Positions 1-64,000 of a DNA stretch of 64,000 bases are shown in pieces. A program made the position numbers and the translations under genes. Source of the DNA: Candidatus Acidulidesulfobacter diazotrophicus. Lineage in GTDB: Bacteria; SZUA-79; Acidulodesulfobacterales; Acidulodesulfobacteraceae. Numbering within the stretch: position 1 is the stretch's first letter; each line of letters begins with the position of its first letter. The notes below the pieces were generated by a model that was not told where the DNA came from, ran no database searches, and saw only the letters and a list, made by a program, of their open reading frames with translations. The stretch spans positions 124,001 through 188,000 of the forward strand of contig SGBB01000001.1 in NCBI GenBank assembly GCA_004195025.1. Direction: 5' to 3'.

Positions 1-17
1 ATCCATATTTTTTTCAT
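1..17 (-). CDS. 5' end of a minus-strand gene (partial)
   Basis: An ATG on the minus strand at position 17 is preceded by an AGGAGA Shine-Dalgarno (complement of 22-27), and six codons (M-K-K-I-W and on) are visible before the window edge. It is the next gene of the sox transcription unit. The product cannot be identified; the lysine-rich start would fit another exported protein. Confidence 0.5.
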
Positions 18-106
18 TTTATCTCCTGTAAATTCATGCCGTAATATTATTTTATTTTATTGCGGTTACTATTGAAAACCGATAATTATAATAAAATTTA
101 ATTTAT

Positions 107-568
107 TTATTTTCCCACATTTATCTTATAACCCTTAGAAAGCGAGTAAACATATAAATCAAGATATTTCCATACTTTAGAGCCTATCTTCTTTTTAAAT
201 CCTTCTTCTCCGACATATATGCAGTGATTAAACTGATCCTGCATGGTAATTATTTTACCCCATTTTTTATAGGTAGGGTAATGAGCTGCAGCGCCTATTA
301 CCGGCTTAGTCGGTTTACCGCCGAGAATACCCGCTCCTCCGCCTGGATGACACGTATCGCAGCTAAAATGTGACGCGCCGAGAGGAGTGTCGTAATAATG
401 TTTTCCAAGAGCTAACGCCTGTTTAAGAGTCTTCGGATGAGTTACTACGCTGCCTTTTGCCATAGATATCTTTGGACCCGACACATAAACAAAATAAATC
501 ATTAAGGTAAACAAAACAAACAAAAACATAAAAAATATTTTTTTATTTAAAGAAATTTTTTTAAGCAT
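107..568 (-). CDS. SoxA-like monoheme c-type cytochrome
   Basis: This 153-residue exported cytochrome probably belongs to a SoxAX-type complex that transfers thiosulfate sulfane sulfur to SoxY in the periplasm. A hydrophobic signal/anchor spans about residues 11-30. One heme site is present, C70-D-T-C73-H74. The stretch after it follows the SoxA C-terminal domain: an A-A-H-Y-P-x-Y segment, an I-T-M motif and a downstream cysteine, C116, in the place of SoxA's cysteine heme ligand. SoxA is usually longer and often diheme, so this is a minimal version. It is the last complete gene of the sox cluster in the window and is paralogous to the cytochrome at 1167-1604. The exact SoxA versus SoxX role is not settled. 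A GGGAGG ribosome site lies about 12 nt upstream. Confidence 0.7.
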   Translation of the reverse strand: MLKKISLNKKIFFMFLFVLFTLMIYFVYVSGPKISMAKGSVVTHPKTLKQALALGKHYYDTPLGASHFSCDTCHPGGGAGILGGKPTKPVIGAAAHYPTYKKWGKIITMQDQFNHCIYVGEEGFKKKIGSKVWKYLDLYVYSLSKGYKINVGK

Positions 569-617
569 ATTATTTTATTCCTCCCAAATTTAAATATTTA
601 AATAACGTATATTTTAT

Positions 618-1118
618 TTACGGTTTTACATAAGCATATCCTTGCATCTCTTTTTCTATAATATAAGCTACCGCTCCCGGATATACTACATTAACGAATG
701 GGAAGAGCTTTTTTTCATTAATATGCATAGCGAGCATCGTCATATGGCAAGCAACAAGATTAACGCCGTAAGTACTTAAGCTCTGGAGCAAAGGGTAGAA
801 TTTTTTATCATCCTTTTTTATGAAAACCTTAAGTCCCGGACCATACGCTACTACATCTATTTTATAATTAATACCGTGGGCGCTCATAATTTGGACAACC
901 TTAGCGGCATTGCCTAGAGCTAAGCTCCATCTTGCAGGATTATCCTGAGATATTTGAATTACAACCTTCATGGTTTTGTTTTTAAAATACGGCAGCACCT
1001 GGATTTTTTTATAAGCATACGCATTTCCGCTAAAATATATTAAAACTAAAACCGAAAGAATGAATATTCCTTTCAAATACCAAAAACCTTTTTTTACTAA
1101 AAAATTACTCATAGCCAT
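618..1118 (-). CDS. Exported DsrE/DsrF-like sulfur-carrier protein
   Basis: The 166-residue product has an N-terminal hydrophobic signal (about residues 14-36, ending at A-Y-A) and then a DsrE/F-like alpha/beta domain. Evidence for the fold is the V-V-I-Q-I-S start strand, the N-P-A-R-W-S-L-A-L-G-N-A helix, the V-V-A-Y-G-P-G-L strand and a single conserved Cys, C124, in V-A-C-H-M-T-M. In DsrE proteins such a cysteine carries persulfide. It is paired with the SoxA-like cytochrome downstream, and the pair is duplicated at 1167-2227. A role as a periplasmic sulfur-transfer partner of SoxYZ is inferred from context. An AAGGAGAAGG ribosome site precedes the chosen ATG. Confidence 0.7.
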   Translation of the reverse strand: MAMSNFLVKKGFWYLKGIFILSVLVLIYFSGNAYAYKKIQVLPYFKNKTMKVVIQISQDNPARWSLALGNAAKVVQIMSAHGINYKIDVVAYGPGLKVFIKKDDKKFYPLLQSLSTYGVNLVACHMTMLAMHINEKKLFPFVNVVYPGAVAYIIEKEMQGYAYVKP

Positions 1119-1166
1119 TTCCTTCTCCTTGTTTATTTATTTCGTTATCTAACTTATTTAATTTTC

Positions 1167-1604
1167 TTACTTAATTTTATATCCATTGCTTAAATAAGTT
1201 ACATAAAGAGTAAGATAATTTAATTTCTGTCCTTTGAGCGGTTTTCCTTTTAACACGTGTACAATACACATATTGATTCTTTCTCCCATGGTAATAACCT
1301 GATGTGTTTTTGTATCGAACCTTGGGAAAGTAGCTGCTACACCTGCTAAACTCCTAACTGTCTTGCCTACCTTTGGCATATATGTACCGACGCTGTACAC
1401 ATGACATTTTGCGCATGAAAGGCCGTTAGAGCCGAGTTTAGGACTATAAAACATAGATTTCCCAATCTTTAAGGCTGCCTGTATTTTTTCTTTAGCAATT
1501 ATTTTTTTGCTTAATTTTCCCTTTGCATATGCAATTTTATTGAAAAAATATGACGCAAAAATAACTAAAAAAACCGCTAAAGCAACTAAAATTATTTTTT
1601 TCAT
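1167..1604 (-). CDS. SoxA-like monoheme c-type cytochrome
   Basis: This is a paralogue of the 107-568 cytochrome. I place the start at the ATG at 1604 (145 residues), because GGAGG lies 9 nt upstream of it; the longer frame begins at 1649. A signal helix covers residues 3-20. The heme site is C64-A-K-C67-H68, followed by L-A-G-V-A-A-T-F-P-R-F-D, I-T-M-G-E-R-I-N-M-C113 and a Y-L-S-N-G-Y end. This order closely matches the SoxA C-terminal domain, in which the cysteine of the R-I-N-x-C motif is a heme ligand. The N-terminal SoxA domain is absent. It is probably one subunit of the SoxAX-type thiosulfate-binding cytochrome. Confidence 0.75.
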   Translation of the reverse strand: MKKIILVALAVFLVIFASYFFNKIAYAKGKLSKKIIAKEKIQAALKIGKSMFYSPKLGSNGLSCAKCHVYSVGTYMPKVGKTVRSLAGVAATFPRFDTKTHQVITMGERINMCIVHVLKGKPLKGQKLNYLTLYVTYLSNGYKIK

Positions 1605-1699
1605 ACACATTCTCCTCCCAATTTTTTTACAATTGTTTTCTATAATCAATTATAGACCTTTTTAGTTTAGACTGCTTTATTAACACTGCTTATTACTTA

Positions 1700-2227
1700 T
1701 TACGGTTTTAAAAATGTATAACCCTGCATTTCTTTTCTAGCTATTTCTATAACGCCTGCAGGAACTACGTTAACAAATGAAAAGAGCGCTTTTTTTGTGA
1801 GATGGGCTTTTAACATTGTATTGTGACATGCGCGTAATTTCAACCCATATGAAACCAAACTTTGAAGAACGGCTTCATTTTTTTTATCGAATTTTTTCAT
1901 CAGCATTCTTAACCCGGGACCAAATGCTACAAGTTCAATCTTATATTTAAAAGAGTTATCACCGAATGCCGCCATAACATTTTTAATATTTGCAATCGCA
2001 AGCCCCCATCTTGCCGGCTTTGCATAATCTACTTCAACCACCATTTTCATAACCCTATGTTTAAAATATTTCGGAAGAGGCAGCGGATGCGTATTGTAAT
2101 ACGCAGGATAGGAACTGTAAGACGATGGACCGTACTTTAATGCATAAGCCTTACCAGAGGATGAGAGAAAGAAAATTGAAGCTGCACAAATCATTAGTAA
2201 ACTTAAAAATAAATGAGACTTTTTCAT
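1700..2227 (-). CDS. Exported DsrE/DsrF-like sulfur-carrier protein
   Basis: This is a 175-residue paralogue of the 618-1118 protein, sharing N-P/K-P-A-R-W, V-A-F-G-P-G-L and the A-C-H-x-T-M-L cysteine motif (C134), plus the shared K-E-M-Q-G-Y C-terminus. A signal peptide covers residues 1-30 (A-Y-A end). The gene lies between soxB and a SoxA-like cytochrome, so the unit reads soxB, DsrE-like, cytochrome, DsrE-like, cytochrome. A periplasmic persulfide-carrier role is inferred from the family and position. AGGAGA precedes the ATG. Confidence 0.7.
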   Translation of the reverse strand: MKKSHLFLSLLMICAASIFFLSSSGKAYALKYGPSSYSSYPAYYNTHPLPLPKYFKHRVMKMVVEVDYAKPARWGLAIANIKNVMAAFGDNSFKYKIELVAFGPGLRMLMKKFDKKNEAVLQSLVSYGLKLRACHNTMLKAHLTKKALFSFVNVVPAGVIEIARKEMQGYTFLKP

Positions 2228-2354
2228 TTTAATCTCCTAAGTTAATTGTAAGTTACAGTTACAGTTATAAAATGTATTTGTTAATTGCCCGCCTTATTTT
2301 TCATATCCTAGATAAGGTAGCAGGAATAAAAAGTTTTAATTATCGTTTTTATGA

Positions 2355-4046
2355 TTATCCTGCTGTCCTTGAATGCCTGTATATAACATCTTCCGTTTTG
2401 ATAGATTTAATAGTTTTATGATTTCTGATATATTCTGCTATAACATCGCTTGCGTTAAATTTTGTCAATCCTTTATCGGCTGCATTCATGTTTTGCATCT
2501 TTCCGCCGGTCGATACCGCCCAGTATTTTTTAGTCAAGTCTAACGGCTTTCCGTTAATCTCCCAGCTTTTAATTCTTTTATGCAATGACTCATTGAGAAG
2601 CAAATGAAATTTTGAATTAGAAACACGGGTTGCATCTCCGCCCATCTGTAAATAAGCATCTTTTGCAAAAACATCGCTTAAAACGCTTAACTGTGATAAC
2701 AATAGCTGTTTTCCGGTAAGAAGAGTTTTATAAACCTCGGGATAAGTTGTTCCATATTCACCGTAAACATTTTCCATAGTAATATCGGAACCAGGAATTA
2801 AAGTTTCCCCCCAGCGCCAGCCGGGAGCAAAAAATAACGGAGTATCAAATTTCTCTATAAATGCCTGCTGTGCAACGTTATCAACCGTACTGACAAATGT
2901 TGCTCTTCTATATAATAAATCTTCGGTAATTCCAAGCTTTTCATTAAGTACATGTTCGTAAGGCGCATATTCTTCGTCTATTATTTTGCTGATTTCCGGA
3001 TCCGGTTTAATCCAGTCGGTGACTATCGGAATAAGTTTGTGGTCGTAATCTATTATTTTTTTATTCTGAACGTTTAAATCTATTCTTCCTACAAACTTGC
3101 CGTGTGTTCCAGCCTGCACTATTATTGTATTATTTATAATCTGCGGAGCCGGGAGTATGTCGTGAGTATGTCCGCCTACTATAATATCTATTCCGTTTAT
3201 TAAAGAGGCAAACTTTCTGTCCACTTCAAGACCGTTATGTGAAAGGACAACGACTAAATCAACTTTTTCTTTATTTTTTAATTCATTGACCATTTTCTGG
3301 GCGTGAGAGGTATCTATTCCAAAATTCCAATTTTTTACAAAATGTGACGGGTGTGCAAGCGGAACATAAGGAAAAGCCTGTCCGATAATGCCTACCCTTA
3401 AACCGTTGACTTCCTTAATAATATAAGGTTTAAAAATAAGACCGCCCCAAGTTGCATTAGTAACATTCTGGGCGATAAACGGAAACTTTAATTTTTTGAT
3501 GTTGGATAAAAGCTGTTTTTCGCCGTAAGTAAACTCCCAGTGTCCCGTCATTGCATCGTAACCCATAGCATTTTGAGTATTTACTACCGCCATACCTTTG
3601 GAGAGGAGTGCTACGCCTGTACCCTGCCATGCATCTCCCGTATCGAGCTGTATTGTTTTATTATGTCTTTCAGCTTTTATTTTATTGAATACAGATGCCA
3701 TATGGGCATAACCGCCCATAAGACCGTACTGTTTCTCATGCTTTACGAAATCCACGTAAGAACAGAAATAACCCATTGCGGAATCGGGATTTATATCATA
3801 ATAAAGATTAAAAGCATCCCCAACAAGATGACCTGGTCTTCCGTTCATTAAATGAGGACCGATGTTGACGGAAGGTTCACGATATAATACGGGCTTAAGA
3901 TGCGCATGAGAATCGGAGTTCCATGTTATAGTCAGATTTCCTACCGGCTTAAACTTTAAAAGATTAACCGGATTAATCGCCGTAGCGCCTGCGAGAAGCG
4001 CCGTGCTTTTTATAAAATCCCTTCTTGTAATATTTTTTAAATCCAT
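2355..4046 (-). CDS. soxB: SoxB, sulfate thiohydrolase
   Basis: SoxB hydrolyses the terminal sulfone of SoxY-bound S-sulfocysteine, releasing sulfate, using a dinuclear metal site in the periplasm. The 563-residue length is normal for the family. A Tat signal with R8-R9-D-F-I-K is present. Metallophosphatase/5'-nucleotidase motifs occur in order: N-S-D45-S-H47-A-H49 near the N-terminus, D-T-G-D-A-W-Q-G-T, the G-H-W-E-F-T-Y-G motif of this family, L-S-H-N-G-L and G-G-H-T-H-D. The C-terminal 5'-nucleotidase-like domain with the S-T-G-G-K-M-Q segment is intact. It sits between the DUF302-like gene and the DsrE/cytochrome pairs. The start ATG follows a GGGGG ribosome site. Confidence 0.95.
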   Translation of the reverse strand: MDLKNITRRDFIKSTALLAGATAINPVNLLKFKPVGNLTITWNSDSHAHLKPVLYREPSVNIGPHLMNGRPGHLVGDAFNLYYDINPDSAMGYFCSYVDFVKHEKQYGLMGGYAHMASVFNKIKAERHNKTIQLDTGDAWQGTGVALLSKGMAVVNTQNAMGYDAMTGHWEFTYGEKQLLSNIKKLKFPFIAQNVTNATWGGLIFKPYIIKEVNGLRVGIIGQAFPYVPLAHPSHFVKNWNFGIDTSHAQKMVNELKNKEKVDLVVVLSHNGLEVDRKFASLINGIDIIVGGHTHDILPAPQIINNTIIVQAGTHGKFVGRIDLNVQNKKIIDYDHKLIPIVTDWIKPDPEISKIIDEEYAPYEHVLNEKLGITEDLLYRRATFVSTVDNVAQQAFIEKFDTPLFFAPGWRWGETLIPGSDITMENVYGEYGTTYPEVYKTLLTGKQLLLSQLSVLSDVFAKDAYLQMGGDATRVSNSKFHLLLNESLHKRIKSWEINGKPLDLTKKYWAVSTGGKMQNMNAADKGLTKFNASDVIAEYIRNHKTIKSIKTEDVIYRHSRTAG

Positions 4047-4079
4047 TTTTATTATAAACCCCCTTGTTATAGTTAACCT

Positions 4080-4577
4080 TTAAAATCCTGTCTTCACAGA
4101 ATTCATAATGTGAATAATTTGCTTAGTCACTATTGTTATCGTCTTTTTCTGCTCTGCGTTATTCTTAAAAAATTTTGAAAAATAAGAAGGTAAAAAAGAA
4201 ATCATTACCGTATATTTACCGTCTTTATAGATGGCTATTCTGCAAGGCATAAACGCAGCATAATTCATATTGTCTTTTAAAAGTTTATAGCCGTCTATCA
4301 GTTTGCAAAAATCGATAACTTTCAGATCCGGGATCTTGTATCCTATTCCTTTTATACCTGTGGATATAGGAGCAATCGCAAGAATGCTGTAGTTTGCATT
4401 TTCTATCCCCTGTTTTAAATCAAACAGAGCGCTTTTAAATCTTTTTTTTACTTTAAGAATATAAAAAGGACCTTTTGGAATTTTTGCGGCAAATGAATTT
4501 ACGGGAAAAACCGCTGCTGCAAAAAAGGATAAAGCAAAAATAAACGTAAGATACGCAATAAGCCTTTTTTTCTTCAT
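4080..4577 (-). CDS. Exported DUF302-like protein
   Basis: A 165-residue protein with a signal peptide (about residues 5-30, S-F-A-A end) and a mature part resembling DUF302: K-R-F-K-S-A-L-F-D-L-K-Q-G-I, then A-N-Y-S-I-L, a central D-F-C-K residue pair and a late M-P-C-R-I-A-I-Y segment, followed by T-V-M-I-S-F. DUF302 proteins are common beside sulfur-oxidation and heme genes but have no firm function. It lies between soxZ and soxB and is probably cotranscribed. A GAGG ribosome site precedes the ATG. The family assignment is by eye and moderate. Confidence 0.6.
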   Translation of the reverse strand: MKKKRLIAYLTFIFALSFFAAAVFPVNSFAAKIPKGPFYILKVKKRFKSALFDLKQGIENANYSILAIAPISTGIKGIGYKIPDLKVIDFCKLIDGYKLLKDNMNYAAFMPCRIAIYKDGKYTVMISFLPSYFSKFFKNNAEQKKTITIVTKQIIHIMNSVKTGF

Positions 4578-4632
4578 TCTTACCTCGTTAATTTATAATT
4601 TCTTATCTTTATATTATATATAATATATATGC

Positions 4633-4962
4633 TTACACTACATTAACCATTACGGTTTTTTTATAGACATTATGATGGGTATCGTACGCAACAAATTCAA
4701 GAGGCGCTTTTTTGTCTGCTCTAAGATAAAAGGCAAGAAACGGATTTGCCGAAATAGCTATGCCGTAATCACAAGTCGTTACTAATTTTTTATCATAATA
4801 AATATCCACTTTATTGATAATCCACATAGGTATTATTTTCCCCGTTTTAGGATTCTTGACAAGACCCGTATCCATCGGATGTTTCGTTATTGACATAACT
4901 TTAAATATCTGTCCCGCTTTTACCTTTCTCGGGATTCTTATAAGCATTGCTCCTAATTTCAT
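4633..4962 (-). CDS. soxZ: SoxZ, sulfur-carrier complex subunit
   Basis: This 109-residue protein lacks a signal, as is usual for SoxZ, which is exported with SoxY. The family features are visible: R-I-P-R-K-V-K-A-G-Q near the N-terminus, K-H-P-M-D-T-G, an immunoglobulin-like beta pattern, then C-D-Y-G-I-A-I-S-A-N-P and an F-V-A-Y-D-T near the end. SoxYZ carries sulfur intermediates through the Sox cycle. AAGGAG lies 8 nt before the ATG. soxY is upstream, separated by a repeat-containing spacer of about 250 bp. Confidence 0.92.
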   Translation of the reverse strand: MKLGAMLIRIPRKVKAGQIFKVMSITKHPMDTGLVKNPKTGKIIPMWIINKVDIYYDKKLVTTCDYGIAISANPFLAFYLRADKKAPLEFVAYDTHHNVYKKTVMVNVV

Positions 4963-4998
4963 ATCAAACTCCTTTATGTTATTTTGTTTATATTTTTT

Positions 4999-5110
4999 AA
5001 ATATTATTTAATAACTTTAATTATTGTTTAATTATTTTAACGTTATTTATTTTGATATTATTTATATTATTATTAAAATATTATTTAATAACTTTAATTA
5101 TTGTTTAATT
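4999..5110. repeat. 35-bp direct repeat in the soxY-soxZ spacer
   Basis: A 35-bp AT-rich sequence at 4999-5033 recurs without change at 5076-5110 (77-bp period). It begins AAATATTATTTAATAAC and ends TTGTTTAATT. No coding sequence overlaps. It may be a simple local duplication; it lengthens the untranslated spacer between two genes that are usually adjacent. Confidence 0.8.
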
Positions 5111-5216
5111 TTTAATAATTAATTATTTAATAATAAATTATCCGCATTAAACTGATTGAAAATTTGTGTTGACTGTTGACATTGGCTGTTAATAACTGGT
5201 TAAGTTTATAAGTTTT

Positions 5217-5747
5217 TTAACATCCGCCGACTGTAACTTTAATAAATTTACGATCGCCGTAAAGCAAACCGTTTGAATATTCGGTTACAACCTGAACATA
5301 AGATTCCTGCTGAATTTTAACTCTTGTCGCAATGAATGCCTTACCGTTTTCCGGAGTCAAGTAAAATGAAGCAATGTGCGGAACAGGGTTGTTTAGGTCA
5401 AAAACATGGTAAGCTCTGATATAGTTACTCTTTTCCATAGGATGATCGGAGGCAAGAGCGAGAGGAACAAGTCCGCCGTTTTGAGCGATTAAAGGCAAAT
5501 GTATCTTAGGGAGCATCATTTTTTTATATTCGGCGGAACCTTTTGCCGGCCATATAATCTCTTTCCCTTTAAACTCTTTTAATTTTGTCTTATTAATGTG
5601 AATCTTTTGACCCGGCTTATCTATTTTTGGTTTTGGCGCTGCCAATGCGGTGGCGGCATCGGAAACAATCGAAATAGGTACAACCGCCGCTAAAGTTATA
5701 ACCGCAGTTTTTTTAATAAAATCCCTTCTTGAAACATGTTCATCCAT
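5217..5747 (-). CDS. soxY: SoxY, sulfur-carrier protein
   Basis: SoxY holds Sox-cycle intermediates on the cysteine at its extreme C-terminus. Here the protein ends V-T-V-G-G-C, the diagnostic swinging-arm motif. A Tat signal (S-R-R-D-F-I-K-K followed by a hydrophobic stretch) occupies the N-terminus. I choose the ATG at 5747 (176 residues), because GGAGG stands 8 nt upstream of it; the frame could also open at 5762. The mature domain shows the H-P-M-E-K-S-N-Y and Y-V-Q-V-V-T-E-Y strands typical of SoxY. The partner soxZ is the next gene. Confidence 0.93.
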   Translation of the reverse strand: MDEHVSRRDFIKKTAVITLAAVVPISIVSDAATALAAPKPKIDKPGQKIHINKTKLKEFKGKEIIWPAKGSAEYKKMMLPKIHLPLIAQNGGLVPLALASDHPMEKSNYIRAYHVFDLNNPVPHIASFYLTPENGKAFIATRVKIQQESYVQVVTEYSNGLLYGDRKFIKVTVGGC

Positions 5748-5879
5748 TTTTGGATCCTCCATTGGTTTTAATATTAAACTAATCGAACTATTATATTATG
5801 GGTATTATGTATTAAATTATATTAAACGTATTAAATAGTTTATCTTTTTTTTATAAATATACAGCATTATATTCGGCCT

Positions 5880-6404
5880 TTATTGTGCGCGTGAAAATTT
5901 TCTTAATGTTTCTACTTTGTATTTACCTGACCCAATCCATTTTGCCACAAGTAAAAAATTGTTTTTTGACCAGTATCCCGGTAAAATAAAGACTTTTTTA
6001 TACGCTGGGCTGAAAAAAATCTCAGTGGGGGTTCCCGTTATATTAAATTTTGATGCAATATGGGAATCGGACATATATTTTCCATTAAAATACATTACTT
6101 TTTTATGACTATATATATCTACCAAGACATTATGAAAATGCGCGTTAAGATAATTGATAACCCTCTTGCTGCTAAATACATTTTTATCCATTCTTATACA
6201 GTAACTGCAGGTAGGATAATAGAAGTGGAGCAAAAAGACTTTTTTATTTGCCTTATTGTTTTTAATAGCGGAAGAAAGATTCTCCCAGTGAATTTGATTT
6301 GAGGCAAAAACAGACGGAGACCCAATCAATAATGCGGCTAAAATAAATAATAACATAATCTGCAAAATAAAACTTTTTCGCTTTATACTCTTTATCTTTA
6401 TCAT
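5880..6404 (-). CDS. Periplasmic thioredoxin-like protein (SoxW-like)
   Basis: The 174-residue product has a signal/anchor at about residues 14-34 and a thioredoxin fold with the redox motif Y-P-T-C66-S-Y-C69, followed by K-N-V-F-S-S and the cis-proline segment I-T-G-T-P-T. It resembles SoxW/thioredoxin_2 proteins that keep SoxY and SoxA thiols reduced in the periplasm. The neighbour upstream in the transcription unit is CcdA, which would supply electrons across the membrane. Confidence 0.8.
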   Translation of the reverse strand: MIKIKSIKRKSFILQIMLLFILAALLIGSPSVFASNQIHWENLSSAIKNNKANKKVFLLHFYYPTCSYCIRMDKNVFSSKRVINYLNAHFHNVLVDIYSHKKVMYFNGKYMSDSHIASKFNITGTPTEIFFSPAYKKVFILPGYWSKNNFLLVAKWIGSGKYKVETLRKFSRAQ

Positions 6405-6509
6405 GTTTATATTTTCATATTTATATTAATGTTATATATATTTTATTTATAATATTAAATCATTGGCTAAACTTATATGCGCCAAAATTATACGCCAAAT
6501 GCAAAAGAT

Positions 6510-7232
6510 TTATAAAACGCCGATTAGATATTGCGATAACGCTTCAAAATTCCCAGTTATAGTAAGTATGCCCATTAAAATCAAAAAACCTCCAGAAACT
6601 ATTGAAAATAAATTTAAATGGCGTTTTATCTTTTTAAAAAATGTCATAAAATAAGTTAAAAAGAGACCTGCTAAAATAAACGGAATGCCAAGCCCTAAGC
6701 TAAAAAAAGATAGGAGTTCAATAGATTTTGTTAATGATCCGTTCATTGATGTATAAAGAAGAATAGACGCAAGTATCGGTCCTATACATGGTATCCAGCC
6801 CGCCGCAAACGCAATGCCTAAAATAAAAGACCCTATTATAAAACCGCCTTTTTTTTTCCACGGTAGAATATTAACTTCTCTGCTCAAAAAATTCAGCTTA
6901 AATAAACCGAGACAATACAGCCCAAAAAGAATAATTACGATACCGCCGACTATTCTTACTATATTTAAATTTGATTTTAGGAAATTACTGAAAATTGTCT
7001 CCGAACCGATTCCAAGTCCTACGAATATTACTGAAAACCCAATAACAAAAGCAAGGGATGCCGTAAAAACTCGAATCAGATTCTTATGATTTTTTTCGGA
7101 AGTAAGTGTTTCGATATTTACCCCGCTTATAAATGAAATATATCCTGGAATTAACGGTAAAACGCATGGAGAGAAAAAGGCTAGCATCCCTCCAAATAAA
7201 GCAACGCTGTATGTTATATTAAGATTAAACAT
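6510..7232 (-). CDS. ccdA: CcdA-type transmembrane thiol-disulfide transporter
   Basis: CcdA/SoxV proteins move reducing equivalents from cytoplasmic thioredoxin to periplasmic thioredoxin-like proteins. The 240-residue sequence has about six membrane helices. The two signature cysteines lie in F-F-S-P-C-V-L-P-L-I-P-G-Y near the N-terminus and in G-W-I-P-C-I-G-P-I-L-A in the middle. It is the first gene of the minus-strand sox unit and directly precedes the SoxW-like gene, so a role in Sox-protein reduction or cytochrome c maturation is likely. A GGAGG lies about 16 nt from the ATG, a rather long spacing. Confidence 0.9.
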   Translation of the reverse strand: MFNLNITYSVALFGGMLAFFSPCVLPLIPGYISFISGVNIETLTSEKNHKNLIRVFTASLAFVIGFSVIFVGLGIGSETIFSNFLKSNLNIVRIVGGIVIILFGLYCLGLFKLNFLSREVNILPWKKKGGFIIGSFILGIAFAAGWIPCIGPILASILLYTSMNGSLTKSIELLSFFSLGLGIPFILAGLFLTYFMTFFKKIKRHLNLFSIVSGGFLILMGILTITGNFEALSQYLIGVL

Positions 7233-7978
7233 TATTGTTATATTAATCCTCCTTTCTCAATATTATTTATTTTTAACATATTATTATTCACAATATACAA
7301 ATATAAAAAAATGACGGTATTTCAATGTATTAAATGCATTTTTATTATATATAATTATATACAATATTTAATATTAATATTATTATTGTATATAATTATA
7401 TTACTTGTAATAACTATATGTCAATATGCTAATGCATTTTTTATTATAATTATATTATTTATTATAATAATTATATATAAAATATATGGCATTTAGATTT
7501 ATTTATCTAAATTAATTTAATTAATTTAATTAATAGATAAATAATATATATATTTAATATCGTTAATTAAGTATTTAGCGCTTAATAGCATAGTAATATG
7601 ATATGCAAAAATAGTGCCATATATTTAGATGCCGTAAGCACAAAATGTTCAATAGTTATGTGTGTTTAAAATTGACCTATTTAGGACACTTATTAAATTA
7701 TTAATTGTTCCATTTGGGACAATTAATAATTTTTATATTAAATTCATAGACTAATGTTTAGAAGAAATTTTTTAATTTAACCTAAATTTGTTAGATGTTT
7801 TGCATTACAAAATAATATATGGTATATTAATTGCATTCATTAATAATAATATAGCAGATTCTTAATAAGTTTAACCTAAATCATGAATTATTTGGCATTA
7901 AAATATCTTAAATAGTTTTTTATTTTAATAAAATATGTTATTATATATATTATATATTATAAAGAAAAGGGAGAGAAA
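7233..7978. promoter_or_regulatory. Divergent intergenic region between ccdA and tatA
   Basis: A 746-bp AT-rich gap separates the minus-strand sox unit from plus-strand tatA, so promoters for both should lie here. No convincing gene is visible; the 61-residue frame at 7311-7496 is a low-complexity I/Y/L string. The only clear structure is the hairpin at 7695-7734, described separately. Confidence 0.5.
7695..7734 (+). terminator. Rho-independent terminator-like hairpin without an upstream gene
   Basis: Arms 7695-7711 and 7716-7732 form a 17-bp stem with one G-T wobble around a 4-nt loop, the loop-proximal part being GC-containing (TCC/GGGA), followed by a short T run. No protein gene ends before it on the plus strand; sox transcripts leave the other way. 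It may close a short non-coding RNA or a leader transcript. Confidence 0.5.
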
Positions 7979-8458
7979 ATGTTTGGTATAGGAACGCCGG
8001 AAATAATAATAATAATTGTTGTAGCTTTGCTTGTATTCGGTCCTAAAAGGCTTCCCGATATAGGAAAATCTTTAGGTAAGGGTTTACGAGAATTTAAAAA
8101 AGCCACGACAGAATTTAAAGATCAGTTTAATGACCCTGCAAACAACGAAGATGGGGAGGGCAGTCAGAGTAAGCAGCAATTAGATAATAAACAAAATATA
8201 AATCCTTTAGAAAACCCTTTGTCGTCTTCAACAAATAATAAAAATATATCGCCGGCAAAAAAAACTTCGCCCGCAAAAAGAAAACAGCCATCGGCGGCAA
8301 AGACCAAGTCAAAAACACAAACGGATTCATTAGACTTATCTGCGGCTGCGACAAAAAAACATTCTACAAAACCTGCATCGGTTAAACCAAAGGTTAAAAA
8401 AACTGCCGCAGCTACTAAAAATGTTAATAAAAATATTACTAAAAATACGGCAGAATAA
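7979..8458 (+). CDS. tatA: TatA-family Tat translocase subunit
   Basis: TatA forms the membrane element of the twin-arginine translocase. The product starts M-F-G-I-G-T-P-E, continues with one membrane helix (about residues 8-20), the hinge F-G-P-K-R-L-P and the amphipathic helix [14 protein letters not shown]. The C-terminal half (residues 60-159) is a long low-complexity tail rich in Lys, Ala, Thr and Asn, longer than in most TatA. It lies divergent to the sox cluster, whose SoxY and SoxB proteins need Tat export. GGGAGAG precedes the ATG. TatB and TatC are not in the window. Confidence 0.92.
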
Positions 8459-8582
8459 AATAAATATAATAATTATTAATTTAAATAATATATAAATTTA
8501 TTACTTTATCGCTATATTTAATATTTTTTTCTATACTTACTTAATGTAAATAACATGGGTAATATGGCAGCTATTTAGGCGG

Positions 8583-11177
<2,595 letters not shown>

Positions 11178-11182
11178 TTATT

Positions 11183-12556
11183 TTAATACCTCATAGGCAT
11201 AAATACGCCGGTTAATTGATAATCAAATGTATTTAAATCTATTGAACTTTTTGATTTTTTTTTGTTATTATCTTCAATTAAAGGTTCAATAATTAAAGGA
11301 GTAAATATAGTATTAAATTTTAATATAATTTTTTCGTTATATATATTACTTATAAAATCAAGAATATATTTAGAATTTAATTTTATATTTATAGGTTCTC
11401 CGCTATATTCTATTCCTATTTCATCAACTGCTTCACCTTGACTGGTCTGCACTGTTTTTATAATTAATAAATTTTTATCAAAACTTAATTCAATTGAATG
11501 ACTTTTTTCTTCGGCTAATATATAAACTCTTTTTATAGAATTTATTAATTCTTCTGTTTTAATAATTGCCGTTTTATAATTATTCTTAGGTAATATAGTT
11601 TCATAATTAGGATATTTGCCGTCTATTAATCTAGAAATGAAAGTTGTGCCGTATATATAATTTATATTATTTTTATTATTAATTCCATCATTTAGTTTAA
11701 AAATAACATTATTTGAATTAATTGCAATATTGACAAAAACATCTTTATCTACATCTATTTTAATTAATTCACTAAGTATTTTTCTAGGTATAATAACACC
11801 TTCTTTAAATTTATCATATATTGAATTATTCTGTTCCGACGACTCTTTATTTAATATATCTTTACTTATTTTTTCTATTTTATTTTCGTTATTATTAAAA
11901 AGTTTAATTTGAGCTAATGATAATCTGTGACCGTCGGTAGCTACAAGCCTTAAATAATTCTCTCCTTCTATTTCCAATAAAATAAAATAAACTCCGGATA
12001 AACTCTTTTTAGTTTCTTCTAATGCCGTAGAAAATATTACTTTATTTATTATAAATTTTATAAATTTTAAATTAACGTTAAAATTGTCATCGTTATTTAT
12101 ATCTAATAATGTAGGATAGTCAATTACAGGTATAGTTGTAAGTTTGAAAATAATTTTTTTATAACTTATTATAACAAGTCCCGCTTCTGTTTCTTTTATT
12201 TCAATATCAATATCTTCATTTTTATTTTCTTTATTATTATCAGTAGTTTTATCGTCAGGAAATTCTTTAATTATACTGTATAGTTTTTTGGCGTTTAATG
12301 TAATTTTACCTTCGCTTATTATTTCAGCGCCGCAATAATCTTTAATTGTTATTTCTAAATCGGTTGCGCTAATTTTAATCAATCCTTTATTTTTATTATC
12401 TGAATTTATATCGGAATATAAATTTTCTTTATTTAAATCAATTGATTCTATTAATAAATTAGACAATACTGGCAATGAAATTTTTTTCTCTGTAGCCCCC
12501 TGCGTTATAAGAATACTTTTTAAAAAAATATTTTTTTTAATTTTAAAATTAAACAT
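11183..12556 (-). CDS. dnaN: DNA polymerase III beta sliding clamp
   Basis: The clamp encircles DNA and tethers polymerase III. The 457-residue protein has the three-domain pattern, with A-T-D-G-H-R-L-S in the middle domain, F-I-S-R-L-I-D-G-K-Y-P-N-Y before the third, and a C-terminal Y-Q-L-T-G-V-F-M-P-M-R-Y. It exceeds the roughly 370-residue norm through several Asn/Lys/Glu-rich inserts (for example near residues 50 and 105-115), a habit seen in many proteins of this AT-rich genome. It lies between dnaA and gyrB on the same strand. Confidence 0.96.
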   Translation of the reverse strand: MFNFKIKKNIFLKSILITQGATEKKISLPVLSNLLIESIDLNKENLYSDINSDNKNKGLIKISATDLEITIKDYCGAEIISEGKITLNAKKLYSIIKEFPDDKTTDNNKENKNEDIDIEIKETEAGLVIISYKKIIFKLTTIPVIDYPTLLDINNDDNFNVNLKFIKFIINKVIFSTALEETKKSLSGVYFILLEIEGENYLRLVATDGHRLSLAQIKLFNNNENKIEKISKDILNKESSEQNNSIYDKFKEGVIIPRKILSELIKIDVDKDVFVNIAINSNNVIFKLNDGINNKNNINYIYGTTFISRLIDGKYPNYETILPKNNYKTAIIKTEELINSIKRVYILAEEKSHSIELSFDKNLLIIKTVQTSQGEAVDEIGIEYSGEPINIKLNSKYILDFISNIYNEKIILKFNTIFTPLIIEPLIEDNNKKKSKSSIDLNTFDYQLTGVFMPMRY

Positions 12557-12705
12557 TTTTTAATTTCCCTATTACTAATTATATATTAATAATTAAAAGA
12601 TAATAATAGTAGTAATATACACTAAAAAGTTAATAAATAAAATAAGTATTTAAATTTATTTAAATTTACCTGTTGTCAAATCTGTTTAAATAATTGATGT
12701 TATTT

Positions 12706-12757
12706 AAATGAATTTGTTTAATTTTTAAAATTTTTTAATTTTTAAACAAATTCATTT
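12706..12757. repeat. Perfect 16-bp inverted repeat between dnaA and dnaN
   Basis: Arms AAATGAATTTGTTTA at 12706-12720 and its complement at 12743-12757 are perfect and gain one more pair inward (12721/12742), leaving a 20-nt A/T spacer. It lies in the 327-bp dnaA-dnaN gap. It could act as a transcript hairpin or an attenuator; the remainder of the gap shows no gene. Confidence 0.7.
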
Positions 12758-12883
12758 TTAATTAAACATATTTTTAAACAATATTTAACCAATTACACTA
12801 TAATAATTTTATAAAGATTATATATAATATATATAACTAATATAATATTAATTATAGTAATTAAATATATATATAATACTATC

Positions 12884-14374
12884 TTATTTTTGTATTAATT
12901 TAATTATACTTTCGATTGTTTTTTCTAATTCTTTATCTTTTTTTAAATTATTTTTAATTTTATTAACAGCATAAATAACAGATGAATGGTCTTTCCCTCC
13001 AAATTTATCGCCTATTTCTGGAAAAGACAGAGTAGTATTGGCTCTTATTATATACATAGCAATTTGCCTCGGCAGTACAAATTCTTTTAATTTTTTATTA
13101 GATTTTATTTCAGGTATTTTAACATTAAAAAAATTACAGACTGTTTTAATAATAATTTCGGCAGTCATAGGTTTTTCTTCTTCTTTTATAAGATTAAACA
13201 GAGCTTCTTTTGATAAATCAAGTGTTATTTTTTTTCCGGTAAAAGACGAAAATGCCGCAACTTTTATCAAAGCACCTTCTAATTCCCTTATATTATTTGA
13301 AATTTTACTTGCGATAAAATAAATTATTTCATCGCCGATGTTAATTTCGTTAAGGAGCGCTTTTTTCTTTAAAATTGCTACTCTTGTTTCAAAATCAGGC
13401 GGCTGTATATCTGCTATTAAACCCCATTCAAATCTAGATCTTAGTCTTTCTTCTAAACTAACTATATCTTTAGGTATTTTATCGCTTGAAACAACAATCT
13501 GTTTTTGATTTTCATATAAAGCGTTAAATGTATAAAAAAATTCTTCCTGAGTCCTTTCTTTTCCTGCAATAAATTGTATATCGTCAATTAATAAAACGTC
13601 TACATTTCTGTATTTATTTCTAAAATCTATCATTTTATCGTCTCTAATAGATGATATCATTTCATTTGTAAATTGTTCCGATGAAACCAAAAAAACATTT
13701 AAATCTTTTTCTTTAATTATTTTATTTCCAATTGCATTAAGCAGATGTGTTTTCCCAAGTCCGACATCGCTGTAAATAAACATAGGATTATAAGTATGGC
13801 CCGGAAGATTTGCAACCGCAAAACATGCCGCATGCGCAAATTGATTCCCTGAGCCTATAACAAAATTTTCGAATGTATATTTAGTATTAAGATTTAGATA
13901 ATGTTTTTTTAAATTTTTTTGCTGATAACCGTTGGTTTTTTTATTATATATTTCATTTGCCGTATTAGCGGCAATATTTATATTGTTATCTTTTTTATAT
14001 TCATCTGCGATATTTATATTATTATTAAGATTACTTATATTTTTATTGTTAACTTCTTTATTTTTTTTATATTCATCAGACGGAAAAAAATCATCTAAAC
14101 CTGAAATTTTTATATCAATTAAACTGTTTTTAATTTCTTCGTTAATATTGAATGAAATAATCAATTCTTCGTTACTGTATTTTTTCCATATATTTAAAAT
14201 AATTTCTTTATACGATTCAACGATAATATCTTTATAAAATTTATTGGGAACTGAAAATATAATTGTATTTTCATTAATATTTATATTTGAAGGCGAAAAC
14301 CATAAATTAAAATTTTGAGCGCCTATTTCTTCTTTTAGATTTTTTAAAAATTTATCAAAAAAATCGTTTGCCAT
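12884..14374 (-). CDS. dnaA: Chromosomal replication initiator DnaA
   Basis: DnaA binds oriC boxes and opens the duplex. The 496-residue protein shows the N-terminal domain I, a variable Asn-rich domain II (about residues 115-160), the AAA+ domain with Walker A G-L-G-K-T-H-L-L and Walker B L-L-I-D-D-I-Q-F, and the domain IV signature G-G-K-D-H-S-S-V-I-Y-A. It reads leftward out of the origin and is followed by dnaN and gyrB. Confidence 0.97.
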   Translation of the reverse strand: MANDFFDKFLKNLKEEIGAQNFNLWFSPSNININENTIIFSVPNKFYKDIIVESYKEIILNIWKKYSNEELIISFNINEEIKNSLIDIKISGLDDFFPSDEYKKNKEVNNKNISNLNNNINIADEYKKDNNINIAANTANEIYNKKTNGYQQKNLKKHYLNLNTKYTFENFVIGSGNQFAHAACFAVANLPGHTYNPMFIYSDVGLGKTHLLNAIGNKIIKEKDLNVFLVSSEQFTNEMISSIRDDKMIDFRNKYRNVDVLLIDDIQFIAGKERTQEEFFYTFNALYENQKQIVVSSDKIPKDIVSLEERLRSRFEWGLIADIQPPDFETRVAILKKKALLNEINIGDEIIYFIASKISNNIRELEGALIKVAAFSSFTGKKITLDLSKEALFNLIKEEEKPMTAEIIIKTVCNFFNVKIPEIKSNKKLKEFVLPRQIAMYIIRANTTLSFPEIGDKFGGKDHSSVIYAVNKIKNNLKKDKELEKTIESIIKLIQK

Positions 14375-14929
14375 ATTTACAGTTTTATTTATTTATTTAG
14401 TTAGGTTAGTATAATTTTTATTTTTATTTAAATATTTAATAGTAAAATATATCTTTATTATATTTTTATGTACAACAACAGCTTATTTTTATTTATAAAA
14501 TTCATTAGAATTCAACATATCTATTAACAGCTGTTGATAAGTCTATTAAATTAATAAAATTAATAACTTACATATATAAAATAAAATAATTATTTAATAA
14601 TGTAATAATTTTGTAATAATTTTTTATTAAAAACAATTATAATATATTTTTTTAATTATAATTAAAAAATGTTAAATTGTAAAATATATTATAACTTAAT
14701 ATATTTTCTATATATTATATATGTTTTATTAAAATTAAAAATTTAATTTTAAATATAAATAATATAATATAATATGAATTATCATATATTATATAAATTT
14801 AAAATACACTTAAATATTCTAAATTAAAAATTTATTGACATTAATTTATAGATTTGATTAAATTAAAAAGTTAATCTTGTTAAACTATTAATAAAATTAT
14901 TAATAAAAAAATAAAAACGGGGAATATTT
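14375..14929. other. Probable replication origin (oriC) between dnaA and rpmH
   Basis: The 555-bp gap is extremely AT-rich and divides genes read leftward (dnaA, dnaN, gyrB, sox) from genes read rightward (rpmH onward), the layout expected at oriC. A consensus DnaA box, TTATCAACA on the minus strand, lies at 14532-14540. Further boxes are not obvious to the eye. The long A/T tracts at 14575-14830 would suit duplex unwinding. Strand-skew analysis was not possible here. Confidence 0.7.
14532..14540 (-). promoter_or_regulatory. DnaA box
   Basis: The plus strand reads TGTTGATAA, the complement of TTATCAACA, a recognised DnaA-box form. It is located about 160 bp upstream of dnaA and may serve both initiation and dnaA autoregulation. 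Confidence 0.7.
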
Positions 14930-15079
14930 ATGAAAAGAACTTTTCAGCCTAGCAATTTAAAAAGAAAAAGAACGCACGGATTTTTAGGCCGCATGGCAAC
15001 AAAAGCAGGTAGATTAGTTATTGCAAGAAGAAGAAGAAAGGGAAGGAAGATACTTGTTCCTATTATAAGCTCAAAATAA
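14930..15079 (+). CDS. rpmH: 50S ribosomal protein L34
   Basis: This small gene (49 residues) reads [14 protein letters not shown], then T-H-G-F-L-G-R-M and the Arg/Lys-rich R-R-R-R-K-G-R-K segment, a textbook L34 sequence. A CGGGGAA ribosome site lies 6-12 nt before the ATG. rnpA starts 2 bp after the stop codon, the usual rpmH-rnpA coupling. Confidence 0.97.
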
Positions 15080-15081
15080 TA

Positions 15082-15432
15082 ATGTCTTTAGAGCATAACT
15101 ATAAATTCGGTAAGAATTATCATTTAAAAAATAAAAAAGAAATTGATAAAATTTTTAAAGAAGGCAAAAAAAAAATAATTAATAATATTATAATTTTTTT
15201 TAATCATTCGGAAAATTTTAAATATGCCGTAGGTTTTAAAAAACATAAATTTAAAGCATCAGAAAAAAATTATATAAAAAGAAAAATTAAAGAATATTTA
15301 AGACTTAATAAATTTTCATTAAAAAACTTTAATTGTGTTATTGTTGTATTAAAATATCCTTGCTGTTCTTTTCAATCGTTCTATAACGATCTTAATTTCT
15401 TATTTTCTTCTAAACATGATATAATCAGTTAA
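15082..15432 (+). CDS. rnpA: Ribonuclease P protein component
   Basis: RnpA assists the catalytic RNA in tRNA 5' maturation. The 116-residue frame begins with the N-terminal F-G-K-N-Y-H-L-K-N-K-K-E-I-D-K-I-F-K-E-G pattern and keeps the position right after rpmH. The usual R-N-R-x-K-R-x-x-R-E motif is degenerate: K-N-Y-I-K-R-K-I-K-E-Y-L-R, with Lys/Asn replacing the first arginines. The identification relies on length, basic composition, motif residue pattern and neighbours. Confidence 0.85.
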   Translation: MSLEHNYKFGKNYHLKNKKEIDKIFKEGKKKIINNIIIFFNHSENFKYAVGFKKHKFKASEKNYIKRKIKEYLRLNKFSLKNFNCVIVVLKYPCCSFQSFYNDLNFLFSSKHDIIS

Positions 15433-15539
15433 ATAATGCCGGCGATAATAAATAATAAATGAAAATATACAATAAATTAACAAAATTATTTATTGTAATA
15501 TTTTATTATTATGAATAATTTTAAGAATAATTAATAATA

Positions 15540-15827
15540 ATGTTTAATATTTCACAAAAAAGAAAAAATTCCACAACCAGAAAAAATATTAGCAAATATA
15601 TATATACATTAAATATATTTTTTATTTTTATAATTAAAATATATAAGAAATTTATATCTCCATATTTAGGAGACAATTGTCGATTTTATCCGACTTGCTC
15701 CGAATATGCCGAAGAATGTTTTAAGTCTTTTAATATTTTTAAAGCTTTATATCTTTCAGTATACAGGATAATAAGATGTAATCCCCTTTCTAAGGGCGGA
15801 TACGACCCTGTTATACATAAGCATTAA
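15540..15827 (+). CDS. yidD: Membrane protein insertion efficiency factor YidD
   Basis: YidD is a small membrane-associated protein aiding YidC-dependent insertion. The 95-residue product has a hydrophobic stretch (residues 22-36) and the family signature Y-K-K-F-I-S-P-Y-L-G, then C-R-F-Y-P-T-C-S-E-Y-A and R-C-N-P-L-S-K-G-G-Y-D-P-V. It lies between rnpA and yidC as in most genomes. The first 15 or so residues are extra relative to short YidD forms, so an internal start is possible. Confidence 0.93.
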   Translation: MFNISQKRKNSTTRKNISKYIYTLNIFFIFIIKIYKKFISPYLGDNCRFYPTCSEYAEECFKSFNIFKALYLSVYRIIRCNPLSKGGYDPVIHKH

Positions 15828-16041
15828 TATTAATTTAGCATTAAATTTATAAATATTTAATAAAATTAGTGATACCTTAAGAGGTTTCAAATATTTTTAA
15901 TATGATTTAATATGAATAAATTTTAAACATAACCATAACATGGCAGTAAAGAATTTATTAAAATAATATTAAGTATAAATAAATATAATAAATAATATAA
16001 ATATTATTTATTATATTATAAATTAAATAGGCGGCTATTTT

Positions 16042-17643
16042 TTGGAAAAAAGAGTTTTAATCGCAGTTATTTTATCTATTGCTTTAGTTGTAATGTGGGG
16101 GTATTTTATGCCTCATCCCGCTCAGACTCCAACTCAAACTAACGTTAAGACGCCTCTAAAAGTAAAAAATGCTAATCCTTCCAAAAAAATTAATTTATCA
16201 AAATCCGATAATATTAATATAAACTCTAACAGCAATACTGTTAATTCAATTAAAAATAAAAAAAATTCAAATACAAATATTCCTCAAAAGAAGTTAGTAT
16301 TCAGCAATAAACTTTTAAAAGCCGGTTTTTATATTCCTGCGGGTTCTATTTATTCTTTAAGGTTAAAGAAATATTATTATAGTCCCACCAATATTAATGA
16401 TAAAGTTAATCTTGAAAATACTTCAAAAATAAATCAAATTATTAATTTTCAACCGTCGTCTAGATTTTCTTCAATTGCATTTATAGGCAAAAAAATTAGC
16501 AAAGATTCTTTAAAATTTATTTATAAAATAAATAATAAAATTTTATTAACAAAAGAATATAAGTTTTCAAAGAATTCGAATAATAATAAAAGATATTTAA
16601 TTAAGTTAATTATATCCGCAAAAAATATATCTAAACTGCCTGTCTTGTTTAGCGGCGATTTAAATTTGTCGGCAGGCTTAAATCCTAATATTAAAGGAAA
16701 AATAAATTATTTAAATTATTCTTCTATAATAGATATTAATAATAAAACGATTACCCCTTCTCCTACAGGTATAAAATCTGTAAAATACACTGGAAACATC
16801 TCTTTTGCAGGTTTTAATTCAAAATATTTTTTATTCTCCGTGATAAATCCTGGCAATAATGTAATTTACAATCAGCATAATAATATAATTATTTATAAAT
16901 TCCATAAAAAATTATTAATCGCTTCGGGTCAATCTAAGCAATTTATGTATAATATTTATGCCGGACCAAAAAAATTATCTTTATTAAATCCTGCAGGACA
17001 TAATATCGCTTCAACATTAAGTTATGGTTTTTTTAGTTTCTTGTCTATACCGCTACTTCATATTCTTGAATTTTTTTATAAATTTGTTCATAATTACGGA
17101 CTTGCTATTATTTTGCTTGTGCTTTGCATAAGGATTGTTTTTTATCCTCTAACTTATACCGGATTTAAATCTATGAAGCAGATGCAAAAATTAACTCCTA
17201 AAATTAATGAATTAAGAGAAAAATATAAAGATAATAAAGCTGATTTAAATAAGCGTATTATGGAATTATATAAAGAAAGCAAGGTAAATCCTTTAGGCGG
17301 ATGTTTGCCAATGATATTGCAGATACCTGTTTTTTACGGTTTATATACAACCTTGGGTACTTCAATTCAGTTAAGAAACGCTCCGCTTATACTATGGATT
17401 CATAATCTCGCTGCCCCCGACCCTTATTATATCTTACCTATTCTTATGGGGTTATCAATGTTAATTTCTCAAAAAATGAATCCTATGGTAGGCGACCCTG
17501 CCCAGGCTAAAATAATGCTTATTCTTCCTGTTGTTTTTACGTTTATTTTTATTAATTTCCCCGCAGGACTTCTTTTATACTGGACTGTCAATAATATTTT
17601 GACAATTGCGCAGCAGTATATAATCAATAAAAAATTTGCTTAA
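16042..17643 (+). CDS. yidC: Membrane protein insertase YidC
   Basis: YidC inserts and folds inner-membrane proteins. The 533-residue protein has the N-terminal helix with R-V-L-I-A-V-I-L-S, a large periplasmic beta domain (about residues 80-320) as in Gram-negative YidC, and the C-terminal five-helix core with G-L-A-I-I-L-L-V, P-L-T-Y-x-x-F-K-S-M-K-Q-M-Q, and N-P-L-G-G-C-L-P-M-I-L-Q-I-P-V-F. The start is TTG at 16042, preceded by GGCGG. Confidence 0.96.
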   Translation: MEKRVLIAVILSIALVVMWGYFMPHPAQTPTQTNVKTPLKVKNANPSKKINLSKSDNININSNSNTVNSIKNKKNSNTNIPQKKLVFSNKLLKAGFYIPAGSIYSLRLKKYYYSPTNINDKVNLENTSKINQIINFQPSSRFSSIAFIGKKISKDSLKFIYKINNKILLTKEYKFSKNSNNNKRYLIKLIISAKNISKLPVLFSGDLNLSAGLNPNIKGKINYLNYSSIIDINNKTITPSPTGIKSVKYTGNISFAGFNSKYFLFSVINPGNNVIYNQHNNIIIYKFHKKLLIASGQSKQFMYNIYAGPKKLSLLNPAGHNIASTLSYGFFSFLSIPLLHILEFFYKFVHNYGLAIILLVLCIRIVFYPLTYTGFKSMKQMQKLTPKINELREKYKDNKADLNKRIMELYKESKVNPLGGCLPMILQIPVFYGLYTTLGTSIQLRNAPLILWIHNLAAPDPYYILPILMGLSMLISQKMNPMVGDPAQAKIMLILPVVFTFIFINFPAGLLLYWTVNNILTIAQQYIINKKFA

Positions 17644-17758
17644 ATTTGAGAACCGTTAAACATACAAACATAGTTTATTATTATGTTTGTTGTTATAATT
17701 AAAGCTATAAATCCTGAAACAACATTACATTAAATAATTAAACATAGTTTATTATATT

Positions 17759-19408
17759 ATGCATTCAATATTAAATAATGAATTAGATACTATTTGCGCA
17801 ATATCTACTCCTGAAGGCGAAGGAGCTATCAGTATAATTCGCATATCGGGCAGCATTGCATTGGAAATTTGCAGCAAAATACTTAAAATTAAACGAAAGA
17901 ACGCTAATTTTAATACTTTTAATGCTAAGATAAATTGTAATAAAAGAAATAGCGAAAATAAAATTAAAGAAAATTTCAGTGTTTCAGATTGTGAACCAAA
18001 ACAATTTTATGTGTGCAATATTTATGATTATTTTATAAATGCCGTTATAGACGAAGCCGGTTTTGTTTTTATGAAAGCCCCTAATTCTTATACGGGAGAA
18101 GATATGGCTGAAATCTATCCTCACGGCGGTGTTTTTAATACCCGCTATATTTTAGAGCTGATATTAAAATCAGGAGCGAGGCTTGCTTATAACGGAGAGT
18201 TTACTAAAAGAGCATATTTAAATAAAAAAATAAACTTAATACAGGCTGAAGCAATTTTAGATATAATTAAATCAAATTCCGTCAAATCTCTTTTAATTGC
18301 AAATAATGAACTCAACGGACAGCTTGAATCTAAACTTAATATTATTAAAGATAATTTTCTATATATTTTAGCATCCATTGAAGCTTTGATTGATTTTCCG
18401 GAAGAAGAATTTAAAGATATAAGTAAAATGTTTTTGTTAAAAAGCAAAGAGCTTTTCGGTTTAATTGAACATTTGATAAATTCCTATAAAGAATATATGG
18501 CAAACAAACAGGGTTTAAATGTTGCAATAGCCGGAAAGCCTAATGCAGGCAAATCCAGTCTTTTAAATAAATTTTTAAAAAAGCAAAGAGCAATAGTTAG
18601 CGATATTCCGGGAACAACCCGGGATTATATTGAAGAAAGCCTGTTTTTGTTTAATAAAACAATTAAAATAATAGATACCGCAGGATTAAGAATATCGAAC
18701 GACGATGTTGAAAAGGCAGGAATTGATTTTACATATGAAATTATTAAAAAATCCGATATTATTTTATATTTGATAGATATTACTTTGGTAGATTTTACTT
18801 CAGATGTTACTTTAATAGATATTACGAAAAAGTTGGATTTAGACGAAGACGATTTAGAATTTATAAAAAACCGCGATAAAAACAAAAAGTTAATAATAGT
18901 TTTCAATAAAATAGATAAGCTTTCAGACGATGAATTAAAAGAAAAAAAATCAGAAATTATCAAACAAATTGAGAGCAAATTTGGTACAAATGTGCCAAAT
19001 GATAATATGAAAGACAATAAATATATCAATGAACATATCGTTAAAAATACAAATAGCAATATAAATATCAACAATATAAATGAAAATATTCCAGAAATTT
19101 TTTTTATAAGCACTGTGAGCGATTTAAATATTGATATATTGAAAAAATATTTATATGATTCAATAATAAATATCGAGTCTTCCTTGAAAGAAAATATTGC
19201 TATCACAACGATAAGGCAAAAAAATCTGCTTGAAAAATCTCTATTTTGTCTTAATAATGCAATAAATGCTTTTAATAATGCGGAGCCTTATGAAATTATA
19301 TCAATTGAGCTTAGAGACGGGATTAATTTTCTTAAAGATATTATAGGAAATGTTTCAAACGAAGATATATTGGATATGCTGTTTAAAGAGTTTTGCATAG
19401 GAAAATAA
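17759..19408 (+). CDS. mnmE: tRNA-modifying GTPase MnmE
   Basis: MnmE with MnmG installs the carboxymethylaminomethyl group on wobble U34 of certain tRNAs. The 549-residue protein has the N-terminal folate-binding domain (D-T-I-C-A-I-S-T-P), the helical domain, and an inserted G domain with G-K-P-N-A-G-K-S-S, D-I-P-G-T-T-R-D, D-T-A-G-L-R and N-K-I-D. It ends F-C-I-G-K, the catalytic cysteine motif. The length above about 460 comes from an Asn/Asp-rich insert after the N-K-I-D motif (about residues 390-450). Confidence 0.96.
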   Translation: MHSILNNELDTICAISTPEGEGAISIIRISGSIALEICSKILKIKRKNANFNTFNAKINCNKRNSENKIKENFSVSDCEPKQFYVCNIYDYFINAVIDEAGFVFMKAPNSYTGEDMAEIYPHGGVFNTRYILELILKSGARLAYNGEFTKRAYLNKKINLIQAEAILDIIKSNSVKSLLIANNELNGQLESKLNIIKDNFLYILASIEALIDFPEEEFKDISKMFLLKSKELFGLIEHLINSYKEYMANKQGLNVAIAGKPNAGKSSLLNKFLKKQRAIVSDIPGTTRDYIEESLFLFNKTIKIIDTAGLRISNDDVEKAGIDFTYEIIKKSDIILYLIDITLVDFTSDVTLIDITKKLDLDEDDLEFIKNRDKNKKLIIVFNKIDKLSDDELKEKKSEIIKQIESKFGTNVPNDNMKDNKYINEHIVKNTNSNININNINENIPEIFFISTVSDLNIDILKKYLYDSIINIESSLKENIAITTIRQKNLLEKSLFCLNNAINAFNNAEPYEIISIELRDGINFLKDIIGNVSNEDILDMLFKEFCIGK

Positions 19409-19437
19409 ATGTCAAATAGTTACCATAAGGAATCGTT

Positions 19438-21318
19438 ATGAAAGTCAAAAAAGAAAATTTTTTTGATGTCATTGTTGTTGGAGCAGGTCATGCAGGTATT
19501 GAAGCCTGCCTATCGTCCTCAAGAATGGGTTTGAATACCGCCGTCGTTACTATTAATCTTGATAATATAGGTCAAATGTCTTGTAATCCGGCGATAGGCG
19601 GACTTGCCAAGGGACATCTCGTAAGAGAGATTGATGCTCTCGGCGGAGAGATGGGAAAGGCTATAGATAAAACTGGGATTCAATTTAGAACGCTAAATAC
19701 AAAAAAGGGTCCCGCAGTCAGATCCTCGCGGGCTCAAGCCGATATGTTTTTATATAAACAATATATGAAAGCAGTATTAGAAAACACTCAAAATTTAACT
19801 CTTATTCAATCTATGGCAGATTCTTTAATAGTTGAAAACAATAAAGTTAGAGGTATAGAATTGTGGACTGGAGATAAACTTTTCGCCGATGCCGTAATTT
19901 TAACCACGGGTACTTTTTTAAGGGGGCTTGTTCACATAGGGCTTTTTAATTATAAAGCAGGAAGGGCAGGGGATTTTGCTTCAAATAAATTATCTTTAAG
20001 TTTAATTCAAAATAATTTGGAATTAGGCAGACTAAAAACAGGAACAACACCGAGATTAGATGGAAGAACTATTGACTTTTCTAAACTTGAAGAACAAAAA
20101 GGCGATGATGATTTTATTCCTTTTTCTTTATCTAGCAAAAAAATTAATAATAAAATAAGCTGCTTTGTTACATATACTAATGAAAAAACACATAATATTA
20201 TAAGGGAAAATTTAGATAAATCTCCGCTATATTGCGGCGTAATCAAAGGCATAGGCCCAAGATATTGTCCCTCTATAGAAGATAAAGTAGTCAGATTTAA
20301 AGATAAAGAACGGCACCAGATTTTTTTGGAAAAAGAGTCGTTAGATTCAAACGAATATTATCCTAACGGACTTTCCACAAGTTTGCCTTTAGAAACACAG
20401 CTAAATTTTCTAAGAACTATAGAAGGTCTTGAAAATGTTAAAATTATGCGTCCGGGATATGCGATAGAATATGATTATGTACTGCCTACCGAACTTTATC
20501 ATTCGCTGGAAACAAGAAAAATAGAAAATCTATTTCTCGCAGGGCAAATTAACGGCACTTCAGGCTATGAAGAAGCTGCGGCGCAGGGCTTAATTGCCGG
20601 CATTAACGCTTCTTTAAAACTTAAAGACGAAAATCCGCTAATTTTAGGAAGAGATGAAGCATATATCGGAGTTTTGATTGACGACCTTATTACATTGGGA
20701 ACAGCGGAGCCATATAGAATGTTTACTTCAAGAGCTGAATACCGCTTATTACTAAGGGAAGATAATGCGGATTTTAGGCTTTGTGAATATGGCAGAAAAA
20801 TAGGACTATTAGACGATGAGAGATATAATGTATATAAAAAGAAATTTATGGAATTTAACGAAGCTTTAGATTTCATAAGAACATCGGACGGAGGCAAATT
20901 ATACAATATGCTTAAAAGACCTGATGTTGATATATTAAGATTAAAAAATTTAAGCATAAATATTATAAATACTACTGATAATTTAAATATACATCAAAAT
21001 CCGAAGAGCGATATTGAAAATAATTTGTATATAAATTTAAAAAATTATAGCAATGAAATTTTAAAACGGGCAGAACTTTATATTAAATATGAAGGTTATA
21101 TAAATAGACAAAAAGAAGAAATAAAAAGAATGAGAAAATTTGAAAATTATTATTTAGATGAAAATATTGATTATAAAAGCATATCAGGATTATCGCTTGA
21201 AGTTATTGAAAAATTAAATAAAATTAAGCCTGCAACTATTTATGAAGCCAATAGAATTTCAGGAATTACGCCTGCCGCGGTCAGCATTTTATTGATGTAT
21301 TGCAATAAAAAAATATAA
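19438..21318 (+). CDS. mnmG: tRNA uridine-5-carboxymethylaminomethyl synthesis enzyme MnmG (GidA)
   Basis: MnmG is the FAD-dependent partner of MnmE. The 626-residue protein shows the dinucleotide fold V-G-A-G-H-A-G-I-E-A, M-S-C-N-P-A-I-G-G-L-A-K-G-H-L, R-A-Q-A-D, P-R-Y-C-P-S-I-E-D-K and G-Y-E-E-A-A-A-Q-G. AAGGA precedes the ATG. It follows mnmE by 29 bp. In many bacteria rsmG and parAB come next; here they lie about 40 kb away. Confidence 0.97.
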   Translation: MKVKKENFFDVIVVGAGHAGIEACLSSSRMGLNTAVVTINLDNIGQMSCNPAIGGLAKGHLVREIDALGGEMGKAIDKTGIQFRTLNTKKGPAVRSSRAQADMFLYKQYMKAVLENTQNLTLIQSMADSLIVENNKVRGIELWTGDKLFADAVILTTGTFLRGLVHIGLFNYKAGRAGDFASNKLSLSLIQNNLELGRLKTGTTPRLDGRTIDFSKLEEQKGDDDFIPFSLSSKKINNKISCFVTYTNEKTHNIIRENLDKSPLYCGVIKGIGPRYCPSIEDKVVRFKDKERHQIFLEKESLDSNEYYPNGLSTSLPLETQLNFLRTIEGLENVKIMRPGYAIEYDYVLPTELYHSLETRKIENLFLAGQINGTSGYEEAAAQGLIAGINASLKLKDENPLILGRDEAYIGVLIDDLITLGTAEPYRMFTSRAEYRLLLREDNADFRLCEYGRKIGLLDDERYNVYKKKFMEFNEALDFIRTSDGGKLYNMLKRPDVDILRLKNLSINIINTTDNLNIHQNPKSDIENNLYINLKNYSNEILKRAELYIKYEGYINRQKEEIKRMRKFENYYLDENIDYKSISGLSLEVIEKLNKIKPATIYEANRISGITPAAVSILLMYCNKKI

Positions 21319-21437
21319 TAGCTTTGGATTTTATAATTATTTATATTGTTAAATGTTATTAAATGACGGGAATTTTTATTTCAATACATCAAGAATATTT
21401 TTTTATTTAATTTATTTAATCATTAAACTATTTATTT

Positions 21438-22187
21438 ATGAGCGCAATTTTTGCTTATTTTACTTATAAGATTATTATAGCGGTTTTGGTTATAATAATT
21501 GCCTTTTTTGTGCGGGCTACTATCGGGTTCGGCTCAGGCTTAATTGCCGTATCTATTTTAACTTTGCTGTTTCCTATCAGGTTTACCGTGCCCGTAGTAT
21601 TTGTTCTTGATTTTGTCGGAAGCATGCTTCTTGGAGCGTATGATTTTAAAGAAGTTAAATGGCATGATTTAAACTATCTTTTGCCGTTTACTGTCTTAGG
21701 CTTACTGTTTGGCGGCATCTTGCTTAAATACGCTAATCCTCAAAAATTAACCATATTTCTAGGTTTATTTATACTTCTATATGTAATTTACGGGTTTATA
21801 GTAAAGCAGGAAAAATTGCCGTATGCTAAAAATTACGTGGGGGCTCCGTTAGGTTTTTTGGGCGGATTCATAGGAAGTCTATACGGAGGCGGAGGTCCTC
21901 CAATTGTTGCTTATTTACAGATGAGGCATCACAATAAAAGGGGTTTTCGGGCAACCTTTCAAATTGTAGCAATTACGGACAGCATTTTTAGAGCTTTTTT
22001 ATATACATATTTGGGTTTATTAACGTTCAGTGTTCTTAAAATGTCTTTTTTGCTTATACCTTTTGTATTATTAGGTTTATTTTTTGGAAATAAGCTTCAT
22101 TTTAGAATAAACCAAAAATTTTTTTATATATTTACGATGATAGTTTTATTATGCGCAGCTATAGGGCTTATTATTCACTCATTATAA
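21438..22187 (+). CDS. TauE/SafE-family (TSUP) anion permease
   Basis: The 249-residue protein is almost wholly hydrophobic with about seven to eight membrane helices and the TSUP pattern: a first repeat with T-I-G-F-G-S-G-L-I-A and a second with G-G-F-I-G-S-L-Y-G-G-G-G-P-P-I-V. TSUP proteins export sulfite, sulfoacetate and similar sulfur anions. Given the sox genes in the same window, sulfite or sulfonate export is a reasonable but unproven role. Confidence 0.85.
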   Translation: MSAIFAYFTYKIIIAVLVIIIAFFVRATIGFGSGLIAVSILTLLFPIRFTVPVVFVLDFVGSMLLGAYDFKEVKWHDLNYLLPFTVLGLLFGGILLKYANPQKLTIFLGLFILLYVIYGFIVKQEKLPYAKNYVGAPLGFLGGFIGSLYGGGGPPIVAYLQMRHHNKRGFRATFQIVAITDSIFRAFLYTYLGLLTFSVLKMSFLLIPFVLLGLFFGNKLHFRINQKFFYIFTMIVLLCAAIGLIIHSL

Positions 22188-22541
22188 CATTATAATTATA
22201 ATTTTTTAAATTTATCGTTAATATGTTAATATAAAGTAACATATCATCAGCTAAAAAATATGTTGCATAATGACTAATTAGTCATTATAATTATATATAA
22301 AAGAATTAAATAAAATTAATTAATTGAAAATAATAAATAATTATTTGATTATAAATAAATTGTATATATTAAAGCATATATGAAAATATACAAAAATTAA
22401 AATAAAATAATTAAGTCCGCTCTTGTAATTTCATATATAAGTATAATTTAAAAATTGCAATAACTTAATAAATCAAAAATAAATACATTAATTATAATTT
22501 ATAATTTATAATTATATTAATAAATCACAGGATAAATTATT
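22188..22541. promoter_or_regulatory. Intergenic region upstream of the efflux genes
   Basis: A 354-bp AT-rich gap without a gene. A perfect 22-bp palindrome at 22267-22288 with core TGACTAATTAGTCA stands 253 bp upstream of the TolC gene, suited to a dimeric regulator of TetR or MarR type. No regulator gene is adjacent. Confidence 0.5.
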
Positions 22542-23963
22542 ATGAAAACATTTTATAAAAATCATTCTATTAATTTTTATCGAAATAATTTAGACGGTAA
22601 TATATTGCAGAAAAATCAAAATTTTATTTTTATTGTTTTATTGTTTTGTTTTTTAATTTTAACAATGATTAACCCTGTAAAATCATACGGCGAAAGAATA
22701 ATTACTTTGCACCAGGCTTATTTATATGCCGCAAAACTAAACGGAACCATTAAATCGCAGCGCGAATCATATTATCAGTCTACATTGCTTAAGTGGTCAG
22801 CAATAAGTATGCTGCTGCCGAACATTTCTCTTACCTATAAAGACCAGAGGTTTCATAATAATTCTGTAAGTTCGTCGTCTTCAAGTTCTTCAGGGGGAAG
22901 TAATATTTTTTCCTTTATGTTTCCGACATACGGCTATGCATTTTCATTAACACAGCCGCTGCTTAATATTTCGGCTATACCGGCTTATTACGCTGCTGAA
23001 AATTCTGTAAAATCATCTAAAAGCTCTTTAAACAATATATCGCAAAATACATTATTTAATGTAGCAAAAGATTATTATAATGTTCTAAGCGATGAAAATT
23101 TAGTAAAAGCCGATAAAAAGACTATGCAAGAAGCCTCATCTCATCTGCAATTGGCACAAGCAAAGCTTAAGGCTGGTCTTGCAATTATAACCGATGTTCT
23201 GCAAGCAAAATCAGAATATTATCAGGCAAAACAGCAATATATCGCTGCAAAAGACCAGTTAAAATCTGATAAGGCAAACTTAAGAGCAATTATCGGGGTG
23301 AGTTTTAATTTTAAAGTCGTTAAATCTAAAAATCCAGGATTATTAAGCGGCAAATTGAGCAATTATATAAAATTAGCCTATAAATATAATCCAGGGCTTA
23401 AATCCATTAAATTTTTAAAAAAAGAATCAAAAGACGAGGTTTATTATTATGAAACTCAATATATACCTAAAGTAAATTTTGAAGCTACATATAACGGAAT
23501 ATCAGATAAACACTTTATACCGCAGGGAAACGAACATTATTGGACCGCTGCAGGGGTTTTAACTTTCCCTATATTTCAAGGAGGCACAAGAATTATTTCT
23601 ATTGAAAAGGCAAGGTCTAAAAATAATGCAAATATGTATAATCTGATTCAGGCTAAAAGAAATTTAAGAGCCGATGTGACATCAGGTTTTTATAATATAC
23701 AAAATCTTAAATATCAAATAATAGCTTTGCAGCATGAAGAATCTTACGCCTATAAAAATTACAAACTTGTTGAAGAAGAATATAAAGCCGGTGTTGCAAC
23801 AAGCGTTGACGTAACGACCTCTTTGGCACAGCTTGCTTCGGCGAGACACAATCTGCTTGCCGAACAGTTAGACTATTATACCTCTATATTAAATTTTAAA
23901 ACTTTAACAGGTTCCTTTAAGAGGCGGCTTATCAGTTTGAAGATTGACAGATTTAAAGGGTGA
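22542..23963 (+). CDS. TolC-family outer-membrane efflux protein
   Basis: The 473-residue product has an N-terminal hydrophobic export segment (about residues 28-45), then the repeated helical-hairpin pattern of outer-membrane efflux proteins: T-L-H-Q-A-Y-L-Y-A near the start of each half, A-Q-A-K-L-K-A-G-L-A-I-I-T-D-V-L-Q-A-K in the first and Y-K-A-G-V-A-T-S-V-D-V-T-T-S in the second. It should form the outer-membrane channel for the HlyD/EmrA-type adaptor 250 bp downstream. A cytoplasmic extension precedes the signal. Confidence 0.92.
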   Translation: MKTFYKNHSINFYRNNLDGNILQKNQNFIFIVLLFCFLILTMINPVKSYGERIITLHQAYLYAAKLNGTIKSQRESYYQSTLLKWSAISMLLPNISLTYKDQRFHNNSVSSSSSSSSGGSNIFSFMFPTYGYAFSLTQPLLNISAIPAYYAAENSVKSSKSSLNNISQNTLFNVAKDYYNVLSDENLVKADKKTMQEASSHLQLAQAKLKAGLAIITDVLQAKSEYYQAKQQYIAAKDQLKSDKANLRAIIGVSFNFKVVKSKNPGLLSGKLSNYIKLAYKYNPGLKSIKFLKKESKDEVYYYETQYIPKVNFEATYNGISDKHFIPQGNEHYWTAAGVLTFPIFQGGTRIISIEKARSKNNANMYNLIQAKRNLRADVTSGFYNIQNLKYQIIALQHEESYAYKNYKLVEEEYKAGVATSVDVTTSLAQLASARHNLLAEQLDYYTSILNFKTLTGSFKRRLISLKIDRFKG

Positions 23964-24213
23964 TAAATTTTAAAAATATTTAACTTAATGTTAACACAAT
24001 TTATAGTACTTCAATTTATAATATGCTGTAAATTTTAAACTATTAACAATTAGCTATATTTGCGTGATAGTCTGATAAAGTTATTGCTCTTATGTACGCA
24101 ATATGATGTTTTTTTAAACATATTATATATATAATAAATATAATATATATATAATTCTTATATTTTATTAAATTTTAAATTTTACTATAAGAATTCGGAG
24201 GCTTATTGTATCT

Positions 24214-25371
24214 ATGAACGAGGATAATAATATCACTAATGGTGATAGTATAAATATTAAATCAGAAAATAATGAATCTAAATTTACAAAAAAAAATATA
24301 ATATTTGCTTCTATTATAGTTTTAGTTGCAATTATAGGCGGTATATTTATATTAAAATGGTATTTATATTCACTAAATCATGTATATACTGAAGATGCGG
24401 AAGTTGACGGTCATATATATGCTATAAGCTCTATGGTTCCAGGAAATATACAATCTATTTATGTTCATAAAAATGAATATTTAAAAAAAGGAAAACTTAT
24501 TGCAGTTATAAATCAATCCGCTTATTTGCCTGAAATGCTTCAGGCAAAGGCAAATTACGATTTAGCCAAGGAAAAACTTTTCAATGCAGGGGGTTCCATA
24601 GGCAATTTTGCAGGAAATGCCTTTAATAATTATTACTTAGATAAATTTAATTTAAAAAAGACCGCCTCAAGTCTATCCGCTGCTAAATTAACATACAAAT
24701 TGGACAAAAGAAATTATTCAAGAGGTCTTAAGCTTCTAAGCAAGGAATTTATTACTAAAGAGCAGTTTGATACCTTGAAAACATCATATTTAGTTGCGCG
24801 GCAGAACTATTTTGTTGCCTTAAACAGTTATAAAGCTGCCAAAAGAAGTTATGTTAATGCTCAATACGCCAAAAGTATTATTACCGCCCAAAAATATACG
24901 ACGGTTAAACCCTTAGAAGCCGCCATTAAAGTAGCAAAATCAGCTTATAAATCAGCTAAAGCAAATTATTTAAATACATTTATAAAATCCCCAGTTAATG
25001 GAGTCGTAAGCGAAAAAATGTCGTATTTAGGCGAATATATTACTCCCGGAACCCCTATAATTATGATAAATAATCTTAAAAAAGTATGGATTACGGCAAA
25101 TGTAAAAGAAACGTTGGTAGCTAACATTAAAAAAGGCGATCCTGCGGTAATTACCGTAGATTCGTTTCCGGGCAGAATATTTAAGGGAATAGTCAAGTTT
25201 GTGGGTTCGGTTACAACATCAAAGTTTGCTTTAATACCTACTAATAATCCAAGCGGGACATATACAAAAGTTACGCATAGGCTTCCTGTGAGAATTAAAA
25301 TTATAAATGATAAAAATCATATTTTAAAGCCGGGAATGATGGTTGAAGTTTCTATTAAAACGACTAAATAA
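24214..25371 (+). CDS. HlyD/EmrA-family membrane fusion protein
   Basis: This 385-residue periplasmic adaptor has one membrane helix (about residues 28-49), then the T-E-D-A-E-V-D-G-H biotinyl-lipoyl motif typical of EmrA, a long alpha-helical hairpin (about residues 105-250), and the returning lipoyl half F-I-K-S-P-V-N-G-V-V plus a beta-barrel. GGAGGC lies ahead of the ATG. It would bridge an inner-membrane transporter to the TolC-type channel upstream; an EmrB-like transporter is not in the window. Confidence 0.92.
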   Translation: MNEDNNITNGDSINIKSENNESKFTKKNIIFASIIVLVAIIGGIFILKWYLYSLNHVYTEDAEVDGHIYAISSMVPGNIQSIYVHKNEYLKKGKLIAVINQSAYLPEMLQAKANYDLAKEKLFNAGGSIGNFAGNAFNNYYLDKFNLKKTASSLSAAKLTYKLDKRNYSRGLKLLSKEFITKEQFDTLKTSYLVARQNYFVALNSYKAAKRSYVNAQYAKSIITAQKYTTVKPLEAAIKVAKSAYKSAKANYLNTFIKSPVNGVVSEKMSYLGEYITPGTPIIMINNLKKVWITANVKETLVANIKKGDPAVITVDSFPGRIFKGIVKFVGSVTTSKFALIPTNNPSGTYTKVTHRLPVRIKIINDKNHILKPGMMVEVSIKTTK

Positions 25372-25441
25372 CTAAGTCATTACGCAAATTATAATTATAA
25401 TAGAATAAATTTTAATAAACTAGAAATATAGAGGCATAAAA

Positions 25442-25909
25442 ATGATTAAAAAAGACGCGAACTTCAATAATAATAATAATGATTTAATGTATAAAAAAAA
25501 TAATCATAAATATCAAATAAATATGTCAAAAAATTTTATATTTAAGTCAATTTTTATATTGTTTTTATGTTCTATTTTTTTTGGATTAAATTTATTATAT
25601 CCCACAAATTCTTCCGCAAAAAAAAATATTAAATCAGGAAAATATTTGTTTAATTATTATAGCTGTATAAATTGCCATACCATTAATGCAAAAGGCGGAA
25701 CGTTAGGTCCTAACCTAAGTCATTATGGCAAATCGGGAAAAAAATTCAGCTGGACTATGAAAGCAATATTAAATCCCGACAGATATTTTAAGCCAGGATC
25801 AAACGTTGTTATTGACGGTAGAAAATATTATGCTATAATGCCTAAATATACTTATTTGACTGGTAACCAAGTGTATAAAATTGCCGCTTATTTAAAATCG
25901 CTAAAATAA
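25442..25909 (+). CDS. Monoheme class I cytochrome c
   Basis: A 155-residue protein with a lengthy polar N-terminus, a membrane/signal segment (about residues 34-58) and a cytochrome c domain with C-I-N-C-H-T, G-P-N-L as conserved loop and M-P-K-Y as the probable axial methionine, ending with an I-A-A-Y-L-K-S-L helix. GAGGC precedes the ATG. It lies between the efflux pair and the nucleotidyltransferase-like gene; its redox partner cannot be deduced. Confidence 0.88.
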   Translation: MIKKDANFNNNNNDLMYKKNNHKYQINMSKNFIFKSIFILFLCSIFFGLNLLYPTNSSAKKNIKSGKYLFNYYSCINCHTINAKGGTLGPNLSHYGKSGKKFSWTMKAILNPDRYFKPGSNVVIDGRKYYAIMPKYTYLTGNQVYKIAAYLKSLK

Positions 25910-25924
25910 ATTTAATTTACTTAA

Positions 25925-26950
25925 ATGTCATTAGATAAAGAAAAAAATTATAGCAATTTTATTCAATCCGCCGCATTTTCCAATATCATAAAAAGTCTGT
26001 CTAAACCTGAGTTTTTTTCTAAATACTGCAATAACAATATTCAAATCACCCCATCAAATTCAAACCAAAAATTTTATAGTTCAGAAGAAGATATTAAAAA
26101 TATTTCCGAAAATTTATCTGAAGACTTAAAATCTGATCAAAAATTAAATATTGCTTTCATCGGCTTTTACGGTTCTATAAATTATGGTCTTGCTAATTCT
26201 GAAAGTGATTACGATTTTTTTATCGTATATTATCCAAGTTTCGGTAATTTTTTCAATCATAAATTTATTAGATATTCAGTAATTAAAGAAAATTATGATT
26301 ATTTTATTACTCCTTTTCATGAATATATGCATCATATAATAAACGGAAACATAAAGTTTATAGAACCTTTTATTTGCGACAGCATTTATTTTCCTGTTGC
26401 ATCTCAAAGCCCGCACTTTGTATTATCAAATCTCGTAGAAGAAACTAAAAAATTCATTTTGTTAAATTATAAGAAAAATTTTGATTCATTTATTGGTCTT
26501 GCAAATAACAAAAGATTAAATATCACAAAAGATAATTATACTTCCAATACGCTAATATATAAAGATATATACGGATACGATATTAAAGAAGCAATAAATG
26601 CATTAAGAATTTTATATCTGTCTCAGAATTATTTAACAACGGGCAAAATTGATTTTTTTGTTAAAAATAATGCCGCATATATTGAATTTGAAAAAATATA
26701 TATAGATATTAAAAATAAAATTATTTCAAAAGAAGATATTTTGCAATTGTTAGATTCAATGATAAAAAATATTAATCATCAAATCATTAAATTTATTGAT
26801 GATGATGACGATAATAATAAAAAAAATTTTTATTCTATGGGGACTGAAACGATAAATCAGAGCAATTATAATTATGACTTAAGAAAAGACGAACTTGAAA
26901 CAGAAATTAAAAAAAATGTTGAAAATATTTGTAAAAATAATTTAGATTAA
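25925..26950 (+). CDS. Nucleotidyltransferase-fold protein
   Basis: The 341-residue protein carries a polymerase-beta-type nucleotidyltransferase core, G-F-Y-G-S-I-N-Y-G-L followed by S-E-S-D-Y-D-F-F-I, i.e. the G-S and D-x-D elements, at about residues 79-101. The rest, with L-R-I-L-Y-L-S-Q-N-Y-L and helical C-terminal parts, resembles the COG3541 (YcgL-type) predicted nucleotidyltransferases. The substrate is unknown. It is the last gene before the parS site and CRISPR island. Confidence 0.65.
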   Translation: MSLDKEKNYSNFIQSAAFSNIIKSLSKPEFFSKYCNNNIQITPSNSNQKFYSSEEDIKNISENLSEDLKSDQKLNIAFIGFYGSINYGLANSESDYDFFIVYYPSFGNFFNHKFIRYSVIKENYDYFITPFHEYMHHIINGNIKFIEPFICDSIYFPVASQSPHFVLSNLVEETKKFILLNYKKNFDSFIGLANNKRLNITKDNYTSNTLIYKDIYGYDIKEAINALRILYLSQNYLTTGKIDFFVKNNAAYIEFEKIYIDIKNKIISKEDILQLLDSMIKNINHQIIKFIDDDDDNNKKNFYSMGTETINQSNYNYDLRKDELETEIKKNVENICKNNLD

Positions 26951-27344
26951 TATTATTTGATTTATTAATTTTATTTTATTTTTTATTAAAATAGGAAATA
27001 TTTCTTTTGTTGAAATTATTTATATTGCATTATTTATAATGTTAACTAATTCATATAATATATATATTATATAAATATTAATAAACAAAGTATTTTGTTT
27101 ATTAATATTTAATTTTTATAAAACCATAAATAAATTGATAACAAAAATTTTATAAAATTATTGCATTAAATATACATATTATTGATTATTATAAATATTT
27201 TTTATTTTAGATTAATGTTTCACGTGAAACATTATAACATAATTATAAGTCTGATAAATAATCCATAATAAAATTTGAAAAGTATTTAATTTAATAATAT
27301 AAAGTATAAAATATATAAAATGAAGAAATTATTATAAAAAAAAT
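26951..27344. other. Intergenic region carrying parS
   Basis: This 394-bp AT-rich gap precedes the CRISPR genes. Apart from the parS site at 27216-27231 no gene or RNA is seen. Confidence 0.6.
27216..27231. other. parS centromere site (left)
   Basis: The sequence TGTTTCACGTGAAACA is a perfect match to the bacterial parS consensus bound by ParB; the palindrome extends to 22 bp (27213-27234). parA and parB are in the same window at 62159-63956. It stands between the mnmG-side genes and the CRISPR island. Confidence 0.95.
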
Positions 27345-27368
27345 TTGTTTATATGGGGATTTATTTAT

Positions 27369-28835
27369 ATGATAGATAAATATAAAAATTTATTAATTAC
27401 ACTAATTAGCGATCAAGCCATTCCGAATATATTATTTGCAGATTATTATCAAGTTAAAGACAATTTTATATTATTTGTCACTACTGAAAAAATGATAAAA
27501 GACCGTAAGGTAGAATATATTTTAAAAGCCTTACAATTAATATCTCAGGAAGGTAATTTTTTAGAAGGGCAAAATTATTCTATTATTAAAGTTAACGAAA
27601 ATTCCATTAAAGATTTATTTATACAAGTTGAAGATTGGTTGAAAGATAAAAATAATATAGCGATTTTAAATAATTTAGAAAAAATTATTGTAAATGTAAC
27701 ATCAGGAACCAAATTAATGTCCATAGGTTTGTATAACTTTTTTGCAGATATTATTGAAAATATAAATGAAAAATTTAATATTAACATTAAAAATTTAGAG
27801 ATAATATATTTGCCTGTAGGTGAAAATAAAATTTTAAAATTATTAGAAAATGGCAAATTCATAGAAAATATGTTTGAGATTAAAAGGCGAATAAGAGTTT
27901 CGGAATCCTGCAGCGCATATGGATTAGAAATTATAAATCAAGATAAATTGAATAAAAAAGCAGATATCGCGATGAAAGATAAAGAAATTTCAAAATTTAT
28001 AATAGAAAATTATTATGGAAAGTTTGAACATTTTTTATCATTTTTATATAAAGAATTTTTTACAAAAGATAGTCAAACCGATAAGTCAATATTTGATAAA
28101 TATAATTCCATAAAAAATAATAATAATAAACATAAAAATAAAAATTTAATCGTAGAAAAAAAATTTATTGATTTTTCAATGACCTACAATATCAATAAAC
28201 ACGATAAAGATAATTCATTAACCGATGCAGAAATTTTAGTAAAATTAATTATTGATTTATTTAATTTTGATAAATTCAAAATTAAAGGATCTAAATATAT
28301 TAATATTGATGCGGAATATAATGAAAATGACGGGCATAAAAATAAACTGATCATTAGCGGGAAATTGTCTTTGCGAGATGTTGAATTTTTGCGCGGCGGT
28401 TGGTTTGAAGAATTCTGTTTTAATGAAATAAATGATTTAAAGAAAGACGGTTTGATTGACGATGTTATATTAAATGCCGAGATTAAAAGCTTTGACACAA
28501 ATGCTAATAACGAATTTGATATATTATTTACCGCCCAAAATAACTTTTATATTGCTGAATGTAAATCATTGTCTCAAGAAAACGATAAACAGACTGACAT
28601 ACTGTATAAAATTTCAGCTTTAAGGCAAGAATTCGGTTTAACTATAACAAGTTTTTTAGTTTCTTTAGCTAAAGATAACATTTTAGATAAAAGCAAAAAA
28701 GATTCTGTCTGTATAAAAGAGAGTCTGCAGGACAGAGCCAAACAATTAAAATGTAAAATTATTAATCCTGATGATATTACAAATTTGAAAACTGTTTTAA
28801 AAAATTTCTTAAACACGCAAGCAAATAATATATAA
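27369..28835 (+). CDS. Card1/Can2-like CARF nuclease (DUF1887 family)
   Basis: Card1/Can2 proteins are type III CRISPR effectors whose nuclease domain is switched on by cyclic tetra-adenylate. The N-terminal CARF domain shows I-V-N-V-T-S-G-T-K-L-M-S-I-G-L-Y (about residues 106-122), the loop that grips the ligand. The C-terminal restriction-like fold is visible as W345-F-E347-E, then N-E-F-D384-I-L-F and A-E397-C-K399, the PD-(D/E)xK metal site. I choose the ATG at 27369 (488 residues), 9 nt after GGGGA; an in-frame TTG at 27345 gives a longer form. It lies ahead of cas6-cas1-cas2, apart from the cmr operon. Cleavage of ssDNA, nicking of dsDNA, or RNA cutting are the known activities of relatives. 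Confidence 0.88.
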   Translation: MIDKYKNLLITLISDQAIPNILFADYYQVKDNFILFVTTEKMIKDRKVEYILKALQLISQEGNFLEGQNYSIIKVNENSIKDLFIQVEDWLKDKNNIAILNNLEKIIVNVTSGTKLMSIGLYNFFADIIENINEKFNINIKNLEIIYLPVGENKILKLLENGKFIENMFEIKRRIRVSESCSAYGLEIINQDKLNKKADIAMKDKEISKFIIENYYGKFEHFLSFLYKEFFTKDSQTDKSIFDKYNSIKNNNNKHKNKNLIVEKKFIDFSMTYNINKHDKDNSLTDAEILVKLIIDLFNFDKFKIKGSKYINIDAEYNENDGHKNKLIISGKLSLRDVEFLRGGWFEEFCFNEINDLKKDGLIDDVILNAEIKSFDTNANNEFDILFTAQNNFYIAECKSLSQENDKQTDILYKISALRQEFGLTITSFLVSLAKDNILDKSKKDSVCIKESLQDRAKQLKCKIINPDDITNLKTVLKNFLNTQANNI

Positions 28836-28898
28836 TGAAACTAAATAAAACATATAAAAGAAATCATTTACCATAAATTTTAATTATATTAAACTAAT

Positions 28899-29870
28899 AT
28901 GAAATATATTCATATTGCAGTTTATCCTGAAGAGAATAAAGATTTTACGATATTGCCTTTTATCGGCTCAACTATTAGAGGCGCTTTTGGAGTAAGCCTT
29001 AAAAGCATAGTTTGCATTAATCCTTCGTATGAGTGCAAAGACTGTTTTTGCGCCGATAAATGTATTTATTTTAAATTCTTTGAAACGCCGAATAAAACTC
29101 CTAATTATCGTTTTGACATTGAACTAAATCAAAAAAACTTTAATTTTGGTCTATTTTTGTTTAACGATGGAATATATCATTATCCATACGTGCTCGCCGC
29201 AATAAATAAAATGCTAATAGATATAGGCATAGGTCCGTCCCGCTGTAAATTTTCAATAAATAAAATAAGAGTTAACGGAAAAAATATAATACAAAATGGA
29301 GATTTTGATATATCAAAAATAGAACCTTATGAATTTGATTTAATGAGTATTGTTTCGGAAAATTATAATATGGCAATTGAAATTGACGAATCATTTAAAA
29401 TTTGCGACAGAACTATTGATGAAATATCAAATAATAAACTTATTATACTTGACGAACCATGTGAAAATAAAAATGATAGACAACAAAAAAAGAATTGCAA
29501 AAAAATAAAATTGAAATTCTTAACCCCGTTAAGAATTAAACAAAATAATTGTTTAGTTAGAGATATGATTGATTTAGATAAATTATTGCAGGCAATTTAT
29601 TTTAGAATATGCGAAATAGAAGGAAAAGAAAGACAGCATTTAAATTATAAACCCCATTATAAAATATTATCAAATAATATTAAGTTTGAAGATTATTCAA
29701 GATATTCAAACAGGCAGCATACAAAAATGCTTTTCGGAGGTCTTGTCGGATATATTGAAATAGATGATTTAGACAACGCAAGTTACAACTTGTTTAAAAG
29801 TTTAGAAATAATAGGCATAGGAAAAAGCACGGCTTTCGGTCTTGGTAAAATATATGTTGAATGTTTATGA
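28899..29870 (+). CDS. cas6: CRISPR endoribonuclease Cas6
   Basis: Cas6 cuts pre-crRNA within the repeat. The 323-residue protein belongs to the form with a PF10040-type C-terminal region. It opens with F-I-G-S-T-I-R-G-A-F-G, followed by a Cys-rich segment (C-I-N-P-S-Y-E-C-K-D-C-F-C-A-D-K-C), as in many such proteins, and ends with G-G-L-V-G-Y-I and the glycine-rich loop I-G-I-G-K-S-T-A-F-G-L-G-K. It directly precedes cas1, and its processing would leave an AUUGAGAC tag on the crRNA. Confidence 0.9.
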   Translation: MKYIHIAVYPEENKDFTILPFIGSTIRGAFGVSLKSIVCINPSYECKDCFCADKCIYFKFFETPNKTPNYRFDIELNQKNFNFGLFLFNDGIYHYPYVLAAINKMLIDIGIGPSRCKFSINKIRVNGKNIIQNGDFDISKIEPYEFDLMSIVSENYNMAIEIDESFKICDRTIDEISNNKLIILDEPCENKNDRQQKKNCKKIKLKFLTPLRIKQNNCLVRDMIDLDKLLQAIYFRICEIEGKERQHLNYKPHYKILSNNIKFEDYSRYSNRQHTKMLFGGLVGYIEIDDLDNASYNLFKSLEIIGIGKSTAFGLGKIYVECL

Positions 29871-29928
29871 TTTTAATTAAATAAAATATAAAAATTTCAC
29901 AAAAATTCTAAAAATAATATAAAATAAA

Positions 29929-31047
29929 ATGTCCACGATTTATATAATATCAGATTTCGGTAAATTGGTTAAAAACGGTAATGTTCTGCAATTAAAAAAA
30001 GAAAATGACGTTCTTAAAACAATATTTCCTTTTAAAACAGAGCAGATTGTCGTTATCGGTAAAATTGATTTGACAGGTTCGGCTTTAAGATTGTTGATGC
30101 ATTATAATATCAATATTATATTTCTTGGTTCTAACGGAAGATTTAACGGCAGAATTAATTTTCGAGAAGGAAAAAATATTTTTTTAAGAAAAAAACAATT
30201 TATGCTTCTTGATGATGAGAAATTTGCTTTAAATATTTCTAAATATATAGTAAAAGCAAAATTACACAATCAGTATAATTTTATGCAAAGAATTAAACGA
30301 AAAACCGATTATTTTAATATGATAAAGAAACCTTTAGAAAAAATGCAATCAATAATGCAATTAGTAAACGACGCAGAAAATACTAATCAGCTGAGAGGAT
30401 ATGAGGGAATCGGAGCTAAACATTATTTTGATGCTTTTAAGTATGCAATTATGCCGGAATGGGCAGTGTTCAATTGCAGATCTAGAATGCCCCCAAAGGA
30501 TAATGTAAATGCTGTGCTTGGTTTTTTATACACATTATTGCTGTATAAAGTTGATTCGGCTGTTGAAATATCCGGATTAGATAATTATGTCGGGTATTTT
30601 CACGCATTAGATTACGGAAGAAGTTCTTTGACTCTTGATTTGATGGAAGAATACAGAACCCCGATAGTAGATACTTTAACTGTTTCTTTATTTAATCTTG
30701 GAATTCTTCAAAAAGATGACTTTCAAGAAGTTAATTTTAATCCTGATAACGACGACCTTCCAATGCCTGTTGAGAAAATAGAAAATAAAGATGCGCCTGA
30801 TTTTCAAAATTGTCAAAATAATGATTTAGATAATGTTATAACAAATGATGTGAAAGGAATATTGTTAACTAAAGAAGGAATTAAAAAAGTAATAGGGCAA
30901 TTCGAAAAAAAATTAGATACTTCTATTTATTTTAATAATTTAGGAAAAAACATAACTTATAAAGAATTGTTTTTGGAGCAAGCTCAACAATTCAAAAGAG
31001 TTGTTAATGGAGAAGAATCTGAATATAAACCGCTTATGGTAAGATAA
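29929..31047 (+). CDS. cas1: CRISPR integrase Cas1
   Basis: Cas1 with Cas2 inserts new spacers at the leader end. The 372-residue protein has the beta-strand N-terminal domain and the helical catalytic domain with L-R-G-Y-E159-G-I-G-A-K, F-H225-A-L-D-Y-G-R-S-S-L and D237-L-M-E240-E-Y-R, the expected metal ligands. The C-terminal part carries an acidic, Asn-rich insert (about residues 265-300), explaining the slightly large size. It is followed by two cas2 genes and the array. Confidence 0.96.
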   Translation: MSTIYIISDFGKLVKNGNVLQLKKENDVLKTIFPFKTEQIVVIGKIDLTGSALRLLMHYNINIIFLGSNGRFNGRINFREGKNIFLRKKQFMLLDDEKFALNISKYIVKAKLHNQYNFMQRIKRKTDYFNMIKKPLEKMQSIMQLVNDAENTNQLRGYEGIGAKHYFDAFKYAIMPEWAVFNCRSRMPPKDNVNAVLGFLYTLLLYKVDSAVEISGLDNYVGYFHALDYGRSSLTLDLMEEYRTPIVDTLTVSLFNLGILQKDDFQEVNFNPDNDDLPMPVEKIENKDAPDFQNCQNNDLDNVITNDVKGILLTKEGIKKVIGQFEKKLDTSIYFNNLGKNITYKELFLEQAQQFKRVVNGEESEYKPLMVR

Positions 31048-31151
31048 TTGATTAATCATCCCACATATATATAAATAAATTGATAAAATATATTAATAAT
31101 TATATTTAATTATTAAATAATAGATATATAATTTAATTATAATAAAATAAA

Positions 31152-31427
31152 ATGATTTATATGATATGTTACGATATTGCTGACCCAAAAAGATTAAAAA
31201 AAGTATCCCATACACTGGAAGATTATGGTATAAGAACGCAATATTCTTTTTTTCAATGCGAAATATCAAATGAGAAAGCAAAAGAATTAATAAAAATTTT
31301 ATTATCAATTGTTGATGAAAAAAAGGATAGTTTATTTATTTATCCTTTATGCGAAAGTTGTAATAAAAAGGTTATATTTGACGGGACAGGCGAGGTTTTA
31401 AAAATAGAATCTTTTGAAATAATATAA
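31152..31427 (+). CDS. cas2: Cas2 (first copy)
   Basis: Cas2 dimers form the core of the Cas1-Cas2 integration complex. The 91-residue protein starts Y-M-I-C-Y-D-I-A-D-P-K-R-L-K-K-V, the ferredoxin-like first strand with the conserved Asp, and continues Y-G-I-R-T-Q-Y-S-F-F-Q-C-E-I. It lies 104 bp after cas1. A second, divergent Cas2 follows. Confidence 0.95.
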   Translation: MIYMICYDIADPKRLKKVSHTLEDYGIRTQYSFFQCEISNEKAKELIKILLSIVDEKKDSLFIYPLCESCNKKVIFDGTGEVLKIESFEII

Positions 31428-31491
31428 ACATTAAAATATAAATTTTTAAAAGCGCTATTAATGCGACGCTTCAAAAAATAAACCTTAAAAA

Positions 31492-31776
31492 ATGGATAAA
31501 TGGCTTGTTATATATGATATAAGAGATATTAAAAGATTAAGAAAAGTTGCTAAAATAATGCTTGATTATGGAATAAGAGTTCAAAAATCAGTATTTGAAA
31601 TTGAATGCAATAAAGATATAATATATAAACTAAAAAAAGCAATACATGATATTATAAATGAAAAAGATTTTGTAGTATATTTTAATATATGCGAAAAAGA
31701 TTGGCAGAAAAAATTAAAATACGGTATACTTTATCAAGAAACAGAGGTTGAAGAAAAGAGTTTTTATATTTTATAA
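31492..31776 (+). CDS. cas2: Cas2 (second copy)
   Basis: This 94-residue Cas2 starts W-L-V-I-Y-D-I-R-D-I-K-R-L-R-K-V and contains D-Y-G-I-R-V-Q-K-S-V-F-E-I-E. It differs from the first copy at many positions (for example Q-K-S-V-F-E for Q-Y-S-F-F-Q), so it is an old paralogue or came from another system and not a fresh duplication. It is the last gene before the leader. Confidence 0.93.
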   Translation: MDKWLVIYDIRDIKRLRKVAKIMLDYGIRVQKSVFEIECNKDIIYKLKKAIHDIINEKDFVVYFNICEKDWQKKLKYGILYQETEVEEKSFYIL

Positions 31777-32165
31777 TGTTATTTGGCAGTTTTATTTTAA
31801 ATTTTATTAAAAACACTTAAGAAAGCTCTGTATCTTAGGCGGGAGTGGTTAGCTTGCAATAATTTTAATATATTTATTAATTTTTTATAAATTTAAATTA
31901 AACAAAAATTTAAAATACTATTGTTATTTCGCCAACTTGCTTTGTATGAATTTTAAATTTCACTAGAAATCACATCTAACCATTGTAATACTTTAATTTG
32001 ATACATCTTTAACAGATAAAAAATTTATTTAGGTTGGCGTAGCTTGAAAATATTGAATTTGAATAACATAATTATTGAAAATATGAAAAAAATGTTATAC
32101 TATTACTTAGGTTGGCGAAAACGTCCTTTCAACATATTGCAAACGTTTATGTTGAAGACGGTGCT
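31777..32165 (+). promoter_or_regulatory. CRISPR leader
   Basis: The 389-bp AT-rich, gene-free stretch between cas2 and the first repeat is on the leader side, since the opposite array end has degenerate repeats. The word TTAGGTTGGCG (or TTTAGGTTGGCG) occurs at 32029-32039 and 32107-32117, and an inverted form, CGCCAACTT, near 31930; these may be integration or promoter elements. A weak promoter is possible: TTGAAA at 32075-32080 and TATACT at 32096-32101, though the 15-nt spacing is short. Confidence 0.7.
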
Positions 32166-34441
32166 ATAGAAATGAATGACCCGAATGAGGGGATTGAGAC
32201 AGACGCTATAGACGCTGTCGTTCCTGCTGCCTGTGCGATAGAAATGAATGACCCGAATGAGGGGATTGAGACAAATAATATCTTTGTCTGTTTTATCCCA
32301 CCTATGAAAAAATAGAAATGAATGACCCGAATGAGGGGATTGAGACCATACTGCTCAATATTGAGTTCTCCTTCAACAAATAATAGAAATGAATGACCCG
32401 AATGAGGGGATTGAGACAATGTAATTATCCCTTTTGGAACATAAACATCATCAAATAGAAATGAATGACCCGAATGAGGGGATTGAGACAGGAAAATCTT
32501 TCAGCATGTTAATGCTAAACGCATTACATAGAAATGAATGACCCGAATGAGGGGATTGAGACACTAATAAAGAAACAACATTGTCAGTTTCAATCAAATA
32601 TAGAAATGAATGACCCGAATGAGGGGATTGAGACTGTCTTAAGTTCAGCGTCCTTTCCAATGTAACCTAAATAGAAATGAATGACCCGAATGAGGGGATT
32701 GAGACTCGTGAAAACCAGCCGTACCGTTTCCTTCCATTCCGATAGAAATGAATGACCCGAATGAGGGGATTGAGACCCTACGGGTGTAACCACCGTCGCA
32801 TTGGATGAGCAAATAGAAATGAATGACCCGAATGAGGGGATTGAGACATTTTTCATTTTTTACTAAATTTAATAAAACTTCCTATAGAAATGAATGACCC
32901 GAATGAGGGGATTGAGACGAATATGCCCCCGCGGCGCCTGCAAACTCGCCCAGGCAAATAGAAATGAATGACCCGAATGAGGGGATTGAGACAAAGACGA
33001 ATACGCTTTATAATGCTCTTTACTTAAATAGAAATGAATGACCCGAATGAGGGGATTGAGACGATACTACCATTTTTTAGATATTTCATAGACATCACTG
33101 AAATAGAAATGAATGACCCGAATGAGGGGATTGAGACAATAAAGGAGGGGATACTAGCAATGTTGTTACAAATAAATAGAAATGAATGACCCGAATGAGG
33201 GGATTGAGACAATCTCATTCTTTTCGTTTGTTACTCCATATCTGTTCTTATAGAAATGAATGACCCGAATGAGGGGATTGAGACACATCCCGAAGCGGTT
33301 AATGTTTCAGTGCAGGTATATAGAAATGAATGACCCGAATGAGGGGATTGAGACACATCCCGAAGCGGTTAATGTTTCAGTGCAGGTATATAGAAATGAA
33401 TGACCCGAATGAGGGGATTGAGACATTTGCAAAGCGTCTTGATTTACATTTTTTACAAATTATAGAAATGAATGACCCGAATGAGGGGATTGAGACCCGC
33501 CTAACTGGTCAAGTATATCTCCTGCAATTTGCCTATAGAAATGAATGACCCGAATGAGGGGATTGAGACCTATGTAACTTGTTATTTCTATACCACCACT
33601 TACTTATAGAAATGAATGACCCGAATGAGGGGATTGAGACATTTGCAAAGCGTCTTGATTTACATTTTTTACAAATTATAGAAATGAATGACCCGAATGA
33701 GGGGATTGAGACCCGCCTAACTGGTCAAGTATATCTCCTGCAATTTGCCTATAGAAATGAATGACCCGAATGAGGGGATTGAGACCTATGTAACTTGTTA
33801 TTTCTATACCACCACTTACTTATAGAAATGAATGACCCGAATGAGGGGATTGAGACATTTGCAAAGCGTCTTGATTTACATTTTTTACAAATTATAGAAA
33901 TGAATGACCCGAATGAGGGGATTGAGACCCGCCTAACTGGTCAAGTATATCTCCTGCAATTTGCCTATAGAAATGAATGACCCGAATGAGGGGATTGAGA
34001 CCTATGTAACTTGTTATTTCTATACCACCACTTACTTATAGAAATGAATGACCCGAATGAGGGGATTGAGACTTTACATTCTTTCCAAAAATACCTGTTT
34101 CAATACATTATAGAAATGAATGACCCGAATGAGGGGATTGAGACAATTCGGGGAGCGTGCAAACAAACGCTCCCCTATACAACATAGAAATGAATGACCC
34201 GAATGAGGGGATTGAGACAAAATTCGTGCCTGTTTGTGAACTCAGGCACTGAAAGGGAATAGAAATGAATGACCCGATTGAGGGGATTGAGACAAATTAC
34301 CGATGCTAAAATAATTATTGATATCAAGATATAAAAATGAATGACCCGAATGAGGGGATTGAGACAATATGAACCTCGTCCCCTATCCATTCTAAAGTTG
34401 TCATTTATAGAAATGAATGACCCGATTGAGGGGATTGAGAC
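32166..34441 (+). CRISPR. CRISPR array, 32 repeats and 31 spacers
   Basis: The 35-nt repeat begins ATAGAAATGAATGACC and ends GGGGATTGAGAC. Spacers are 35-41 nt. The last eight repeat bases, ATTGAGAC, match the AUUGAAAC-type 5' tag of type III crRNAs, so transcription is on the plus strand. Repeats 1-29 are invariant. Repeats 30 and 32 carry A-to-T in the CCCGAATGAGG part and repeat 31 has ATAAAAATG, marking 34259-34441 as the old trailer end. Spacers 16 and 17 are identical. Spacers 18-26 are three copies of a three-spacer block with a 216-bp period (repeat starts 33462, 33678, 33894). About 24 spacers are distinct. A further isolated repeat lies at 37731. Confidence 0.98.
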
Positions 34442-34559
34442 TTTTGATATAACTATTTACATCTTCCATATTGAGTTTGTTAATCATATCCGAAATTAAT
34501 TTTGTTCCTGCAAACGGGCTGTATTTATTTTCACCTTTTTTTATGATATAATCTTTCAT
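34401..34559 (-). CDS. Small ORF starting beside the array and ending in the last repeat
   Basis: On the minus strand an ATG at 34559 follows a strong AAGGAGG site and opens a 52-codon frame (M-K-D-Y-I-I-K-K-G-E-N-K-Y). The last dozen residues (S-L-N-P-L-N-R-V-I-H-F) are encoded by CRISPR repeat 32, and the stop lies in spacer 31. It looks like the 5' part of a gene cut off by the junction with the array. No family is recognised. Confidence 0.45.
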   Translation of the reverse strand: MKDYIIKKGENKYSPFAGTKLISDMINKLNMEDVNSYIKSLNPLNRVIHFYK

Positions 34560-34749
34560 AGTTAATTAACCTCCTTGGTGGTTATTTTTATTGTCTTTGA
34601 ACACAACAATTATAACACATCGGGAGGTTTTTTATACCTCTATGGATTAAAGGCAATATTGCAAATTGACAAAAATTCGAGGGTAAAGTAAAATTAGAAA
34701 TAATACGCCGGGGTTAATTTTATGTCCTGGGATTTAATAAAACAAGGCA

Positions 34750-35604
34750 ATGAAAACAAACCTGCTAATAGCAATTGGTAATTTAATAAGAAATCCTGCT
34801 GTAGAATTAATCTCCTCCGGCGCTGGAAACAACCGTGCAAACAACATGGGCGATGCCCTGGAATTATACATAAAAGACCTTTTCTGCAATTCTATGGGCG
34901 AAAGCAGCATGGCAAGGAAGAACGAAATTTACAGCGAATATTTCTCTTATTGCGGGAATAAAAATAATCCTCCGGACATCATAATTAAGCGCGGCGATGC
35001 AATTGAAGTAAAGAAGATTGAGAATTTGCGCTCTCAGATTGCATTGAACAGCTCATATCCGAAAGATAAATTCTATTATGGCAGCCCTATGATTACAGTA
35101 GGCTGCCGGGATTGCGAAGGCGAAGCCTGGCAGGAAAAGGACATGGTTTATGTAATAGGGGTTACGGAAGGGAATAGGCTGAAAGCACTTTGGTTTGTTT
35201 ACGGCGACTGCTATGCCGCAAACAAAGAAACATACGAACGGATTAAAAATAAGATATCCGACGGTCTGGAAGGGCTGGAAGGCGTAGAATTTTCGGAAAC
35301 TAGGGAACTGGGCAGGATTAATGCGGTCGACCCGCTCGGCATCACATACCTTAGGATTCGGGGGATGTGGGGCATAGAGAACCCGATAAATGTTTTCGGT
35401 TATATTGCCCCTATCGATCCAAATGCAGGATTTTCATTTAACGCAATTATGCTGAAAGAAAAGTACTATTCGTTCCCTGAAAATGACAGAAAAAATATCG
35501 AGGGGCTTGCCGGCGGAGCATTTTCGATTAGGGATGTAAAAATTAAATCGCCGAATAATACCGCAAAATTATTAGAGGCAAAGCTTTTAAGCTTTAGAGG
35601 ATAA
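34750..35604 (+). CDS. NgoPII-like type II restriction endonuclease
   Basis: The 284-residue protein resembles the NgoPII family, which cleaves GGCC. Recognisable stretches are [37 protein letters not shown] and [20 protein letters not shown]. The PD-(D/E)xK site would be P75-D76 with E86-V-K88. The methyltransferase gene begins 2 bp after its stop. Base composition is visibly richer in G+C than the surroundings, indicating transfer. A 19-codon out-of-frame ORF (ATG at 34722) overlaps its start and might be a translational leader. Confidence 0.78.
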
Positions 35605-35605
35605 T

Positions 35606-36670
35606 ATGAAAATAGCTTCTTTATTCACCGGCGCCGGAGGTCTGGACCTGGGATTCGAAAAAGCAGGCTTTAACGTCATCTGGGCCAACGAATTCGACAG
35701 TACGATATGGGAAACGTTTGAGCATAATTTTCCGGAAGTAAAATTAGATAAAAGAAGCATTGTAGATATAAAAGCTTCGGAAATTCCGGATGTTGACGGC
35801 ATAATAGGCGGTCCTCCTTGCCAGAGCTGGAGCGAGGCAGGAGCAGGTCGGGGAATATGCGACAAGAGAGGGCGCTTATTCTACGACTATATCCGCATAC
35901 TCAAAGAAAAGCAGCCGAAGTTTTTTTTAGCCGAGAATGTTTCCGGAATTTTATATCCCAAACATAAGCAGGCATTTTTAAATATTATTAAGGAGTTTGA
36001 AGATGCCGGCTATGATGTGTCCTATAAATTATTAAACTCAAATGATTACGGGGTGCCGCAAGACCGTTTGCGGGTGATTATAATCGGCTGCAATAAAAGC
36101 TTAGGGATAAAGTTTGAATTCCCCCAGCCTCTAAACTACAGGCCTACCCTAAAAGACGCAATTTATGACCTGCGTTTAGCAAAACCGGCAAAAGAGTGGA
36201 ATAAGACAAACGGGGAGTCGTTAAAGACACCAAACCATGAATATATGAACGGCGGGTTTTCAACAATATTTATGTCAAGGAACAGGGTCAGAAGCTGGAG
36301 TGAGCCGTCTTTCACAATCCAGGCGGGAGGGCGCCATGCCCCTTTGCATCCTCAGGCACCGAAAATGAAATTTGTCGAACAGAATAAAAGGATTTTTATT
36401 CCGGGTGAAGAGCATTTATACCGCCGGCTTTCGGTCAGGGAATGTGCCAGGATACAAACATTTCCCGATGATTTTATATTCAAATACAGCAATGTAGCTG
36501 ACGGCTACAAAATGGTGGGCAATGCAGTTCCCGTTATTTTTGCATACCATTTAGCGGAAAAAATAAAAGAAGCCCTGGGTGTTTTGGATTACGCAAATTA
36601 TGGACAAGTTCACCAAAGAGAAGAGGAGCGAAATTATGTCGAATATTCGCTCGCAAAATACCAAGGTTGA
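35606..36670 (+). CDS. DNA (cytosine-5) methyltransferase of the NgoPII-like system
   Basis: The 354-residue enzyme methylates the restriction site to protect host DNA. Motifs appear in order: I ([14 protein letters not shown]), IV with the catalytic cysteine (G-G-P-P-C72-Q-S-W), VI (A-E-N-V), VIII (Q-D-R-L-R-V-I) and X (M-V-G-N-A-V-P). The target domain lies between VIII and IX. GGCC specificity is inferred from the partner endonuclease. The last 23 or so residues overlap the vsr remnant in another frame and look like an accidental tail. Confidence 0.93.
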
Positions 36671-36926
36671 GATTTTAGTTTTCCGGGAGCTGAGAAAGCG
36701 GAAAATATATTTCCAGAAGCATTATAAAAAAGCTATAGGGAATCCCGACATTGCGCTGCCCAGAAAAAAGAAGGCAGTTTTCATCGACGGAGACTTTTGG
36801 CACGGATACCAGTTTTCTAAATTAAAGTAACAGGGCTGGGAAGTATTGCGGATTTGGGAGCACGAGATTCTCGGCAATTATGGTAAAGCAATAAGCAAAG
36901 TTGCCGCATTCCTTGAGGGATGTTAG
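36600..36926 (+). pseudogene. vsr: Very-short-patch repair endonuclease (vsr), disrupted
   Basis: Vsr nicks T-G mismatches arising from deaminated 5-methylcytosine and often accompanies cytosine methyltransferases. From the ATG at 36600 the frame reads [17 protein letters not shown] and F-I-D-G-D-F-W-H-G-Y, then hits TAA at 36828. Directly after the stop, in the same frame, the family's C-terminal part resumes: Q-G-W-E-V-L-R-I-W-E-H-E. About 30 central residues, including the E-R-N segment, are missing. An internal deletion that left a stop codon explains this. It overlaps the methyltransferase gene by 71 bp. Confidence 0.88.
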
Positions 36927-36961
36927 AATAGGTAGCGATTTTGACATTGGCATTAATTTAT

Positions 36962-37327
36962 TTAAACTTCGTTTTTTAGGTCCTCGCGTATACCTTCGAT
37001 AATTTTGATTAATAATTTAAATACCCTATTCAGCAAAAGGAATGAATATACAAGAAAGAAAAAGATGAAAGAAAATAAATAAACGGCATATGTGCTTATT
37101 TTTACAGAATTATTAATTATTATAGCCATAATAGATAGGGCAAATAAAATAAATAATACGGCTATTACTGTTTTAATTGTTTCAATAAAGTTATTAAAAA
37201 CATCCCGTTTTGCAAATTCTCTGAAAAATTTAGAATCTTTAAAAAGTGTAATAATAGAAATAAGCGTTATTAAAAACCCTATTAGGGTAATTGAATAAGT
37301 GGTAAAAACTGTATAGATGTGCTGCAA
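36962..37327 (-). CDS. Small hypothetical membrane protein
   Basis: A 121-residue frame opening with TTG at 37327 has three to four hydrophobic helices (about residues 10-28, 50-70, 79-100) and a basic/acidic C-terminus (K-I-I-E-G-I-R-E-D-L-K-N). It is AT-rich like the host, unlike the adjoining restriction genes. No clear Shine-Dalgarno is seen and no family is recognised, so an internal start or a gene fragment is possible. Confidence 0.4.
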   Translation of the reverse strand: MQHIYTVFTTYSITLIGFLITLISIITLFKDSKFFREFAKRDVFNNFIETIKTVIAVLFILFALSIMAIIINNSVKISTYAVYLFSFIFFFLVYSFLLLNRVFKLLIKIIEGIREDLKNEV

Positions 37328-37460
37328 GGCTTCTGTTGCAGGATTGAAATTTTACCAACACGAGAAGGACCGTACTAGAAATTATGGCAGACAAAAATAT
37401 ATATAATTTGTTATGGACAATCATAATGCTTATATTTAATATAATTAATTCATTAAGCGT

Positions 37461-37694
37461 TTATTGTTTAGTATTTTTGATATTAGTGGCATGCCAGTCT
37501 AATGCCTTGCCCAAAGCAGTTAAAATCGAATTAGGATCAAATTTTTTATCATATCTAATTTTTTCGGAATGGCTTATGGCATCCTCTATTAAGTCAATTA
37601 ATTCTTTATTGCCCCCAATAATTCCTGAAAGGCGCAATTTCTTTATCTTTTCAGGTTTATGTTTGAATACCTTGCTAACAAAATTTATTAGCAC
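37461..37694 (-). CDS. Hypothetical small soluble protein, possibly a fragment
   Basis: A 77-residue frame with GTG at 37694 has a protein-like mixture of charged and hydrophobic residues (L-R-L-S-G-I-I-G-G-N-K-E-L-I-D-L-I-E). The frame stays open upstream through the isolated CRISPR repeat until a TAA, so its original N-terminus may have been replaced at the junction with the repeat. No family is recognised. The opposite-strand frame at 37384-37740 is its shadow. Confidence 0.35.
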   Translation of the reverse strand: MLINFVSKVFKHKPEKIKKLRLSGIIGGNKELIDLIEDAISHSEKIRYDKKFDPNSILTALGKALDWHATNIKNTKQ

Positions 37695-37730
37695 TTTTTT
37701 GTTGAATATTTCATGTTTTCCCGGGGGCGG

Positions 37731-37765
37731 AAAGAAATGAATGACCCGAATGAGGGGATTGAGAC
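37731..37765 (+). repeat. Isolated CRISPR repeat, 3.3 kb beyond the array
   Basis: A single 35-nt repeat matches the array repeat except for one base (AAAG instead of ATAG at the start). It has the same orientation and is not followed by another repeat. The segment between the last array repeat and this one (34442-37730) holds the restriction-modification cassette and flanking fragments, so this appears to be the displaced terminal repeat of the array. Confidence 0.95.
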
Positions 37766-37919
37766 GTAAATAAAATTATGTATTATGCAATAAACAATAT
37801 TTAGATTATGGGTTTAAAAAGGACATAATATAACTATGGAAAATAAAAAAACTATAAATATTTAAAAATTTATAAAAATTAATAATTATAAGTTAATGTA
37901 ATTAAGATATAATATAATC

Positions 37920-38222
37920 ATGGAAACTAAAAAATATAAATTAAAAGATTTGCCGTTCAATAAAGGATATTTCTGGAGTTATGACTTTGAAAACGCTTCA
38001 TTGCCGCTTTCTGTTATAGTTTCTCATGTAATAGAAAACGGAACTCTTGAAAGTCTTATAGATTTAATAAAAATATTTGATAGAAACGAAGTATTTGATA
38101 TATATAATAAAATATTTAGACCTGCGTGTTTAAAAAGTAATTGGCTTGATGAGAAAAACATTATTCCATTTATGGATATATTTTTTGATGCAGTATTAAA
38201 TAGAGAAACTAACAATGACTGA
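37920..38222 (+). CDS. DUF6922-like probable antitoxin of an AbiE-type pair
   Basis: The 100-residue protein starts with L-K-D-L-P-F-N-K-G-Y-F-W-S-Y-D-F-E-N-A, a pattern of small DUF6922-like proteins found upstream of nucleotidyltransferase toxins, and continues with helices around R-N-E-V-F-D-I-Y-N-K. Its gene overlaps the next by 8 bp, so translation is coupled. The antitoxin role is inferred from the arrangement. Confidence 0.55.
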   Translation: METKKYKLKDLPFNKGYFWSYDFENASLPLSVIVSHVIENGTLESLIDLIKIFDRNEVFDIYNKIFRPACLKSNWLDEKNIIPFMDIFFDAVLNRETNND

Positions 38223-38877
38223 ATTTTGGGCTGCAGGATTAAATAGAGTATTAGAAGCTATAAGTAAAGAAGATGTAGAAGGTTTTATTTTTGTCGGCGG
38301 AAGCGCTCTTTCATATTATCTTAATCATAGAATCTCCGAAGATATAGACTTATTCACTCCTAAAGAATCGTTAAATACCGAAAATATTAATAAGATTTTA
38401 GATAATATGCGTAAACGAGGATATTATGTAGAAAATAGCGGCGTCGTTTTTAGTTCAACGCATAGAAAAGCTTTAATTTTAGGCGTTGAAGTAGAATTCG
38501 TCGCCCATGATAGAACTTATTTAAATAAAGAACAAAATATTTTAATAAATAATTTAAAAATTGCAAAATTAGATACGTTAATAGGTATGAAAGCATATGC
38601 TCTTCCGCAAAGAACAATACCGGTAATTAGAGATTTTTACGATATATATGCAATAACAAAAAAATACGGATTAGAAAAAATAATTAAAGAGGCTGATTAT
38701 TTATACGGCAGCTCATTTAATAAAAGAATATTTTTTGATTGTCTAATAAGAGCAAAAGAGTTATTAAAGGAAAATACAATGGAAGGACATCTAAAACCGG
38801 TTTACGATACTTCTAAAGAAGAAATGTCTGATTTTTTTAAAAAAGAAATTAAAAATTACATATTCAAAAAGATTTAA
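38215..38877 (+). CDS. AbiEii/AbiGii-type nucleotidyltransferase (probable toxin)
   Basis: AbiEii toxins are nucleotidyltransferases acting in type IV toxin-antitoxin/abortive infection pairs. The 220-residue protein shows F-V-G-G-S-A-L-S-Y-Y-L-N-H-R and S-E-D-I-D-L-F-T, the conserved G-G-S and D-x-D signature, then V-E-F-V-A-H-D and K-L-D-T-L-I-G-M-K-A and R-D-F-Y-D-I-Y-A-I, all typical of the family. It overlaps the upstream small gene, as usual for such pairs. Confidence 0.82.
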   Translation: MTEFWAAGLNRVLEAISKEDVEGFIFVGGSALSYYLNHRISEDIDLFTPKESLNTENINKILDNMRKRGYYVENSGVVFSSTHRKALILGVEVEFVAHDRTYLNKEQNILINNLKIAKLDTLIGMKAYALPQRTIPVIRDFYDIYAITKKYGLEKIIKEADYLYGSSFNKRIFFDCLIRAKELLKENTMEGHLKPVYDTSKEEMSDFFKKEIKNYIFKKI

Positions 38878-39324
38878 TTGTAATTTTAAGGTTTTGTTTA
38901 TTTTGGAAATATTCTGGGTAAAAGAGCTTTATTTTTTAAATCTACCGATTTCAATTTTGTCCTGTCAACACCTATTTAAAAGTAATTTAAACACCGACCA
39001 AAAACTAACTTTTTTATTTGTATATTCACCTCCTTTATTTATAGTTTAAAATTAAATAATAAAAAACAACGTTGTTTTCAATTACAAATTAATTAAATAA
39101 ATTTATAATTTTAAATATTGCAGCAAAATGCAGAGCTCTTTGATATTCAGCTGAATGAATTAAATGATTTAAACGGTATGAATTATTAAATGAAATTAAC
39201 AATTAATTAAATTATTAACTAATATGTTTAAAATTTTTAAGTATCATTGTTTTATGAGATAAAAATATCAAGTATACAAAACTGACATAATTATATTAAA
39301 TTAATTAAGGAGGCAAAATAATAT
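38878..39324. promoter_or_regulatory. Intergenic region upstream of lemA
   Basis: This 447-bp gene-free stretch holds copy 1 of the conserved envelope-gene motif at 39058-39089. The remainder is AT-rich with no other clear structure. Confidence 0.5.
39058..39089 (+). promoter_or_regulatory. Conserved 32-nt motif, copy 1 (upstream of lemA)
   Basis: The block consists of AATAA, the perfect 16-bp palindrome AAAACAACGTTGTTTT (39063-39078), then CA and ATTACAAAT. It matches copies at 41976 and 44013 at all but about three positions. It ends 235 bp before the lemA start. Binding by a dimeric regulator is inferred from the palindrome and recurrence. Confidence 0.75.
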
Positions 39325-39897
39325 ATGAATATTATAATCTGGCCGGCACTAATTATAATAGTTTTTGCAATTATAATATTAATTTATTCATATAATTTAT
39401 TAATATCAAGAAGAAATGCGGTTCAGTATGCATTTGCAAGCATAGATGCGTTATTAAAAAAACGTTTTGATTTAATTCCCAACTTAGTTTCATCGGCAAA
39501 AGAGTATATGAATTATGAAAAATATGTTTTAAATCAGCTTACGCAGATGAGAACTCAATTTAAGGCAGGTTCATTATCTCCTCAGGAACTTGATAGTTTA
39601 GATACCCAATCTAACGTATTAATAAAAGGAATATTTGCAACTGCAGAAAACTACCCTGATTTAAAAGCAAGTCAAAATATTCTTCAATTACAAGCAGCTC
39701 TTAACGAGGTAGAAGAGCAGATATCAGCAGCAAGGAGAGCATTTAATGCCGCTGTTATGGAATATAATAATGCCGTTAATCATTTTCCATCTAATATAAT
39801 TGCAAATGCATATAATTTTAAATTTATGGATTCATTCTCTATACCTGAAGGTGAAAGACAAAAGGTAGATGTTAAACAGCTTTTTAAAGACCAATAA
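39325..39897 (+). CDS. lemA: LemA-family membrane protein
   Basis: LemA proteins have one N-terminal membrane helix and a long helical bundle outside; their function is unclear. The 190-residue product shows the helix (about residues 4-26), then Y-N-x-L-I-S-R-R-N-A-V-Q-Y-A-F-A-S-I-D, the signature L-K-K-R-F-D-L-I-P-N-L-V, and A-A-V-M-E-Y-N-N-A-V-N-H-F-P-S-N-I-I-A. AAGGAGG precedes the ATG. The DUF3137 gene downstream is a frequent LemA partner. Confidence 0.93.
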   Translation: MNIIIWPALIIIVFAIIILIYSYNLLISRRNAVQYAFASIDALLKKRFDLIPNLVSSAKEYMNYEKYVLNQLTQMRTQFKAGSLSPQELDSLDTQSNVLIKGIFATAENYPDLKASQNILQLQAALNEVEEQISAARRAFNAAVMEYNNAVNHFPSNIIANAYNFKFMDSFSIPEGERQKVDVKQLFKDQ

Positions 39898-40113
39898 AAT
39901 TAAAATAGATAGAAAAAGGATAAAAAAACTTTATTAAAATAGGCTTATAAATCCTTCATTTTCAACTAAGAAAATTAAAATAGATGTAAAGATAGAATAA
40001 ATATAAAAAATTATGATTAGCAGGGCAAAATTTAGGCAATAATATAAAATGGCTGGAATAGAAATTTAATAAGATTAATATAGATAATATTAATATAAAA
40101 GAGGGAATAATAA

Positions 40114-41031
40114 TTGGACGATTTTGATAAATTTATAGAAGATACGGTATTTCCTGAACTTAATCCTCTTGAAGAGATAAGAAAAAATAAATTAACAACA
40201 TTCTGGATAGGCATTACTGTTATTTCCGTTATTGCTTTTATTATAATTGTAATCAGCTTAAACGTTTTTGCTATATTTTTTGTATTAATACTATCCCTGA
40301 TAAGCATAAGTTTTTTTTATAGAAGTATATTTAAAAGTTATGATGCCGAATTTTCTTCAAAAGCAATAGGAAATATAGTTAAATTCATAAATAAAAACCT
40401 TGAATATTCAAGAAATAGCCATATTACCGAAGCGGAATATAAATCAAGCAAATTATTTCTGACAGGTTACGACGGTTTTTCAGGGAGAGATTTAGTTTAT
40501 GGAAAAATAGATAAAACGGCCATTAAGTTTTCTTATCTTTATACATACTATGAAGAAGAAGATGAAGATTCCAATGGAAATAAAACCACTCATACATGTA
40601 CAATTTTTGCAGGATTATTTTTAATTGCGGATTTCAATAAAATTTTTTCCGGCGAAGTTTATGTTTTTCCTCACGGATTTAGACTGTTTTCACCAAGAAA
40701 AGGAACTAAAAAAATATCTCTTGAAGACCCAAATTTTAACGATCTGTTTGATGTTTACGGAAGCGATCCTGTTGTCTCCATGTATGTTATTTCTACAAGT
40801 CTTGCGGCACGTTTACTTGATTTTAAAAAAAGATTTAATTCAAAAGCAAATTTTTCGTTAATAAATTCAACCTTATGTCTTGCTATAAACGATTATAAAC
40901 CTTTTAAGGTTCCTGTTTTCACAACTGTACTTAACAAAGATATTTACTATAACTATTTAAATCAGCTAAAATTCGCAACAGGTATCGTAGACGATTTAAA
41001 TCTTAATACAAGAATATGGACGGTTTCATAA
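40114..41031 (+). CDS. DUF3137 membrane protein
   Basis: A 305-residue protein starting with TTG (40114) after GAGGG. Two membrane helices (about residues 29-48 and 50-68) follow an N-terminal acidic segment; the rest is soluble, with S-S-K-L-F-L-T-G-Y-D-G-F-S-G-R-D-L-V-Y-G and a F-A-G-L-F-L-I-A-D-F-N-K motif typical of DUF3137. Members usually lie beside lemA, as here. Function is unknown; envelope or stress roles are suspected. Confidence 0.8.
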   Translation: MDDFDKFIEDTVFPELNPLEEIRKNKLTTFWIGITVISVIAFIIIVISLNVFAIFFVLILSLISISFFYRSIFKSYDAEFSSKAIGNIVKFINKNLEYSRNSHITEAEYKSSKLFLTGYDGFSGRDLVYGKIDKTAIKFSYLYTYYEEEDEDSNGNKTTHTCTIFAGLFLIADFNKIFSGEVYVFPHGFRLFSPRKGTKKISLEDPNFNDLFDVYGSDPVVSMYVISTSLAARLLDFKKRFNSKANFSLINSTLCLAINDYKPFKVPVFTTVLNKDIYYNYLNQLKFATGIVDDLNLNTRIWTVS

Positions 41032-41113
41032 TACAATACAATAAAATTATGAATTAAACTATTGCTTTAAATTGATTTATTATAATAAATAAAAATATTG
41101 TAATTGTTTCGCA

Positions 41114-41776
41114 TTAAATTTCCGTAAATATATCTTTCAAATCTATTTCTAAGTCCAATGTTTTAATATAAAGTTTGCCGTTATTTTCGGATCTAACAGA
41201 CATTGTTTCGTTAAATCCGGATGTAATACCGTACCTTACATCGTTATCTTCCGTATTTAAATCTGCTTCAGGTTTGCTTTCGGTTTTGCGCCTGTAAATA
41301 TCTATACTTTTAGTTCTGGGATCTACTATTATGTATTCTGTTACGCCGCTTTTTTCATATATATCTTTTTTGAGCCTCACGTCATAATAGCTGTTAGAAG
41401 GGGAAAGTATTTCTATTACAAGGTCGGGAGCTCCGTCTATGCCGTGCTTTTTAATTATATCTTTATTTTTATTGGATATAAATATTATATCGGGCTGGTA
41501 GGCGTTTTTATTGTTAAGATAAACATCTATCGGAGCGTCAAGGGCTAATCCTAACTTATTTTTTTTAACTTGCGAATAGATTGCAAGCTCAAGATTTTTA
41601 GATATTATTTGATGTTCCGTTAAAGAAGGCGACGGGGTCATTATCAATTCTCCTTCTATTAGTTGATACGGGCTTCCTTCGGGAAGATTAAAATAGTCTT
41701 TTGCGGTATATTTATCAGGATAAGCAGGAGATGACATTTTTTCTATTTTTTCCAATACGGACGAATTATTATTCAT
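41114..41776 (-). CDS. Uma2-family (DUF820) restriction-fold nuclease-like protein
   Basis: The 220-residue protein has the Uma2 order of motifs: D-Y-F-N-L-P-E-G-S-P-Y-Q-L-I-E-G-E-L, H-Q-I-I-S-K-N-L, Q-P-D-I-I-F-I-S, P-D-L-V-I-E-I-L-S-P-S-N and K-K-D-I-Y-E-K-S-G-V-T-E-Y-I-I-V-D-P. This is a PD-(D/E)xK fold with E...D...E-x-L. Such proteins are common in multicopy in some phyla and their DNA target is unknown. It stands alone on the minus strand. Confidence 0.88.
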   Translation of the reverse strand: MNNNSSVLEKIEKMSSPAYPDKYTAKDYFNLPEGSPYQLIEGELIMTPSPSLTEHQIISKNLELAIYSQVKKNKLGLALDAPIDVYLNNKNAYQPDIIFISNKNKDIIKKHGIDGAPDLVIEILSPSNSYYDVRLKKDIYEKSGVTEYIIVDPRTKSIDIYRRKTESKPEADLNTEDNDVRYGITSGFNETMSVRSENNGKLYIKTLDLEIDLKDIFTEI

Positions 41777-42087
41777 AAAAATTATTACATATAAGTTTAA
41801 TAAGTTAATATTATTATTAAATTCATATTATATAATAAAAATGAAATATTTTCAATATGTCAAGCCAAAGCTGTAATATTATTAATCGAAAAGTTAGGTA
41901 TACTTTTACCTGAGAGAATGGAAGGAAATCCTCTAAAAGTTATTTTAACCGCCGCCACAATGTCTTTTTATTCCAAATAAAAAACAATGTTGTTTTTAAT
42001 TACAAATATAGGCAAATTGTTTATATTAAAAACAATAATATATTCAATATAAAATAAGTAATTATTATTTAATATTTAGGAGGAAAA
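41777..42087. promoter_or_regulatory. Intergenic region upstream of the BamE-like lipoprotein gene
   Basis: A 311-bp gap with copy 2 of the conserved motif (41976-42007). The segment following the motif (ATATTAAAAACAAT) also resembles the one following copy 3 (ATATTAAAACAAT), so similarity extends toward the genes. No gene is visible. Confidence 0.5.
41976..42007 (+). promoter_or_regulatory. Conserved 32-nt motif, copy 2 (upstream of a lipoprotein gene)
   Basis: AATAA, then AAAACAATGTTGTTTT, then TA and ATTACAAAT. It differs from copy 3 at one position and from copy 1 at two. It ends 80 bp before the start codon of the lipoprotein gene at 42088. Confidence 0.75.
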
Positions 42088-42480
42088 ATGAAAAGGAAAT
42101 TTTTATTATCGTTTATCTTGGTGCTATCCCTTATGTTTCTTTCAGGCTGTGCTGACGGCATGGGAAATAGCCGAATTTCTAATCAATCCAACCAAACGCT
42201 CTCACGTAAAATAATAAAAGGTAAAACTACGGAATCGCAAATTAAACAGATGTTTGGCGAACCGGAGAAGACAACTTTTAACGGCAGAGGAGATTTAATG
42301 TGGGAATATAAATATCAGCATGATCATGATACCGTGGCAGCATATATTCCTGTTGTAAATTTATTTTCTAAAGATATAAAAGGACACAATAAGACGCTGG
42401 TTATTTTATTTAATAAAAAAGGAATTGTAAAAAATTATGCGTTCAGCAATTCTGCAAACAGCATATCGGTAGGTTTTTAA
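42088..42480 (+). CDS. BamE/SmpA-like outer-membrane lipoprotein
   Basis: A 130-residue lipoprotein with a signal and lipobox L-S-G-C (cysteine about residue 21). The mature part has the SmpA/OmlA pattern: I-I-K-G-K-T-T-E-S-Q-I-K-Q-M-F-G-E-P followed by L-M-W-E-Y-K-Y. Such proteins assist outer-membrane assembly or are stress lipoproteins. AGGAGG precedes the ATG. It carries the shared motif in its promoter region. Confidence 0.82.
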   Translation: MKRKFLLSFILVLSLMFLSGCADGMGNSRISNQSNQTLSRKIIKGKTTESQIKQMFGEPEKTTFNGRGDLMWEYKYQHDHDTVAAYIPVVNLFSKDIKGHNKTLVILFNKKGIVKNYAFSNSANSISVGF

Positions 42481-42500
42481 ATAAATTGTTGCAATTATGG

Positions 42501-42544
42501 CTGCAGCACTATTTTTATTTTAGCATGGAGGCTGCAGTTTTTTT
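42501..42544 (+). terminator. Terminator of the lipoprotein gene
   Basis: CTGCAGC at 42501-42507 pairs with GCTGCAG at 42531-42537, followed by seven Ts. The loop is long (23 nt), so strength is uncertain. Confidence 0.5.
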
Positions 42545-42729
42545 AATTATATTTATATAAATTTATATATTAAATATATAAATATATATATTAAATTTAA
42601 AAATAAATAATCGGCAGCGTTAAAAATAACCGCAGGATACAACTTAAGCTGTGTTAATATTAATACTGCTTTAAAAATATTGTATTTATTGATAAAATAA
42701 AAAATAAAAATAAACATTAATTATTATCT

Positions 42730-43863
42730 TCACGATAAAATATTTTTTTTATCCACGTAAATACCGTACCTTTTATTATATTTACCGATTTTTGAAATTT
42801 TATAAACTGCAAATTCAAAAGGATTTAAATGTTGTTTTAATGTTTTATTTATTTTTGAAATATTTTGGCTGAAAAAATCGTCCCCCTTACTGTCTTTTTT
42901 TAAAGATTCTTTTAAACGTTCATACTGCCCGCTATTTTCCGTATAAATAAATTTATAAAATTCTAATAGATTTGCATATAATTCCTGTGAACGCATTTCA
43001 TTTAAAGACATATAGCAATCCGTGCAGTCGCCGCAAAATTCCTGTTCACATTTCTTTTTATTAGATAAAAAAAGATTATAAATGCAAATTTCAATAGGTT
43101 TTAAAATAACTTTTTTATTCCCAAGCAAAAGCGCCCTGTTTTTTAAATCTATAGATATAAGTTTTGTGCCGCAGTAATCTACTTTTTTTTGAATAATGTT
43201 GACAAGGTCATCGTAAAATAATTCATCTTTAATATTTAAAAAATTTCTTAGTCTGACGAATATTATTTCGGAACATACTATTTTAGCGTCTTTAGTGTTG
43301 ATAATTTTAATAATTTTTTCGTTTTTATCTTTTATTTCAATATTTTTTGGAACAGGAGGGATGTAAAAAAAGTCTTTTGTGGATTCAAAATCCGAAGATA
43401 CTAATGTGTGAGAAAGTATATCCTGCTCTCTGCCGTATAGCTGTAAACCTAACGATAAATAAACGCTCATGGTTTTTCTGCCTCCTGCGATAGAGCATAT
43501 AATCCTTGTGCTTTTATCAATAGTCATATTTTTTATAAAATTCACTATTTCATTGCCGATTATAGCACTATCCATATCTGTAGAAATATCTTTTATATAT
43601 GAATCTCCGCCGAGCTGAATCACGGAATTTTCGTTAAATTTTATTTTTTGGCGGCCGATATTATAATCTGATAAAAATTTATAAAATATCCCGCTTTCTT
43701 TTTTTAAAAGTGAATTAATTATTACCTCTTTCCCTGCTGAAGTCGTAAGAACATTAATCTCATCTATCCATACGGGCGGTTTCTTTTCAATAATATAATA
43801 ATATAATGTTTCGGTAATAATCTGCGGGGTTATTCCAGCCACGCATACGAGTATAGTTTTCAT
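42730..43863 (-). CDS. NE0113-family CARF protein with C-terminal winged-helix-like region
   Basis: This 377-residue protein belongs to the NE0113/TIGR02584 CRISPR-associated family (labelled ring nuclease in some databases). The CARF domain shows V-C-V-A-G-I-T-P-Q-I-I-T-E-T-L (residues 6-20), P-P-V-W-I-D-E-I-N-V-L-T-T, and the ligand-loop S-I-A-G-G-R-K-T-M-S-V (124-134), then Y-G-R-E-Q-D-I-L-S-H-T-L-V. The C-terminal part from about 240 resembles a winged helix (L-L-L-G-N-K-K-V-I-L-K-P-I-E) with a four-cysteine cluster C272, C277, C280, C283. It may degrade or sense cyclic oligoadenylate, and the wing could bind DNA. It is alone on its strand, divergent from an outer-membrane protein gene. 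Confidence 0.85.
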   Translation of the reverse strand: MKTILVCVAGITPQIITETLYYYIIEKKPPVWIDEINVLTTSAGKEVIINSLLKKESGIFYKFLSDYNIGRQKIKFNENSVIQLGGDSYIKDISTDMDSAIIGNEIVNFIKNMTIDKSTRIICSIAGGRKTMSVYLSLGLQLYGREQDILSHTLVSSDFESTKDFFYIPPVPKNIEIKDKNEKIIKIINTKDAKIVCSEIIFVRLRNFLNIKDELFYDDLVNIIQKKVDYCGTKLISIDLKNRALLLGNKKVILKPIEICIYNLFLSNKKKCEQEFCGDCTDCYMSLNEMRSQELYANLLEFYKFIYTENSGQYERLKESLKKDSKGDDFFSQNISKINKTLKQHLNPFEFAVYKISKIGKYNKRYGIYVDKKNILS

Positions 43864-44196
43864 AATAATTTAATTTAATTAATTATGTTATTAATTTATT
43901 CAATTTATGATTTTTTCAGTTGTAATGTTTATTGAATGCTTATTGCATAATAAAGTTGAATAGAAATAAATAATAATTATGAATATTATTATAACAATAT
44001 ATGAAATTATTGAATAAAAAACAATGTTGTTTTTGATTACAAATATTTGAAAGTTATATATATTAAAACAATGTTAATGCGGTGAATATTTAACAATGTA
44101 TGATATGTTGAAATTGAATAATTCAATAATTTTTTTAAAAAGTAGCAATTAAGTTGAATTACATTAAATTAAATTAATTATTTAGGAGGAACGAGA
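43864..44196. promoter_or_regulatory. Divergent promoter region of the CARF/winged-helix and barrel genes
   Basis: A 333-bp region between divergent genes, with copy 3 of the conserved motif roughly in its middle (44013-44044) and a half-site AAACAATGTTAA near 44081. No gene is seen. The motif could serve either gene or both. Confidence 0.5.
44013..44044 (+). promoter_or_regulatory. Conserved 32-nt motif, copy 3 (between the CARF protein and barrel genes)
   Basis: AATAA, then AAAACAATGTTGTTTT, then TG and ATTACAAAT. It ends 152 bp before the barrel gene start and lies 150 bp upstream of the CARF/winged-helix gene start on the other strand. Confidence 0.75.
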
Positions 44197-44808
44197 ATGA
44201 AAAAAATTCTATTTTTATCAGTGTTGACATTATTTTTTGCATTGGCTGCATTTTCAGTAAAAACGGCGTTCGCGTCAAATTTGTATTACAATAATTATTA
44301 TCTCGGTTTAAATGGGGGATTGGCTAGTACGAGTCTAAGCGGAATATCTTCAAAATCAGGTGGGACCTACAATCTTACGTTTGGTAAAAATTTCAATATA
44401 AACAAAATGATTATAGGCGGCGGTGTTTTTCTCGGATATGCCGATAACGGCTCATATTCGTATTCTAACGCAAGTGCGAGTCTTCACTCTGCATATTACG
44501 GAATATTTTTAAAAGGAGGATATGATTATCATAATATTATGCCTTTCGTAAAGTTAGGCTATATAGATTACGCATTTGTCGGAACTTCCAACACTGGTAC
44601 ATACTGTTTTGATATTGAAGGCAGTACTGAATGCAGCAATGCCAGCTATGTATCTAATATGAGTTCCGAAGGCGGACTCTTATATGGCGCAGGAGTTGAA
44701 TATATGTTTAATCCAAACTGGGGAGTAACGGCTCAATATTTTGGCGGGGCATTGTCTGGCAGTGATAAAGTCAACAACTTTACGATAGGAATAGATTTTA
44801 ATTTTTAA
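44197..44808 (+). CDS. Outer-membrane beta-barrel protein
   Basis: The 203-residue protein has a signal peptide (cleavage near T-A-F-A-S, about residue 26) and a mature part of alternating Tyr/Gly-rich strands ending in F-T-I-G-I-D-F-N-F, with terminal phenylalanine as in barrel proteins recognised by BamA. N-W-G-V-T-A-Q-Y-F-G-G-A is a typical OmpX/OmpA-type penultimate strand. It is a paralogue of the product at 59701-60345. GGAGGA precedes the ATG. Confidence 0.88.
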   Translation: MKKILFLSVLTLFFALAAFSVKTAFASNLYYNNYYLGLNGGLASTSLSGISSKSGGTYNLTFGKNFNINKMIIGGGVFLGYADNGSYSYSNASASLHSAYYGIFLKGGYDYHNIMPFVKLGYIDYAFVGTSNTGTYCFDIEGSTECSNASYVSNMSSEGGLLYGAGVEYMFNPNWGVTAQYFGGALSGSDKVNNFTIGIDFNF

Positions 44809-44841
44809 TGTTTAATAACTAAAGTTAATTATTAGTATCTT

Positions 44842-44892
44842 ATTAATCTTATAATAAACTAAATTAAAAAATTAGTTTATTATAAGATTAAT
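44842..44892. terminator. Perfect 21-bp stem-loop downstream of the barrel gene
   Basis: Arms 44842-44862 and 44872-44892 are fully complementary around a 9-nt A-rich loop. The stem is AT-rich and not followed by a long T tract; it may stabilise the 3' end of the barrel mRNA or act as a weak bidirectional terminator. Confidence 0.55.
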
Positions 44893-45093
44893 GCAATATT
44901 GTTAATATAATTTCCTTATATATTTTATTATATTAAATTATATGTTATATTTTACATATTAGGTAATTTGGTGTATCCGCACTAATTTTTTAAAATAAAT
45001 AAAGATAAAAAGTATATTGAGAGTATAATTATATAATATCTAATATTATGAGCAAAATTATATGTAATATATACAAATATATACAAAGGATAA

Positions 45094-45501
45094 ATGGTAA
45101 AGTTAAAAATGTATAAAAAGATTATATCCGATTACCTCAAATCAGAGATACAAGCTCTTCGGGCAGTGATTATATTCGGTAGTTTTGCAAATAATTCCGA
45201 AAACAAATACAGCGATATAGATATAGCATTTTTATCTTCAAAAAAAATTTCAAATATACAAAGATGGAAATTACAGGAAGAATTAGCCTCAATTTTAGAC
45301 AGAGATGTCGATTTGGTTGATTTGGAAAGCGCAAGCGATGTTTTTAAATTTCAAATTGCTTCAAGGGGTATTGTTATATATGCCGATGGCAGTAAAGATA
45401 TAGAACTTTATTTAGATAAAATATATACAATATATTTGCAATTGAATGATGATAGAAAAGCTATATTAGAAGATATAAGAAACGGAGTATATTATGTATG
45501 A
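45094..45501 (+). CDS. MntA-type nucleotidyltransferase antitoxin
   Basis: The 135-residue protein shows A-V-I-I-F-G-S-F-A-N-N-S and Y-S-D-I-D-I-A-F-L, the G-S and D-x-D core of minimal nucleotidyltransferases, followed by R-D-V-D-L-V-D-L and A-S-R-G-I-V-I-Y-A-D, as in MntA proteins that adenylylate a HEPN toxin. Its partner is reduced to a ten-codon remnant overlapping the stop codon. The starting codon at 45094 is ATG (M-V-K-L-K-M-Y-K-K); the internal ATG at 45109 is an alternative. Confidence 0.82.
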   Translation: MVKLKMYKKIISDYLKSEIQALRAVIIFGSFANNSENKYSDIDIAFLSSKKISNIQRWKLQEELASILDRDVDLVDLESASDVFKFQIASRGIVIYADGSKDIELYLDKIYTIYLQLNDDRKAILEDIRNGVYYV

Positions 45502-45526
45502 TGATTTGATTATTAATATACAATAA
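45494..45526 (+). pseudogene. hepT remnant after mntA
   Basis: An ATG overlapping the mntA stop opens M-Y-D-D-L-I-I-N-I-Q and stops. M-Y-D-x-L-I is how many HepT toxins start, and the overlap is the usual mntA-hepT arrangement, so this looks like a toxin gene truncated to ten codons. The remaining 65 bp to the next gene hold no further HEPN sequence. Confidence 0.55.
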
Positions 45527-45552
45527 AATGTTATTTTTATTGTATATTAATA
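45511..45552. repeat. Perfect 18-bp inverted repeat at the hepT remnant
   Basis: Arms 45511-45528 and 45535-45552 are exact complements with a 6-nt loop (TGTTAT). It covers the point where the hepT frame ends and could be a terminator-like hairpin or the scar of the truncation. Confidence 0.75.
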
Positions 45553-45591
45553 TAACTAATATTTAAATGACCATTTTTTAATTATTAAATA

Positions 45592-46674
45592 ATGAATAAC
45601 ATAATTAAATTATTAAAAAATCATAAAGATTATATAATTTTAAGTATTCTAATTAGTTTATGGCTTATTGTGTTGGGAATACTAAGCGTGTATTTTGCAA
45701 ACATAATAGATGTCTTATTCCAATCCTTATTTCATTCTATAAATAAAAATATCGCATTAATTCTTATTATTAAATCGTTAATTATAATTTGCATTATCAT
45801 CCTGTTAATTTATTTAATATTTAGAAATAAAAAAAGATTTAAATTTTATAGTATTGCCAATGAACAAAATCTCGGTGAAAATAAATTTAAAGCAATTGTT
45901 TTGCCGATATCATCATTATTATTTAGAGATTATAATCAATTAAAGATTGAAGAGAATGGGCAAGAAATTTCAATACAATTTAAGGATAATTTTAGTTTTC
46001 AAATTAAAAATAGCGAAAATAATAATATAGACTGCGTAAATAATTTTTTTAATGAAATAAAAAAATTTGAAAAATTAAAACAAAGTAGATTAGGATTTAA
46101 TTGGGAAGTTCCTTTAAAAATTATTTATAAAATAAAAAAAAATCAAATTAAATGCCCAAATTGTTTAAAGTATATTGTATTATTAGGCACTGAAGGTCAA
46201 TTAAGCTCAAACCGCCATTTCAATAATAATATGCAGCAAAATAACGATTTTAATTCAAGTAACAATAATAATGACAATAGTTCTTACCCGCAATTAGATA
46301 AATTAGAAAAGCTTATGAATATTTTTTTCTCTAATAATTCTGATAATAGCAATGATATAAAAATAATCAAAAGAAAATTAAATGATTTTGAAAATTTTAC
46401 TGAACTTTCTGAAAAATTTGAAGAAATAGAAGAAGACATTAAAAAAGAATACTTTAAAGAATATAACGACAATAAAATTAAAAATTATGAAAATTATAAA
46501 GAAATTAATGATACTGAAATAGCTTATGATATTACAGGAGGACAGAAATTAGTCAGCGTCGTCGGCACATTTTTTTCATTAAAATCTCAAAGCCCTATAT
46601 TATATGTGTCTCAAAATAATAATGATAATATAAAAGTGATAAATGCTATTTATAAAATGGAACCGCCAGAGTAA
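45592..46674 (+). CDS. Membrane-anchored CARF-like protein
   Basis: A 360-residue protein with two membrane helices (about residues 14-36 and 53-77) and a cytoplasmic domain. This domain begins with K-F-K-A-I-V-L-P-I-S-S-L-L (98-110), like the first CARF strand, and ends with A-Y-D313-I-T-G-G-Q-K319-L-V-S-V-V-G and S-P-I-L-Y-V-S-Q, the typical ligand-loop and following strand. Between them are a C188-P-N-C191 pair and an Asn-rich linker (about 210-235). No nuclease or HEPN motif is visible, so the output is probably at the membrane, as in Cam1-like or other TM-CARF proteins. It lies 100 bp before cmr1 on the same strand. Confidence 0.75.
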   Translation: MNNIIKLLKNHKDYIILSILISLWLIVLGILSVYFANIIDVLFQSLFHSINKNIALILIIKSLIIICIIILLIYLIFRNKKRFKFYSIANEQNLGENKFKAIVLPISSLLFRDYNQLKIEENGQEISIQFKDNFSFQIKNSENNNIDCVNNFFNEIKKFEKLKQSRLGFNWEVPLKIIYKIKKNQIKCPNCLKYIVLLGTEGQLSSNRHFNNNMQQNNDFNSSNNNNDNSSYPQLDKLEKLMNIFFSNNSDNSNDIKIIKRKLNDFENFTELSEKFEEIEEDIKKEYFKEYNDNKIKNYENYKEINDTEIAYDITGGQKLVSVVGTFFSLKSQSPILYVSQNNNDNIKVINAIYKMEPPE

Positions 46675-46717
46675 AAATTAAAATATTTAATTAAAGATAT
46701 GCCGTATAGCAATATAA

Positions 46718-46746
46718 TTGACGATGATTTTTAAATAGGATTAAAT
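46718..46746 (+). promoter_or_regulatory. Possible promoter of the cmr operon
   Basis: TTGACG (46718-46723), a 17-nt spacer and TTAAAT (46741-46746) precede cmr1 (46775), which has its own GGAGG. The -10 match is poor, and read-through from the membrane CARF gene is equally possible. Confidence 0.35.
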
Positions 46747-46774
46747 TGAGAAAATATAAAAAATGGAGGCTTAA

Positions 46775-47704
46775 ATGGCTTTTTATATAAATAGATTTTC
46801 AATGATTGAAAGGCAAATTTATAAAATAGATATAATAACGCCGATGTTTTTAAGCGGCGCAGAACAGCAAGGCAATGCAGAATTTAGAACCGCAACAGTC
46901 AAAGGCATGTTAAGATTCTGGTGGAGAGCTCTGCATCCTGAGTTAGTAAATAACGGTAATTTTAAAAATTTGAAAGAAAAAGAATCTGAAATATTTGGTG
47001 ATGCAGGAGAAAAATTTGGTAAGAGTAAGGTGAAAATTTCTATTACTTCAGCTAATTTAAAAACTAAAAAATATAGCCCGCTTCCGCATAAAGAAAAAAA
47101 TAATTTTACATATGAATGTTTAGATGTAGGTCAAGGTCTATATTTAACTTTATATGCGCCTGAAGAAATACACAATCTGTTTAGATTTATGTCCATAGCG
47201 GGAGGTTTAGGCAAAAGGTCAAGAAGAGGTTTTGGAAGCTTCAGTATTAATAATGATGACAAATTAAAAAAAATAGACTTAGATATATTATTAAATCTGA
47301 TTAAATCCGTAAACAGCAATAATTTATTTAAGATAGATAATATAGAGCCGAATAAAATTATCTGCGATAAAAAAGATAAATATATAGCGGATAATTTAAT
47401 ATCGGAATACCCTTTTTTAATTGAGATACAGATTGGAAAAAAAATAAAACAATATGGCGACCTGTTAAAAGACATCGGCAAAGCGTCTCACGAACACAAT
47501 TCTGATTACACCGGTTTTGCCAGAGGCAGATGCCGTCTTGCTTCTCCTGTTTATGTGAGCGTAATTAAAATTGAAGACAATTTTATGCCTATTATTAGCT
47601 CATTAAATACTGCTTTTGATAATAAAGGTAACAATAAATCTGCGAATAATTTACCTGATAGAAGTTTGGAATTTAAGAACAAAATATTAAGTTACGGAGA
47701 TTAA
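46775..47704 (+). CDS. cmr1: Cmr1, type III-B RAMP subunit
   Basis: Cmr1 (Cas7-like) caps the crRNA-bound Cmr complex near the 3' end. The 309-residue protein shows T-P-M-F-L-S-G-A near residue 22, V-K-G-M-L-R-F-W-W-R-A-L (the family signature) and the glycine-rich A-G-G-L-G-K-R-S-R-R-G-F-G-S loop. GGAGG stands before the ATG. It opens the six-gene cmr operon; cmr2 starts 1 bp after its stop. Confidence 0.93.
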   Translation: MAFYINRFSMIERQIYKIDIITPMFLSGAEQQGNAEFRTATVKGMLRFWWRALHPELVNNGNFKNLKEKESEIFGDAGEKFGKSKVKISITSANLKTKKYSPLPHKEKNNFTYECLDVGQGLYLTLYAPEEIHNLFRFMSIAGGLGKRSRRGFGSFSINNDDKLKKIDLDILLNLIKSVNSNNLFKIDNIEPNKIICDKKDKYIADNLISEYPFLIEIQIGKKIKQYGDLLKDIGKASHEHNSDYTGFARGRCRLASPVYVSVIKIEDNFMPIISSLNTAFDNKGNNKSANNLPDRSLEFKNKILSYGD

Positions 47705-47705
47705 A

Positions 47706-50573
47706 ATGGCTTGGAAAAAACCTGAAACAAATTACTGGGATAATAAATTTGCATCATATATGCATGACCCTGTTGATAAGGCTTTAGATATAAAAGGACA
47801 TGTAGAAAGGGCAAGCGAGCTTATGCAATTGTATGGTCTTGCTATGCCAAATAACGAATTTTGGAAAAAGGCTGACGGCATAGCATCCGGTTTTGAACGA
47901 GGACAAATTACAGGATATATTTCAGATGAAAATAAAAGCGGTTCCGTTGATTTTTTAAAAAGTCCTATAATTACTCATCCGATTGGAAATGAATTTCATT
48001 TAAAAATAGATATGAATAATATTGACCCTAAAGCAGTTTGGAATGACCTGAAAAATTTTATTACTAAAGAAATCGGTATAAAACCGGGCGATGGGGGTTA
48101 TTCCGACAATTTTAAAGGTAACCCTAACGATTTTGCGGTAGCAAGGTTTTTTTATACACATTTAGTTTTGAGGTTTCAGCTTTCACAGGAAAATATTGGA
48201 AATATAGGGGGTTTGTGGCATAGATTGCCCGCCGACACCAGATTTCCAGATCATAGCATATGGCAGCATAATGCTCTTGTATCGGCTATACAATCCTGTT
48301 TTGAGCTTGCAGGAAATAATGACGATCTGGGGATTATGGTATTTAGTATTACGCCTGTGCAGGGTTTTATTGGAAAATCAAGGAAATTAAGAGATTACTG
48401 GACAAGTTCAGTTTTATTGTCTTGGCTTGCGTTTGAAGGTATAAAATGGGTTATGGAAAACTTAGGTCCTGACCATATAATTTACCCCTCTTTAATAGAT
48501 CAGGCATTGGTTAAAGAATACCTGAAAAATGAGTGTAAAATTGAAAAAATAAATGATATTTTTTTAAACAATAATAATAAAATTGCCTCTTTCCCTAATA
48601 AATTTTTATTCTTAATTCCATTTAATTATGCAAGCGAAATAGCCGAAGAAATAGAAAAATATATAAAGAGCAAATGGGCAGAAATAAACGATTTAGTTTT
48701 AGAGGAACTTTCAAATAAATTAAAAAGCAATGTAGATGAAAGCGGCATTGAACATATCAAATCTATGTTTAATAGACAAAACAGCCATTTTTGGGATATT
48801 CAGTGGGCAACTTCAAGGATTTTGGAAAAAAAAGATATTGATGATATTAATATTAATATAGGCGGAGGCATTAAAGATTTATTATCCGAAAAAAATTATA
48901 AGGCGCAATCTGAATTACTTAATATTTTTTTAAAAATGATAAAAAATAAAGAAAATTATGAAAAATCCGGCAAAGGGATACTGTATTCCTCCACCCATTC
49001 GCTTTGTCAATCAGCGTTGGCTGTTCAGAAAACTATAAAAACAGTTGAAAGACAACCTGAACCCGGAGAAAAGTGCCAGATGTGCGGAGAGTTTGAAGTT
49101 GTGCATGACAAAAAATATCAAAACAATATAACTGCTAATCAATATAAAAACGATATAAAAAATTTTTGGGAAAATTTAAGCAATAGATTTGGTAAGCAAA
49201 ATATTAAAGAAAATGAAAAATTATGCTCTATATGCCTAACCAAAAGAATTGCATATATGGCTTTGCAAAATCAAAATAAAGATAGTGAAAAAGGTCATAA
49301 AAAACATATTTTATATAGCGCATTTAAAGAAGCCGAAAATTTTCCTTCCACGACTTATATATCTTTGTATAATGATTTTAAAGCAAACGGGATTGTAAAC
49401 GAACAAGAGAAATTGGATAAGGCTCGGCAGATTTACGAAAATGAAGATATTCAAGTAGATAATCGCGATAGATATTATGCAATTTTATTGATGGACGGCG
49501 ATTTAATGGGGAAACTTGTAAACGGAGAAACAATTGCATCTACATGGGAGTCAATAATGCACCCCGATATAGTTGTAGTTGAAAAAATTAAAAATGATAA
49601 GCTTGAAGGTGATTATAATAAATTATGGCGAGAAATATTTAATAAAGAAAACATTCAAAGACGTCTTATTACTCCATCAATTCATGCCGCTATATCCGAG
49701 TCTTTAGGCGATTTTGCCTTATATGGCGTTGCTCCTATTGTAGAAAAATATGACGGAAGACTGATTTATGCAGGCGGGGATGATGTTTGCGCTGTTTTGC
49801 CAATAGATAATGCTTTACAAGCTGCAAAAAAAATTCAGGAATATTATATTTCTTCGTTTAGAATGATTAAAAAAATTAATAAAAAAGACAAAGAAAATAA
49901 AAAAGAAATAGAAAGTATAGAATCTATTGAGTTAAAAAAAGATGAAAAATGGCTGCCTGAAATAGGAAAATTATCGGTTAATCTTGGCATGGGTGAAAAT
50001 ATTACAATATCCGCCGGTATTTTAATTTGTCACCATAAAGAAAATTTATCGGAAATGATAAAAAGAGCGCATGAACTTTTAGATAATAAAGCTAAAAAAG
50101 AAGGCGGACGAAATGCAGTTGCCATAGAATTAAGGAAAAGGAGCGGAGGCAGCAGGTATTTTATTAGCAAATGGGATGACGAAAGATTATCGGCTTTCGA
50201 AGATTTAATAAATGAGAAAAAAGTCGGCGCTGATTTATCAAGATCTCTTGCTTACAGATTTGAAAAATTTAAAGACGGAATAGATTCTATATTAACTTTA
50301 AAGGAGCCTATTAATAAAACAGATTTATTAAACAAGTTTGTTTTAGCGCAGTTAAAAAGGTCTGGTTTAAACAAAATGGAAGATGGACAATCTGATGATG
50401 ATAAAAAATTATTAATAAAATTATTAATAAAATTATCTGAAGATATAAGGAAAATAATTGTAGATGATAATAATTTTAGCAACGAAGGGCTTATTATAGC
50501 CGGATTTTTAACAAACGATGATAATGTAAATAAAAATAATAAAAACAAGAACGAGGTAAACAGAAATGATTAA
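47706..50573 (+). CDS. cas10: Cmr2 (Cas10), cyclic oligoadenylate synthase subunit
   Basis: Cas10 is the large subunit of the type III-B complex. Target RNA binding activates its HD DNase and its palm domain, which makes cyclic oligoadenylates. Both are intact here: H20-D21-P-V-D-K with G-H-V-E-R-A at the N-terminus, D597-G-D599 in the first palm and G690-G-D-D693 in the second. A zinc element is formed by C457-x-x-C460 and C507-x-x-C510. At 955 residues it is of normal length. It overlaps cmr3 by 8 bp. An intact G-G-D-D agrees with the four CARF-type proteins encoded nearby. Confidence 0.96.
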   Translation: MAWKKPETNYWDNKFASYMHDPVDKALDIKGHVERASELMQLYGLAMPNNEFWKKADGIASGFERGQITGYISDENKSGSVDFLKSPIITHPIGNEFHLKIDMNNIDPKAVWNDLKNFITKEIGIKPGDGGYSDNFKGNPNDFAVARFFYTHLVLRFQLSQENIGNIGGLWHRLPADTRFPDHSIWQHNALVSAIQSCFELAGNNDDLGIMVFSITPVQGFIGKSRKLRDYWTSSVLLSWLAFEGIKWVMENLGPDHIIYPSLIDQALVKEYLKNECKIEKINDIFLNNNNKIASFPNKFLFLIPFNYASEIAEEIEKYIKSKWAEINDLVLEELSNKLKSNVDESGIEHIKSMFNRQNSHFWDIQWATSRILEKKDIDDININIGGGIKDLLSEKNYKAQSELLNIFLKMIKNKENYEKSGKGILYSSTHSLCQSALAVQKTIKTVERQPEPGEKCQMCGEFEVVHDKKYQNNITANQYKNDIKNFWENLSNRFGKQNIKENEKLCSICLTKRIAYMALQNQNKDSEKGHKKHILYSAFKEAENFPSTTYISLYNDFKANGIVNEQEKLDKARQIYENEDIQVDNRDRYYAILLMDGDLMGKLVNGETIASTWESIMHPDIVVVEKIKNDKLEGDYNKLWREIFNKENIQRRLITPSIHAAISESLGDFALYGVAPIVEKYDGRLIYAGGDDVCAVLPIDNALQAAKKIQEYYISSFRMIKKINKKDKENKKEIESIESIELKKDEKWLPEIGKLSVNLGMGENITISAGILICHHKENLSEMIKRAHELLDNKAKKEGGRNAVAIELRKRSGGSRYFISKWDDERLSAFEDLINEKKVGADLSRSLAYRFEKFKDGIDSILTLKEPINKTDLLNKFVLAQLKRSGLNKMEDGQSDDDKKLLIKLLIKLSEDIRKIIVDDNNFSNEGLIIAGFLTNDDNVNKNNKNKNEVNRND

Positions 50574-51558
50574 TGACTTATTTTCTTTTAAACCTGTTGA
50601 CACGTTGTTTTTTAAAGGCTCTGAGCCAATGGTGATGGGGGAAAACCATAGTTCTAATTTCAACTTTCCTCCGCCGGCTCATACTATAGAAGGTGCAATC
50701 AGAACAAAACTGTATTTTAAGGATAAGGAAAAATACAAAGACCTTATAAACATTGGCAAACGAAAGGGCGGTTTTAGTATAATTGGACCCATGTTTTTAG
50801 TTGGAGAAGAAATATATGTGCCTGCGCCATACTCGTGGTATAAAGAAGTTAATAAAAAAGAAGAAGATAAAGATATAAATGAAATAAAACGATTTACTAA
50901 TTTTACTGATGTCTCTGAATGTATAAAAAAAACAAAGATTATAAAATCAAAGATTGTCGATAATGATATGATAAAAAATATTATCAAAACAAAAGCTGAA
51001 AAAATATATTGGGCTAAATCTGATAATAGCGAACTTGAATCAACAGGCGGTAGCTGGATAAAACTTAATGATATTCACGGCAGTTCTGACGAGATAAAAC
51101 TTTTTAATAAATTTTATTTTTTTAAGACGGAACCGCATGTCGGTATTGCTTTAAAAGAAGATAGAACTGTCAGGAAATCACATATCTACGCATTTACTCA
51201 TGCAAGGCTTATGGAGGACGTAGAGATTGCATTTGGCATAAACAAGATTGTTCCATTGGATGACGGAGAAGTTTTACAGCTTGGAGCAGAGCAGAGATTT
51301 GGTAGTTTAAAAAGAATAAAAAATTTAGAAGTTTTGGAAGAAAAAAATAAAAGAGAAAATAATTATCATAGCGCGTATATGAGCCTATCTATTTTAGAGG
51401 GAAATCAAGAGACTAACGAACATATAATTGCTACAGGTAAAATTCAATATTTAGGCGGTTGGGATATACATAAAGGTTTTCATAAAGATATGGTAGGCTA
51501 TTTTCCGCCGGGAACGGTTTTAGAAAAAGAAATCTGTAGCGGACTTATTTCAATATAA
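50566..51558 (+). CDS. cmr3: Cmr3, type III-B Cas5-like subunit
   Basis: Cmr3 binds the 5' tag of the crRNA next to Cas10. The 330-residue protein starts with F-K-P-V-D-T-L-F-F-K-G-S-E-P-M, the family opening, then P-P-P-A-H-T-I-E-G-A-I-R-T, G-P-M-F-L-V-G, H-V-G-I-A-L and a C-terminal G-G-W-D-I-H-K-G-F-H-K-D-M. Its start overlaps the cmr2 end, indicating coupled translation. Confidence 0.93.
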   Translation: MINDLFSFKPVDTLFFKGSEPMVMGENHSSNFNFPPPAHTIEGAIRTKLYFKDKEKYKDLINIGKRKGGFSIIGPMFLVGEEIYVPAPYSWYKEVNKKEEDKDINEIKRFTNFTDVSECIKKTKIIKSKIVDNDMIKNIIKTKAEKIYWAKSDNSELESTGGSWIKLNDIHGSSDEIKLFNKFYFFKTEPHVGIALKEDRTVRKSHIYAFTHARLMEDVEIAFGINKIVPLDDGEVLQLGAEQRFGSLKRIKNLEVLEEKNKRENNYHSAYMSLSILEGNQETNEHIIATGKIQYLGGWDIHKGFHKDMVGYFPPGTVLEKEICSGLISI

Positions 51559-51595
51559 CTATTAATTATTAACATATTAAGGAGGTTGGAACAAG

Positions 51596-52567
51596 ATGGA
51601 CAGAAATACGTCAATTTTGTCGTTATATGCAATTTCACCGATTCATGCCGGAAGCGGGGCTGCCGTATCTACTGTGGATTTGCCCATACAAAGAGAAAGG
51701 ATTACTAATTATCCATGTATCCAGGCTTCAGCGCTTAAAGGAGCAATGAGGTCTCATTTTAGGGATTTTATATCTAAAAAAGATAGGTATCATAAATCAG
51801 ATTCAAACAAAGAGTTGATAAATTACATTTTTGGATCCGATGAGCAGGATAAATGGAGTAAAAATGATGACTCTATGCCAGGAGCAATATCAGTATCAGA
51901 TGCGAAACTTCTCGCATTTCCAATGAGGTCAAATATTGCACCTTTTGTGTGTGTAATATGCCCTACAATTATTAAGAGATTAAAAAGGGATTTGGAATTT
52001 GCAGGTTTATATTTGAACGATGACGATGCGCTAAGCAAACCTGATTTATCTAATGTGTTATCTGGCGTAATAAATGATACAGCTATCGTTATTAAAGGTA
52101 ATTTTAAGGATGAAAATAGTGCTGCGATAATTCTTGAAGATGCAGTCGTCAAAATTAATACTCAAGAACCTATTAATATTAATTTTATCAATGATAATTT
52201 TCCTGAAATTGATTATTTACTGTTAATTTCTGATGAAATGTTTGATTATTGCATTTCAAACTGCACTGAAATCCAAACAAATGTTAAAATTAATTCCGAA
52301 ACAGGGACATCGCAAGACGGCGCTCTTCGTTATCAGGAATTTCTTCCTTCGGATACCTTGCTTTATAGTGTAGTTAATTTTAAAGATCAAAGGGCTGAAA
52401 CTAAGATAGAAAACTATTTAAAGGCAAATATAATTAAAAACTATGTTGAAGACATAATAAAGGAATTTATTCAAATAGGGGGAGGTGAGACCCTCGGTAA
52501 AGGAATTTGTAAAATAAAATGGATACCAAAAAACAAAAATGAGCAAAACAATGGAGGTCAGAAATGA
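51596..52567 (+). CDS. cmr4: Cmr4, Cas7-like backbone ribonuclease
   Basis: Cmr4 forms the backbone and cuts target RNA at 6-nt intervals. The 323-residue protein has P-I-H-A-G-S-G-A, then V-D28-L-P-I-Q-R-E with the aspartate matching the catalytic residue of known Cmr4 proteins, P-x-I-Q-A-S-A-L-K-G-A-M-R, and a C-terminal G-G-G-E-T-L-G-K-G-I-C. AGGAGG precedes the ATG. Its last codons overlap cmr5 by 4 bp. Confidence 0.95.
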   Translation: MDRNTSILSLYAISPIHAGSGAAVSTVDLPIQRERITNYPCIQASALKGAMRSHFRDFISKKDRYHKSDSNKELINYIFGSDEQDKWSKNDDSMPGAISVSDAKLLAFPMRSNIAPFVCVICPTIIKRLKRDLEFAGLYLNDDDALSKPDLSNVLSGVINDTAIVIKGNFKDENSAAIILEDAVVKINTQEPININFINDNFPEIDYLLLISDEMFDYCISNCTEIQTNVKINSETGTSQDGALRYQEFLPSDTLLYSVVNFKDQRAETKIENYLKANIIKNYVEDIIKEFIQIGGGETLGKGICKIKWIPKNKNEQNNGGQK

Positions 52568-52956
52568 GGACGCTTGGACAGGAAAGATCTCAATTTGCTT
52601 TAGAAAGAATAATAGGAGGAAAGTCTAAGATTAATGAAGATGTTAAATCTTTTACATCTTTTACAGCAGGTGCTCCGACAGTTATATTACAAAACGGATT
52701 TGGTCAAGCTATGGCTTTTTGGCTTTCTAAAAAAAAATCCGATTCCGATAAATATGAGTTTGTTTTAGAGTCCATAAAAGAGTGGTTGATAAAAATAAAG
52801 CCCAGCATATATTCCGATAAAAATTATGAAGATTTTATTTTAAAATTATCAACAATTGACCAGAAAGAATATCTCAGTGCTCAGAAAGAAGCATTATTGC
52901 TTTTAGAATGGATTAAAAGATATACATCCGCTTTTTATATTGATGAAAAAAATTAA
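52564..52956 (+). CDS. cmr5: Cmr5, small subunit
   Basis: The 130-residue helical protein lines the inner filament of the Cmr complex. Recognisable are Q-E-R-S-Q-F-A-L-E-R-I near the N-terminus, L-Q-N-G-F-G-Q-A-M-A-F-W, and A-L-L-L-L-E-W-I-K-R-Y-T-S-A-F, the Cmr5 pattern. GGAGGT lies within the end of cmr4 just ahead of the ATG. Confidence 0.93.
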   Translation: MRTLGQERSQFALERIIGGKSKINEDVKSFTSFTAGAPTVILQNGFGQAMAFWLSKKKSDSDKYEFVLESIKEWLIKIKPSIYSDKNYEDFILKLSTIDQKEYLSAQKEALLLLEWIKRYTSAFYIDEKN

Positions 52957-52972
52957 TCAGGGGAGTAATCAT

Positions 52973-54256
52973 ATGCCAAATAATGCTGTTGTGTATTCAT
53001 TTAACAAAGAAATTAAAGAGATATTGTCAATTGATGCAAATTATAAAAAAGGAAATTTTGGTCTCTGGTTTAATAAATTTATTCCGGTATCAAACGCAAA
53101 CGAGAATTTTCATACCTGTGATGAAAACGGGAAAAAAGAGGAAGCTGTAAATTATTATAAAAAATTCTATAATCGGATGCAAAATAATAGTAATTCACCG
53201 ATTCAAACATTGCTGGAAAATAAACATTTAAATCAGTATTATTTTTATAAATCATTTGAAAGCAAATATGAAACTATTATTATTACCGCCAAACTAATCT
53301 CTCCTCTAATTACAGGTATTGGATTAACTCATCCTAATGAAGTCGGGATGCTATTTGACCATACAATTGGTATACCGTATATCTCAGCTTCATCAATAAA
53401 AGGCGATGTCAGATTTGCGCATACCATAGGATTATTAGACGATTTATATGAAAATCATAAAGATGAAATTAATGAAATTAAAATAAAAAAAAATGATGGA
53501 ACATACGAAGAAAGCAGTTATTTTGATGATGAAGAAGATTGGACGAAGATTCCATTAATTTTTGGAAAAGGCGGAGATAAAGGTAATGTTGGAAGAGTTA
53601 TTTTTTTAGATGCTTATCCTGTAAATGTTCCTGAACTCCACGAAGATATTATGAATCCGCATTACGGCGAATATTATTCTGATGTAAACGCTACTAAGCC
53701 TCCTGCAGATTATTTAACGCCAAAGCCAATAAAATTTCTTACCGTTTCTAAAGAAACAAAATTTATTTTTAGAATTTTAATAAACAAAAAATATAACGAT
53801 TTAAAAGATAATAAAACATTAAAGGATTTGGTATTAACTGCCGTCAGGAAGTCTCTTGAAGAAGAGGGTATAGGAGCAAAAACTGCTGTCGGCTACGGCT
53901 TATTTAATATTGAAAACTTTAGTGAACCTGAATCCATTAAAAAATTAATAAACAAAAAAGAAGATGATGTAAAAAAACATTTAGAAGAGCTGGAAAATAT
54001 AAAAAAAAATGAAGAATTGAAAAATATGTCGGAAGTGGATAAAATTTGCTATCAATTAAAAAATGATTATGAAGAAAGCTATGCAACGAATATATATAAT
54101 AAAATTAACGATATCCAGTACAGCGAAGAAGACAAAAAGAAAATTGCCGGTGAATTAAAAAAAGCATGGGAGAAAGGCGGAAAATGGGATGAAAAAAACG
54201 CATCCAAAAAGCAAAAAGAAAAAATAAAAAAAATAAAATTAATATTACATGAATAA
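52973..54256 (+). CDS. cmr6: Cmr6, Cas7-like subunit
   Basis: Cmr6 occupies the 3' end of the backbone. The 427-residue protein (ATG at 52973, chosen because AGGGGAG lies about 9 nt upstream; the frame opens at 52940) has L-I-S-P-L-I-T-G-I-G, G-I-P-Y-I-S-A-S-S-I-K-G-D-V-R, a P-L-I-F-G segment and I-G-A-K-T-A-V-G-Y-G-L-F. The last 100 residues form a Lys/Glu-rich helical extension not part of the RAMP core. Confidence 0.92.
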   Translation: MPNNAVVYSFNKEIKEILSIDANYKKGNFGLWFNKFIPVSNANENFHTCDENGKKEEAVNYYKKFYNRMQNNSNSPIQTLLENKHLNQYYFYKSFESKYETIIITAKLISPLITGIGLTHPNEVGMLFDHTIGIPYISASSIKGDVRFAHTIGLLDDLYENHKDEINEIKIKKNDGTYEESSYFDDEEDWTKIPLIFGKGGDKGNVGRVIFLDAYPVNVPELHEDIMNPHYGEYYSDVNATKPPADYLTPKPIKFLTVSKETKFIFRILINKKYNDLKDNKTLKDLVLTAVRKSLEEEGIGAKTAVGYGLFNIENFSEPESIKKLINKKEDDVKKHLEELENIKKNEELKNMSEVDKICYQLKNDYEESYATNIYNKINDIQYSEEDKKKIAGELKKAWEKGGKWDEKNASKKQKEKIKKIKLILHE

Positions 54257-54321
54257 TTTATGTTTTAATTCTTATATTTATATAAATGTATTGTATTGAT
54301 TTTTAATTATATATTATTAGA

Positions 54322-55566
54322 TTGAGTGCAAAATTGAGCAAAATTCTCATAACTTCTCTTGGAAGCGGAAATAAATCATCAGGCTACAGCAAGGCAAATT
54401 ATTCTATAGGCGGAAAAACCTACGAAGATAAAGAATTTATCGCCGAAGCCTTAGCGGAACATTTAAATATAGATAAGATTTATTTTTTTGGAACGCGCTC
54501 GTCAATATGGGATAGCGTATATAAAAATTTTTCACGTAAAATAAAGAATAGTAATAACAGTTACAGTTATGATATTGAAAGCGGTCTTTACGAAAAAATA
54601 GATTCTAAATCTTTAAACGAAAACGATCTTGAATTAGTATCTGATGTTATTGATGAATATATCGGCATACAAGGATCTAAATGTTTTATTATAGATTACG
54701 GTCTTAATGATGCTGAACTCTGGAATAATTTTAAAAAATTTTTAGAAATTGCAAATTTTACTAACAATAATGATGAAATATATCTTGATATAACACATTC
54801 ATTCAGGTCTTTAGCTATTATGAGTTTTATAATGGTTCAATTTATAGAACAGATTAAAAATTTAGATATAAAAGTAGAAGGTATTTATTACGGTATGTTT
54901 GAATACTCTAAAGAAAATGACGGCATTACTCCTGTAATTGATTTAAAAATGTTTTATATTTTATCGCTATGGATAAGGGCGATAAATAATTTCAAACATT
55001 ACGGAAACGGAGGAATGATTTATGAATTAATTAAAGACGATAGCAGCATAGAAAAAGAAGTTAAAGATGTTTTTACGCATTTTAATAATAATATTTCATT
55101 AGGCAATGTGAATAATATAAAAGAAGCTGTTCAAATAATACAGCGCAGAATGGATGCTATTAGTAGTTCCTCAGATCCTATTATTAAAGAATTTCTTTTA
55201 CCCGGATTGGACGACTTTATTGGTAAATTAACAAGTGCAAAAACAGAATCCATATTTCAGTATAATTTATCAATTTGGTATTATGAAATTAAAAATTATG
55301 CATTATCGTACATAATTTTATCTGAAGCAATTATAACTAAAATCTGCGAAATTAAAAAAACGGATACTAAAGATATTGATGCAAGGAAGACGGCTAAAAA
55401 TACAATAAAAGGTTATGAATTCAATAAAGTTAATGAAATTTACGAGAATGTATCTAAAATAAGAAATTCAATTGCGCATGAAACTGCTTTAAGCGGAAAT
55501 GCAATATCATCTATTAACAATCTGCATAGTTATTTAGAAAAATTGGAGAAATTTTTTATGCAATGA
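54322..55566 (+). CDS. Csx1/TM1812-type CARF-HEPN ribonuclease
   Basis: Csx1-like proteins are RNases activated by cyclic tetra-adenylate. The 414-residue protein starts with I-L-I-T-S-L-G-S-G and A-N-Y-S-I-G-G-K (TM1812-type CARF), has Y-L-D-I-T-H-S-F-R-S-L at about residue 155, typical of the second CARF motif, and a C-terminal HEPN domain with R381-N-S-I-A-H386, the catalytic R-x4-H. The start is TTG at 54322 without a strong ribosome site. It follows cmr6 by 65 bp on the same strand. Confidence 0.9.
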   Translation: MSAKLSKILITSLGSGNKSSGYSKANYSIGGKTYEDKEFIAEALAEHLNIDKIYFFGTRSSIWDSVYKNFSRKIKNSNNSYSYDIESGLYEKIDSKSLNENDLELVSDVIDEYIGIQGSKCFIIDYGLNDAELWNNFKKFLEIANFTNNNDEIYLDITHSFRSLAIMSFIMVQFIEQIKNLDIKVEGIYYGMFEYSKENDGITPVIDLKMFYILSLWIRAINNFKHYGNGGMIYELIKDDSSIEKEVKDVFTHFNNNISLGNVNNIKEAVQIIQRRMDAISSSSDPIIKEFLLPGLDDFIGKLTSAKTESIFQYNLSIWYYEIKNYALSYIILSEAIITKICEIKKTDTKDIDARKTAKNTIKGYEFNKVNEIYENVSKIRNSIAHETALSGNAISSINNLHSYLEKLEKFFMQ

Positions 55567-55665
55567 AATATTGATATGTAAAATTTTTTAATATATTATT
55601 TTTTATTATAGGGCGGTTTTTTCGGACACATACATGTAACGGTTTTAATCGGATATCTTTTTTGT

Positions 55666-56115
55666 TTATATAAGTTTGTTTTTATCTAAATAATTAATTA
55701 TATTCTTATATGTATCGGCTATCTTTTCAAATAATACTAAAGCCAATTTTATATCCTTAATAATTTCGTCTTGATTAGAAGGATATTCATGCGATAAGTT
55801 ATTTCTTAATTCTCTAATGCCGTTCCATTCGTCCGTATCTTTAATGATTTCTAATTTTTCAAGTTTATCTAAAACATCAATAAATGACATGCTTCTTTTG
55901 TATTCGCCTATTGAATTTAAAACTTCTTTGAACAGCTTATCTCCCATTAAATCCTGTAATTTTGTAAAACGAAAAATAAAAGAATCTATAACTCTTCTTT
56001 TTTCATCATTATCAAAATAATCCGGACTTATATTATCCCATGATTTTATTTCGTTAAAATCGTTTTGAGCTCTTTTGAGATTTATCGTAATTGTCTCGAT
56101 AGTTTCTTTTAACAT
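55666..56115 (-). CDS. HEPN toxin of a HEPN-MNT pair
   Basis: The 149-residue helical protein resembles HepT-like toxins. The near C-terminal I-R-E-L-R-N-N-L-S-H-E-Y gives the R-N-x3-H ribonuclease motif (about residues 103-108). F-R-F-T-K-L-Q-D-L-M-G-D is typical of the family. Its start overlaps the upstream nucleotidyltransferase gene by 7 bp. MNT partners inactivate such toxins by adenylylation of the tyrosine near the H-x-Y. Confidence 0.85.
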   Translation of the reverse strand: MLKETIETITINLKRAQNDFNEIKSWDNISPDYFDNDEKRRVIDSFIFRFTKLQDLMGDKLFKEVLNSIGEYKRSMSFIDVLDKLEKLEIIKDTDEWNGIRELRNNLSHEYPSNQDEIIKDIKLALVLFEKIADTYKNIINYLDKNKLI

Positions 56116-56405
56116 AAAAGCAACCCTTCCGTCCTTGCGGTTTCATATATGCTTTTTTCTTTTGAAGAAGGTGTTTTTACAATCAAATCTATCTTTCTTT
56201 CGGTCGCAAGTTTATGAAAATCCGCCAGAAATTTAATTTCGGTCTGCCTGTCTATATTCTTATGAGTTTCTATATATAAATCTATATCTCCGCCCTTTTT
56301 TTCATCGTAGACCCTGCTCCCGAAAAGATATATTTTTACATTATGACCGAAATATTGCCCTGCTAAATCTATTATCGTATTTTTTTCTAAATTGCTAAGT
56401 CTCAC
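56109..56405 (-). CDS. MNT antitoxin of the HEPN-MNT pair
   Basis: A 98-residue minimal nucleotidyltransferase, with I-Y-L-F-G-S-R-V and G-G-D-I-D-L-Y-I as G-S and D-x-D motifs. The start is GTG at 56405 preceded by AGGGTGAG. It overlaps the HEPN gene, the usual MNT-HEPN organisation. Confidence 0.87.
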   Translation of the reverse strand: MRLSNLEKNTIIDLAGQYFGHNVKIYLFGSRVYDEKKGGDIDLYIETHKNIDRQTEIKFLADFHKLATERKIDLIVKTPSSKEKSIYETARTEGLLLC

Positions 56406-56790
56406 TATCTCACCCTATTTTTTAAAAATTAATTTCTTCTTTTAATTTCTTCTTAAAGATAAAAATTAATTTTACTTATTATTATACTATATATAATTAT
56501 AGAAAACTTAATAGGAAATAGCAAAAATTATATATTACTCCAATTTAACTATATAACGGATAGCAAAAATTTGCCGAATACACAGTATAACATAAAAGAA
56601 GTGTTCAGCTACGCAGTCTTAATGTCCGAAAATTCACGGCGTTTATTGCATTGCATAATATAATTACCCATTATTGCAAAATAAATTCATGGTTACGGCG
56701 TTTTAAATAACCCGCTGCATATAATTGCATACAATAATAATGCTATTCAACCTCTTGACAAAATCTTTATAATGTATTATTGTTCAGTAT
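56406..56790. promoter_or_regulatory. Intergenic region with probable promoter of the AAA gene
   Basis: A 385-bp gene-free stretch. TTGACA at 56755-56760 and TATTGT at 56778-56783 (17-nt spacing) stand directly before the ATG at 56791, so the transcript may begin at or next to the start codon. No other structure is evident. Confidence 0.4.
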
Positions 56791-58140
56791 ATGAAAGAAA
56801 ATATTTCACATGATGAAACAAAATACATAAAGCGGCGATTAGCTATAGTTGTAAGAGAAGCGATAGAGAAATTTTCCGTTGTTGTAATAAGCGGCGCCCG
56901 CCAGGTAGGTAAAAGTACCATGTTAACGAACGAATTTAGTGATTTTACCTATTTTACTTTAGATAATTTTGATACTATAGATATGATAAAAGCTGATCCG
57001 TCATTAATTTTTAAGCAGCATGATTTTATCATAATAGATGAAGCACAAAAATTTCCTGCGATATTTAATGCAATTAAGCTTGCCGTTGATAATGACAAAA
57101 ATAAAAGAGTTATTATTTCAGGTTCATCAAATATTTTGCTTATGAAAAATATTACCGAATCCCTTGCGGGCAGAGCGTTATATTTTGAAATGATGCCTAT
57201 AACATTTGGAGAGATTAACGGTATTTTGACCCCGACAAATTTTTTAAATTTATGGAATGATAATTATGCTGATTTTAATATTAAAAATATAAAAAAAAAT
57301 GAAAATATAAATATATATGATAACAAAAAATTTTTAGATGATAATGATAAAAAATCTATAAATGAAAATAAGAAAATCTGTGCAATTGTCCAAAGCGACT
57401 CTCTTGTTTCTTTAATGATGAAAGGTTTTATGCCTCGCAATATTATAGCTAAAAATCAAAGCGATGTAACATTGTGGTTAGACGGGTATGTTAAAACATA
57501 TCTTGAAAGAGATTTAAGAGATTTATCTCAGGTAGAATCAATAATAGATTTTAGAAAGGTTATGCAGGTTTTAGCTTTAAGAACTGGTAATATATTAAAT
57601 CAGGCCGATGTTTCAAGAGATACGGGAATAAGCAATTCGACAGTATATCGTTATATAAAGCTTTTAGAAATATCTAATATCATAGAACGTGTTCCCGGAT
57701 TTTTTACCTCCAAAGGCAAAAGAATAACTAAATCGCCTAAAGTATATTTTGTAGATCCTGCATTAAGTATTTTCTTGTCAGGATATTTTGACGAGGAGTC
57801 TTTGAATCATTCAAGAGAATTGGGCGGTTATTTTGAAACGACGGTATTTTTTCATCTTAAATGTCTTTGCGAAATGTTAAAACCTTCAGCTAAAATACAT
57901 TATTGGAGAACTGTCTCAGGAAAAGAAGTAGATTTTATTCTTGAATATGGGAAAAAATTACTTGCGATAGAGGTTAAAATTACAAAAAATCCTTTAGTTA
58001 AAGACATTAAAAACCTTCTTATTTTTATTGATGAGCATCCTGAAACTGTTATAGGAATTTTGCTTCATTCAGGTCAGGAGATTAAATGGCTTAATTCAAA
58101 GGTTATCGCCGTTCCTTGGCAGTGGATAGACTGCGCATAA
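56791..58140 (+). CDS. AAA ATPase with DUF4143 domain
   Basis: A 449-residue protein of the AAA_14/DUF4143 family. Walker A is G-A-R-Q-V-G-K-S-T (about residues 37-45), Walker B F-I-I-I-D-E-A-Q-K-F, then I-S-G-S-S-N and L-A-G-R-A. The C-terminal half has a winged-helix-like part (R-D-T-G-I-S-N-S-T-V-Y-R-Y) and a G-K-E-V-D-F-I-L...A-I-E-V-K segment resembling a PD-(D/E)xK fold. An Asn/Lys-rich insert lies at about residues 165-195. Function unknown; such genes are spread by transfer. Confidence 0.9.
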   Translation: MKENISHDETKYIKRRLAIVVREAIEKFSVVVISGARQVGKSTMLTNEFSDFTYFTLDNFDTIDMIKADPSLIFKQHDFIIIDEAQKFPAIFNAIKLAVDNDKNKRVIISGSSNILLMKNITESLAGRALYFEMMPITFGEINGILTPTNFLNLWNDNYADFNIKNIKKNENINIYDNKKFLDDNDKKSINENKKICAIVQSDSLVSLMMKGFMPRNIIAKNQSDVTLWLDGYVKTYLERDLRDLSQVESIIDFRKVMQVLALRTGNILNQADVSRDTGISNSTVYRYIKLLEISNIIERVPGFFTSKGKRITKSPKVYFVDPALSIFLSGYFDEESLNHSRELGGYFETTVFFHLKCLCEMLKPSAKIHYWRTVSGKEVDFILEYGKKLLAIEVKITKNPLVKDIKNLLIFIDEHPETVIGILLHSGQEIKWLNSKVIAVPWQWIDCA

Positions 58141-58256
58141 AATTAAAATTCATTATTTATATAATATAAGTTTTATAATTTTTATTGAGTTTAATATAAT
58201 TATTATAAAATATTTATATATTTTGGTATATTTCTAACTTAATAAAAATTTTAAGC

Positions 58257-58290
58257 AAGAAGCCTCGTCCGTAAGGGCGGGTAGTTCACT
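58257..58290 (+). mobile_element. Possible solitary IS200/IS605-type right end
   Basis: The segment AAGCCTCGTCCGTAAGGGCG and its continuation up to TTCAC folds into a GC-rich hairpin with GTAA loop and resembles the conserved right end seen after tnpB in IS200/IS605 elements. No transposase or tnpB is nearby, so it would be a remnant or a non-autonomous end. Confidence 0.4.
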
Positions 58291-58299
58291 ATATTGTCT

Positions 58300-59337
58300 T
58301 TAGAAATTAGCAAATATTAATGCTATGACTAATGTATAAAAAATAACAAGAATTGCGGATGTTAACTCCATAATTCTGACGGCGCTTATAATGCTATTTT
58401 CATTTGCCCTGCCGTAATTTTCAAACCCCATAATAGGTCTTTTGCTTTCTACACCGCCGTATAAGTTTGTGCCGCCCAATTTTATATGCAGCGCTCCTGC
58501 CATTATAGATTCAAGCTGCCCGCCGTTTGGACTCGGATGCGATTTTCTAAATTTAAACCAAGATTTAAAACCGCCTTTATTATGATATTTATTGCTTATT
58601 ATATTTAAAATAAATACCGACAAAAGCATGACATAAGCAGTTATCCTAAAGGGTATATAGTTAAGCGCATCGTCCAACCGCGCAGAAAACTTACCAAACT
58701 TTTCATATTTAGCATTTCTGTATCCTACCATAGAATCAAGAAGGTTTGCGGTTTTATAAATAACCGCGCCTATAATACCGAAAGCAACTAATATCTCGGT
58801 AGTTTTGATAAAAGTTAATGCAAAAAATCCAATAATTAACCCTGCCGTAAAGTAAAAAATTACCGAACCGATGCCGTCGCCCGTGTTTTCCGCGACCGAT
58901 TCCACCACGGATCTCGAAATTTCGGATATGTCAAGGTTGTTGCTATCCCTGCCGGCAAGAGACCGAAGGTTTTTTCTCGCGCCGTCAATATCGTTTGCTT
59001 TTAACAGTCTGTATATTTTTATGCTTTCGTGCTTTAAACCCCCGGCAGAAAGAAAAGAAAGCAGAATAAATATTGAAAAAAAATAGAATAAAAAGATTGA
59101 AATCTTAATTGCTATAAAATCAATTCCGGCAAAGACAGTTCCAATGATTAAAATGGTAAAAATATTAAATAACGCTCCTGAAAAAAAACTGTTTGAAATG
59201 TGGTAAAATATCTTTTCAAGAAAACCTGCAATTTGCCCCATAATGTTTAACGGATGAAAATTATATCGGATGCCGCCGATATAAAACTCTAATAAAAAGG
59301 CTAACGGAAGAGGAATTAAAATATAGTAATTAATCAA
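58300..59337 (-). CDS. cbiB: CbiB/CobD, adenosylcobinamide-phosphate synthase
   Basis: CbiB couples adenosylcobyric acid with aminopropanol phosphate in cobamide synthesis, in the inner membrane. The 345-residue protein has several helices and the signatures H-P-L-N-I-M-G, A-R-K-N-L-R-S-L-A-G-R-D, I-S-R-S-V-V-E-S-V-A-E-N-T-G-D-G-I, D-S-M-V-G-Y and S-P-N-G-G-Q-L-E-S-I-M-A-G-A-L. No other cobalamin gene is in the window. Confidence 0.92.
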   Translation of the reverse strand: MINYYILIPLPLAFLLEFYIGGIRYNFHPLNIMGQIAGFLEKIFYHISNSFFSGALFNIFTILIIGTVFAGIDFIAIKISIFLFYFFSIFILLSFLSAGGLKHESIKIYRLLKANDIDGARKNLRSLAGRDSNNLDISEISRSVVESVAENTGDGIGSVIFYFTAGLIIGFFALTFIKTTEILVAFGIIGAVIYKTANLLDSMVGYRNAKYEKFGKFSARLDDALNYIPFRITAYVMLLSVFILNIISNKYHNKGGFKSWFKFRKSHPSPNGGQLESIMAGALHIKLGGTNLYGGVESKRPIMGFENYGRANENSIISAVRIMELTSAILVIFYTLVIALIFANF

Positions 59338-59700
59338 TTTATCATATTTAATTTTAATTTAATATTTATTTTAATTGTTTATTAATTATTAAAATATGGT
59401 TCTAAGACTGAGATTAGATACAATAATTTAAAAAGAATTTTATTTAATTTTAAAAGAATAATGATAAGAAAATTAAATTAAAATTAATATATTATTTAAT
59501 CTGTAAAAAGTCAACATGAGATATTTACCTTGTCAATTGAATTTATATTATAATATTGCAATATGATATATTAAATTGCATATAAAATAAATAATAAAAA
59601 AATACCTGCAAGCTTTTATTATTGCGAAAAGTTTGCAGGTATTTTAAAAAACTTCAATAGATTTTAATTTTTAATTTAAATCATTTTATTATTATTTTAA
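59338..59700. other. Intergenic region between cbiB and the barrel gene
   Basis: A 363-bp AT-rich gap. It holds the terminator of the barrel gene (59600-59645) and presumably the cbiB promoter. Nothing else is seen. Confidence 0.5.
59600..59645 (-). terminator. Rho-independent terminator of the outer-membrane barrel gene
   Basis: AAATACCTGCAA and TTGCAGGTATTT pair, continued by CTTTT/AAAAG with one bulged mismatch, around a short loop. On the minus strand it is followed by a T-rich run, and it lies 55 bp after the barrel gene's stop. Confidence 0.85.
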
Positions 59701-60345
59701 TTAAAAGCTATAGTCTATTCCTATTAAATAATTGTTTACCCTATAGCTGCTAGATAATGCAGCGCCCATATATTGAGCAGTTACGCCCCAATTTGGAGTA
59801 AATGAATATTTTACGCCTACACCGTATAAAAAACCGCCTTCATCGCTTACATTGTAATAGTTGTTATTGGAGCCGCCAACAAAAGCATAATTTATATATC
59901 CGAGTTTAACAAAAGGGGTGAAATTATCATAATCATATCCGCCTTTTAAGAATGCGCCGTAATATACCGAGTGCACGCTAAAGTTGTAGTTTAAACTAAG
60001 ATAATTGTTGTTGTAGCTGTAGTTGCCGTTATCGGCATAGCCAAGTAATACGCCGCCGCCCAGCACGACGCCGTTATTATTATTGCCGTTTATTAAATGA
60101 TAATTGTCCCCTAAGGTTAAATTATAAGTCCCCCCAGATTTGTCAGAAAATCCATTTCCTATATGAGTGTTGCCAATTCCGCCGTTTAAAGCAATATAAA
60201 ACTTGCTGTAGCTTAAATTATAAGCATTAGCTTTGCTAACATTTGCAAATGTAAATGCAAAAGTAAAAATAGCTGCAATAACAAGCAATGCGGCAATTTT
60301 AATTTTGCTGACTGAATACTTTTGAGTTCTTTTTTGAATTTCCAT
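59701..60345 (-). CDS. Outer-membrane beta-barrel protein (paralogue)
   Basis: The 214-residue protein is homologous to the product at 44197-44808: same G-G-T-Y-N-L-T pattern, V-F/V-L-G-Y-A-D-N-G, F-V-K-L-G-Y, N-W-G-V-T-A-Q-Y and a final I-G-I-D-Y-S-F. A signal peptide (about residues 14-42) precedes the barrel. It has its own terminator; the conserved 32-nt motif is not seen upstream in clean form. An unusual loop is the N-G-N-N-N-N-G insert. Confidence 0.88.
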   Translation of the reverse strand: MEIQKRTQKYSVSKIKIAALLVIAAIFTFAFTFANVSKANAYNLSYSKFYIALNGGIGNTHIGNGFSDKSGGTYNLTLGDNYHLINGNNNNGVVLGGGVLLGYADNGNYSYNNNYLSLNYNFSVHSVYYGAFLKGGYDYDNFTPFVKLGYINYAFVGGSNNNYYNVSDEGGFLYGVGVKYSFTPNWGVTAQYMGAALSSSYRVNNYLIGIDYSF

Positions 60346-60760
60346 TTAATTCTCCTTAAAATTAATTTAATTTTTCAAAATCACTTTAAATAAGTTTAAC
60401 AACCTTTTAATATTTTAAGTCATTATATTATAAATAAAACAAAAAAGCAATTTCGAAATGTTTCTTTTTTTAATTAAAAACTTTTAATTAAAAAAATATT
60501 GAAACAAATTTATTGTTTTTTTAATTGATTTATCATTATTATTTTGTGATAATCTTAATTTAAGTCTATCACAAAATAATGCAATGTCAATATCAACGAA
60601 ATAAAATGTCAAGCGCAATAAAATCAACGAAATAAAATTAATACAATTAATAAAATAATATAATAATATAATAATATAGATGCTTAATTAAATGGATTAA
60701 ACATGTTGCTTTTGTATTTTGTATAAAGTCATATTTGCAGAAAGATAGGAATTATTCTTA

Positions 60761-60940
60761 ATATTACCTTAAATCACCTTTAGAGACTATTGAAATTGTT
60801 TCAACATATTATAGATTCTGGATTCCTGCTTACGCAGGAATGACACCAGCTTGATTAAAAGTTAAATCCCCCCGCATTGTCATTCCCGCGAAAGCAGGAA
60901 TCCAGAAAGATAAATTTCTAACGGTGATTTAAGGTAATAT
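60761..60940. mobile_element. MITE-like element with nested inverted repeats
   Basis: The ends ATATTACCTTAAATCACC (60761-60778) and its complement (60923-60940) form perfect 18-bp terminal inverted repeats of a 180-bp element. Inside, a near-palindromic pair (60816-60845 and 60878-60907) contains GGATTCCTGCTT and GCAGGAATCC, like dispersed GGATTCC-GCAGGAATGAC repeats of many proteobacteria. No ORF. Confidence 0.75.
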
Positions 60941-61007
60941 ATATAAGGTAAGGCGTTGTTTTTAAGATTATTATTTTTAAATATCTTTAAAAACAAATTT
61001 TCATAAT

Positions 61008-61023
61008 TGTTTCACGTGAAACA
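61008..61023. other. parS centromere site (right)
   Basis: A second perfect TGTTTCACGTGAAACA, with the palindrome extending to 20 bp (61006-61025). It lies 88 bp upstream of rsmG and about 1.1 kb before parA. Confidence 0.95.
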
Positions 61024-61110
61024 ATATAATAAAATGATAACAATAAACATGATAAATAAGCATATATAATATAATAATACAAATAAAATAAATAAAAAAT
61101 AAGAGAGAGA

Positions 61111-61962
61111 ATGAATAATTGTTCAAAAAATGAATTTATCAGTTTGTTTACAGATTATATTAATAATAGATTAAATATTTATTTTGAATATAAAAATTAT
61201 AAAAAAAACGGAGTCGATAAAAATATATCCAATAATATATTTAATGATGTTTTAAAAAATAAGGCTGAAAAATATTATATTTTTTATAACGAATTAATTG
61301 AATGGAATAGAAAAATAAATTTAACTTCTATTACCGACCCGAAAGATTTTATAGAAAAGCATGTAATAGATTCCTTAATGCTTTTAAAATTATTAAAACA
61401 GAATTATAATATAAATATAAATAAAGATTTTAAAGATGGTATAAATATAATAGACTACAAAGACAATGAAACAGAAGACAATAAAATTAAATTGATGGAT
61501 ATAGGTTCAGGCGGTGGATTTCCCGGAATAATGCTAAAAATATTTAATCCGGAAATAGATTTAATTTCGGTTGAATCAATACAAAAAAAATGCAATTTTC
61601 AAAAATATATTGCCGGAAAATTTAATTTTAAAAATTTTGATTGTATTAACCGAAATATTTACGAATTAAAAGAACTCCCTTTAGTAAACGCAATAACAAC
61701 TCGGGCAGCATTTAATTTGAAAGAATTAATTAAGCTGATAGATAAAATAAAATTAAATAACGCAAATAAAAATTTGCCTGTCGATTTATTTTTTTTCCTT
61801 ACAAAATATTCCGAAGCGTTAACAATTGAAAAACAAGAATTTAACGATAAAATTCTTTACATTGATAAATTTTTGATGTATAAAAATAATTATAATAATA
61901 ATAAAGATACAAATAATGAATTTAAACTTATTGCCAATTTTAAGATTAAATATATAAATTAA
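61111..61962 (+). CDS. rsmG: 16S rRNA (guanine-527-N7)-methyltransferase RsmG
   Basis: RsmG (GidB) methylates G527 of 16S rRNA. The 283-residue protein has W-N-R-K-I-N-L-T-S-I-T-D-P, F-I-E-K-H-V-I-D-S-L, the SAM site M-D-I-G-S-G-G-G-F-P-G-I, S-V-E-S-I-Q-K-K and I-T-T-R-A-A. Extra length (usual about 210) comes from an N-terminal extension and an Asn/Asp-rich insert (about residues 98-128). It opens the rsmG-parA-parB block. Confidence 0.95.
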   Translation: MNNCSKNEFISLFTDYINNRLNIYFEYKNYKKNGVDKNISNNIFNDVLKNKAEKYYIFYNELIEWNRKINLTSITDPKDFIEKHVIDSLMLLKLLKQNYNININKDFKDGINIIDYKDNETEDNKIKLMDIGSGGGFPGIMLKIFNPEIDLISVESIQKKCNFQKYIAGKFNFKNFDCINRNIYELKELPLVNAITTRAAFNLKELIKLIDKIKLNNANKNLPVDLFFFLTKYSEALTIEKQEFNDKILYIDKFLMYKNNYNNNKDTNNEFKLIANFKIKYIN

Positions 61963-62158
61963 AATATTTATATTAAAAAAGTATAGTATATTATATATAA
62001 ATAAAAATATAAATTATGTGTACGTACGTTAAATATACAATACATACAATATAATAAAAATATTTTGAATTTCAATTGAAATTTATTTAATGCACACTTT
62101 AATTCATTCATTTAATTCATTCAATAGATAAATAAATTTATATAATTATATAAATATT

Positions 62159-62947
62159 ATGGCAAAAGTTATTTGTATTTCAAATCAAAAAGGCGGCGTA
62201 GGCAAAACTACTACCGCCGTTAATGTTGCGGCATGTCTTGCAGCATACGAAAAAAAAGTTTTATTAATAGACGCAGATCCCCAAGCAAATGCTACAAGCG
62301 GTTTAAATATTCAATCAAATAAAAATGACAAAAATTTTTTTACTATATACGATTGCCTGATAGACCCTAAAAACGTTAAAAAAGCAATAAAGCCCACCGA
62401 AATGAAAAATTTATTTATCATACCTTCATGTTCAGACCTTGCAGGCATTGAAGTTGAAATTGTAGATATGCAAAATCGGGAGTATATATTAAAGAAAAAT
62501 ATAATAGAAAAAATTTCTGCAGATTATGACTATATATTTATAGATACGCCTCCGTCGCTCGGGCTTTTAACTATTAATGCTCTTGTAGCATCAAACAGCG
62601 CGCTTATTCCTATGCAATGCGAATATTATTCTCTTGAAGGAATATCAAGATTAATGAATACTATAAAAATAATAAATCAAAAATTAAATAAAGAATTGGC
62701 AATTGAAGGCGTGTTATTTACAATGTATGATTCAAGAATGAATTTGACTCATCAGATAATAAACGAAGTCAAGAAATATTTTGGAGATAAAATATACGAA
62801 AATGTTATACCTAGAAACATAAAATTACCTGAAAGTTCGAGTTTTGGCAAGCCTATTATTTTATATGATATAAATTCTAAAGGAGCAAACAGCTATTTAG
62901 AATTAACGAAAGAAATTCTAAGCAGAGACGTAAATAGAGCGGCGTAA
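62159..62947 (+). CDS. parA: Chromosome-partitioning ATPase ParA (Soj)
   Basis: ParA drives segregation of ParB-parS complexes and regulates DnaA in some species. The 262-residue protein has the deviant Walker A K-G-G-V-G-K-T-T, L-I-D-A-D-P-Q-A-N-A-T-S-G and D-T-P-P-S-L-G-L-L. It precedes parB by 49 bp. Confidence 0.97.
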   Translation: MAKVICISNQKGGVGKTTTAVNVAACLAAYEKKVLLIDADPQANATSGLNIQSNKNDKNFFTIYDCLIDPKNVKKAIKPTEMKNLFIIPSCSDLAGIEVEIVDMQNREYILKKNIIEKISADYDYIFIDTPPSLGLLTINALVASNSALIPMQCEYYSLEGISRLMNTIKIINQKLNKELAIEGVLFTMYDSRMNLTHQIINEVKKYFGDKIYENVIPRNIKLPESSSFGKPIILYDINSKGANSYLELTKEILSRDVNRAA

Positions 62948-62996
62948 ACATAAATAGGCTGCAATTATATAAGTATATAATTATATAAACTAAAAT

Positions 62997-63956
62997 ATGA
63001 CAGAAAATAATAAAACACTGAAAATTAAAAAAAATGTTCTCGGAAGGGGGCTTGGTGCATTGCTGTCAAATAATGACGACAATGAAATGTCAAACTATAA
63101 AATATTTGAAATAGACTTAAATAAAATAAAAACAGGAACATACCAGCCAAGAATCTATTTTGACAAAGAAAAATTAGAAGAATTAAAAAATTCAATAAAA
63201 GAAAATGGAATAATACAGCCGCTAATCATTTCAAAATCTTTAGAAAAATCCGATACGAACGAAAACGAAAATATTTATGATTTAATTGCAGGCGAAAGAA
63301 GATATAGAGCCGCAAAAGAACTTAATTTTAAAACCGTTCCCGCAATAATTAAAGATTTTACGGGTTCAAAGGCTATTGAAATAGCTTTGATTGAAAATAT
63401 ACAGCGTCAGGATTTAAATGTTATAGAAGAAGCAGGATGCTATAAGAGATTAATTGAAGAATATAGTTTAACGCACGAAGAATTATCAAAAAAAATAGGA
63501 AAAGACAGAGCAACTATCACAAATATATTAAGATTATTGTCTCTTAACAATAATATAAAAGAAAAAATAATAAACGGAAATATTTCGCCGTCGCATGCAA
63601 GAAATTTAATCGGACTGCCTGATTCTGAGATAAATTTGCTTGCCGATAAAATTGAAAAGGAAAAATTAACCGTTAGAGAAGTAGAAGAATATGCGCAAAA
63701 AATAAAAAACAAAAAAAAATATATTACGCCGAATAAACATATAAATGATAAAAATGCAGCGGGCATAAAGCATAACGCAAATGATTTTGCTTTGTATTCT
63801 CAAATCAAAAAATACGAAGAAGAAATTTTTGAGAATTTACAGGCTAAGGTAAAAATAAATTATCATAATAAAAACAATAAAATAAAAGGCAATCTTGAAA
63901 TAAGTTTTAATTCTGCAGAAGAACTTGAAAAACTAATTAAAGTATTAACCGATTAA
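62997..63956 (+). CDS. parB: Chromosome-partitioning protein ParB (Spo0J)
   Basis: ParB binds parS and spreads as a CTP-dependent clamp. The 319-residue protein opens with L-G-R-G-L-G-A-L-L, then the CTPase box motif A-G-E-R-R-Y-R-A-A, E-N-I-Q-R-Q-D-L-N and the helix-turn-helix T-H-E-E-L-S-K-K-I-G-K-D-R-A-T-I-T-N. Both parS sites are in this window. Confidence 0.97.
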   Translation: MTENNKTLKIKKNVLGRGLGALLSNNDDNEMSNYKIFEIDLNKIKTGTYQPRIYFDKEKLEELKNSIKENGIIQPLIISKSLEKSDTNENENIYDLIAGERRYRAAKELNFKTVPAIIKDFTGSKAIEIALIENIQRQDLNVIEEAGCYKRLIEEYSLTHEELSKKIGKDRATITNILRLLSLNNNIKEKIINGNISPSHARNLIGLPDSEINLLADKIEKEKLTVREVEEYAQKIKNKKKYITPNKHINDKNAAGIKHNANDFALYSQIKKYEEEIFENLQAKVKINYHNKNNKIKGNLEISFNSAEELEKLIKVLTD

Positions 63957-63969
63957 CTAAAATATTAAC

Positions 63970-64000
63970 ATGCCTGACATATCCAATCAATTCATCAATT
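63970..64000 (+). CDS. Possible start of the next gene (partial)
   Basis: An ATG at 63970 opens M-P-D-I-S-N-Q-F-I-N to the window edge, 13 bp after parB. There is no evident ribosome site, and the product cannot be named. Confidence 0.3.
   Translation, partial: MPDISNQFIN

Follow-up and report, generated by a model that had tools for sequence, protein, structure and literature searches.

Directly upstream of a type III-B CRISPR operon in Candidatus Acidulidesulfobacter diazotrophicus lies a gene for a membrane protein, and the question is what output such a protein would deliver. We analysed this gene within the window, the whole stretch of 64,000 nucleotides (contig SGBB01000001.1, positions 124,001 to 188,000 of the forward strand). 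By analogy with known effectors, the product (TM-CARF) is probably a type III ancillary effector that would be gated by cyclic oligoadenylate (cOA), probably cA4, and would permeabilise the inner membrane of its own cell. The gene and its parts are as follows.

45592–46674, plus strand: gene of the putative two-TM CARF effector; ATG start, 360 aa; ORF, profile and structure evidence
45631–45699, plus strand: TM helix 1, about residues 14–36; hydropathy, AlphaFold2 helix H12–46
45748–45822, plus strand: TM helix 2, about residues 53–77, followed by basic RNKKRFKF; hydropathy and AlphaFold2
45889–45912, plus strand: CARF strand 1 and motif I KAIVLPIS, residues 100–107; L104, P105 and S107 invariant in the family
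46153–46164, plus strand: Cys188-x-x-Cys191 pair; real but not conserved
46198–46284, plus strand: Asn-rich intradomain loop, about residues 203–231 (201–232 in the dN/dS comparison); fastest-evolving and length-variable
46528–46548, plus strand: CARF motif II DITGGQK, residues 313–319; D313 and I314 invariant, T315, G316, G317 and K319 at least 90% conserved

The best hydrophobic 19-residue segments of the protein were residues 15–33 (KD 2.87) and 54–72 (KD 3.35). Basic residues lie at the N-terminus ahead of helix 1 and, as RNKKRFKF, behind helix 2, and these flanks on both sides argue for an N-in/C-in hairpin with both ends in the cytoplasm. Both helices and their conserved flanks were present in all relatives compared; a cleavable signal is unlikely because the second helix is conserved. 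No acidic residue was found in the helix cores (15–33 and 54–72), D40 falling past the core of helix 1. Lys61, close to where helix 2 begins on the outer side, is held at a fixed distance from the juxtamembrane F83 in 10 of 12 relatives. K61 may flank the mouth of a pore, but lysines are common at membrane interfaces. The rest of the protein after both helices is one domain, and the chain ends with it.

That domain was confirmed as CARF by PADLOC profiles together with AlphaFold models and Foldseek comparison. Searches of Pfam, NCBIfam and PDB sequences with the TM-CARF protein alone returned nothing meaningful. The PADLOC profile "CARF, 2 TMs" matched at 3.9e-12 (residues 26–350; profile positions 12–194 of 200) and CARF8--CARF_TM at 7.6e-8 (CARF8 labels are PADLOC names throughout); PADLOC two-TM CARF profiles matched 11/11 family members tested, and the Csx1-named PADLOC matches of the protein cover its CARF/TM part. 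Both AlphaFold2 models, that of the window protein (from 11 input sequences; modest mean pLDDT, 64.6) and that of a compact homologue (78.7), had their strands and helices in CARF order. When these models were compared with the PDB by Foldseek, Can2 and Cam1 came out on top for the window protein and Cam1 took ranks 1–6 (probability 1.00) for the compact homologue; E-values were modest (7.7e-4 to 1e-3), and nearly all top matches were CARF proteins, comprising the CARF folds of Cam1, Can2, Csm6 and Crn1. Comparison with a library of viral structures yielded nothing useful.

KAIVLPIS and DITGGQK rank among the most conserved columns in the alignment of relatives, and motif II, which varies as GGQK/GGNK/GGTK across the family, aligns with DITGGRK in Sso2081, a ring nuclease acting on cA4, when the family profile is compared with PDB sequences. 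No match to a nuclease, HEPN or other catalytic domain was found in Pfam, NCBIfam and PADLOC profile searches. The preliminary description of this DNA, made from the letters alone, had proposed two transmembrane helices joined to a cytoplasmic CARF-like domain, named the I-V-L-P-I-S-S strand and the D-I-T-G-G-Q-K motif, and seen no nuclease residues, and all of this was borne out. Of the two outcomes that it had named as fatal, a fold lacking CARF topology and helices forming a cleavable signal, neither emerged from the results above.

It had further suggested a distinct TM-CARF type, on the strength of a Cys pair and an Asn-rich linker. C188 and C191 do exist, but the pair fails as a mark of the family, as the same-genus orthologue L006 has lost one Cys (KHPNC) and the sister genus lacks both; a zinc site at this pair was rejected on the same ground. 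The Asn-rich stretch is likewise present, but it lies inside the CARF domain, behind the YIVLLGT strand, and not between membrane and CARF, and was discarded as an architectural marker. With neither feature conserved, both are lineage noise rather than type markers, and a two-TM CARF kind is already held in PADLOC-DB.

The surroundings of the gene in the window comprise these features.

46775–54256, plus strand: type III-B cmr1, cmr2/cas10, cmr3, cmr4, cmr5 and cmr6; complete cmr1-6 set by profiles
54322–55566, plus strand: Csx1-type CARF-HEPN protein (TIGR02221, CARF2; RNSIAH), by profile matches
42730–43863, minus strand: NE0113/CARF5 protein, by profiles; a conserved companion of TM-CARF within the phylum
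32164–34307, no strand assigned: CRISPR array of 33 repeat copies; span taken from 30 of the 33 listed, the end perhaps lying a little beyond

As had been noted before, the TM-CARF gene stands directly ahead of cmr1, which starts at 46775 on the same strand after a gap of 100 bp, and no terminator-like site was found between the two. The Cas10 of the window retains its HD pair and the GGDD cyclase motif, and synthesis of a messenger is thus expected. Whether an upstream nucleotidyltransferase gene (45094–45501) belongs to the system was also considered; it was set aside, as nothing near the TM-CARF gene in relatives matched it. Just past csx1, at 55666–56405, a nucleotidyltransferase-like gene and a 149-aa gene resemble an MNT/HEPN toxin-antitoxin pair, and similar genes adjoin TM-CARF in L042. 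Inside the CRISPR array, at 33389–34075, three successive repeat-spacer units form a block that occurs three times in tandem, as identical copies of 255 nt spaced 216 nt apart. The same genome carries a second type III locus (L046; G000:C1, about 212–229 kb) with cas1, Card1/Can2, a 710-aa RAMP protein, a further Cas10 match, a Csx3-like gene and a TM-CARF paralogue that is broken into two frames.

In two other genomes, G001 and G005, the orthologue (74–75% identical to the window TM-CARF by BLAST) sits just upstream of Cas10, Csm2, Csm3, Csm4 and Csm5-type genes and not of cmr; csm gene profiles were run on G001, and in G005 the genes match these in order, are similar in size and include a Cas10 with GGDD. 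The Cas10 GGDD motif is intact in both csm loci, NE0113 is encoded close by in both genomes, and G005 also carries Csx1 (87% identical). It appears that the interference module was exchanged while the effectors stayed. One effector standing upstream of either III-A csm or III-B cmr points to a diffusible messenger rather than to contact with the complex.

In the sister genus, six loci have immediately upstream of TM-CARF a gene for a Csx3-like protein of 116–148 aa, which matched PADLOC at 2.5e-4 to 5e-3 (four tested) and contains an invariant TGATAIPVYLVAFH block; a PDB search gave no support. Judged by sequence, this neighbour is a weak candidate for a cA4 ring nuclease. Csx3/Crn3 acts as a ring nuclease on cA4, and where a locus contains an effector, ring nucleases have been reported only alongside cA4 effectors (PMC12409355), so that the Csx3-like neighbour, weak as its assignment is, favours cA4 as the messenger. 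In part of the sister genus (L039:10667–15185, L040:4427–8943 and L042:10716–15245), TM-CARF is followed by three genes, which by profiles run on L039 only encode an unknown 380-aa protein, a HerA-like ATPase and a DruA protein, perhaps another defence system. Genes for MkoA-like (1030 aa) and MkoB-like (437 aa) proteins near the TM-CARF locus in L040 (15218–19633) suggest a defence island.

The TM-CARF protein could itself be a membrane-anchored ring nuclease, with a CARF domain that degrades cOA and helices that merely tether it, an off-switch and no toxin. Its CARF domain indeed has a Ser behind strand 1, its motif II contains GG-x-K, and the best PDB sequence matches of the family profile are to Crn1/Sso2081. 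However, the GTS of motif I and the GRK of motif II in Sso2081 are replaced here by LPIS and GGQK, and Q/N/T stands where Sso2081 has an Arg without which it no longer binds cA4 (PMC10018336). Moreover, the loci already encode separate candidate off-switches (the Csx3-like protein and NE0113), and both helices with their conserved flanks have been retained. We therefore consider this alternative unlikely, and a membrane-permeabilising effector remains our preferred reading.

TM-CARF was found in 13 of the 30 genomes of the phylum. Both TM-CARF and Cas10 occurred in 11 genomes, either one alone in two each and neither in 15 (Fisher p=9e-5, phylogeny ignored; Cas10 counted as matches over the cut-off, leaving out two genomes with only a short GGDEF-like frame). 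No clear Cas10 was detected in G013 and G017, both draft MAGs, despite the presence of TM-CARF, and in G012, G013 and G019 TM-CARF had no adjacent cas operon in the stretch read. TM-CARF was also associated with NE0113, in that 11/11 genomes with NE0113 carry TM-CARF and none in the phylum has it without TM-CARF (p=1.4e-6, phylogeny ignored). NE0113/CARF5 has a conserved Cys-containing C-terminal region that by eye looks like a winged helix. It may be a cOA-dependent regulator and not, as NCBIfam names it, a "Csm6 ring nuclease".

This near-perfect co-occurrence would also suit a membrane-bound sensor that makes no pore of its own and relays the signal to another protein, such as NE0113 as a predicted CARF regulator, and helix 2 indeed lacks an obvious channel-lining polar pattern. 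NE0113 carries its own CARF domain, however, and the two-helix effectors Cap1 and Csx23 work without NE0113 in heterologous hosts (PMC12642688, PMC11014256), and we regard a relay as unlikely.

Close orthologues of TM-CARF share 92/82/79% identity and distant relatives about 31–43%, with protein lengths of about 325–377 aa. The gene is under purifying selection, as dN/dS in four genomes was 0.18–0.23 over the whole gene and 0.02–0.13 in the motif II region. A decayed or decoupled gene kept through linkage to cmr, an idea to which a paralogue elsewhere in this genome, split in two frames (L002 1040–1495 and 1552–2079), lends some colour, is very improbable given this dN/dS of about 0.2 overall and frames that are open in 4/4 genomes. 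The scan of genome contigs for relatives gave matches only in MAGs apparently of the same phylum, tblastn with family members found none in plasmids and phages, and none were found in viral contigs; spread beyond the phylum rests on the PADLOC profiles and a control match in Sulfolobus acidocaldarius. The MAG names suggest that the hosts are acid-mine-drainage bacteria; in such hosts, acidification of the cytoplasm might be a larger effect of an open pore than depolarisation of the membrane.

Taken together, we propose the following course for a cOA-gated membrane effector. Upon recognition of target RNA, the Cas10 cyclase would make cOA, most likely cA4, which would be bound by the cytoplasmic CARF domains, probably as dimers. 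Binding would rearrange the hairpins of an oligomer, probably a tetramer, and so open a pore or lesion with helix 2 as its lining; the inner membrane would be permeabilised, the cell arrested and phage growth stopped. Ring nucleases encoded nearby, Csx3-like in the sister genus, would turn the signal off, and NE0113 would be a possible regulator or ring nuclease. We infer cOA/cA4 binding, oligomer, pore and growth arrest alike from characterised effectors: analogy with Cam1, Cap1 and Csx23 is what makes messenger-gated permeabilisation likely, and the cOA-gated change in membrane permeability that the preliminary description had thought plausible is by that analogy the most plausible output here as well. 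More tentatively, and with somewhat less than even confidence, we suggest that canonical two-fold-symmetric CARF dimers gate a two-helix hairpin pore, and that together with NE0113 and, in the sister genus, the Csx3-like protein this makes up an output module that is portable and moves between III-B and III-A complexes. The near-identical effector set beside Cmr and Csm operons is natural evidence that output and complex are coupled solely through a diffusible messenger.

Membrane effectors of type III CRISPR systems have few worked-out cases, namely Cam1, Csx23 and Cap1. CARF proteins associated with membranes had already been noted in 2014 (PMC4012209). By its profile matches, TM-CARF is a member of a catalogued kind in PADLOC-DB, CARF_2M "CARF, 2 TMs" (PDLC01168) and CARF8--CARF_TM (PDLC01947/01941/01944), with which it shares an N-terminal two-helix part and a CARF domain; compared with the 200-position profile, the proteins here (about 325–377 aa) have extra intradomain insertions, namely strands after CARF strand 1 and the Asn-rich loop. 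Our literature search, which covered few subscription papers, found no paper with an experiment on the two-TM canonical-CARF kind, which apparently has had no bench test so far. The soluble ring nuclease Crn1 Sso2081 shares the DITGG-x-K motif II and the CARF fold and differs in its catalytic GTS/GRK, in place of which the family has LPIS and GGQK/GGNK/GGTK (residues from PMC10018336). Csx23 is a cA4-activated membrane effector with two predicted TM helices and a non-CARF sensor (PMC11014256); it resembles TM-CARF in its two helices, cytoplasmic sensor and type III-B locus, whereas the sensor of TM-CARF has a CARF fold. In Cap1 of Parafilimonas terrae, helix 2 of two lines a pore that widens on cA4, and the sensor is a divergent tetrameric CARFL, with reduced helices and a mixed sheet, plus DUF4579 (PMC12642688). 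TM-CARF shares with it the N-terminal two-TM hairpin, a cytoplasmic domain of a cOA-binding type and an adjoining type III operon; no DUF4579 was found by Pfam, and the model has the canonical CARF order and matches Cam1, Cap1 being absent from the 50 Foldseek matches listed. Cam1 of N. halophilus (206 aa) combines a cA4-binding CARF domain with one TM helix bearing a conserved pore Asp, D17, and causes depolarisation through a predicted tetrameric pore (PMC10808066). It shares with TM-CARF an N-terminal membrane helix, a canonical CARF domain and a type III locus, and provides the top six Foldseek matches of the compact homologue, but TM-CARF has two helices in all relatives, no Asp in the helix cores and 360 aa. 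In this family, a canonical CARF sensor as in Cam1 is joined to a two-helix membrane part like that of Cap1 and Csx23, so that it could tell whether two-fold CARF dimers open a hairpin pore.
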